Under the pieces are notes generated by a model. The model saw nothing but the letters and a program-made list of their open reading frames with translations. It searched no databases and was not told the DNA's origin. The position numbers were made by a program, and so were the translations under genes. 35,300 bases of DNA from positions 1-35,300 of the forward strand of contig DATLAK010000100.1 in the NCBI GenBank assembly GCA_035527535.1, in the 5' to 3' direction. Positions 1 through 35,300 of the stretch are shown one piece after another. Origin of the DNA: Armatimonadota bacterium. Its GTDB lineage: Bacteria > Armatimonadota > Hebobacteria > GCA-020354555 > CP070648. Each line of letters starts with the position of its first letter. The stretch's first letter is position 1.

Positions 1-3
1 CTT

Positions 4-39
4 CGCGGTCACCCCCCCGCGCGGCGGCGCTTGACCGCG
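4..39. promoter_or_regulatory. Inverted repeat overlapping the -35 box (possible operator)
   Basis: A perfect 7-bp inverted repeat, CGCGGTC at 4-10 and GACCGCG at 33-39, spans the -35 hexamer (31-36). A dyad in this place, directly before an RpiR-type regulator gene, would suit autoregulation. The repeat is seen; its use as an operator is inference. GC-rich short dyads can arise by chance. Confidence 0.35.
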
Positions 40-59
40 GAACCCCTTACCGTTACAAT
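31..59 (+). promoter_or_regulatory. Sigma70-type promoter of the sugar operon
   Basis: TTGACC (31-36), a 17-bp spacer and TACAAT (54-59). Each hexamer matches the consensus at 5 of 6 positions and the spacing is optimal. Transcription would start near 66, giving a leader of about 70 nt before the TTG start at 134. Confidence 0.75.
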
Positions 60-88
60 GAGGAGCTGACGAAAATAACTATCAAGCC

Positions 89-136
89 CGCCGCTCGCCG
101 GGCGGCGCGCGGTCAGGTGGTAAGGAGCAGGGATTG
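89..136 (+). promoter_or_regulatory. Leader hairpin and RBS that decide the TTG start
   Basis: CGCCGC (89-94) and GCGGCG (102-107) form a 6-bp stem with a 7-nt loop in the leader. AAGGAG follows at 122-127, 6 nt before TTG at 134-136. The only nearby ATG (179) has no Shine-Dalgarno site, and starting there would cut off the first conserved helix of the RpiR domain. Confidence 0.55.
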
Positions 137-1000
137 GGGGAGCACCTAAAGGGCAACTGCCTCTCGCGCATTCGCAGTATGGCAAGGGTGGAGGGCGCGA
201 TTACGGACAGGGTATCCCGCTTTGTCTTGGCGCATCCCGGGGACGCGGTCGGGCTCACGATCTCCAAGCTGGCGACGAAGGCGGGCGCCAGCGTGGCGAC
301 CGTGAGTCGATTCTGCACTGGCCTGGGTTATGAGAACTACCGGGCCTTTCAGATTGACCTCGCTGCCAGCCTTGCTGCCAACGAAGCGGCGGTGTCGGAT
401 GTTTTCGGCCCCGGTGACAAGCCGGCAACCATCGTCGAACGTGTCTTCGAGATGAACCGCCAGAGCTTGCTTGATACCGAAGCGCTGCTCGAGCGCGAAA
501 AGGTCAATGCGGTGGCGAAGCTTCTGATGCGGGCGCGGCGTCTGTTTCTCATCGGCATCGGCGACTCGGGCCTGATCGCCAAGTCGGCGGCGCTGCGCTT
601 TGGGAGCCTGGCCATTGCCACCCACGCGATCACCGATCCCTATGAGGGGGTGCTCCTGCTGTCGTCGGCCACTTCCCGAGACGTAGCCGTCGGCATCAGC
701 CATACGGGTAGAACCGCGGTGACGACGAACTTGCTACAGCTTGCTCAGCGCAAGCGAGCCCGCACCATCGGGATTACCAACTATGCTGACTCGACGCTGG
801 CGGCGCTGTCCGAATTCACGCTGCTTACCTCCTTTCGGGAGCGCAGAGTCAACGCCGCGGTCTCGTCCTCGGCGATTGCCCAGATGTGCCTGTTGGACGC
901 GATCTACTTCCTGATCGCCTACTACCAAGGCGCCAAGGCGCAGGACTTAGCATCCGAGATCGAGCGGGTCGCGGAGGACTCGCTGCGGGCGAAAGCATGA
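134..1000 (+). CDS. MurR/RpiR family transcriptional regulator
   Basis: Predicted cytoplasmic DNA-binding repressor or activator of 288 aa, the normal family length. Residues about 8-84 form the RpiR-type helix-turn-helix domain, with the typical run ISKLATKAGASVATVSRFC followed by LGY. Residues about 125-255 form a SIS sugar-phosphate-binding domain (LFLIGIGDSG near 138, then AVGISHTGRT near 180). In this family the SIS domain senses a phosphosugar. The TTG start is chosen because of its strong RBS and because it keeps the first helix. It is the first gene of the operon, and its stop overlaps the kinase start by ATGA (997-1000). It is therefore likely to control the operon in response to a phosphorylated product of the pathway, such as the rhamnulokinase product. 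The effector is inference. Confidence 0.93.
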   Translation: MGEHLKGNCLSRIRSMARVEGAITDRVSRFVLAHPGDAVGLTISKLATKAGASVATVSRFCTGLGYENYRAFQIDLAASLAANEAAVSDVFGPGDKPATIVERVFEMNRQSLLDTEALLEREKVNAVAKLLMRARRLFLIGIGDSGLIAKSAALRFGSLAIATHAITDPYEGVLLLSSATSRDVAVGISHTGRTAVTTNLLQLAQRKRARTIGITNYADSTLAALSEFTLLTSFRERRVNAAVSSSAIAQMCLLDAIYFLIAYYQGAKAQDLASEIERVAEDSLRAKA

Positions 1001-2490
1001 CGATGAAGGCGGCGCAACGTTTTCTGGCATTCGACCTCGGCGCCTCCAGCGGCCGCGCGATCGTGGGGGAGTTCGATGGGGCGCGCGTGACGTGCCGGGA
1101 GCTGACGCGCTTTGCCAACGAGCCGGTGCAGGTGCGCGACGATCTTCACTGGGATGTGCTGGCACTCTTCAGGGAGATCAAGCGCGGCCTGGGCGAATAC
1201 GCCCGGCGGTACGGCTCCGCTGCGAACGGCATCGGTATTGACACGTGGGGGGTTGACTTCGGGCTCTTCGACCGGGACGGCAGGCTCCTCGGCAACCCCC
1301 ATCACTACCGGGACCGACGCACGCAGGGGCTGCTCGAGGAGATCGACGAGCGCGTTGGCCGCTATCGCATCTATCGCGCGACGGGGGTCAACCCCCTTGA
1401 GATCCACACCATCTGTCAGCTCTATGCGCTCGCCAGGCGCCACTGCCCGCAGTTGGAGGTCGCCGACTGCTTGCTCATGATGCCGAGTGTCTTCCACTAC
1501 TTCCTGACCGGAGAGAAAACCGATGAACACTCCAGCATCTCGAACACCGGTTTCTACGGCTTCGAGTGCGGCGCGGCGGTAACGGAATTCCTGGAGTGCC
1601 TCGGGATACCGGTGCGAATAGTCCCTCCCGTTGCACCCCCGGGCACGGTGATCGGGGGGCTGCAGCGGGGGGTGCAGGACGAGTCAGGGCTGGGGGCTGT
1701 TCCGGTGATAGCGGTGGCGAGTCATGACACCGCGAGCGCGGTGCTGTCGGTGCCCGCGGACAACCGCAGGATTTGGGCCTACCTGAGCAGCGGGACGTGG
1801 TCGGTGCTGGGCGTCGAGAGCGAGCAACCGATCCTCACGCAGGAGGGGTTCGACTGCGGGTTGACCAACGCCGCGACGGCCGGCGGCAACTACATGGCGT
1901 TTTTTGGCATCACCGGGCTGTGGATTCTCCAGGAATGCGCCAGGGTGTGGGCCGCCCATGGAGGTCCGTCGCTGCCTGCCGACATGGTGCGGCTGGCCGC
2001 CTGTGCCCCACCGTTTGCTGGCCTTGTGGAGGTGGATGATCCATCGTTCGTCAACCCGACTGACATGCCTCGGGCGCTGGTCACATATCTCCAGAGAACC
2101 TCCCAGCAAGTGCCGACGGACAACGGGACGCTGATCAGGATAGTCCTCGAGAGCCTCGCGCTCAAGTATCGCCACCTGCTGGCGAAGCTGGAGAAACTCA
2201 CTGGAAATCGGGTGGAGGTTCTGCACGTCGTCGGCGGTGGCACGGGGAACGAGCTTCTGAGCCAGTTTACGGCCAATGCCACGGGTCTCCCCATTCTTGC
2301 CGGCCCGGCGGAGGCGACGGCGCTGGGCAACGTGCTCCTGCAAATGATCGGCGCGGGAGCAATACCATCAGTAAGCGAGGGCCGCGCCCTGGTGCGATCA
2401 TCGGTCGAGCTGAAGGAATACGAGCCGCAGGATCGCGAGCGCTGGGACTGCGCGTACAAGCGATTCCCGGGGGTCGTCAGCGAGGGTTGA
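997..2490 (+). CDS. rhaB: Rhamnulokinase (FGGY family)
   Basis: ATP-dependent phosphorylation of L-rhamnulose to L-rhamnulose 1-phosphate in the cytoplasm. The protein is 497 aa, close to the usual 480-490. The FGGY kinase fold is clear: FDLGASSGRA at the N-terminus, GIDTWGVDFGLFD near 80, SSGTWSVLGVE mid-protein, then HVVGGGTGNELLSQF and GPAEATALGN in the ATP-binding half. These motifs are characteristic of RhaB rather than of xylulo- or glycerol kinase. The frame stays open upstream to 886, but the ATG at 997 starts the family's first strand and overlaps the regulator stop by four bases, indicating translational coupling. The mutarotase gene follows after 3 bp. The exact sugar could be a related 6-deoxyketose. 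Confidence 0.93.
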   Translation: MTMKAAQRFLAFDLGASSGRAIVGEFDGARVTCRELTRFANEPVQVRDDLHWDVLALFREIKRGLGEYARRYGSAANGIGIDTWGVDFGLFDRDGRLLGNPHHYRDRRTQGLLEEIDERVGRYRIYRATGVNPLEIHTICQLYALARRHCPQLEVADCLLMMPSVFHYFLTGEKTDEHSSISNTGFYGFECGAAVTEFLECLGIPVRIVPPVAPPGTVIGGLQRGVQDESGLGAVPVIAVASHDTASAVLSVPADNRRIWAYLSSGTWSVLGVESEQPILTQEGFDCGLTNAATAGGNYMAFFGITGLWILQECARVWAAHGGPSLPADMVRLAACAPPFAGLVEVDDPSFVNPTDMPRALVTYLQRTSQQVPTDNGTLIRIVLESLALKYRHLLAKLEKLTGNRVEVLHVVGGGTGNELLSQFTANATGLPILAGPAEATALGNVLLQMIGAGAIPSVSEGRALVRSSVELKEYEPQDRERWDCAYKRFPGVVSEG

Positions 2491-2493
2491 AGA

Positions 2494-2814
2494 GTGCAAC
2501 GAGCATGCTTCCTGCTCAGGGTCAAGCCGGAGCTGATTGACGAGTACAGACAGGCGCACGACCCGGTGTCGCCGGAGCTGCTTGCGGCCATGCGTCGGGC
2601 GGGGGTGCGCAACTACTCCATGTTTCTGACGCCCGGCGGCCTCTTGATCGGCTATCTGGAGGCTGAAGATGTGCAGGCATCGTTGCGTGCGGTCGCCGAG
2701 ACGGAGGTGAGCCAGCGCTGGCAGGAGCGGATGGCTCCCTATTTCGAAGGCGGCTCGGGCGACGTCCGGGGCCAGGCCGCGGAGTGGGTGGAGCAGATAT
2801 TCTTCATGGCGTGA
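2494..2814 (+). CDS. rhaM: L-rhamnose mutarotase
   Basis: Small cytoplasmic enzyme (106 aa) that interconverts alpha and beta anomers of L-rhamnose to feed the isomerase. Compared from memory with E. coli RhaM (104 aa), the key positions coincide: Tyr18, His22 (in YRQAHDPVSPE) and Tyr41 (in RNYSMFL). The tryptophan near position 63 of the E. coli enzyme is replaced here. It starts with GTG at 2494, 3 bp after the rhamnulokinase stop, and shares that transcript. This pairing is the strongest argument that the operon handles rhamnose or a close 6-deoxysugar; L-fucose mutarotase is a related family and a less likely alternative. Confidence 0.9.
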   Translation: MQRACFLLRVKPELIDEYRQAHDPVSPELLAAMRRAGVRNYSMFLTPGGLLIGYLEAEDVQASLRAVAETEVSQRWQERMAPYFEGGSGDVRGQAAEWVEQIFFMA

Positions 2815-2820
2815 GCGCCT

Positions 2821-2848
2821 GCCCGCGGCTGCCTGGTGACGCGCGGGC
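2821..2848 (+). terminator. Stem-loop after the mutarotase gene
   Basis: GCCCGCG (2821-2827) and CGCGGGC (2842-2848) form a perfect 7-bp stem with a 14-nt loop, 6 nt after the mutarotase stop. No T-run follows, so it is at best an attenuator or an RNA-stability element. Confidence 0.3.
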
Positions 2849-2875
2849 CTTGAGCATGCTTCGCGCGGCGGCGCC

Positions 2876-2888
2876 GGTCACCGTGACC
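2876..2888. promoter_or_regulatory. 13-bp palindrome before the aminotransferase gene
   Basis: GGTCAC-C-GTGACC is a perfect 6+1+6 dyad in the 95-bp gap between the mutarotase and aminotransferase genes. The half-site GGTCAC also occurs at 7-12, just upstream of the operon promoter. A shared regulator site is possible, but this is inference. Confidence 0.35.
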
Positions 2889-2909
2889 CGCGCGCGCTGA
2901 GGGAGAACG

Positions 2910-4244
2910 ATGGACCCACTGCTGGAGGAGATCTACTCGCTGTCGCCGGCCGCCATGCGCGATGCCGCGCGGCACCTGATGCTGGGCGGAGGCACCAGGG
3001 GATTGCCGGTCGTCAGGCGCGGCAAGGGCGTGCGGGTCTATGACGTGGAGGGCCGCAGCTACATTGACTGCACCTCGCAGAGCTGGGCGATGTATCTCGG
3101 CTATGCAAACGACGAGATCAACCGGCTGCTGGGCGAGCACCTGCAAAGCATGTCCCACGTCCACCAGGGGGTGGACACGCCCATGCGCTATTACCTGGCG
3201 CAGCTGGTGGCCGAGATCGCGCCGGGCGATCTCAATCGGGTGTCCTTCACCGCCGGCGGCGGCCTCGCGGTCGAGGCGGCGATGAAGATCTGCCTCAAGA
3301 ACACCGAGCGCGCGCGCGACTTCATTTGCCTCTATGATTCCTACCACGGCACCACCCTGGGCTCCCTGGGTGCGTCGTGGATTTCCACCCGCTCCGCGGG
3401 GGAGCTGGTCGGCGGCAGCCGCTTCTTGGCGCTGACGCGGCCGTTCATTCGCGTCCCCAATCCTTACTGCTATCGCTGTCCGCTCGACCTCGCGCGCGAG
3501 CGCTGCGGCCTGGCGTGCGCCAAGCTGTTCGAGAGCACTCTGCGCAAGGGCATCGCGGGCAACGCTGCGGGCTTCATCGTTGAACCCCTCCAGGGCAGCG
3601 GCGGGCAGGTCATACCGCCGGTGGAGTACCTGCGGGAGATCCGTCGCATCTGTGGCGAATACCGGGTGCCGCTGATCTTCGACGAGATCCAGACTTACTG
3701 CCGCATCGGCGAGTTCTTCGCCGCCCAGTACTTCGGCGTGACCCCCGACATCATCGTTCTGGGCAAGGGGTTCGGGGCGGGGCTGCCGATCGCGGCCACC
3801 ATCATCTCGGATAAGCTCAAGGGCTTTGAGGGCGATGGGGAGGAACTGCACACCTTCGCCAACAACAGCCTGGCACAAGTGGCGGCCATCAAGCAGATCA
3901 GGATGATGCAAGCGGGGGTGCTGGAGAACGCGCGCAGAATGGGCGACTATGTCCGCACCGGCCTGCAGGCCCTGCAGCGCGAGTATCCGGAGATTGGGGA
4001 CATCCGCCAGGCGGGCCTGCACGTGGGCGTGGAGCTGGTCTCGGATCCCCAAACGAAGGAGCCAGCGGTGGAGGCGGCAAATGCCATCCGTCGGGCGACG
4101 CAGGCCGGCGGTGTCATCCTGGGCAAGGGCGGCCCCTGCCCCCACGTGCTCAAGATCAAGCCCCCGCTGATCATTAGCCGCGACGAGTGCGACGAGGTGC
4201 TCAGCGTCTTGGCGGGAGCACTCAAGGCGGTCTTGCGAGGATAA
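2910..4244 (+). CDS. Class III pyridoxal-phosphate aminotransferase
   Basis: PLP enzyme of the ornithine/GABA-transaminase fold, 444 aa. The PLP lysine should be Lys286 in LGKGFGAGLPIA; Asp258 in LIFDEIQTY would bind the pyridine nitrogen; the SYHGTTLGSLGAS segment and VEPLQGSGG near 224 are typical. A four-cysteine stretch (Cys187, Cys190, Cys199, Cys203) recalls the CYRCP motif of some 4-aminobutyrate aminotransferase relatives. It starts at ATG 2910 with GGGAG upstream. Three bases separate it from the next gene. Its substrate is unknown; a place in a rhamnose-type operon is unusual and may mean that an amino sugar or amino acid derivative is handled. GABA, beta-alanine or a glutamate-1-semialdehyde-like substrate cannot be excluded. 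Confidence 0.88.
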   Translation: MDPLLEEIYSLSPAAMRDAARHLMLGGGTRGLPVVRRGKGVRVYDVEGRSYIDCTSQSWAMYLGYANDEINRLLGEHLQSMSHVHQGVDTPMRYYLAQLVAEIAPGDLNRVSFTAGGGLAVEAAMKICLKNTERARDFICLYDSYHGTTLGSLGASWISTRSAGELVGGSRFLALTRPFIRVPNPYCYRCPLDLARERCGLACAKLFESTLRKGIAGNAAGFIVEPLQGSGGQVIPPVEYLREIRRICGEYRVPLIFDEIQTYCRIGEFFAAQYFGVTPDIIVLGKGFGAGLPIAATIISDKLKGFEGDGEELHTFANNSLAQVAAIKQIRMMQAGVLENARRMGDYVRTGLQALQREYPEIGDIRQAGLHVGVELVSDPQTKEPAVEAANAIRRATQAGGVILGKGGPCPHVLKIKPPLIISRDECDEVLSVLAGALKAVLRG

Positions 4245-4247
4245 CCG

Positions 4248-5048
4248 ATGGCATGGCCTGTCGAAATCGAGGCGCAGTTGCGTCGAGAAGCCGCCGAGCT
4301 CGACTTGTTCGATGCCAGCGCATGGCTGGGGCGGACCCCGGCGTTTCCGTTGATGGCGGAGGGGACGCCGGAGCTGATCGCCGACCTCCACCGCCGCGTG
4401 GGCATCAATGGCGTCCTGCTGTCGCACTGGAACGCGGCGGAGGACTGCTCCCAGGAACCGAACCAACAACTGCTGCAGGCGGTCGCGGGCCGCGACAACT
4501 GGTACGCGGCGCTGGCAATGCAGCCGTTGTTCCCTGCGGATCCAGGGGTGCCCGCCGTGAACGGCGCGGACTGGTCGCGAAAGGCTAGAGCGGTTCGCGT
4601 CTTCCCGGCCAGTTGGCACTACGCCCTGGTTGACTGGTGCGTGGGGTCGCTGTGCGAGATGCTGATCGAGAAGCGTCTGCCCCTGTTTGTCCTACACACC
4701 GAGACCACCTTTCAAGACCTATACGACCTCGCCCAGCGCTATCCTGAACTGGTCATCGTTGTCGAGGGGCAGGCGCAGAAGATCTTGTACCACACCCGGA
4801 TGGTGCTGCCGCTGATGAAGGCCTGCCCCAACCTCCATCTGGAGATGTCGAACTACTGCACCCAGGGACTGATCGCCTACACGGTGAACGAGTTGGGGGC
4901 TGAGCGGCTGATCTTCGCCAGCTTCGCGCCCGCCCGGGACCCGCTGGTGCCGCTGGGACTGCTGCTGCAAGCGGACATCACCACGGAGGCCAAACGCGCC
5001 ATTGCCGGCGCCAATATCCGGCGCATGATCTCCGAGGTACGACCGTGA
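4248..5048 (+). CDS. Amidohydrolase-like protein lacking metal ligands
   Basis: TIM-barrel protein of the amidohydrolase 2 type, 266 aa, evidently related to the next gene. The residues that bind metal in that family are largely gone. The N-terminal D-x-H-x-H reads DASAW (residues 22-26), the mid-barrel GHSG reads EGQAQ (near 173), and the FGSD strand near 223 reads FASF. Only His150 (LHTET) remains. It is therefore predicted to be catalytically dead or to use another chemistry. ATG 4248 has GAGG upstream; the stop overlaps the next start (GTGA, 5045-5048). Equal length and tight coupling suggest a complex between the two proteins, which is inference. Confidence 0.8.
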   Translation: MAWPVEIEAQLRREAAELDLFDASAWLGRTPAFPLMAEGTPELIADLHRRVGINGVLLSHWNAAEDCSQEPNQQLLQAVAGRDNWYAALAMQPLFPADPGVPAVNGADWSRKARAVRVFPASWHYALVDWCVGSLCEMLIEKRLPLFVLHTETTFQDLYDLAQRYPELVIVVEGQAQKILYHTRMVLPLMKACPNLHLEMSNYCTQGLIAYTVNELGAERLIFASFAPARDPLVPLGLLLQADITTEAKRAIAGANIRRMISEVRP

Positions 5049-5851
5049 CCACCCCGCGAGTCGTGGACGCGCACATGCACCTGGGATGCCCCTGGACCAT
5101 ATTCGCCCATGGCTGGGGGCTGGCCGAGGTGCTGGCGCTCATGGACCGGATCGGCATCGAGCGCGCCTATTCTACGCATCACGCGTGGTTGGCGGGCCGC
5201 CACCTCGAGGCCCGCGCCGCTTCCGTTCTAGCCTATGAGGAATCCCGCGGGCGAATTCCGTTCCTGGGCGTCTACGATCCGCGCAGCGAGCAGGAATCGC
5301 TGGCGGTGATAGACGCCTGCCGGAGCCACGCGGGGCTAATCGGCATCAAAGTCCATCCCAGTTTCCACCGCGTTGCCGCCAATGACGACAGCTACGCCGC
5401 CGTGTGGGACTACGCCGGGGAGAACCGCTTGCCGATCCTCGCGCACACCTGGAGTGAGACCGATAACCCGGTGCAGAAGCTGTCGCTCCCGGAGCTCTTC
5501 GAGGTGCATCTGGAGAAGCGCCCAGAGGTACCCTTTATCATCGGCCACAGCGGCGGTCCCGGCGCCGGCCGGCTGCAGGCGATTCGTCTCGCCCGCAAGT
5601 ACCCGCACGTTTACCTTGATCTGGCTGGCGACATTTTCGCCCTGGATCTGATTCCGTATCTGGTCACCGCGGTGGGCGCCGAGCGCGTGATCTTCGGCTC
5701 CGATCAACCATGGATTGATCCCCGGGCGCACCTCACGCGCATCTACCTGGCGGATATCGGTGACCGGGCAAAGCGACTGGTGCTGGGGCGGAACGCCCTC
5801 CGGGTGTTCGAACCGCACCTGCTACGTGAGGATGAGGAATGCTCGCCATAG
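5045..5851 (+). CDS. Metal-dependent amidohydrolase (amidohydrolase 2 family)
   Basis: TIM-barrel hydrolase, 268 aa, with the family's metal ligands visible: His10 and His12 (VDAHMHLG), Lys102/His104 (GIKVHP), His134 (LAHTW), His168 (IIGHSGGPG) and Asp220 (FGSDQPW). This family includes sugar lactonases (such as L-rhamnono- and L-fuconolactonase) and decarboxylases. In this operon, beside an SDR dehydrogenase, a lactonase role is plausible but unproven. It starts with GTG at 5045, with GAGGT 6 nt upstream, inside the end of the previous gene. Its own 3' end overlaps the SDR gene by 13 bp. No signal peptide, so cytoplasmic. Confidence 0.87.
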   Translation: MTTPRVVDAHMHLGCPWTIFAHGWGLAEVLALMDRIGIERAYSTHHAWLAGRHLEARAASVLAYEESRGRIPFLGVYDPRSEQESLAVIDACRSHAGLIGIKVHPSFHRVAANDDSYAAVWDYAGENRLPILAHTWSETDNPVQKLSLPELFEVHLEKRPEVPFIIGHSGGPGAGRLQAIRLARKYPHVYLDLAGDIFALDLIPYLVTAVGAERVIFGSDQPWIDPRAHLTRIYLADIGDRAKRLVLGRNALRVFEPHLLREDEECSP

Positions 5852-6612
5852 ACCTTTGCGGTAGGACCGCGCTGGTGACCGGTGGTTCGCGCGGCATCGG
5901 CGCCGCCGTCAGTGAAGCGCTGTGCGCAGCCGGCGCCGTGGTGGTGTTTACGCACACCGGTAGTCCCGCCCACCAGGGTCAGCGGGAAGAGCTCCTGGCG
6001 CGGATTCGCAAGCAGGGCGGCAGCGCCGAGGCGGTGGCGCTCGACGCCTGTGATGCGGGGGGGACGGCGGCTCTGGTGCAGGAGGTCGTGGAACGGCACG
6101 GCGCCCTGGACGTCCTTGTGTGCAATGTGGGACGCAACCTTCCGCGCCCCGCAGAGAGTGTCTCGGACGCGGAGTGGATGGCGTCTATTGACATCAACCT
6201 CACCTGCGCCTTCTATGCCGTGCGCGCGGTCTTGCCGCACATGGTGAAGGCGGGCCGCGGCCGCATCATTCTGATCGGCTCCTCCGCCGCCTATGATGGG
6301 GGTGGAGGCGCTATTGACTATGCCGCCGCAAAGGCCGGCCTCAACGGCATGATGCTCTATCTCGTCAAGAACTACGCGCGCCGGGGGATTGTGACCAATA
6401 CCATTCATCCCTGCGTCATCGAAACGGACTTGCTGCGCGAGCGCTATTCGTCGGCAGAGGCGGTGCGTGAGCTCGTTTCCCAGATCCCGGTCGGGCGGCT
6501 GGGCAAACCAGAGGACATCGGCGGCCTGGTGGCATACCTCGCCAGTCCGTGGGGAGATTACGTTTGCGGACAGTCCATCCTGGTGGACGGGGGCAGGACC
6601 TTGGGCCGGTGA
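5839..6612 (+). CDS. Short-chain dehydrogenase/reductase
   Basis: NAD(P)-dependent oxidoreductase of the classical SDR type, 257 aa. It shows the cofactor motif TGGSRGIG (14-21), NVG at 96-98, Asn120, Ser148 or Ser149, and the catalytic Tyr161-x3-Lys165 in IDYAAAKAG. The C-terminus ends with the family's ILVDGG. ATG 5839 lies within the end of the amidohydrolase gene with GAGGA just upstream. FabG-like reductases look alike, but the operon suggests a sugar or sugar-acid dehydrogenase, for instance a rhamnose- or fucose-type 1-dehydrogenase feeding a lactonase. Substrate and cofactor cannot be read from sequence alone. Confidence 0.9.
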   Translation: MLAIDLCGRTALVTGGSRGIGAAVSEALCAAGAVVVFTHTGSPAHQGQREELLARIRKQGGSAEAVALDACDAGGTAALVQEVVERHGALDVLVCNVGRNLPRPAESVSDAEWMASIDINLTCAFYAVRAVLPHMVKAGRGRIILIGSSAAYDGGGGAIDYAAAKAGLNGMMLYLVKNYARRGIVTNTIHPCVIETDLLRERYSSAEAVRELVSQIPVGRLGKPEDIGGLVAYLASPWGDYVCGQSILVDGGRTLGR

Positions 6613-6674
6613 CGGGCCGACTCGGACCCTCCTTCGCCGGGGTGTCTTGGATCAATCGAGCAAAGGACTGAGCG

Positions 6675-7661
6675 ATGACGAGAGCGACCAGGTACAAGAT
6701 CGGCAGCGGCTTCGCCCCATTCTCTCCATGTGCAGAAAGGTTCGTCGTAGGCGGCTACCGCGATCCCATGAGTCTGGAGCAGCAGATCGGCCTCGCGACC
6801 CGGGTGGAAGGGCTGCGGGGGGTCGGGCTGGACTACCCCTACCAGTTCGGCGACGGCGACATCGAGCGGGTGCGGCGCCTGCTGTCGGCGTCCGGGTTCG
6901 AGTTCTGCACGCTCGAGATCGGCCTCTATCCGGACCGCAAGTGGAAGCTCGGCACTTTCACCGCGCCCGACCCCGGCATCCGCCGCGAGGCCATCGAGAT
7001 GTGCAAGCGAGGCCTCGAGGTCGCGGCCGACCTGGGCGCCGCCGACGTCCTGCTGTGGCCGGGCCAAGATGGTTTCGATTATCCGTTCCAGGTTGACTAC
7101 GACGAGTGCTGGCGCGCTTTGGTCGAGGGCATCGGCGAAGTCGCCGCCCACCGCCCCGAGGTCAAGGTCGCCATCGAGTACAAGCCGAAGGAGCCGCGGG
7201 CCAACATCTTCGTGAGAAACGCCGGCACCCTGCTCTACCTCATCAACTCCATCGGCCTGCCCAACGTGGGAGCCACCATTGACTTCGGCCACAGCCTGGT
7301 CGCCGGCGAGAACGCCGCCGAGGCGGCGGTGCTCCTGGCGCGCGAGGGGAAACTGTTCCAGGTTCACGTCAACGACAACTACCGCGACTGGGATCACGAC
7401 CTCATTGTCGGCGCCGTGTCCTTGTGGGAGACCGTAGAGTTCTGCTACTGGATACTGAAATCCGGCTACGAGGGCTGGTATGTGATAGACGTCTATCCAT
7501 ACCGGGAAGACGGCTTGGCCGCCCTCCAGCAGTGTGTGCGCAACTGGGAGAAGGTGCTCGACATGGCCGGCACGCTCACGCGCACCAACATAGCTGAGGC
7601 AATGAGCAACGCGGATGCAGTCTCCTCCGTGAGAACCCTGTGGGACACGCTCCTTCCGTGA
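6675..7661 (+). CDS. TIM-barrel sugar isomerase, L-rhamnose-isomerase-like
   Basis: Xylose-isomerase-like TIM barrel, 328 aa. The expected divalent-metal ligands are Glu168 (in AIEYKPKEPR), Asp203 (TIDFGH), His231 (FQVHVND) and Asp272 (VIDVYPY). The EYKPxEP run and the Glu-Asp-His-Asp set resemble the Pseudomonas stutzeri / Streptomyces-type L-rhamnose isomerases rather than E. coli RhaA. With a rhamnulokinase and a mutarotase in the same operon it is the best candidate for the aldose-ketose step (L-rhamnose to L-rhamnulose). That assignment is inference; a tagatose-3-epimerase-like role is the alternative. ATG 6675 has AAAGGA upstream. The operon appears to end here, 34 bp from the convergent GH2 gene, with no clear terminator. 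Confidence 0.82.
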   Translation: MTRATRYKIGSGFAPFSPCAERFVVGGYRDPMSLEQQIGLATRVEGLRGVGLDYPYQFGDGDIERVRRLLSASGFEFCTLEIGLYPDRKWKLGTFTAPDPGIRREAIEMCKRGLEVAADLGAADVLLWPGQDGFDYPFQVDYDECWRALVEGIGEVAAHRPEVKVAIEYKPKEPRANIFVRNAGTLLYLINSIGLPNVGATIDFGHSLVAGENAAEAAVLLAREGKLFQVHVNDNYRDWDHDLIVGAVSLWETVEFCYWILKSGYEGWYVIDVYPYREDGLAALQQCVRNWEKVLDMAGTLTRTNIAEAMSNADAVSSVRTLWDTLLP

Positions 7662-7695
7662 CCCGCGGTCGCGCCACACGCCTGCCGCACCTCGG

Positions 7696-10488
7696 CTAGC
7701 TGCCGTGGATCAGCCGCTCCAATGCCTTGGCGGGGAGACTCGCCTTCGGGCGGAAAGCAGCGCTCCCCGCGTACCGCAGCATCGCCGCCAGCAGGTAGCG
7801 GGCCTCCGGGAGCTTCTGATCGAGGTCCAGGGCGCAGATGATGATCCCACCCTTACCCACCTTTGCCTCCAGCAGATACGCCAGCGCCTCGACCACGTAG
7901 TACGTGCTGAGGACGCGAATGACCGGATCGCTGCGCTCCAGACCCAAGCCTTCCAAGGCGATCGGCGGCGCGGGCACGATAAGTCGGAAGAGCTGCAGAT
8001 CCGCAAATCCCTGGTGAGGGAACTCCCCCAGCATGGGGTGGTCGAGGATGATCGTTCCGCTGTGGCCGTCCTCGAGGGGTGGGTAGTTTGCGGGCGGCAG
8101 GAAGAAGTACGCGCCCTCAAGGCCTAGCTTCCCCGGGAATGGGCGCAGCGCCACCTCTGGAGACGCCAATATCACGCGCCCGCCTTCGCGGCAGTGCTCG
8201 GCGAGGCGTTCGTCCAGCCGGCTCGAGAGCACCACCTTGGGCAGACGGGCGGCGGACCGACGTGCACTGATGCGAGGCAGCGAGCGCACGGTCCGCAGCC
8301 AGGAGCGACCGGGCGGGCCGTAGAGCGCCGCCGGCGCCGCTCGCCCCTCGGCCTCGGGGAAGAGCCAGAAGTTCCACTCGTTGTCAACCCGGCGGCGGCC
8401 TTCGCGCAGCGCCGCGCGCAGCGTGAGCATGAGCGGACGGGTGACCGCGGGCAAGGTGAGGCTGATGGTGCTGGCGCGGCACGTGCGGAAGGGCCGATGG
8501 CGATACTCCAGCGTCCCCGCGGCCAGCCGCCGCGTGCCGCCCAGCAACTGCCACTCGAGCTGGGGCGCGCGCAGCGGCGGATGCGAGAAGTCCGACACCG
8601 AGAGGCGGCAGCGGAAGGTCTCCCCTGCCACCAGCACGCGGTCATCGAAGTCGCGATCCATCATGATCACGGTGTCGCCGTTGGTGCGCGACCAGGTTTC
8701 GGCGGACACGAGCTTGCGATCGTAGAACTCGTCAACGATGCCTTGCGGCGAGTAGCCAAAGTCCGCCGCGCTGAAGTGGCAGATGCCGGCCAGGCGCGGG
8801 TGATCGCGGCGACAGGCCTCCATCTTGGCGCGCGCCTCGACGTACTGCAGGCGATGGCTGGCCTCAGCCATCTGGGGCAGCAGCCGCTGCAGCCCGTGGC
8901 GGCGGGCGGCCGTTTCGGCTACCTCGATGGCGTAGGGCCGCACCGCCCCCCGGTACTTGCGCTTGATCCGCACGTCCGGGTGGCTGCTCCACCAGCGAAA
9001 CTCATGCTGGATCACCGGCAGCGGCGTCTGCTCATCGTACTTGCCCTCAGCGTTGACGAAATCAGCCGGCATCTCGGCGTCGAGGCCGCCGTCGGTCCAG
9101 ATGACGAAGGCGGAGGGCTTGATGGCCTTGGTGTCGCGGTAACATTGCCAGGCGACCTCGGGGAAGGCGGCACCGTGGTATCCCAGCTCGTTGCTCATGC
9201 AATAGAGGGCCGCGGACGGGTGGTTGACGTCGCGCATGATCGTGCGGTCCCACTGCCACTTGAGCACGTCGCGGAACCGGGCGGTGGGCCGGGGCCAGCA
9301 GTAGCCATGCCAGGGGTCGCTGCCCGCCCACCCGCCGAGCATCCCCATCTCGCTCTGCACCAGCAGACCCACCTCGTCCGCGACATCGAAATACTCCGGC
9401 GCCGGCACGTAGGACTGGCAGCGCACGTAGTTGTATCCGTAGGCGCGCAGCGTCGCCAGCTTGTGGCACCACCGCTCGCGGCTCGTATCCGGGCTGCCAG
9501 TCTCCGGGTTGACCGCGAAATCCCCATGCCCGCGCAGGTAGTACGGCTCGCCGTTGATGAGGAAATGCTTGCCCTCGGTTTCGAGCTTGACAAACCCCAC
9601 GCGCTCGCTCAGGGCATCCTCTACCCGGTCGCCGCGGCTGAGGACGGCATCCACCCGGTGGAGATTCGGCGTTTCCGGGCTCCACAGGCGCGGCGACGAC
9701 ACGGGACTGGACAGCCGATGGACACCCGCGCCCGACAACCTGCGCGTCACCCGCGCCACGGGCGCCCCGTCCGGGGATGCCACTGTCAGCGAGAGGGTCA
9801 ACGCCTCGCTCGCGGCCCCTGCCAGTTGCACTCGGCAGCGAATTCGTTTGCCGTCCACGTCGGGGTGCATCCACAAGCGCTCGATCCACGCGCTCTCGGT
9901 GGCGGTCAACTCGACGCTCCGGTACAATCCGGACCAGTTCCCCATCCAGTTATAGGCGAGTCCGAGCCAGCGGTTCTGTTCGTGCACGCGCACCGCGAGG
10001 AAGTTGTCGCCGCCCAACCGCAGGTGCTTCGTCGCCTCGAAGGCGAACGGCACGAAGGGCGCGCAGTGGGCGCCCAACCGCTCGCCGTTGAGCCAGACCT
10101 CCGCCGCCGGATGGACGCCGCCGAAGTTGAGCCATATCCGCAGGCCCTTCCATTCGCGCGGCGCGGTGAAGCGCTTGCCATACCATGCCGTTCCTTCATA
10201 GGTCGCGCGGAACACCCGCGCCGGCAGTTGGAAGTCCCACGGCTCATCCGTGCCCTCGTGGCCGAAGCCCTGGCCCTGCCAGCAGCCGGGTACGCGGACG
10301 GCATCCGTAAGCAGGTGCGGGTGCTTGAACCATCCCTCGCGCTCCCCGCGTTCCTCCGGGTCGAGGCGGAACTGCCAGTCGCCATCCAGGCTGAGTACCC
10401 GTTCGGCGGGGTGGCGCCGCCACGGGTTGACGCGGACGGGCACGCGCGCCCGAGGGTCGAAATGCCAGTCTACGTGATCGGTGTACAT
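7696..10488 (-). CDS. Glycoside hydrolase family 2 protein
   Basis: Large (930 aa) retaining glycosidase of the beta-galactosidase/beta-glucuronidase type. An N-terminal jelly-roll sugar-binding domain covers about 30-195 (LDGDWQF, VPGCWQGQGFG, WLNGERLGAH), an Ig-like domain about 200-300, and the TIM barrel about 305-640. The acid/base should be Glu434 in CMSNELGYHG, and the nucleophile most likely Glu496 in IQHEFRWW. The remaining 290 residues form an extra C-terminal region. There is no obvious signal peptide, so it may act inside the cell on imported oligosaccharides. ATG 10488 has GGGAGG upstream, 26 bp after the URO-D-type gene in the same operon. GH2 specificity (galactose, glucuronate, arabinose, mannose) cannot be decided. 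Confidence 0.9.
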   Translation of the reverse strand: MYTDHVDWHFDPRARVPVRVNPWRRHPAERVLSLDGDWQFRLDPEERGEREGWFKHPHLLTDAVRVPGCWQGQGFGHEGTDEPWDFQLPARVFRATYEGTAWYGKRFTAPREWKGLRIWLNFGGVHPAAEVWLNGERLGAHCAPFVPFAFEATKHLRLGGDNFLAVRVHEQNRWLGLAYNWMGNWSGLYRSVELTATESAWIERLWMHPDVDGKRIRCRVQLAGAASEALTLSLTVASPDGAPVARVTRRLSGAGVHRLSSPVSSPRLWSPETPNLHRVDAVLSRGDRVEDALSERVGFVKLETEGKHFLINGEPYYLRGHGDFAVNPETGSPDTSRERWCHKLATLRAYGYNYVRCQSYVPAPEYFDVADEVGLLVQSEMGMLGGWAGSDPWHGYCWPRPTARFRDVLKWQWDRTIMRDVNHPSAALYCMSNELGYHGAAFPEVAWQCYRDTKAIKPSAFVIWTDGGLDAEMPADFVNAEGKYDEQTPLPVIQHEFRWWSSHPDVRIKRKYRGAVRPYAIEVAETAARRHGLQRLLPQMAEASHRLQYVEARAKMEACRRDHPRLAGICHFSAADFGYSPQGIVDEFYDRKLVSAETWSRTNGDTVIMMDRDFDDRVLVAGETFRCRLSVSDFSHPPLRAPQLEWQLLGGTRRLAAGTLEYRHRPFRTCRASTISLTLPAVTRPLMLTLRAALREGRRRVDNEWNFWLFPEAEGRAAPAALYGPPGRSWLRTVRSLPRISARRSAARLPKVVLSSRLDERLAEHCREGGRVILASPEVALRPFPGKLGLEGAYFFLPPANYPPLEDGHSGTIILDHPMLGEFPHQGFADLQLFRLIVPAPPIALEGLGLERSDPVIRVLSTYYVVEALAYLLEAKVGKGGIIICALDLDQKLPEARYLLAAMLRYAGSAAFRPKASLPAKALERLIHGS

Positions 10489-10514
10489 GAACCAAGCCTC
10501 CCGGGGGATGCGGT

Positions 10515-11618
10515 CTAGCCGCGCTCGAGCAGCCGGCGCTTCAGGTCCAGATAGAACAGCCAGTTCTCGTAGGAGATGTCAGGTGGCGCCAGGTGGTCGA
10601 GCTGCGGGATATAGCCGCCGTCGGCCAGCAGCGGCGGCAGCTTGGACTCGAGCTCCTCGGTGATCGTCCGCCGGTCCTTGGTCAGCGCCCGCTTGTCCAC
10701 GCCGCCCCACAGCAGCAAGTCGCGCCCGTACTCGCGCCGCAGCGCCACCGGGTCCATCCCGGCAGCCGCCTCGATGGGATAGGTGCCATTGACCCCCGCC
10801 TCCAGCAGCATCGGCAGCAGTACGCTCGGGTCGCCATCGCTGTCCAGGAAGATGATGTCTATGCCATGGCGCCGGAAGACGTCGTTGACCCGGCGGTAGC
10901 GCGGCAGCAGGAAGCGCTGGAAGATTGCAGGCGATATCAGCGGCCCGTTCTTGAAGGCGAAATCCTCCCACCACAGGAAGTAGTCGAGCTGCACCTGCTC
11001 CAGCGTGCGCGCCATCGCCCCCAGGGTGAACTCGGCGACGACATCGAGCATCTCCTCGGCCAGCGCCGGATCGTCGTAGAACACCGTGCACGCGTTCTCC
11101 GTGCCCATCCAGCGGCGCAGCATCGAGTAGAAACCGACCGAACCGATGCCCGGGCCCCACAGGGGACACTCTCGCTGCGGCGCCCACGCCACCAGCTCGT
11201 CCCAATCCGCGGGATAACGCTCCGGCTGATGCGGGTCGTAGCGACGCTTGATGCGCTCGAAATCCGCGCGCTCGGTCACCGGCCAGGCGACATACTGCGG
11301 CATCGAGACGCCGTCCTTCATGCACCGTTGGACGACGCCTTCGCCATTGCGCCTGGTGATCGTGCGCTCGTCTTCCACCAGAAGTTCCGGCTCGAAGGAG
11401 GGGATCATGCCCAGGTTGAGCCCCAGGTCCCGCTGCTCATCCAGCCCGAAGAAAGCACACCCGTTGAACGTCAGCGTGTCCTTCCGGCGCGCCTCCTCGG
11501 GCATGCCCTCCCGCAGCCAACGCTCCTGGGCCTCCGCCCAGTATCCGACCTCGATCATCGGCGCGCGGTCCACGCTCTGGTGATGCATGGTGCGCAGAAA
11601 CCGCTCTCGGCCGTTCAT
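10515..11618 (-). CDS. Uroporphyrinogen decarboxylase-fold protein
   Basis: URO-D/MtaA-like TIM barrel of 367 aa. True HemE decarboxylates uroporphyrinogen III, while MtaA/CmuA relatives move methyl groups. This one belongs to the divergent, often multi-copy branch of sugar-degrading environmental bacteria whose function is unknown. N-terminus MNGRERFLRTM is typical. Where methyltransferases have a zinc histidine, the strand reads FLDSDGD (258-263), and the C-terminal motif is LDHLAPPDISYEN (340-352). ATG 11618 has GAGGAAGGA upstream. It is first in a two-gene operon with the GH2 gene, under the promoter at 11686-11714. A link to catabolism of methylated or modified glycans is conceivable but speculative. 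Confidence 0.87.
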   Translation of the reverse strand: MNGRERFLRTMHHQSVDRAPMIEVGYWAEAQERWLREGMPEEARRKDTLTFNGCAFFGLDEQRDLGLNLGMIPSFEPELLVEDERTITRRNGEGVVQRCMKDGVSMPQYVAWPVTERADFERIKRRYDPHQPERYPADWDELVAWAPQRECPLWGPGIGSVGFYSMLRRWMGTENACTVFYDDPALAEEMLDVVAEFTLGAMARTLEQVQLDYFLWWEDFAFKNGPLISPAIFQRFLLPRYRRVNDVFRRHGIDIIFLDSDGDPSVLLPMLLEAGVNGTYPIEAAAGMDPVALRREYGRDLLLWGGVDKRALTKDRRTITEELESKLPPLLADGGYIPQLDHLAPPDISYENWLFYLDLKRRLLERG

Positions 11619-11665
11619 GTCCGTCCTTCCTCGTCCAGGGCCCGTCCGCCCGGGAAGGCATGATA

Positions 11666-11680
11666 GCCATTTTCACTGGC
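11666..11680. promoter_or_regulatory. Short dyad at the transcription start (possible operator)
   Basis: GCCA-N7-TGGC sits 5-6 bp downstream of the -10 box, where a repressor would block initiation. The arms are only 4 bp, so this is a weak observation. Confidence 0.2.
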
Positions 11681-11685
11681 ATCGG

Positions 11686-11714
11686 ATTATAGTGGGAATA
11701 CATTACACCGTCAA
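11686..11714 (-). promoter_or_regulatory. Near-consensus sigma70 promoter
   Basis: Read on the minus strand: TTGACG (11714-11709), a 17-bp spacer and TATAAT (11691-11686). The -10 is perfect and the -35 matches 5 of 6. It lies 42 bp downstream of the DUF951 gene's stop and would start transcription near 11679, about 60 nt before the URO-D-type gene's ATG. It is the best promoter in the window. Confidence 0.85.
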
Positions 11715-11755
11715 GCGGCGCCGGCCATGCCACAACGCGCATCGAGGGTGCACGC

Positions 11756-11977
11756 CTAGCCCAAGCGACGGGTGGTACTGACGAACTCCTTGACCTGCTT
11801 CTCGAACTGCGAACGCGGGAGCAACACCGAGCGCCCGCACTTCAGACACTTGACGCGGATGTCCATGCCGGTGCGGGTGACTTCCCACACGTCGCCGCCG
11901 CAGGGATGCACCTTGCGCAGGCGCACCTCGTCGCCAAGGTTTATGCGCATGGGTTGAATCACGGTGATCCCATCCAT
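11756..11977 (-). CDS. DUF951 family protein
   Basis: Small protein (73 aa) of a conserved but uncharacterised family. Diagnostic motifs: [19 protein letters not shown] (residues 15-33), then a CLKC pair (44-47) and [13 protein letters not shown]. With HPCG, the cysteines suggest a zinc-binding or nucleic-acid-binding mini-domain, but no function is established. Two starts are possible. ATG 11977 gives the full length; the internal ATG at 11950 (MRINLGDEV) fits the family's usual short N-terminus better. Neither has a convincing RBS. A perfect ATCAC-N-GTGAT dyad (11959-11969) lies between them. Confidence 0.85.
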
Positions 11978-12118
11978 GAGCGGGCTGGCTTTGTCAAGGG
12001 GTAGTGGTTGACCGTTGGCGTTGCCCCCTCGGTTCTGCTCAAGCGTCCCTTGCCGGGTGTAGGCTCTGCAGGCGGGCCGCCCGCGGACTGGCGGTCCGGC
12101 GCTGCGCCAACCATCTAT

Positions 12119-12214
12119 CTATTGGTCCCTGCAATTGCTGCGCTCCGTGCCCTCGTCGTCCACCACCGCCACCTGTGCCTGGCGCTTGTGCAAATCCACT
12201 CCCACGTGTAACAT
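12119..12214 (-). pseudogene. IS110-family transposase, N-terminal stump
   Basis: Reading from ATG 12214 on the minus strand gives 31 residues beginning MLHVGVDLHKRQAQVAVVDD, then a stop. This is the start of an IS110-type transposase: GVDLHK holds the first acidic residue of the RuvC-like DEDD domain, and VVDDEG is the next strand. The rest (normally 300-400 aa) is missing, so the element is dead. No cognate 3' part is in the window. The identification rests on motif recall. Confidence 0.65.
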
Positions 12215-12433
12215 CGGCAGTGCCTGCCTTCGGGTTAGTTGGTTCAGACTCGCGCATTCTCGCCCCTTGCGGCGTAACGCGCAAGCCCGGGGCAGGCCAG
12301 CCTTCTCATTGCATCAGTTTCCGCGGAGGCCCGCGGAATCCTCTGCGCGCGTGAGCAGGGGAAGGTCGGATAGCAGCCGCGGGTCCATGCGTGCTTGGCG
12401 GAACGCGCCGGTCCGTGGGCGGGAGGATTTCGC
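12215..12433. other. Non-coding stretch upstream of the IS110 stump
   Basis: No gene seen. Two hairpins lie here: CTTGCG/CGCAAG (12266-12271 and 12280-12285) and the perfect TTCCGCGG-AGGC-CCGCGGAA (12319-12338). In intact IS110 elements this side of the gene carries the left end and its non-coding bridge RNA, so part of this may be a left-end relic. It also serves as the leader of the URO-D-type gene at 12434. Confidence 0.4.
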
Positions 12434-13384
12434 ATGACTCCGAGACAGCGCGCGATCGAAGCCCTGGAGCTGCGCCGGCCGCCAGGTCTGGTGCCGCACC
12501 TGGAGCTGGAGTTCCAGTTGTCGCAGGAGGTCTTCGGGCGGCCGGCGCTGCGCGCCGAGCACTTGCAAGACATCACCGGTGCGCGCAGGCAGGACCTGCT
12601 CAAGCGCAATGCCGAGCACTGGGTCGAGGTCGCCCGGGAGTTCGATTACTCCGTCATCACCGGCCTGCACTGGCTGTCGCCTGACGATCAGCTCGCGAGC
12701 TTCGAGTATGTCCGCGACATCGCCGGCGACACGTACATGCTCAGCGCGTTCGTTGACGGCACCTTCGCCATTCCCAGCGGCGAAAACATGATCGAGCACG
12801 TCGTCTTCCTCACCGAGCGCAAGCAAGCGGCCCTGGAGGATGCGCGGCGCCGGGTCGAGGAGGCGATCGCCCTCGGCCTCCAGGTCATCGGCGGGGGCGC
12901 GGAGGTTATCTTCATGTGCGCCGACTACTGCTTCAACCACGGGCCCTTCCTGTCGCCTGCCATGTTCGCGGAACACGTCGCGCCGTTCCTGCGGCAGCAG
13001 GTGGCGGCGTGGAACGCGGCCGGCGCCTATACCGTCAAACACACCGACGGCAACATCATGCCCATCCTCGACCAGCTCGCGGATTCCGGCGCGCGCGCCT
13101 TGCACTCGCTCGACCCCATGGCGGGCGTGGACATCGCCGAGGTCAAGCGCCGCGTCGGCGGCCGCATGTGCCTCATTGGCAACGTCAACCTGGCGTATGT
13201 GCAATCGGGAACGCCGGAGCAGATCACCGAGAGCGCGCGCTACTGCCTGCGCCACGGCGGAGTCAACCAGGGCGGCTACATCTACGCCACCAGCAACTGC
13301 ATCTTCAGCGGCGTCCCCATCGAGAGCTATCACCACCTGCTGCGCGTGCGCGAGGAATACGGCTACCCGGGCGCGCAGCCGTAG
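12434..13384 (+). CDS. Uroporphyrinogen decarboxylase-fold protein (MtaA-like)
   Basis: Second URO-D/MtaA-type TIM barrel, 316 aa and only distantly like the one at 10515. Here the strand reads VKHTDGN with His203, and a cysteine (Cys289, in TSNCIFSG) follows near the end. A His plus Cys pair in these places is what zinc-dependent corrinoid methyltransferases of the MtaA type use, so zinc binding is plausible. LIGNVNLAYVQSGTPEQI is another family signature. The frame is open from 12395, but ATG 12434 has GGGAGG 7 nt upstream and starts the conserved TPRQRAIEAL helix. No corrinoid protein is encoded nearby. Probably single-gene transcription, with a hairpin at 13508-13528 downstream. Confidence 0.87.
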   Translation: MTPRQRAIEALELRRPPGLVPHLELEFQLSQEVFGRPALRAEHLQDITGARRQDLLKRNAEHWVEVAREFDYSVITGLHWLSPDDQLASFEYVRDIAGDTYMLSAFVDGTFAIPSGENMIEHVVFLTERKQAALEDARRRVEEAIALGLQVIGGGAEVIFMCADYCFNHGPFLSPAMFAEHVAPFLRQQVAAWNAAGAYTVKHTDGNIMPILDQLADSGARALHSLDPMAGVDIAEVKRRVGGRMCLIGNVNLAYVQSGTPEQITESARYCLRHGGVNQGGYIYATSNCIFSGVPIESYHHLLRVREEYGYPGAQP

Positions 13385-13507
13385 GCAGCCCCTCCCGATC
13401 GGCGGCAGAGGCGCCGGGGATGACAAGTTGCCGCCGGCAGCGCATCGTGGTCATAGAGGAGAAGACCCGGGGGGGGCAGAAAGACCGCCCGTGGTAGAAG
13501 CAGCGGC

Positions 13508-13528
13508 TGGCTGCCGCTGCGGCAGCCA
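13508..13528 (+). terminator. 10-bp stem-loop between URO-D-type and TolC genes
   Basis: TGGCTGCCGC, one T, then GCGGCAGCCA: a perfect 10-bp dyad (the three central bases must open to form the loop). It lies 124 nt after the URO-D-type stop and 66 nt before the TolC-type start. No T-run follows, so termination is uncertain; it could mark an operator. Confidence 0.35.
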
Positions 13529-13593
13529 ATAACCACCCACCGCTTGGCTCGACTCGAGATAGTTGACTGAGTGCGATGAAGGAGTCCACAACC

Positions 13594-14991
13594 ATGCCCG
13601 CGCAGCGTCGGCTGATGCTCGTGCTAGTGATCTGCGGAGTCGCCATGAGCGCGCTCACCCAGCGCCCGGCGATGAGCGATGAGGCGTCTTCCGCCGCCGC
13701 GCCCGCACCCGAGCCGCTGAGCCTGGAGCAGGCTGTCACCACCGCGCTGACCCTGAGCCCGCTTCTGTACCAGGCGGAGCAGGAGCTCCTGGCGGCCCGC
13801 GACGGGGTGACCCAGGCGCGCGCCGCCGGCTCCGTCACCGCCGAGATCGGGGTGACCCAGACGCGGGTCAGCGAGGTCTCCACGTTGACCCTCGCCGTGC
13901 CCGCGCCCCCACCCGACTACGTGACCTTCCAGACCGTCAGTCTCGGAAGCAAGGATAATACTACCGGCACGCTGACAGTGGCCAAGCCGCTGTACACCGG
14001 AGGCCGCATACCGGCCGCCGCTCGCCAGGCCCGCGCCGGGGCCGATGCGACCCTGGCGGGGTTGCAGCGCACCCGCCAGACGGTGACCAATGACGTCCAG
14101 CGGGCCTACTACGGCGCACTCGTCGCCGCGGACTTCGTGGCGGTGGCGGAGGGGGCTCTCACCTCCGCGCGCGAGCACCTGCGGGTGGCACAAGCGCGAC
14201 AGGACGCCGGTGTCGCCCCGCGCTTCGACGTCTTGCGCGCCAAGGCGCGGGGCGCCCAAAGCGAGCAGGCGCTGATCCAGGCCCGCAATGGCCTGAACCT
14301 GGCGCGGGCGGCGTTGAACCACGCCATGGGCGTCGGCCAGGACCGTGAGTTCGTGCTGACGACCCCGCTCGCCGAGCCGACCGATACCGCCGGCCTCGAC
14401 CTCACTGCGCTCGTGTCGCGCGCCCGGGAAACCCGCCCTGAGATCCACCAGACCCAGGCGCTGATCGAGGCCGCGGGCGCCGGCGTCTCGCTCGCGCGCA
14501 GCGCGAAGCACCCCACCCTCGGCGTCGCCTGGATGTACAGCCGGCCGTTGGAGACCAGCGCCTTCCAGGTGAGCAACTGGACGCTGGCGCTGACCGCCGG
14601 ATTGAACATCTTCGACGGCAGGCAAACCAGCGCGGCGGTCAGCCGCGCGCGCCACGAGCGGGAGCGAGCGCGGGGCTTGCTGGAGCAGGTGCGGCAGGGG
14701 ATCGCGCTGCAAGTGCGCCAGGCATACCTCGACCTCGATTCCGCGCGCGAGCGCATCACCGCCGCGACCGCCGGGGTAACCGAAGCCGAGGAGGCCCACC
14801 GCGTCGCCGGCCTGCGCTACGAGGCGGGCGTGGGCATCAGCGTCGAAGTGATTGACGCCGAGGTGGCGGTCGCCTCGGCGGGCAATGACTATGCCCGCGC
14901 GGTCTATGACTACAACGTCGCGGCGGCCCAACTGGAGTACGCGGTGGGCGCATCTGCGGCTGCCGCGCCCGCGGAGAGCCAAGCGCAATGA
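13594..14991 (+). CDS. TolC-family outer membrane efflux protein
   Basis: Outer-membrane channel component of tripartite efflux or type I secretion, about 465 aa. A signal peptide is visible (MPAQRRLMLVLVICGVAMSALT), then the first OEP repeat LSLEQAVTTALTLSPLLYQAEQEL. Long alpha-helical hairpins and the second repeat (residues about 230-450) follow, with AYLDLDSARERI and the end DYNVAAAQLEYAVG. The ATG at 13594 is chosen over 13576 because AAGGAG lies 9 nt before it and it puts a basic n-region next to the hydrophobic core. The stop overlaps the aminotransferase start (ATGA). The adaptor and ABC genes that could partner it are about 10 kb away. Confidence 0.9.
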   Translation: MPAQRRLMLVLVICGVAMSALTQRPAMSDEASSAAAPAPEPLSLEQAVTTALTLSPLLYQAEQELLAARDGVTQARAAGSVTAEIGVTQTRVSEVSTLTLAVPAPPPDYVTFQTVSLGSKDNTTGTLTVAKPLYTGGRIPAAARQARAGADATLAGLQRTRQTVTNDVQRAYYGALVAADFVAVAEGALTSAREHLRVAQARQDAGVAPRFDVLRAKARGAQSEQALIQARNGLNLARAALNHAMGVGQDREFVLTTPLAEPTDTAGLDLTALVSRARETRPEIHQTQALIEAAGAGVSLARSAKHPTLGVAWMYSRPLETSAFQVSNWTLALTAGLNIFDGRQTSAAVSRARHERERARGLLEQVRQGIALQVRQAYLDLDSARERITAATAGVTEAEEAHRVAGLRYEAGVGISVEVIDAEVAVASAGNDYARAVYDYNVAAAQLEYAVGASAAAAPAESQAQ

Positions 14992-16283
14992 AGCGCGCCC
15001 CCGGGAGCCGCGGCATCGTCTCCGCCGCCGAAGTCTTCGAGAAGTACCGCGCTCACGTTAACCCCGGCCTCGCCGCCCTAGTCAAGTTCATGGGCTTCGA
15101 CGCGGTGGAGGAGTCGGCGCAGGGCGCGATCGTCCGCGATACCGAGGGCAACGAGTACATTGACTGCCTGGGCGGATTCGGCGCGCTGTCACTTGGACAC
15201 CGCCACCCGAAGGTGGTGGCTGCGGTGCGCGAGCAGCTCGAGCGCATGCCACTGTCCTCCAAGATCCTGCTCAACGACCGCCTGGCGGATCTATGCCAGC
15301 GCCTGGCGGAGATCACCCCCGGAGATCTCCAGTATTCCTTCATCTGCAACAGCGGCGCGGAGGCCGTCGAGGGAGCCCTCAAGCTGGCGCGCCTGGCTAC
15401 GGGACGGCGGGGCATCGTCGGCGCGGTGGGCGGGTTCCACGGCAAGACGATGGGCGCACTCAGCGCCTCCGGCAGGGACCTGTACCGCAAGCCGTTCGCG
15501 CCGCTGGTGCCGGGGTTCTCGCACGTACCCTTCGGCGACGCCGAGGCGCTGCGCGAGGCGGTCAGCGGGGACACCGCCGCCGTCATCCTCGAGCCCATTC
15601 AGGGCGAGGCGGGGGTGGTCATACCAGCCGACGACTACCTGTCGGCGGCGCGCGAGATTTGCAGCGCGGCCGGCGCGCTGCTCGTCCTGGATGAGGTGCA
15701 GACGGGGTTGGGGCGCACGGGATCGCTGTTCGCGTGCGAGCACTGGGGCGTCGCGCCCGACATCATGACCCTGGCCAAGGCGCTGGGCGGCGGGGTGATG
15801 CCGGTGGGCGCGTTCGTGGCGCGCGCCGAGCTGTGGGACGCCTGGCGCGTGAATCCGTTGCTGCACAGCAGCACCTTCGGCGGCAATCCGCTCGCCTGCG
15901 CCGCCGCGCTGGCGGCGCTGGAGGTGGTCATCGAGGAGCGCCTGCCCCAGCGCGCAAGGGAACTGGGACAGCACACACTGCACGCTCTGGGCGAACTGCG
16001 GCAGCGTTTCCCCGATGCGGTTGTGGAGGTGCGGGGGCGGGGCCTGCTCATCGGCGTCGAGTTCGCGCATGAGGACCTCGCCGGGCTGGCCATCGCCGGG
16101 CTTGCGCAGCGGCGCGTAATCGCGGCCTACACCCTCAACAACCCGCGCGTTATCCGCCTGGAGCCGCCGCTGGTGATCGAGGAGGGACAGCTTGCCCGCG
16201 CCCTGTCCGCCCTCGGTGAGGCGGTGGAGCAGGCCGTCGCCCTGCTGGCGGACGCCGGACCCTACCAGGACGAGCCGCTCTGA
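14988..16283 (+). CDS. patA: Putrescine aminotransferase-like class III transaminase
   Basis: PLP-dependent transaminase, 431 aa. It closely resembles E. coli PatA/YgjG along its length (compared from memory): VNPGLAALVKF, YIDCLGGFGALSLGHRHP, FICNSGAEAVEGALKLA, GGFHGKTMGALSAS, ILEPIQGEAGV and LNNPRVIRLEPPL. The PLP lysine is Lys264 in LAKALGGGVMPVG, with Asp235 in LVLDEVQTG. Expected reaction: putrescine plus 2-oxoglutarate to 4-aminobutanal plus glutamate. Acetylornithine or other diamine use is the main alternative. It overlaps the TolC gene by four bases, so the two are translationally coupled, which hints at polyamine handling linked to efflux. No aldehyde dehydrogenase follows. Confidence 0.85.
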   Translation: MKRAPGSRGIVSAAEVFEKYRAHVNPGLAALVKFMGFDAVEESAQGAIVRDTEGNEYIDCLGGFGALSLGHRHPKVVAAVREQLERMPLSSKILLNDRLADLCQRLAEITPGDLQYSFICNSGAEAVEGALKLARLATGRRGIVGAVGGFHGKTMGALSASGRDLYRKPFAPLVPGFSHVPFGDAEALREAVSGDTAAVILEPIQGEAGVVIPADDYLSAAREICSAAGALLVLDEVQTGLGRTGSLFACEHWGVAPDIMTLAKALGGGVMPVGAFVARAELWDAWRVNPLLHSSTFGGNPLACAAALAALEVVIEERLPQRARELGQHTLHALGELRQRFPDAVVEVRGRGLLIGVEFAHEDLAGLAIAGLAQRRVIAAYTLNNPRVIRLEPPLVIEEGQLARALSALGEAVEQAVALLADAGPYQDEPL

Positions 16284-16294
16284 CGAGTGCAGCG

Positions 16295-17335
16295 ATGCTG
16301 ACTGTGGACGGGGCCCAAGGCGGCGGTCAGATTGTGCGCACCACCGTCAGCTATTCCGCCCTCAGCGGGCGCGCGGTGCGCGTCGTCAACATCCGCGCCG
16401 GGCGCCCCCGGCCTGGATTGCAGGCCCAGCATCTGGTGGCAGTGCGGGCCGTCGCCGAGCTGTGCACGGCCGACGTCACCGGGGCCGCCTTGGGCTCCGC
16501 CGCGATTGAGTTCCGCCCCGGTCCCATCGCACCGCCGGAGGTGTGGCGTCTTGACGTCGGCACCGCCGGCAGCGTTATGCTCATCCTGCAGGCGTTGCTG
16601 CCATGCCTTGCGCTTGGCGGGACCGCGGTTGATCTGACCCTCACCGGCGGCACCAACAACCCCTGGGCGCCTGCCTTCGAGCACACCCGGCGCGTGCTGC
16701 TGCCCACGCTGCTGCAAATGGGCGTGAATGTGGAAGCCGAGCTACGGAGCCGGGGATTCTACCCCCGGGGCGGCGGCGAGGTGCGGGTCCGCGTCGAGCC
16801 TGCGAGCGCCATCCAGCGGCTCTCGCTGTGTCAGCGGGGGCGTCCGGTGCGCGTATGGGGCATAGCGTACAGTTCCAACCTGCCCCAGCACATCGCCGAG
16901 CGCATGGCGCGCGCCTGCCGCGACCGCCTTGCCCTCGCCGGTCTGGCTCCGCAGGAGTTCCATATAGATACGGCCACACCGTCGCCGGGCGCCGGTTGTG
17001 GCATCATCGCGCTCGCCGAGTTCGAACACTCCGTGCTTGCCGGGGACAGCCTGGGAGAGCGAAGCAAGCCGGCGGAGAATGTCGGCCGCGAGGCCGCGGA
17101 GGCACTGCTGAGGGAACTGCGGTTCCAGGCGGCGGCTGATTCTCACCTGGCGGATCAACTGGTTCCCTGGGTTGCCTTGGCTGGCGGCGACAGCGCCTAT
17201 GTGACATCTCGCAAGACCGACCATCTGGCATCGGCGGTGGCGGTGGCGGAGCACATGGTCGGCGCGCGATTCAGCGTAGAGGGGGATGAGCCGGCGAGAG
17301 TCCTCTGCCGCGGAATCGGCCACGCGCCTATCTAG
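16295..17335 (+). CDS. rtcA: RNA 3'-terminal phosphate cyclase
   Basis: Converts RNA 3'-phosphate ends to 2',3'-cyclic phosphates using ATP, through a covalent protein-histidine-AMP. The protein has 346 aa. Family motifs: the start LTVDGAQGGGQIVRTTVSYSA, then GLQAQHLVAV, GTAGSVMLILQALLP, GGTNNPWAP and RGFYPRGGGEV. The adenylated histidine should be His320 in VAEHMVGARF, equivalent to His309 of E. coli. It lies 11 bp after the transaminase gene with only a weak RBS, probably on the same transcript. The usual partners RtcB (ligase) and RtcR are not here. Confidence 0.93.
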   Translation: MLTVDGAQGGGQIVRTTVSYSALSGRAVRVVNIRAGRPRPGLQAQHLVAVRAVAELCTADVTGAALGSAAIEFRPGPIAPPEVWRLDVGTAGSVMLILQALLPCLALGGTAVDLTLTGGTNNPWAPAFEHTRRVLLPTLLQMGVNVEAELRSRGFYPRGGGEVRVRVEPASAIQRLSLCQRGRPVRVWGIAYSSNLPQHIAERMARACRDRLALAGLAPQEFHIDTATPSPGAGCGIIALAEFEHSVLAGDSLGERSKPAENVGREAAEALLRELRFQAAADSHLADQLVPWVALAGGDSAYVTSRKTDHLASAVAVAEHMVGARFSVEGDEPARVLCRGIGHAPI

Positions 17336-17707
17336 GCCTCTGGGCGGAAGCTGAAGCTCTCGTGAGGCGCCGGCGAGAGGCCTGTGAGAGTGTGACCTTT
17401 TTGGGATAGCACATACCGGCTATCCGCGTTATTCTCTGCACACCAAGGGTGGAGCGTGGCGCATGGGTGTGAATATAGTGCGTTTCGGGCTCGATTAACG
17501 CCATTCATGCCCCCATGTCAACCGGAAAGAGGTCTTGTCGTGCCTTCCGACGAATAGTAAACAGGCGCGCCGTAAAGCGTGGGCACAGGCCCGGCGGCAA
17601 TGGGTGCGCGAGCACGCATCGCATGATCCCCGGGGTGGCGGGCGGCGAACGGTTGGCTCGTTGTGGCGAGAGCCCATGCTCCAGGAGCGCGAAAGGAGCC
17701 CTATCTA
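17336..17707. other. Intergenic region with hairpins and an operator-like dyad
   Basis: No gene seen. A stem CTCTCG/CGAGAG (17357-17362 and 17374-17379) followed by five Ts at 17398-17402 could be a poor terminator for the cyclase operon. GGATAGC-N8-GCTATCC (17404-17425) is a perfect 7-bp dyad that looks like an operator. I could not find a convincing -35/-10 pair. The foldase gene's RBS, AAAGGAG, is at the end. Confidence 0.4.
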
Positions 17708-18574
17708 ATGCGGTCGCACTGGCTTACAGTATTCGTGATCGCGTTCGGAGCGATAGCGGTAGGGGCCGCTGCGGCAGAGGACGTCGTGGTCGTCGTCAAC
17801 GGTGAGTCCATTACCAGGGAGGCGCTGGCGCATCGCCTGCTGGACCTCGGGACGACATGGCAGGCCCCGCTGGAGGAGATGGTCAACGAGACCCTGCTCT
17901 TCCAGGAATCGCGGAAGCAAGGGATAACGGTATCAGAAGCCGAGCTCGACCAGCGTGTGGCGAGCATACGGAAGAAGCTTGGCACGGAAGACGACTTGGC
18001 GCGCTACCTGGCAAGCCAGGAGCTCACCGAACCAGGCCTGCGGAACAAGCTGCGGGTCAAGTTCCTGGTGGAGAAGATGCTGGGCGCGAAGGCGACGGTG
18101 ACGGACGGGGAAGTAAAGGACATCTACGAGAAGAACAAGGCCTCCTTTGACACCCCGGAAACCGTAACGCTGCGCATGATCCTCACCGCCACGAAGGAGA
18201 GATCGGAGCAAGCCATCAAGCGGCTGGACAAGGGTGAGAGCTTCGCGCAGGTGGCGAAGACGGTGTCCGAGCACACCTTGAGCGCGCAGAACGGCGGCCT
18301 CATCGGCAAGCGCAGCAGGGCGAGCCTGCCGCCGCCCCTGGCCGCGGCGGCTTTCCAGACCGAGGTCGGCGCCCACACGCAGCCGATAGGGATGGAGGAC
18401 GGCTACTACATCCTGAAGGTCGAGGAGCGCACGGCCGCCAAGAGCCCAAGCTTCGACGACGTCAAAGCAGTCATCCGCGAGAACCTGCAGGAGTCCAGGC
18501 TCCTGCAGGCGTTCGTGGCGTGGCTTAAGGAAGCGCACGACAACGCCTCCATCGAGCGGAAGTGGCACCCGTAG
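17708..18574 (+). CDS. Exported parvulin-type peptidyl-prolyl isomerase (SurA/PrsA-like)
   Basis: Periplasmic foldase, 288 aa. Signal peptide MRSHWLTVFVIAFGAIAVGAA with a likely cut after AAA near 23. A SurA-like N-terminal helical region runs from VVVVNGESITREALAHRLL to about 140. The PpiC-type rotamase domain covers about 145-245 (LRMILTATKE, FAQVAKTVSEHTLSAQNGGLIG, DGYYILKVEER), and a C-terminal helix ends the protein. The reading frame is open from 17663, but the ATG at 17708 has AAAGGAG 9 nt upstream and starts the signal peptide. Its role would be folding of outer-membrane or secreted proteins such as the TolC-type channel upstream. Its own transcription unit is likely. Confidence 0.88.
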   Translation: MRSHWLTVFVIAFGAIAVGAAAAEDVVVVVNGESITREALAHRLLDLGTTWQAPLEEMVNETLLFQESRKQGITVSEAELDQRVASIRKKLGTEDDLARYLASQELTEPGLRNKLRVKFLVEKMLGAKATVTDGEVKDIYEKNKASFDTPETVTLRMILTATKERSEQAIKRLDKGESFAQVAKTVSEHTLSAQNGGLIGKRSRASLPPPLAAAAFQTEVGAHTQPIGMEDGYYILKVEERTAAKSPSFDDVKAVIRENLQESRLLQAFVAWLKEAHDNASIERKWHP

Positions 18575-18681
18575 CCGCACCCGCCAGTTCACCGTCCAAT
18601 CGGGCTTCGGTCCTGACCACAGGTCGAGGCTTGCCATAACCCGGCTTGCGGCCGTTCGCGGCCCAGTCGAAGGAGGGTGTG

Positions 18682-19701
18682 ATGGCCAAGGCGACGGGAG
18701 CCATCAAGACGGGTGTCATCGGCGCCGGCCGCATGGGCGCGGGATTCCACGCGGACCATCTGGCGCGCACCCGCAAGTTTGAGCTGACGGCGATCTGCGA
18801 TACCGACGACGCCGTGCTGGCGAGAGCCAAGCGCAGGTTCAAGGTTCCCACCTACGCCTCGCTGGAGGAGGTGCTTGGACAGGCCGACGTCGAGCTGGTG
18901 GTGATCGCAACGCCGACCATCCTCCACGCCGAACAAGCGATGCTGGCGCTGCGCGCGGGCAAGCATGTCGTCGTCGAGGCGCCGCTGTGCCTGACCGCGC
19001 GCGACGCCGACGCCTTGGCGAGCGCGACGCGCCAGTATCGGCGCAAGCTGGCGGTCTTCCACCGGCACCGGTGGGATTCGGACTTCCTGACCCTGCACAA
19101 GACGCTGCAGTCCGACAAGCTGGGCGCGGTGTTTGCGCTCCAGCGCCGCGTCAGCGTGTCCGCCTCGGCGTGGGCGCCGGCGACGGATTCACAGACGCCG
19201 TGGCGGCTGGCGCGCGCCGCCGGGGGGGGCATCGGCTACGACTGGGGCTACCACCTGGTGGACCAGGTGCTGCAGCTGGTGCCGAGCGAGCCCGAGATCA
19301 TCTTCGGCGACGCCCAGGCGCGGAAGCTGACCACCGAGGTGGACGACCATTTCACCTGCCTGATACGCTTTCGCAACCGCACCCTGGCGCTGCTGGAGGC
19401 CAGCGCCTGCGCGCGTGCCCGTGCCGCATCCTGGTCGGTGCTCGGCACCAAGGGCAGCCTGCAAGGCGACGAGCGCAAGCTCAAGGGCGAGGCTGGGCGC
19501 GACGCGCACGCGAAGGAGTTCGTTCCCCGCATGGCGAAAGGAGATCCGGCGGGATTCTATGCTAACCTGCATAAGGCGATCACGACGGGCGAGGAGCTGG
19601 AGGTCACGCTCGGGCAGGCGCGCCAAGTGGTGCTGATAATCGAGGCCGCATATCGCTCCAGCCGCATCGGCTGTGCGGTGCGGCTGACCGGCTTCGAATG
19701 A
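18682..19701 (+). CDS. Gfo/Idh/MocA oxidoreductase with altered EKP motif
   Basis: NAD(P)-dependent sugar dehydrogenase fold, 339 aa. Rossmann motif GVIGAGRMGAG at 11-21; C-terminal domain motif GGGIGYDWGYHLVD with Asp187 and His191. The lysine of the family's EKP motif, a catalytic residue in most members, is replaced by alanine (VVVEAPL, Ala100). Either another residue serves, or the protein is not a typical dehydrogenase. ATG 18682 is preceded by GAAGGAGGG. It is followed after 45 bp by a second family member with an intact motif, so the pair may act together. Substrate unknown. Confidence 0.87.
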   Translation: MAKATGAIKTGVIGAGRMGAGFHADHLARTRKFELTAICDTDDAVLARAKRRFKVPTYASLEEVLGQADVELVVIATPTILHAEQAMLALRAGKHVVVEAPLCLTARDADALASATRQYRRKLAVFHRHRWDSDFLTLHKTLQSDKLGAVFALQRRVSVSASAWAPATDSQTPWRLARAAGGGIGYDWGYHLVDQVLQLVPSEPEIIFGDAQARKLTTEVDDHFTCLIRFRNRTLALLEASACARARAASWSVLGTKGSLQGDERKLKGEAGRDAHAKEFVPRMAKGDPAGFYANLHKAITTGEELEVTLGQARQVVLIIEAAYRSSRIGCAVRLTGFE

Positions 19702-19746
19702 GTCGCGGCTTCACGCGCACACTCTTCCCCCATTGGAGGTGATTCC

Positions 19747-20916
19747 GTGGCGAAAAGGCAGTTGAACGTCGGCCTGATCGGCTACAAGTTCATGGGTGCC
19801 GCCCACTCCAACGCTTACCGCCAGGTTGGGCGCTTCTTCGACCTGCCGGTCGAGGTCGTGATGAAGGCCATCGCCGGGCGCGACGCGGTGGCGGTGCGAG
19901 CGGCGGCGGCGAAACTCGGGTGGCAGGAATACGAGACCGACTACCGGCGGCTGGTCAAGCGCCCCGACATTGACCTGGTGGACATCACCTCCGCTAACAA
20001 CGCCCACGCGGAGATGGCGATCGCCGCCGCGCGCGCGGGCAAGCACGTGTTCTGCGAAAAGCCGCTGGCGATGGACCTGGCGGAGGCGCGGCGCATGGTG
20101 CGGGCGGTCGAACGCGCGGGCGTCAAGCACGCGGTCTGCTTCAACTATCGCGCCGCGCCCGCGGTCACGCTCGCGCGCCGGATCATTGACGAGGGGCGCA
20201 TCGGCCGCATCTTCCACTGGCGCGCGCAGTACCTTCAGGACTGGATCGTGGACCCCAAGTTCCCGCTGGTGTGGAGACTGCAGAAGGAGGTCGCGGGATC
20301 GGGGGCGCACGGCGACCTCGCCGCGCACCTGATAGACCTCGCGCACTACCTGGTGGGGGACATCGCCCAGGTCGTGGGCGACATGACCACCTTCATCAAG
20401 CAGCGCCCCCGCCTCAAGGGCACCGCCGGCGGTTTGCGCGCCCGCAAGGCGGCGGGGAAGGGCCGGGTCACCGTGGACGACGCCAGCGCCTTCTTGGCAC
20501 GTTTCGCCGATGGCGCCATGGGCACCTTCGAGGCGACCCGCTTCGCCCCCGGGCGCAAGAACCACAACTGCTTCGAGATCAACGGCAGCAAGGGCAGCCT
20601 GCGCTTCTGCCTGGAGCGCATGAACGAACTCGAGTTCTACGACGGCGGCGACCCCGCCCACCTGCAGGGCTTCCGCACCATTCTCGTCACCGATCCCAGC
20701 CACCCCTACATCGGCGCCTGGTGGCCGCCCGGGCACATCATCGGCTACGAGCACACCTTCGTCCACACGGTGTACAACGTCATCACCGCCATTTCCCAGG
20801 ACCGGCTGCCCAGCCCCAACTTCCACGACGGGCTGAGGTGCCAGGCGGTGTTGGAGGCGGTATCCAACTCCGTCGCCAGCGGCGGGTGGGAGAAGGTGCC
20901 AAGGTCTAGGGTGTGA
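19747..20916 (+). CDS. Gfo/Idh/MocA family oxidoreductase
   Basis: NAD(P)-dependent oxidoreductase, 389 aa, probably acting on a sugar, inositol or glycoside 3-position. N-terminal [15 protein letters not shown] (Rossmann), [12 protein letters not shown], then the intact catalytic CEKPLAMD (Lys105) and [14 protein letters not shown] (Asp190, His194). The GAAHSNAY variant is common in the sugar-degrading members of the family. Start GTG 19747 has GGAGGTGAT immediately upstream, the strongest RBS in the window. Same strand and 45 bp after the previous oxidoreductase, so an operon is likely. Confidence 0.92.
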
Positions 20917-20970
20917 CCGCCGAGCGTTGGTGTGCGCACCACCATGTAGCATAGCCGTTTTCCAATCCGG

Positions 20971-21023
20971 ATGGCTAGGCCCTTCGGGCCGCCATGGCGG
21001 GCCGATCAGGCGGCCCTAGCCAT
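20971..21023. repeat. Palindromic repeat element 1 (two hairpin units head to head)
   Basis: A 53-bp imperfect palindrome begins ATGGCTA and ends TAGCCAT. Unit 1 (20972-20994, +) reads TGGCTA, stem GGCCC, loop TTC, stem GGGCC, GCCA. Unit 2 (20995-21022, -) reads TGGCTA, stem GGGCC, an 8-nt loop, stem GGCCC, GCCA. The two units abut exactly at GCCA|TGGC. Further copies with different but still paired stems are at 23373-23712. The element lies between an oxidoreductase gene and a DUF2283 gene and could act as a REP-like or bidirectional terminator sequence. Confidence 0.8.
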
Positions 21024-21051
21024 TCATCGGGGCCCCCGGCTGTGAGACGCC

Positions 21052-21261
21052 ATGAAAGTCATCTACGAGCGCGAAACCGATACCCTCACCATGATCCCGG
21101 CCGAGGCGCCGGTGGCAGAGAGCGACGAACTGCGCGACGGTCTGGTTATAGACTATGATCGCGCGGGGCACATCGTCTCGCTGGAGGTGATGGACGCCTC
21201 CGAGCACGTTGCCGAACCGGCCTCCATCGCGTTCGAACTGAAGGAGCCGGCGGCCCGCTGA
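21052..21261 (+). CDS. DUF2283 family small protein
   Basis: 69-aa protein with the hallmark start MKVIYERETDTLTM, then GLVIDYDRAGHIVSLEVMDASEH, typical of DUF2283. The family is small, widespread and of unknown function, often found beside toxin-antitoxin-like genes. No toxin partner is recognisable here. It starts 28 bp after the palindromic repeat element and ends 6 bp before the methyltransferase gene, so the two are probably cotranscribed. RBS weak (GAG). Confidence 0.87.
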   Translation: MKVIYERETDTLTMIPAEAPVAESDELRDGLVIDYDRAGHIVSLEVMDASEHVAEPASIAFELKEPAAR

Positions 21262-21267
21262 GGTGTT

Positions 21268-22062
21268 ATGCGATTGGGCGACACGGAAGTCGGGCGCATG
21301 TGGGACGACAACGCGGACGCATGGACGCTGCTGGCGCGCGCGGGATGTGACGTATATCGCGACCAGCTCAACACCCCCGCGTTCCTGGCGATGCTCCCCG
21401 ATGTCGAGGGCTTGCGCGGGCTGGACATCGGGTGTGGGGAAGGCTGCAACACGCGCCTGGTCTCGAAGCGCGGGGCCAGGATGACCGGCATTGACATCGC
21501 GCCGAAGTTCGTTTACCATGCGCGCGCGAAAGAATCCGAGGAGCCGCTCGGCGTCAGCTATGTCGCGGGAACCGGCAGCAGGCTGCCGTTCGGCTCCGCT
21601 TCGTTTGACTTCGCCGTGGCCTTTATGAGCCTGATGGATATGGCCGACCAGGACAACGCCGTGCGCGAAGCCCGTCGCGTGCTGCGACCGGGGGGATTCC
21701 TGCAGTTTTCGATCATTCATCCGTGCTTCAACACCCCGCGTCTTGCATGGATTCACGATGAGTCGGGCGAGCGTGTTGCCGTGGCGTGCGGGGATTACTT
21801 CGCAGACCAACGTGGGCGCGTTGACGAATGGCTGTTTGGCGCGGCTCCCGCAGACGTGAAAGCAAACCTGCGGAAGTTCCGTGTGCCGAGATTCATGCGA
21901 ACGCTCAGCAGTTGGATGAACCTGCTGATTGATGCCGGATTCACGCTGGAAAGAGTCGAAGAGCCGTGCGCTGACGAGGAGACAGCCCGCCGCTGCCCGG
22001 AGGTAGCGGACACCCGGATCGTCGCTTACTTTCTTCACGTGCGGTGCAGGAAGAGGCAGTGA
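21268..22062 (+). CDS. Class I SAM-dependent methyltransferase
   Basis: 264-aa Rossmann-fold methyltransferase of the Methyltransf_11 type. Motif I is LDIGCGEGCNT (52-62), the acidic residue that binds the ribose follows in GIDIAPK (74-80), and the core continues with LPFGSASFDFAVAFMSLMDM and EARRVLRPGGFLQFSI. The substrate cannot be deduced; related proteins methylate small molecules, quinones or sugars. It is coupled to the DUF2283 gene by a 6-bp gap. Downstream the next gene has its own strong RBS 96 bp later. Confidence 0.9.
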   Translation: MRLGDTEVGRMWDDNADAWTLLARAGCDVYRDQLNTPAFLAMLPDVEGLRGLDIGCGEGCNTRLVSKRGARMTGIDIAPKFVYHARAKESEEPLGVSYVAGTGSRLPFGSASFDFAVAFMSLMDMADQDNAVREARRVLRPGGFLQFSIIHPCFNTPRLAWIHDESGERVAVACGDYFADQRGRVDEWLFGAAPADVKANLRKFRVPRFMRTLSSWMNLLIDAGFTLERVEEPCADEETARRCPEVADTRIVAYFLHVRCRKRQ

Positions 22063-22158
22063 GACGATTAGGGGTTTCGGAGACAGCAGGATTGTCGGCC
22101 TTGAGGAGGAATAGACGGGCGACGTTCAGCCGGTACATGTCGAGGAGGTAAGACTAGC

Positions 22159-23121
22159 ATGAAGATCGGCGTTTTCACGGCTTTGTTCGGCCAGCAGCCG
22201 CTGGAGCAGGCGTTGGACTACATCGCGGCCTCGGGAGTCGAGGCGGTCGAGATCGGCACCGGCAACTACCCCGGCAACCCGCACTGCGACGCCAAGGCGC
22301 TGCTCGCCAGCGCCCCCAAGCGCAAGGAGTTCCTGAAGGCGATCGAGAGCCGCGGGCTGATCCTGAGCGGCCTGTCCTGCCACGGCAACCCATTGCACCC
22401 AAGCAAGCGCATCGCCAAGGAGCATCACGACGTTCACCGCCTGACGGTGCAGCTTGCCGCCAAGCTGGGCGTCGAGCGCGTCATCGGCTTCTCCGGCTGC
22501 CCGGGCGACGGCGAGCGCGCCAAGGCGCCCAACTGGGTCACCTGCCCCTGGCCGCCGGACTTCACCGAAGTCGTGGAGTGGCAGTGGAAGGAGAAGGTCG
22601 TCCCCTACTGGAAGGCCGAGGCGGCCTACGCCAGGAAGCACGGCATCAAGCTGTGCTTCGAGATGCACCCGGGGTTCGTGGTTTACAACCCGGAGACCAT
22701 GCTGCGCCTGCGCGACGCCTGCGGCGACAATGTGGGCGCCAATTTCGACCCGAGCCACCTGTTCTGGCAGGGCATTGACCCCACCGCGGCGATCCGCATG
22801 CTCAAGGACTGCATCTTCCATGTCCATGCCAAGGACGCGCGCATTGATGCCTGGAACACCCGCGTCAACGGCGTCCTCGACACCAAAGGCTATGGGCGCG
22901 AAGCCGACCGTTCGTGGATCTTTCGCACCGTCGGCTACGGCCACAGCTACGAGGTGTGGAAGGACATCGTCAGCCACCTGCGCATGGTGGGCTATGACTA
23001 CGTGCTCAGCATCGAGCACGAGGACAGCCTGATGAGCGTCAACGAGGGCTTCCAGAAGGCGGTAACTTTCCTGAAGCAGGTGGTGATCTCGGAGTCGCCG
23101 ACGGCGATGTGGTGGGCGTGA
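22159..23121 (+). CDS. Sugar phosphate isomerase/epimerase (TIM barrel)
   Basis: AP-endonuclease-2/xylose-isomerase-like TIM barrel, 320 aa. Expected metal ligands: Glu168 (CFEMHPGF), Asp197 (NFDPSHLFW), His223 (HVHAKD) and Glu286 (SIEHED). The metal-ligand and sequence style (ANFDPSHLFWQGIDP, DTKGYG) matches the inositol- and sugar-catabolism epimerases often found near Gfo/Idh/MocA dehydrogenases, such as the two genes at 18682-20916. Start ATG 22159 has GAGGAGGT 9 nt upstream. Substrate unknown. It is clearly different from the rhamnose-isomerase-like protein at 6675. Confidence 0.9.
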   Translation: MKIGVFTALFGQQPLEQALDYIAASGVEAVEIGTGNYPGNPHCDAKALLASAPKRKEFLKAIESRGLILSGLSCHGNPLHPSKRIAKEHHDVHRLTVQLAAKLGVERVIGFSGCPGDGERAKAPNWVTCPWPPDFTEVVEWQWKEKVVPYWKAEAAYARKHGIKLCFEMHPGFVVYNPETMLRLRDACGDNVGANFDPSHLFWQGIDPTAAIRMLKDCIFHVHAKDARIDAWNTRVNGVLDTKGYGREADRSWIFRTVGYGHSYEVWKDIVSHLRMVGYDYVLSIEHEDSLMSVNEGFQKAVTFLKQVVISESPTAMWWA

Positions 23122-23168
23122 GCGCGCTGGGCGCGGGCGGCGCCCTCCATACGGGAATCGGCAAGCGG

Positions 23169-23193
23169 CGGGTCGCAGCGGTGCTGCGGCCCG
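23169..23193 (+). terminator. Stem-loop after the TIM-barrel isomerase gene
   Basis: CGGGTCGCAGC (23169-23179), loop GGT, and GCTGCGGCCCG (23183-23193) form an 11-bp stem with one T-G wobble. It lies 48 nt after the isomerase stop. The following bases are not T-rich, so it would be a T-less terminator or just an RNA end protector. Confidence 0.4.
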
Positions 23194-23372
23194 TCTGCGC
23201 GTTCGCCGCCTCCGAGGAGGTGCGGCCAAAGCGCGCGCAACCCGCGATGCACACTGCCCGCGCCCACTGCGCGCTACGCACGCAGGGGCTCCGTTTCTGG
23301 CTGTCAAGACAATCCGCCGCGTGGGCTGCGCCTCAACGCCTGTCCCTTTCAGGGCTACTTCGCTCGACGAAG

Positions 23373-23393
23373 TGGCTAGGTCTTCGACCGCCA
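23373..23393 (+). repeat. Hairpin repeat unit (single)
   Basis: TGGCTA, stem GGTC, loop TTC, stem GACC, GCCA. Same frame as the units at 20972 and 23407 but with its own stem sequence. The bases after it, TCCCGG, parallel TGGCGG and CGGCGG after the other plus-strand units. Confidence 0.75.
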
Positions 23394-23406
23394 TCCCGGC
23401 CGCAGG

Positions 23407-23458
23407 TGGCTAGGTGGCTCCGCCACCGCCACGGCGGTCTGCAGCGCAGACCTAGCCG
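23407..23458. repeat. Palindromic repeat element 2 (two hairpin units head to head)
   Basis: Same architecture as the element at 20971-21023 with different stems. The plus unit (23407-23431) reads TGGCTA, GGTGGC, loop TCC, GCCACC, GCCA. The minus unit (23432-23458) reads CGGCTA, GGTCTGC, loop GCT, GCAGACC, GCCG. They abut at GCCA|CGGC. In the minus unit the outer T-A pair has become C-G, so even the outer stem keeps pairing. Confidence 0.8.
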
Positions 23459-23527
23459 CCTAGGGACTAGGCTTCGAAGCCCGCGAAGGCGGGGATGTTC
23501 GCGGAGCGTGGGGACTGGGCAACCAAC

Positions 23528-23615
23528 TCCTCCCCCCTTCCAGGGGGAGGACTGAGGTGGGGGTGGCAGGCACGGCGTTTTCACCCTCACCCAACCTCCC
23601 CCTCGCAGGGGGAGG
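23528..23615. repeat. Inverted pair of C-rich hairpins (BIME-like)
   Basis: Hairpin 1 (23528-23551) is TCCTCCCCC...GGGGGAGGA and hairpin 2 (23595-23615) is CCTCCCCC-TCGCA-GGGGGAGG. The flanks are also inverted: CTGAGGTGGGGGTGG after hairpin 1 resembles the reverse complement of CACCCTCACCCAA before hairpin 2. Two inverted copies of a hairpin around a short spacer is the layout of bacterial REP/BIME repeats. It is a different family from the TGGCTA units nearby. Confidence 0.65.
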
Positions 23616-23687
23616 GGTTGCAATCGCGCATCCGGGTGCCCGGGCGCGCGGCCCCTTCGACAGGCCCCTAAGCCCGCTGGGCCGGGG

Positions 23688-23712
23688 TGGCGGTCGCGGC
23701 GCGACCTAGCCA
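23688..23712 (-). repeat. Hairpin repeat unit (single, minus strand)
   Basis: On the minus strand: TGGCTA, stem GGTCGC, loop GCC, stem GCGACC, GCCA. A perfect member of the family, directly abutting the 16-bp word at 23713-23728 that ends the IS256-type remnant. Confidence 0.75.
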
Positions 23713-23728
23713 ACTCAGGGCAGGCTCT
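23713..23728 (-). repeat. 16-bp word shared with the IS1380-type remnant
   Basis: AGAGCCTGCCCTGAGT on the minus strand, identical to 35227-35242. In both places it is fused to transposase coding sequence in the same orientation and reads as Ser-Leu-Pro-stop in the transposase frame. Confidence 0.6.
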
Positions 23729-24012
23729 GAAGCGCCTCGACCTTGATGCGCCCTTCCGCCCCTTCCACGTGGCCGGGGCGGCAGCCATTGCGGTAGCCCC
23801 GCCCAACGGGGCGCTGGTAGCGCTCCCGATCCACAACATCGCGCTGCTCGGATTCCAGCACCTCCTGCAACACTACGCGTGCGGCCCCCAGAAACGCCGA
23901 GGCTTGCCCGCCTTCGGAGGGTCGGCGATTCCTCCTCTTCGATTCCTTGGCGCAGAAACTCGTGCAGGGCCTGGCGCAAATGCGCGCTGGGTGCTATCCT
24001 CTGGTCCGGCAT
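23729..24012 (-). pseudogene. IS256-family transposase, frameshifted N-terminal remnant
   Basis: From ATG 24012 the minus strand reads MPDQRIAPSAHLRQALHEFL and EEEESP, the usual IS256 (mutator) transposase start. After a frameshift near residue 30-40 the neighbouring frame continues AARVVLQEVLESEQRDVVDR, ERYQR and RNGCRPGHVEGAEGRIKVEAL, the rest of the N-terminal domain. Homology then stops at the 16-bp repeated word, which adds an in-frame stop. The catalytic domain (about 300 aa) is absent, so the element is dead. The family call is from motif recall. Confidence 0.75.
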
Positions 24013-24140
24013 GGGTGTTCCTTTCCCCGACCCGTCGAGGTGGCTTGCTCGCCATACGGATAACCCATGCCCTTCCGTTTTTGCAGCATCATAGTGACAT
24101 CACCCACCACCAGGTTCGTATCACGCCCCCGGTGATGCGG

Positions 24141-25631
24141 TCAGCGCACGCGGATGATGACACGAGCGGAAACGCCTGGGACCATGCGCAGGCCCTGGCT
24201 GTCGAGGCTCAACTGCACGGCGATCTCGGCCGCGCTGCCGGCGGGTCGCTCGCGGCCGCCGGAGGAAGAGGACGAAGGATTGCGCGCGACCGCGACATCG
24301 CCCACCGTAGTCACGCGCCCCCGGAAGACGCGGCGACCGTAAGGCCCCATGGTGATGGTGGCAGGCTGTCCGGGCTTGATGCGGGCGATCTGATACTCGG
24401 AGAAGGGGGCTTTCACCCAGCAAGGCTTGTCGCGATCGAGCAGCGCGAACAGGGGCGCGCCGCGGGTCGCCAGCTCGCCGCGATGGGCGTGGGCGGCGAC
24501 GACGACGCCGGAGAAGGGGGAGCGGATATCGCTCGCGGCGAGCGCACTGCGCGCCGCCGCGAGCGCGGCTGCGGCCCGCTCGACCTGGGCCCGCGCCGCC
24601 GCCACGTTCTCCTCGGCGGGGCGGATGGTTGCGGAGACGCCGGCCGTCCGCGCGAGGTCGGCGGCCGACCGCTGCAGCTCGGCCTGGCGCCGCCCGATCT
24701 CTTGGCGCGAGGCTGTGGCCTGATATTCCCCGGCCTTGGCCAGCGCGAGGGCCGCATCCAGTGAGGCGACGCGCTGCCGAGCGGCCTCCACCACGTGCTG
24801 CTGGCTTCCGCTTTCCACCCGCTTCAGCCGCTCCCGCGCCGCCTCCAGCCGCGCCTGACCGATCGCCAGCGAAAACCGAGCGGCCTCCAGCTCACTGGCG
24901 GGGATGAAACCACGTTCCTGAAGACGCTGCGCGCGGTCGAAGTCGCTTTGCGCCTTGCCGGCCACTGCCTCCGCCTCGGCGAGGTCGGCGCGCGCCTGGG
25001 CGATCAGCTCGGGCCGGCTTTTCTCCACCAGTTCGAGTTCCGCGCGCGCTTGGGCCAGCTCGGCCTGCGCCTGGCGCACGCGCTCGGATTGGCTCACCCC
25101 CTGGTAGCGCGAAGTGGTTCCCGCCTGGTCGAGGGAGACCTGCGCCGATCGCACCTGGGCCCGCGCCTGTGCGGCGTCGGCCGCCGCCTGGCGGCGGCCG
25201 ACCTGCAGTTCCGCCGCCGCCTGCTCCGCGGCGGCCTGGGCCGCCGCCAATCCCGCCTCGGCCTGCCGCGCTTGCGCCGCCAGCATGTCGCGATCGAGGC
25301 GCGCCAGCAGTTGCCCGGCGCGCACGTGCTCCCCGGTGCGGACGCGGATTTCGGTGACCGTGGCTTCGGCCGGGGAGGCGATGGTGACCGTATCCCCCTC
25401 CACCATCGCCACGGAAGTGGAGACGTAGGCGACGGACCGCCACCAGGAGCGCGCGACGAGCAGCAGAGCGGCGGCCACCGCCGCGCCCAGCAGGAAGCCG
25501 AGGCGGCGCCTCCACGGCCCGGGCTGCGCCCGCTGCTCCGGCCGCGCCGGACGGCGGCGCGTCTGGTCCGGCTCCTGTTGCGCGCGGCCGAAGAAGAATC
25601 CTGGTGAATAGCGGTCTGGATTATGTCTCAC
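24141..25631 (-). CDS. HlyD-family membrane fusion (adaptor) protein
   Basis: Periplasmic adaptor of an export system, 496 aa. A cytoplasmic N-terminus rich in Arg and Pro is followed by one membrane helix (about 44-61, GFLLGAAVAAALLLVA). A first lipoyl/barrel half follows (SPAEATVTEIRVRTGEHVRAGQLLARLD, about 86-113), then a very long Ala/Gln/Glu-rich coiled coil (about 115-370). The returning lipoyl half (IRSPFSGVVVAAHAHRGELATRG) and a beta-barrel follow. It starts with GTG 25631, overlapping the end of the DUF1854 gene by 11 bp, and lacks a clear RBS, so coupling is likely. It should pair with the ABC protein encoded upstream and perhaps with the TolC-type channel at 13594. Confidence 0.9.
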   Translation of the reverse strand: MRHNPDRYSPGFFFGRAQQEPDQTRRRPARPEQRAQPGPWRRRLGFLLGAAVAAALLLVARSWWRSVAYVSTSVAMVEGDTVTIASPAEATVTEIRVRTGEHVRAGQLLARLDRDMLAAQARQAEAGLAAAQAAAEQAAAELQVGRRQAAADAAQARAQVRSAQVSLDQAGTTSRYQGVSQSERVRQAQAELAQARAELELVEKSRPELIAQARADLAEAEAVAGKAQSDFDRAQRLQERGFIPASELEAARFSLAIGQARLEAARERLKRVESGSQQHVVEAARQRVASLDAALALAKAGEYQATASRQEIGRRQAELQRSAADLARTAGVSATIRPAEENVAAARAQVERAAAALAAARSALAASDIRSPFSGVVVAAHAHRGELATRGAPLFALLDRDKPCWVKAPFSEYQIARIKPGQPATITMGPYGRRVFRGRVTTVGDVAVARNPSSSSSGGRERPAGSAAEIAVQLSLDSQGLRMVPGVSARVIIRVR

Positions 25632-26148
25632 TGTCTAACACCGCTTGGCTGGCGGGATCAAGCGCGCCCGGATCCGGGATCTCGAAACGGGTGCCCTCGA
25701 CGTCCTGGATCAGGATGCGGCCATCGGCCAGGGTGCGAATCTGCTCGCGGTCCGCCAACTCGAAGATAGTGAATCCGCGGTCGGTCTCGACCTCCCAGCG
25801 GGAGGCGCCGAAGGTCTCCTCCACCCGGTAGATACGGGTGATGCAGGGGGTGAAGTAAACGCGCGCGAGCTCTTCCTCCAACAGCAGGCGGCTCTCGGGG
25901 TCGAGGCGCTCGGGGTCGCGGATGAGGGCGACCTCACGCCCGCGCTCGCCCAGGAAGCCGACGAAGTTCGCGCGTTGAGAGATGGGATATGCGGCCGCGA
26001 CCCGCACATCCGCAAACTCCCGCTCGCTGTCCACCAGCAGGCGCAGGTGTCGGAATTGGTCTCGCCGCAGTCGCACTCGCTCCGGGCTGAGAATCTCCTC
26101 CCGATAGGGCGAGAGCTCGAGGGGCGGTGATGATCGCTTGGGGTTCAT
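25621..26148 (-). CDS. DUF1854 family protein
   Basis: 175-aa soluble protein of the DUF1854 type. Recognisable parts are LRLLVDSEREFADVRVAAAYP, GFLGERGREVALIRDPERLD, YFTPCITRIYRVEETFGASRWEVETDRG and ILIQDVEGTRFEIPDP. From memory, this family is usually next to an ABC exporter with a PH-like N-terminus and has been noted near cyanophycin-synthesis genes. No cyanophycin synthetase is in this window. The function is unknown; an accessory to the ABC protein is a reasonable inference, since the gene starts only 1 nt before the ABC stop codon region. Confidence 0.87.
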   Translation of the reverse strand: MNPKRSSPPLELSPYREEILSPERVRLRRDQFRHLRLLVDSEREFADVRVAAAYPISQRANFVGFLGERGREVALIRDPERLDPESRLLLEEELARVYFTPCITRIYRVEETFGASRWEVETDRGFTIFELADREQIRTLADGRILIQDVEGTRFEIPDPGALDPASQAVLDSET

Positions 26149-26149
26149 C

Positions 26150-28450
26150 TCACCATGCCCTGATCTTGGAGAGTTCGGATTGCATATGGCACAAGCGGCT
26201 GTAAAGCCCGCCGCTGGCGATCAGCTCGTCGTGCGCGCCTATCTCCGCCAGCTCACCCTGCTCAAGCACGATCAGGCGATGCGCCTTGCGCAAGGTGGAC
26301 AGGCGGTGGGCGATGGCGAAGGTGGTGCGGTTCTCCACCAGGCGCTCGATCGCTTTCTGGATCTGCACCTCGGTCTCGGTATCCACCGAGGCGGTGGCCT
26401 CATCGAGGATGAGGATGCACGGGTCGCGCAGGATCGCCCGCGCGATCGAGATGCGCTGGCGCTCGCCGCCGGACATGGTCTGCCCCCGCTCGCCGATGAC
26501 GGTGTCATAGCCGTCGAGCAGCGCCATGATGAAGTCGTGGGCGTTGGCGGCGCGGGCGGCGGCGACGATCTCTTCGGGCGAGGCCTCCGGCTTGGCGTAG
26601 GCGATGTTGGCGGCCACCGTTCCGTGAAAGAGAAATGGCTCCTGGAGCACCACCCCGATCTGCTCCCGCAGCGAGCGCAGGGAGAGCTCCCGGATATCGT
26701 GGCCGTCAATCAGGATCGCCCCCGAGTCTACATCGTAGAAGCGGCAGATGAGATGCACCAGGGTGCTCTTACCGGCGCCGCTGGGTCCCACCAGGCCGAT
26801 CATCTCCCCCGGCTTGACGTGAAAGCTGACCCCGTCGAGGGCATAGCGCCCCGGCTCGTAGCCGAAGCGCACCTCGCGGAACTCGACCTCGCCCTTGATG
26901 CCGGGCAGCACCGTCGCCCCCGGGGCCTCGGGCACCTCGGGCGTGGCATCGAGCACCTCGAAAACCCGTTCCGCCGATGTGGCTGCATTCTGGAGGCGGT
27001 GGTTGATCTGCCCCAGGTTCGTCACCGGCTGGTAGAACTGCACGAGGTACCCGAGAAACGCAACCAGAGAGCCCAGTGTCAAGCGCCCGTCGGGCTGAGT
27101 CAGCATCAGATACCCGCCTAAGCCAAGGACCAGCGTTGAGCCGAGCGAGGTCAGGAAGCCGATGCTGGGAAAGAACAGCGAGCCCAGGCGCGTTGCGCGC
27201 AGCTCCTGGTCGAAAAGATCCGCGCTGCTGGCCTCGAAGCGACGGGATTCCCGCGGCTCCTGGGCGAAGGACTTGACCACCCGGATCCCCGGGATGGTGT
27301 CCGCGAGCACCGCGCTGATGCGGGACATCCGCCGCCAGATCTTGTGATAGAGATGATGGATGCGCCGGCCGAACCAGTAGGCCCCGACCGTAATCAGGGG
27401 GATCGGCACCAGCGCAATCACCGCCAGCCGCGGGTCGAGCCAGAACAGCAGCCCGCAGATCAAGACCATGGTAACCACATTGACGATGATGTCCTGCAGC
27501 CCCTCGGCGATGAAGGTCTGCAAGCGCACGATGTCACTGGTCACCCGCGCCATGATGTGCCCGGTCTGATGGCGGTTGTAGTAGCTGAGGGTAAGCAACT
27601 GGAGATGATCGAACACCTGGGTGCGCAGGTCGTACATCAGGTGATTGCCGACCAACTGCATGACGTAGGTGCGGCCCACTCCGATCGCCGCCGTGCCCAA
27701 GGCCACCGCGATCAAGGCGACGATCACGACCAAGAGGCGGTTGAGGTCGTTGCCCCCAATCACATCATCAATCAGGTACTTCGTGAGGTAGGTGGGCACC
27801 AGACGCAGCGCGGCGAGAGCGAGGGTGCCCGCCAGGCCCACCACCGCCAGCCAGCGATAGGGGTAGATATAGGAAAACAGGCGAACGACCAGTTTCCCTC
27901 GCTGCAGGCAGTTAAGACATGTCTGCGACCGGCGGGGCAGCACCCGGCCACACTTCGGGCAACGACCGGCTGACGCGTCGAATCGAGGAGGCGCTTGGCG
28001 AGCGGCAGCCGCCTCGCCGTTCTTGTTTTGTGCGTTGCCGCGCGCGATCTGCTCCAGCGAGAAACACATCGAGGCCGCTTCCGCTCGAAACCCCCGCGTG
28101 AAGCGCACCAGCTCCAGCCCTTGCTCCGGGATTGTGACCTCGAGCGTCCCGCTCGACACGAAATCCCGAATCCGGCACCCGGTGATCTGATCGGTCGCCA
28201 GCTCCAACTCAACCTCGGCGCCCTGTCCATCCACGGGCGCCACCACCAGTAGGCGCTGCGGCGTGAGAAAGGCCCAGCGCTCCCCGTAGCTCCCGTCCCG
28301 GAGCAGGTCGGCGCACAGTGACGCGTCCACTCGCTCGTCAGGCCGGAGCAAACCCTCCAGCCAGGAACGAACATCGTCCGGAAGATTGTTGGGGTGCCCC
28401 TGCGCCTGCTCGAACGCAGACGAAGAGTCGCCCGTGCTCTCTTCGCTCAT
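26150..28450 (-). CDS. ABC exporter with N-terminal PH-like and zinc-ribbon domains
   Basis: Half-transporter of 766 aa with permease and ATPase in one chain. The first 150 residues look like a PH/GRAM-like domain ([29 protein letters not shown]). A zinc ribbon (Cys164, Cys167, Cys178, Cys181) follows. The six-helix exporter domain spans about 195-480, and the nucleotide-binding domain has Walker [10 protein letters not shown] (555-563), signature MSGGE (659-663), Walker B ILILDE (679-684) and the H-loop His715. The same layout is known for the ABC protein that accompanies DUF1854. It is predicted to work as a homodimer in the inner membrane. Its substrate is unknown; the downstream HlyD adaptor suggests export across the envelope. 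Confidence 0.93.
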
Positions 28451-28485
28451 CGGTCGGCGACCTCGCTCACCTCAGCCGGGAACCG

Positions 28486-28791
28486 TCATCCCGTGCCCGC
28501 AGCGCCAGGGGAATCGGAGGAGTCGGGGCCAGTGGGGGTATCTCCCGTCGGGGTCTCCTCGCTCAGCACGCGAGCGAGCTCCCCGAACTTGCTGAGACCT
28601 CTGCTGACATACTCGGCGACGGCATCGGCTCGCATGATGCTCATCCGCCCATCGGATTCGTTGCCGAACACCATCACCTTGTCTCCCGCGCTCAGGTGAA
28701 AGGCCTTGCGCGCCTCCGCCGGGATGACAATCTGCCCCTTTTCCCCGATTACCGTCGAACCATAGTACCTTTGGCCTGGTGCACGCACCAT
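28486..28791 (-). CDS. AbrB/SpoVT-type transcription factor
   Basis: 101-aa protein. A swapped-hairpin AbrB domain occupies residues about 11-55 (GSTVIGEKGQIVIPAEARKAF, SAGDKVMVFG). A helix (VAEYVSRGLSKFGELARVL) and a short Ser/Pro/Gly-rich tail follow. ATG 28791 is chosen because the domain begins just after it and a good promoter lies only 32 bp upstream. The frame remains open further upstream but the residues there look like random GC-rich translation. First gene of the operon, 35 bp before the ABC exporter gene; it is a likely autoregulator of the operon. Confidence 0.88.
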   Translation of the reverse strand: MVRAPGQRYYGSTVIGEKGQIVIPAEARKAFHLSAGDKVMVFGNESDGRMSIMRADAVAEYVSRGLSKFGELARVLSEETPTGDTPTGPDSSDSPGAAGTG

Positions 28792-28795
28792 AATA

Positions 28796-28811
28796 GTAGG
28801 GAGCCTCCTAC
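28796..28811 (-). promoter_or_regulatory. Dyad covering the AbrB Shine-Dalgarno
   Basis: On the minus strand GTAGG-AGGCTC-CCTAC forms a 5-bp stem. The Shine-Dalgarno AGGAGG lies in one arm and the loop, about 13 nt before ATG, further than usual. It could be an AbrB operator or an RNA hairpin limiting translation. Speculative. Confidence 0.3.
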
Positions 28812-28822
28812 CTTTCCTACAA

Positions 28823-28851
28823 AGGATACTACGAATAGGCCGGACTGTCAA
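28823..28851 (-). promoter_or_regulatory. Promoter of the AbrB-ABC-DUF1854-HlyD operon
   Basis: On the minus strand TTGACA (28851-28846, perfect), 17-bp spacer, TATCCT (28828-28823, 4 of 6). Transcription would start near 28816, giving a 25-nt leader to the AbrB-type gene. No further promoter is obvious inside the operon. Confidence 0.65.
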
Positions 28852-29282
28852 GCGGCCGGCATAGCCTACATGTCTCTTGCTGAAGGGCCGGCGAAGCGGC
28901 TGAGGGCGCGTGGCGCCTTTGGGCGCCGCCTTCGCGTCGAGTAACGGAACTGGCATGGAGGGTGTCCGGGCGGCTGTGGCACTGATCATCTGCCAACCTC
29001 CGTTGCCTGCCCGGCGGGTCGCTGTCGGCAGGAGGATCGGATTCCTCCGCGGGTTTTGATCCCAGGTCGTTTTCCTCCACCACGACCAGACGGGCCTGCG
29101 ATCGAAACGTCTCCTCTCCCAGGCCCAAGTACCGGCAGATGCCTATAGGCGTGGGACCCTCAGCAGCCCCGGACCGCCGTGTTTCCGATGCTGTGAGCGG
29201 ACGTCCCTGCAGGGCTTCGGCAGCCTGCTGCCGAAGCCGCGGAAATATGGGGCATTACGGTCGCGTGCGAGGAGCAACCGGC
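28852..29282. other. Divergent intergenic region
   Basis: No gene recognised on either strand. It contains small hairpins (GGCGCC-TTTG-GGCGCC near 28918; GGAGGA-N6-TCCTCC near 29030) and the strong stem-loop at 29213-29238. It separates the leftward exporter operon from the rightward serine hydrolase gene and must hold the latter's promoter, which I could not pinpoint. Confidence 0.5.
29213..29238. promoter_or_regulatory. 11-bp perfect stem-loop in the hydrolase leader
   Basis: GGCTTCGGCAG-CCTG-CTGCCGAAGCC: an 11-bp stem with a 4-nt loop, 44 nt before the ATG at 29283. No T-run follows. It could be an operator or a leader hairpin. Confidence 0.5.
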
Positions 29283-31457
29283 ATGAGGCTTACGCACACG
29301 ATCTGTCGGGGGCGTCGGGCGATGGTCGAGGCGGCGGCGCTGTTCCTCGTCGTCGCTGGTGCAAGTGTCGCCGCGGCGGGGAGCGCCTTCACCTGGCAGA
29401 CGGCTTCGCCCGAGAGCCAGGGGATGGATGGCGCCAAGCTGGATACGCTGCGCGACGCGCTCGCGCAACGCAGAACGCGCGCGCTAGTCGTCATCAGGAA
29501 CGACCGCATCGTTTACGAATGGTACGCCCCCGGTCACGGGCCGGACCGGCACTGGCACACCGCGTCGCTGGCCAAGCAACTGCTGGGCGGCATGTCGCTG
29601 CTGGTCGCCTTGAATGACGGGCGAATTCGCGTGGATGACCCGGCGTGGAAATACATTCCGGCCTGGGAAGCCGACCCGGTAAAGTCCCAGATCACCATCC
29701 GTCACCTGGCCACTCACTCGTCCGGCATCGAGGATGCCAACTCCCCGGGCAAGTCGCACCACCAGTTGGAGGGATGGAAGCGGGACTTCTGGAGCGCAAC
29801 GGCAGACCCATTCTCCGTCGCCCTCAATCAGGCGCCCGTGGTCTTCCCGCCGGGCGCCGGCTACGCCTACAGCAACCCGGGGATGGCGGCGCTGGCGTAC
29901 GCTGTGACCGCCAGCCTGAGGGGCGCGCCGCAGTCAGACCTGCGCGCCCTGCTCAAGCAACGGATCATGGACCCCATCGGGGTCCCCCCGAGCGATTGGC
30001 GCATCGGCTACGAGGGGCCGTCGCAACTCGATGGGATGAAACTGTACGCAAACTGGGGCGGGGCCACGTGCACGGCTCGCGCCGTGGCCCGGGTGGCGCG
30101 GCTCATGCTGCGCCGGGGCGACTGGCAGGGGAGGCAACTGCTTACACCGGCGTGGGTTGAGGAGATGGTGTCCTACGCGGGGACGCCCTTGCCGCCGCGA
30201 TCCGCGGACAATCCACAGCCCGCGGCGGGCTTGTGCTGGTACACGAATTTCGACGGGGTTTGGGCATCGCTGCCGCGCGACGCCTTCGCCGGCGCGGGAG
30301 CGGGCCACCAGTTGCTGCTGGTGGTGCCCAGCCTCGATCTCATCGTCGTGAGGATGGGCGAGTCGCTGGAGGGAAATGACGAGGAGTTCTGGGGCGGGTC
30401 CGAGAGGCACGTGTTCGACCCGCTGATGCGGGCGATTGCCGACCGAAGTCCCTACCCGCCGAGCGACATCATACGCAGCGTGAGCTTCGCCCCGGTTTCG
30501 GCCATCGTCCGCCACGCGGTGGGCAGCGACAACTGGCCCATCACCTGGGGCGATGATGACCGCCAGTACGCGGGCTATGGCGATGGCTGGGGCTTCGCGC
30601 CGGGAACGGACCGCAAGCTCAGCCTGGGCTTCGCCAAGATCGCCGGTTCCGCCGATGACTTTCGCGGCGCCAACGTGCGCTCGGCCAGCGGCGAGCGGGA
30701 AGGCGAGGGCGAGCGCGGCCCCAAGGCCAGCGGCATGTTAATGGTGGACGGCGTCCTTTACATGTGGGTGCGCAATGTCGGCAATTCGCAGCTCGCGTGG
30801 TCCGCGGATCATGGGCGCACCTGGCAATGGGGCTTTCGCTTCGACACCAGCTTTGGCTGCCCGACGTTTCTCAACTTCGGCCGCAACTACGCCGGCGCCC
30901 GCGACGATTACGTCTATACGTACTCGCCCGATGGGCCAAGCGCCTATGAGTCCTACGATCGGCTGGTGCTGGCGCGGGTGCGCAAGGAGCGCCTGCGCGA
31001 TCGCAGCGCGTATGAGTTGTTCGCCAGCCTCGACGCTTCCGGCCGCCCGATCTGGACGCGCGACATCACGAGGCGCGGCGCGGTTTTCGAATACCCGGGC
31101 CGCTGCGCCCGGACGGATGCCGTCTATCACCCTGAGATCAAGCGCTATCTGCTGGCGCTGGCCTTCGACCGCGACGGCGGTTGGGGAATCTTCGACGCCC
31201 CCGAGCCCTGGGGGCCGTGGACGACCGCCTACCATGCGGCGAACTGGAACCTCCGCGGAGTGCATAGCTATCGCCTGCCGAGCAAATGGATTGACGGCAG
31301 CACCCTGCACCTGGTCTTCTCGGGCCATGAGCACGACGGCGTGGACTACGACGCCTTCTGCGTGCGCCGCCTGCGCCTGGATCTTCGCTCGCCCGTCCCT
31401 TCTGCCCGGCATGACTCGCGCACGCCGGCGCGTGCGCGCGACCAGCAGGGCCCATAG
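29283..31457 (+). CDS. Exported serine hydrolase (beta-lactamase/class C fold) fused to a propeller-like domain
   Basis: 724-aa secreted protein. Residues 1-32 are a signal peptide with a hydrophobic core (VEAAALFLVVAGASVAAAG). The beta-lactamase/D-aminopeptidase-like domain covers about 40-390. Its catalytic S-x-x-K is Ser95-Lys98 (TASLAKQ) and the Y-x-N triad is Tyr196-Ser-Asn198 (YAYSNPG). The C-terminal 320 residues form a second domain full of WG, GDGWGFAP, WSADHGRTWQWGF and YHPEIKRYLL strands, reminiscent of DUF4185/sialidase-like propellers. ATG 29283 has GAGGAG about 9 nt upstream and starts the signal peptide; the upstream open frame is not coding-like. The role may be hydrolysis of an ester or amide on a glycan or peptide, with the propeller binding carbohydrate. 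Confidence 0.87.
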   Translation: MRLTHTICRGRRAMVEAAALFLVVAGASVAAAGSAFTWQTASPESQGMDGAKLDTLRDALAQRRTRALVVIRNDRIVYEWYAPGHGPDRHWHTASLAKQLLGGMSLLVALNDGRIRVDDPAWKYIPAWEADPVKSQITIRHLATHSSGIEDANSPGKSHHQLEGWKRDFWSATADPFSVALNQAPVVFPPGAGYAYSNPGMAALAYAVTASLRGAPQSDLRALLKQRIMDPIGVPPSDWRIGYEGPSQLDGMKLYANWGGATCTARAVARVARLMLRRGDWQGRQLLTPAWVEEMVSYAGTPLPPRSADNPQPAAGLCWYTNFDGVWASLPRDAFAGAGAGHQLLLVVPSLDLIVVRMGESLEGNDEEFWGGSERHVFDPLMRAIADRSPYPPSDIIRSVSFAPVSAIVRHAVGSDNWPITWGDDDRQYAGYGDGWGFAPGTDRKLSLGFAKIAGSADDFRGANVRSASGEREGEGERGPKASGMLMVDGVLYMWVRNVGNSQLAWSADHGRTWQWGFRFDTSFGCPTFLNFGRNYAGARDDYVYTYSPDGPSAYESYDRLVLARVRKERLRDRSAYELFASLDASGRPIWTRDITRRGAVFEYPGRCARTDAVYHPEIKRYLLALAFDRDGGWGIFDAPEPWGPWTTAYHAANWNLRGVHSYRLPSKWIDGSTLHLVFSGHEHDGVDYDAFCVRRLRLDLRSPVPSARHDSRTPARARDQQGP

Positions 31458-32143
31458 ATGGGGACAGCTACGTATTGTATTTCGACGGGCGCGGCGTTGT
31501 CTCGCCAGACTAACCTGGCATCGAAATCCGCCTGCTCGTCCGAAGCCCCGTTGTTTCGATGCTAGGATGTCTTCCTCCACCAACCTATCGCGCTCGAAAC
31601 CTCTCTCTGCGAAGACGGAGGGCGCGGGGCCTACAGGCCCAAATGGCCGATTCACGCGCGCGATTCGCCGTATTCCGGCAGTCGCAGGCCCGGAAAACTG
31701 TGGACTGGCTGATCGCTTTTCGCTCCCGTCTTGCCCCGAAAACGGCGTCCGGCCTCTCTGATTCTCTGAAAGCTGTGGACTTCGCGGGTCAAGTCCGAAA
31801 CAGAGAATCGCTGTTTCTGAGCACGAATGGGGCTGTCCCACTGACGGCGGTTTCGATTCCTGCGCGGAGTCGGACTCACTCACTTCGAACCCGCGTCTCG
31901 CCCTCTTGCGAGCCATGGCCCATCTGGTGCGGGTGGCACCCCAGTGCGGACCACGCAGCCGACAGCCGGTCGTTACCCCGCCATACCTTCGAGGGAGGGA
32001 GGCGAGCCTGGTGTGGCGAAGAGCGCTACAGATCGACACCCGGGTGGCCAGGCGCGAGAGCTATCGCAAGCTCGTGAGGACGGAACAAGATGCAAGCGCA
32101 GGGACACCGGACCTGCATCTCAATTCACCCCCGGAATTGTCCC
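31458..32143. other. Non-coding region with a structured inverted repeat
   Basis: Nearly 700 bp in which no protein family is recognisable in any frame, and base composition is less GC-rich than the genes. It contains the nested inverted repeat at 31760-31809 and an imperfect 13-bp direct repeat (AAARCTGTGGACT at 31694-31706 and 31769-31781). It may be decayed DNA belonging with the pseudogene that follows. Confidence 0.55.
31760..31809. repeat. Nested inverted repeat (50 nt)
   Basis: Outer arms GATTCTCTG (31760-31768) and CAGAGAATC (31801-31809) pair perfectly over 9 bp. Inside, GGACTT (31777-31782) pairs with AAGTCC (31791-31796). Together they make a two-part hairpin. I do not recognise it as a known RNA or element. 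Confidence 0.6.
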
Positions 32144-32678
32144 ATGATTGCTGAACCTCAACACAAGGCAGTCGACGCGATGCACGAGAGCAAGCCGGTG
32201 TGGGTGGTACCGCAGTTGCACAAGTAGGCCATATACAGCGGCGAGGAGAAGGACCGCGAGCCGACCTTCACGGAGCCCAGAGCATGATCTTCTACTCGTA
32301 CTTCGACCTTTTTCGGGACTCCGGCAATGGCGACGTCGCGCGGGGGTTTTCGAGAAGAAATGGGATGAAGTATCGCGAATCACCGCCGACGTGAAGACCC
32401 AGATGCCCATATTCCTGAACGGCAGCAGCGTCGGGCGCCTGGTGACCGAGCCGGGCGTGCATGCCAACATAATGAACGTGGGCAGGCGCTTCTTCGTAAT
32501 CGCGGCAAACGCGCCCGCAGATAGGCCCAGAGAGATGGCGATGAGGGCCCCGCTCCGAATCTCGGATGAGGCCGAGGACATACTGAGCGGCGCGAAACTG
32601 ACCACTGAGGGAGGAATCCTGCGCGACATCCTCCAGCCGCTGGAGGTGAAGGTCTTCAAACTGGAGCCGGCCGGGTAA
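32144..32678 (+). pseudogene. Decayed glycoside-hydrolase-like gene (C-terminal part)
   Basis: Three successive frames give one coherent protein tail. From ATG 32144: AVDAMHESKPVWVVPQLHK, then TAG (32225), AIYSGEEKDREPTFTE. The frame shifts near 32284 to AMIFYSYFDLFRDSG, and shifts again near 32345 to FEKKWDEVSRITADVKTQMP, then GRRFFVIAANAP and VKVFKLEPAG to the stop at 32678. The pattern (a line-up of 'what is paid or asked from Q', a barrel end, then a small beta-domain) is that of several glycoside-hydrolase-like barrels. One nonsense and two frameshifts make it a pseudogene, unless sequencing errors are to blame. Family uncertain. Confidence 0.7.
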
Positions 32679-32748
32679 CGCGCGGGGTTTCCCAGCACAC
32701 GCCGGCACAGGCGCGAGCGAAGGCGGCGCACTTCGCAGGAGGCAGAGA

Positions 32749-34701
32749 ATGAGGCGTTTTGCCAAGGTAACGTTCAGGCCCCTTGCCGCCGTGATGCTGG
32801 CGGCGGCAGTTTCCCACGCTCACGCGGCCCCCGCGCCGAAAGTGAAGTGGGAGGCGCGCGTGCCGGATACTGTCGAGGGCAACATCAACGTCGCCGACCT
32901 GCGCGGAAACGGGCAGTGGGACGTGCTCTTCAACACGCGCGACTACGGCATAGTGTTCTGTCTGGACGCGCAGGGGCGGGAACGGTGGAGGTACGAGCCG
33001 CCGGAGCAGGTACGGCTGTGCGCGTCGGTGGCGGTGCTGGAGGAGCCAGCGAGCGGAAAGAAGAGGGTGCTCTCGCTGTCGCGCGACGGGTGGCTGTACT
33101 GCCTGGATGCGGAGGGCCGGGTGTCGTGGCAGCGCAAGCTGTGGGCGGGCTCGCTCTACGGGGGGCCGGTAATGGCAACCGACGCCACTGGGGAGACGGT
33201 GATAGCAGTCACGGGCGAGGACGGGCGCGTGCACAACCTGACGCCGGAGGGCGCAATCAGGTGGGTATTTGCCTGCCCCAATTCCATCTACGACCCGGCG
33301 GCGGTGGGCGACGTGGACGGCGACGGGCGGGCTGAAGTCCTGTGGGGGTGCAAGGATGATTTCTTCTACTGCCTGGCCAGCGACGGGCGAATGAAGTGGC
33401 GCATCAAGACCGGCGCGGAGAACGCGTCGGGGCCGATACTGATCGACCTGGACGGCAACGGCAGCATCGAGGCCCTCTTCGGGTCGTGGGACCGGAATCT
33501 CTACTGCGCGGAGGGCAAGACGGGCAGGGTGCTGTGGCAGGCGCCCAGCGACGGGCAGATCACTAACTCGACGGCCGCCGCGGATCTGGATGGAGACGGC
33601 CGGCCCGAGGTTTTGTACGGCGGGCACAAGAAGTTATTCTGCGTGGATGCTGGGGGCAAGCCGAAGTGGACCTTCGTCCCGCAGGACGCGGAGGAAATGA
33701 TAGTCTCATATCCGCCCGTGGTGGGCGATGTCACCGGCGACGGCCGCCCGGAGGTGATATTCGGCAGCAAGAACGGAACCCTGTACTGCCTTTCCGCGAA
33801 GGGCGAACTGGTGTGGAGCAGGAGCATCAGCCTTGTGAACATAGTCTCCGGCCCCGCCCTGCACGACATAGACAACGACGGCTTGCTGGAGATCGTCTAC
33901 GCCACCTCCGGCGGAGACGTCATTTGCCTGGCGACAAGAGGGTCGGCGAGGACGAAGGCGGCGTGGCCGCTGGGGAGAGTGCACGCCACGCTAAACGCGA
34001 ATCTGGGGCCCCTGGGGCTAGTGGCCGAGGGGGTGGAGACGGCAAGTACAATTCCTCACGGGTCGCCGGCAGGCGGCACGCGCGCGGCCTTCGATGGAGT
34101 GCTGAATGTCCAGCAGTCGCAAGAGAAGAAAGAGGGACCGGTCATTGACTGGCTGATGGGTCAGAACTACGCCTCCTTCGCCGACATTGGGAGGGTGCGC
34201 CTGTACACGGAGTCCAGGGACGCGGAGCGGCCGCTGCGCGGGAATCTCGAAATGACGGTGACTGGCGACGGCAAGCAGACTGCCGAGTTCCTGATGCCGC
34301 TTGAGCCCCCATCGGGGAGCGCGGTCATAGAGGTCAGCCTGCCGGACCTGCTGACGGACGCCGGCGAGCAGCGAGTGGATGCGCGCCTGCTGGATGACGC
34401 GGGGGGCGTGCAGGCGCACACGGTGCTGGAGGTGAGTAAGGTTCTGCGGGCCCCGCTGCGCCAGCAGGCGGCGCGGCTGCTGGACCGCTTGCAGGATGAA
34501 GAGGGCAAGGGCCTGGACGCGCCCAGCCGCCTGTCGGTGGAGTTGATGCGCCGGTTGATCGGATACGCGCAGGTGGACCTGGAGGGGATGGAACTGGAGC
34601 GCGCGCGGCAGATTCTCAGCCAAATCGATGCGCGCCTGAGCAAGCCGGGTCCCCTGGGCGGGGCGCCGGCGACGGCTCCCTCTAACCCAGATTATGCGTA
34701 A
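32749..34701 (+). CDS. Exported FG-GAP/PQQ-type beta-propeller protein
   Basis: 650-aa protein with a signal peptide (MRRFAKVTFRPLAAVMLAAAVSHAHA, cut near 26). A beta-propeller at about 40-400 alternates blade strands such as YCLDAEGRVSWQ with calcium-binding-type loops (DVDGDGRAEV at 188-197, DLDGNGSIEA, DLDGDGRPEV at 279-288, DVTGDGRPEV, DIDNDGLLEI). The last 250 residues form a non-repeated region: a beta-sandwich-like part, then a helical part (RQQAARLLDRLQDEEG, LIGYAQVDLEGMELERARQIL). ATG 32749 has GGAGG 7 nt upstream. Such proteins bind surface glycans or partner proteins; there is no catalytic motif. Transcribed alone, as far as can be seen. Confidence 0.88.
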   Translation: MRRFAKVTFRPLAAVMLAAAVSHAHAAPAPKVKWEARVPDTVEGNINVADLRGNGQWDVLFNTRDYGIVFCLDAQGRERWRYEPPEQVRLCASVAVLEEPASGKKRVLSLSRDGWLYCLDAEGRVSWQRKLWAGSLYGGPVMATDATGETVIAVTGEDGRVHNLTPEGAIRWVFACPNSIYDPAAVGDVDGDGRAEVLWGCKDDFFYCLASDGRMKWRIKTGAENASGPILIDLDGNGSIEALFGSWDRNLYCAEGKTGRVLWQAPSDGQITNSTAAADLDGDGRPEVLYGGHKKLFCVDAGGKPKWTFVPQDAEEMIVSYPPVVGDVTGDGRPEVIFGSKNGTLYCLSAKGELVWSRSISLVNIVSGPALHDIDNDGLLEIVYATSGGDVICLATRGSARTKAAWPLGRVHATLNANLGPLGLVAEGVETASTIPHGSPAGGTRAAFDGVLNVQQSQEKKEGPVIDWLMGQNYASFADIGRVRLYTESRDAERPLRGNLEMTVTGDGKQTAEFLMPLEPPSGSAVIEVSLPDLLTDAGEQRVDARLLDDAGGVQAHTVLEVSKVLRAPLRQQAARLLDRLQDEEGKGLDAPSRLSVELMRRLIGYAQVDLEGMELERARQILSQIDARLSKPGPLGGAPATAPSNPDYA

Positions 34702-34919
34702 GGCCCGCCGGTGTGCGTTTTGCGCGAGCCGGGAAGCATTCGGACAGGGCGTGAGTGGCTTAATGGTTTGACTGGGAGGCGCGATGCGGGTTTTGTGGCT
34801 CGGAAATGGAGTGGGGAGGGCCGCCCACCCCTGCCATGTGCCCGCAGATCGGCGTCGCGCACAACGCCCATAGCCCCGGTCGCCCGGGGTTGGTGAGCAA
34901 GGATATGAATCCGTCGCAC
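34702..34919. other. Spacer between propeller gene and transposase remnant
   Basis: No gene recognised. A short GC-rich dyad (CCCCGG...CCGGGG near 34875-34890) and nothing that I can identify as the transposon's terminal repeat. Confidence 0.4.
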
Positions 34920-35300
34920 TCAGGCGAAGGTCGGTCCCGCACGCAAGCGTTGATGCGCCCGCAGGAACAGATTGAGATGCCGATACTGCGCCGACAAGCG
35001 CAGCACCCACTGCCGCCCGCTGCGGATCAAGCGCGCCGGGATGCGCAGCAGCCGCTCCCGTACCAGGGCGATGCTGTGGCGTCGCTCCAAGCCCAGCACG
35101 TATTCCCCAAACCATCCCGCGATATTCCCCGCCAACAGCGCCAGCCAATTGTGGAGCATGTTCGCCGCCCACGAGTGCGAGCACACCTCGTCCATCCCCA
35201 ACCCCAGCCGCCCCTCCCTTCGTTTCACTCAGGGCAGGCTCTTGATCAGGTTCTCCACGTTGCAGCGCCCGTTGTAGAAGCGCCACACTGCTTCCGGCGC
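34920..35300 (-). pseudogene. IS1380-type DDE transposase, C-terminal part, interrupted
   Basis: The gene runs off the right edge of the window. Minus-strand reading gives VWRFYNGRCNVENLIK, then SLP-stop, then in the same frame VKRREGRLGLGMDEV, SHSWAANMLHNWLALLAGN and SIALVRERLLRIPARLIRSG to a stop at 34920. The NVENLIK...SHSWAAN...RERLLRIPARL order is that of IS1380-family (transposase DDE group 1) C-termini. The internal TGA (35229-35231) lies in the 16-bp word shared with 23713-23728. The spacing from NLIK to the GLD-like motif is about 8-9 codons longer than I expect, fitting a 24-27-bp in-frame insertion. The element is thus probably inactive. Confidence 0.75.
35227..35242 (-). repeat. 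16-bp word shared with the IS256-type remnant
   Basis: AGAGCCTGCCCTGAGT on the minus strand, identical to 23713-23728, inside the transposase reading frame. It supplies the premature TGA. Confidence 0.6.

Follow-up and report, generated by a model that had tools for sequence, protein, structure and literature searches.

The closest described systems are the REPINs and BIMEs, which are short, high-copy and mostly extragenic doublets of inverted hairpins in which the doublet is mobile, the stems carry compensatory changes and a TAG precedes the inner stem; excision has been reported for REPINs (PMC3116915; PMC2817692; PMC8266576). Single-stranded Y1 (HUH) chemistry is used by IS200/IS605 and by TnpAREP (PMC8266576), and in IS200/IS605 a tetranucleotide pairs with the cleavage site (PMC8266576; PMC2817692). 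An element found in a 35,300-nt stretch of an Armatimonadota bacterium (hereafter the window; contig DATLAK010000100.1) resembles REPINs and BIMEs in several ways. It consists of short palindromic hairpins in high, mostly extragenic copy (113 copies; 6 of 67 in predicted genes), its replicative unit is an inverted doublet (58 zero-gap doublets and almost no true singlets), its stems show compensatory changes, and a TAG motif stands before the inner stem. However, REPs carry the tag GTAG (or CGTC) outside the foot and their inverted copies flank a rayt gene, whereas here the tag is CTAG, lies within the stem with its TA bulged, and no examined RAYT locus is so flanked. Since these are two defining features of RAYT-linked REPs, the element is not filed as a REP; it works like a REPIN. 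Two further differences from REPINs and BIMEs are that the hairpins abut without a spacer, and that empty sites, nesting and homologous genes here demonstrate how precisely it inserts.

Other systems share parts of the design. Like IS200/IS605 members (IS608, ISDra2), the element has hairpins with unpaired bases and no larger target duplication (PMC8266576; PMC2817692), but it has no gene between its hairpins, and its foot may correspond to the guide/cleavage pairing. Double-hairpin elements of fungal mitochondria (Allomyces), with the kindred repetitive hairpin elements, also have two adjacent hairpins, are thought to be mobile and leave no target duplication (PMC2800124), whereas the present element is GC-rich, sits in a bacterial chromosome and has a fixed foot and a TA bulge; the likeness is probably one of design rather than descent, and homology is not expected. 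Rickettsia palindromic elements are likewise palindromic and inserted in frame in protein genes, but they measure about 150 bp and are frequent in genes (PMC10969869), in contrast to the 42-61 nt and mostly extragenic copies seen here.

The element has the plan YGGC-TA-stem-loop-stem-GCCR followed directly by YGGC-stem-loop-stem-TA-GCCR, i.e., two hairpins of opposite orientation with an unpaired TA in each. A pattern search of the whole 3.24 Mb genome for TGGCTAGG-N(4-30)-CCGCCA gave 113 copies against 3 for the reversed control, and in the window GGCTAGG..CCGCC occurs six times against 0.46 expected, six being reached in none of 100 shuffles. In addition to whole-genome pattern searches, about 1.2 of the 3.24 Mb was read as stretches picked for containing matches, so that densities in them are not genome averages. 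In about 1.06 Mb of these stretches we counted hairpins whose foot measures 4 bp and whose inner stem has 4 bp or more, with two nucleotides bulged on the 5′ side; the bulge is TA in 160 of them, with feet TGGC, CGGC, TCCC or CCCC in 149, while the 11 other A/T-containing dinucleotide bulges occur in 23-51 hairpins each with scattered feet, and G/C-only bulges in 84-136. All six units claimed by an earlier note on this DNA were located in their places, and feet of the types TCCC/GGGA and CCCC/GGGG were added, together with two further units in the window, the second hairpin of element B (split by an insertion) and the first of element D. The window holds four elements (Table 1), C being nested within the second hairpin of B.

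Table 1. Hairpins and target repeats of the four elements in the window (loops in lower case; ^ marks the point of the nested insertion).
Feature	Positions	Strand	Organization
Element A hairpin 1	20972..20994	+	TGGC-TA-GGCCC-ttc-GGGCC-GCCA
Element A hairpin 2	20995..21022	-	On minus: TGGC-TA-GGGCCG-cctgat-CGGCCC-GCCA; zero spacing to hairpin 1
Element A target	20954..21040		Repeat GCCGTTTTCCAATCCGGA / TTCATCGGGGCCCCCGGC (20954-20971, 21023-21040)
Element B hairpin 1	23373..23393	+	TGGC-TA-GGTC-ttc-GACC-GCCA
Element B hairpin 2	23394..23466	-	Split by nested insertion: TCCCGGCCGCAGG (23394-23406) ^ CCTAGGGA (23459-23466)
Element C hairpin 1	23407..23431	+	TGGC-TA-GGTGGC-tcc-GCCACC-GCCA; fold as drawn
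Element C hairpin 2	23432..23458	-	CGGC-TA-GGTCTGC-gct-GCAGACC-GCCG; outer pair C-G, not T-A
Element D hairpin 1	23665..23687	+	CCCC-TA-AGCCC-gct-GGGCC-GGGG; one pair mismatched
Element D hairpin 2	23688..23712	-	TGGC-TA-GGTCGC-gcc-GCGACC-GCCA
Element D target	23657..23720		Repeat TCGACAGG / CTCAGGG (23657-23664; from ~23713, one extra A here)

For the pairing tests, units were selected by the frame alone, pairing itself being no criterion. Among 90 distinct units, the inner stem past GG/CC averages 2.8 bp, against 0.43 in shuffled interiors (maximum 0.66). When right halves were exchanged among units of equal length, inner pairing was 2.1 (maximum 2.5) against 2.9 observed; this excess is the fairer measure, since many units have a stem in common and swapping preserves some pairing. 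In the 24 units of 25 nt, 93.8% of cells are paired and 6 of 10 pairs are changed on both sides; such changes amount to 35 cells against 11.9 in shuffles, and the covariation score to 0.372 against 0.123, neither value being reached in 500 shuffles. The four outer (foot) stems covary as the inner stems do, and inner stems and loops are both variable among units. The compensatory change of stems asserted by the earlier note was thus upheld above both shuffled and half-swapped controls, and its view that an outer T-A pair had become C-G is borne out by the CGGC/GCCG foot of element C, C-G being the outer pair in 28 of the 90 units (T-A in 52, any other combination in 10). The same note had held that few copies, or pairing no better than in shuffled sequence, would make the family a chance artefact; the copy number and the pairing both lie well above their controls. 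Folded as single-stranded DNA, five of six elements are more stable than their shuffles (z from -3.1 to -3.8). Element D, which has one mismatched pair, is no more stable than its shuffles (z -0.8), and the best fold of element A is one long hairpin rather than two.

What moves is a doublet of inverted hairpins, of which the single units of the earlier note are halves. In 58 instances a unit on the plus strand runs straight into one on the minus strand with zero spacing, and only 29 of the 185 strict units in 1.2 Mb of stretches lack a clean partner; inspection traced nearly all of these to nested insertions or imperfect partners, and two resemble chance matches in coding sequence. No autonomous form with a gene between both hairpins was found among the same 185 units. 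The TGGC hairpin is paired with another foot type in most doublets of the window's genome, and the doublets listed for three other genomes of the class (G005, G009 and G011) are TGGC-TGGC. Hairpin halves recur with changed partners, CGGCTAGGTCTGCTCTGCAGACCGCCG with five partner hairpin types and TGGCTAGGGCCGACGAATCGGCCCGCCA also with five, which suggests exchange at the hairpin junction, although mutations arising independently, or gene conversion, may also play a part.

Insertion involves the entire doublet and is precise: target sequence is neither duplicated nor lost, and the site is often another palindromic repeat or a copy of the element itself. An uninterrupted copy of the flanks is present in the same genome for 11 of 69 independent sites, 9 of them aligning best at offset 0, while only 2 of 600 random intergenic removals yield such a copy. 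Two comparisons are the most convincing: the flanks of L053:15903-15949 are identical at 36 of 36 positions to the empty L074 and L060, and L051 and L061 form another filled/empty pair. In several cases the empty site is a palindromic repeat in its own right, as with the targets of elements A and D: the former is uninterrupted elsewhere, e.g., at L068:12788 (3 of 36 mismatched, offset 0), and the latter is empty at L061:440 and L062:3076 and filled at L038, L051 and L092. Nesting points the same way. Rejoined across element C, the second hairpin of element B is a perfect unit on the minus strand (TCCC-TA-GGCC-tgc-GGCC-GGGA), and removal of an inner element restores a perfect outer one in at least 8 cases, with nesting up to three deep; since shifted removals restore 1 to 6, the number of nested cases is suggestive when taken by itself, and the weight rests on the empty sites. 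Once flanks are oriented by foot type, C stands at +1 in 60 of 68 and G at -1 in 47 of 68, the preferred insertion point being mostly G|C. A preference for the centre of an extended inverted repeat was rejected, flank pairing past G|C being no higher than composition gives. An alternative in which a shorter unit had inserted between TA dinucleotides with TA duplication, in the manner of IS630, was also rejected because YGGC...GCCR is missing from the empty sites too. Bacterial MITEs such as Correia and RUP are, like this element, short and non-autonomous with ends that form an inverted repeat (YGGCTAGG...CCTAGCCR here). DDE-driven MITEs leave a target duplication, whereas none is seen here (9 of 11 sites at offset 0, and a gain within genes equal to the length of the element).

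The comparison of intergenic with coding copies proposed in the earlier note came out as mostly intergenic: predicted genes contain 6 of 67 doublets, compared with 83% of random 48-mers, counts that are approximate because genes were called with a simple hexamer model. Predicted convergent 3′-3′ gaps hold 9 of 58 copies, i.e., no bias. Two proteins of the same genome illustrate clearly how a hairpin element adds peptides to proteins. A BadF-type ATPase has 16 extra residues that correspond to a 48-nt element, and a HemN-type protein has 14 that correspond to a 42-nt element; homologues, including those of the sister genome and of other class members, are without the inserts, and since they lack exactly 16 or 14 residues the polarity of insertion is fixed. 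The position of the gap shifts by a few residues among the homologues. Within genes the element lies only in frame. Of the copies that can be judged, five intragenic ones of this genome and a 48-nt, in-frame copy in an IMG/VR contig with a phage-type gene layout are all in phase 1 and a multiple of three in length, a statistic that is partly built in, since a gene call spanning the element needs an open frame. Judged from the sequence, this would be the only phase that avoids TAG in both feet at such a length. One genome records exact insertions (empty sites, nests and in-frame protein insertions), compensated stems and swapped halves, and these records make target choice, end definition and the enzyme's recognition directly testable.

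When 84,980 species genomes were searched with a 24-base doublet pattern, 14 stretches matched; the MAGs that hold them bear the titles Ca. Hebobacteria (a class of Armatimonadota), Armatimonadetes or Bacillota. Several of the 14 match class members (G005, G007, G009, G011 and G013) by position, and the Bacillota titles are therefore taken as database labels rather than true placement; among the genomes scanned, the element was found only in Ca. Hebobacteria-type (Armatimonadota) MAGs. The doublet pattern is also present in G001, a member of the family to which the window's genome belongs, and gave no match in the searched genomes of families f2 and f4. Rfam covariance models gave no match in the window at gathering score, and publications dealing with the class and with repeats in Armatimonadetes yielded no description of the element. 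The suggestion that these units form an undescribed, REP-like mobile palindrome is supported by copy number, covariation and empty sites.

The element itself is established, and how it moves is a matter of probabilities. The missing target duplication, the unpaired bases in the hairpin ends and a shape conserved over sequence indicate Y1 (HUH) chemistry, and we lean, with modest confidence, towards a REPIN-like non-autonomous element that a Y1-type enzyme would move in trans, as single-stranded DNA in its folded form; for the identity of the mover as a Y1-type enzyme, taken separately, the chances are roughly even. On this view the enzyme would be a RAYT/IS200-type Y1 (HUH) transposase that reads the hairpin and the bulged TA, not the sequence of the stems, leaving stems to drift by compensated changes. 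The foot YGGC/GCCR may act like the guide/cleavage-site pairing of IS200/IS605, and a cut at the foot, which is also where the two hairpins meet, would account for the ends being clean and for halves being swapped. A search with the PF01797 and NF047646 profiles over 14 class genomes, with inspection of flanks, gave Y1/REP_Tyr_transpos genes in 12 of the 14. Many RAYT-type genes of the class adjoin GTAG-tagged hairpins, and beside one of them (L129:1105-1157) lies a spacer-poor doublet of like design, GTAG-hairpin-A-hairpin-CTAC. A cognate transposase by proximity was rejected, none of the 38 Y1-family loci examined having a CTAG unit nearby; of the four RAYT-like genes in the window's own genome, on contigs C61, C149, C175 and C189, three adjoin hairpins of other families and one is flanked by another inverted repeat. 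A cognate by co-occurrence was likewise rejected, the RAYT tree having no clade common to all carriers. RAYT-like genes are present in family f2 genomes, where the element is absent, and a Y1 gene was not found in two carriers, G011 (74% complete, 19 single-pattern matches) and G012 (81% complete, few copies).

This lack of a cognate RAYT, either in cis in the examined loci or as a co-occurring clade, also favours a route outside the RAYTs, in which the same element is moved by some structure-reading, non-Y1/RAYT recombinase or copied through RNA. Such a route, by which the class-specific element would spread, would recognise fold over sequence and could swap hairpin halves. An RNA intermediate was proposed for the Allomyces elements on account of their missing target duplication (PMC2800124), and the four covarying foot stems would be compatible with selection acting on a fold of either RNA or DNA. 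However, a candidate enzyme for this route was not found, and a similar design is seen in the GTAG hairpin doublets found with RAYTs in this class (L129, L033); we regard it as a real possibility that falls somewhat short of even chances.

The copies can be accounted for without any host function. A host-selected structured RNA or regulatory site (a terminator, an mRNA 3′ stabiliser or a protein-binding palindrome), with repetition as a secondary matter, would agree with the extragenic bias and the strong folding (z about -3 to -4 in five of six elements), and REPs are known to have been co-opted in this manner (PMC8266576). It is nevertheless very unlikely, as predicted convergent 3′-3′ gaps are not favoured (9 of 58), Rfam has no match in the window, copies lie in frame in coding genes, in a phage-type gene and within each other, and empty sites are present in the same genome. 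Template switching can yield compensated stem changes without selection. Chance GC-rich palindromes with such hairpin-correcting replication errors and no dispersal, to which the variability of both inner stems and loops would be congenial, are exceedingly improbable as the origin of the family in view of the 113 copies against 3, the specific TA bulge, the zero-gap doublets and the precise empty sites. Template switching is thus refuted as a full explanation, although it may contribute to the variability of the stems.

In-frame copies of the CTAG doublet were found in five protein genes, among whose products are a BadF-type ATPase, a HemN-type protein and an AP_endonuc_2 protein; each protein gains 14-16 residues from the element. 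In the sister genome, the BadF-type homologue (G001:C1:3130863-3131597, L191) carries one TAG within the conserved domain, which may be an error, a pseudogene or recoding.

Intragenic doublets and the fourth RAYT-like gene (L, stretch of DNA read)
Feature	Stretch	Positions
In-frame doublet	L058	10439-10486
In-frame doublet	L070	16720-16761
In-frame doublet	L080	13979-14023
In-frame doublet	L092	19677-19718
In-frame doublet	L063	6954-6998
Fourth RAYT-like gene of the window's genome (contig C189)	L169	1650-2321

One complete 48-nt doublet (L189:546-593) lies in a contig of phage-type gene layout, IMGVR_UViG_3300035099_000273, judged viral only by eye and from its collection of origin. It is in frame within ORF 350-829, and the encoded protein gains VARPVAAMAVASGDLA. 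CTAG itself is rare, with 644 sites in 1.2 Mb of genome read, in stretches picked for containing matches, and 147 of these sites fall within counted doublets.

A GTAG-hairpin-A-hairpin-CTAC doublet adjoins a RAYT of G007, another genome of the class (L129:1105-1157). It is near in design to the CTAG element and almost without spacer, and an evolutionary link between the two is possible.

In the window's own genome, GTAG-tagged hairpins stand at either side of the C189 RAYT-like gene, and a further one, GTAGGGGCGCAC..GTGCGCCCCTAC, lies in frame inside it. Around the RAYT-like gene of contig C61 (L031) stand arrays (1026-1428 and 1971-2067) in which two hairpins of other kinds recur: CGCGGGGTT..AACCCCGCG and CGCGACCTT..AAGGTCGCG. 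An additional repeated palindrome, CCCCCTTCCAGGGGGAGG / CCTCCCCCTCGCAGGGGG, occurs at 23533-23615 of the window, in the same intergenic gap as CTAG doublets.
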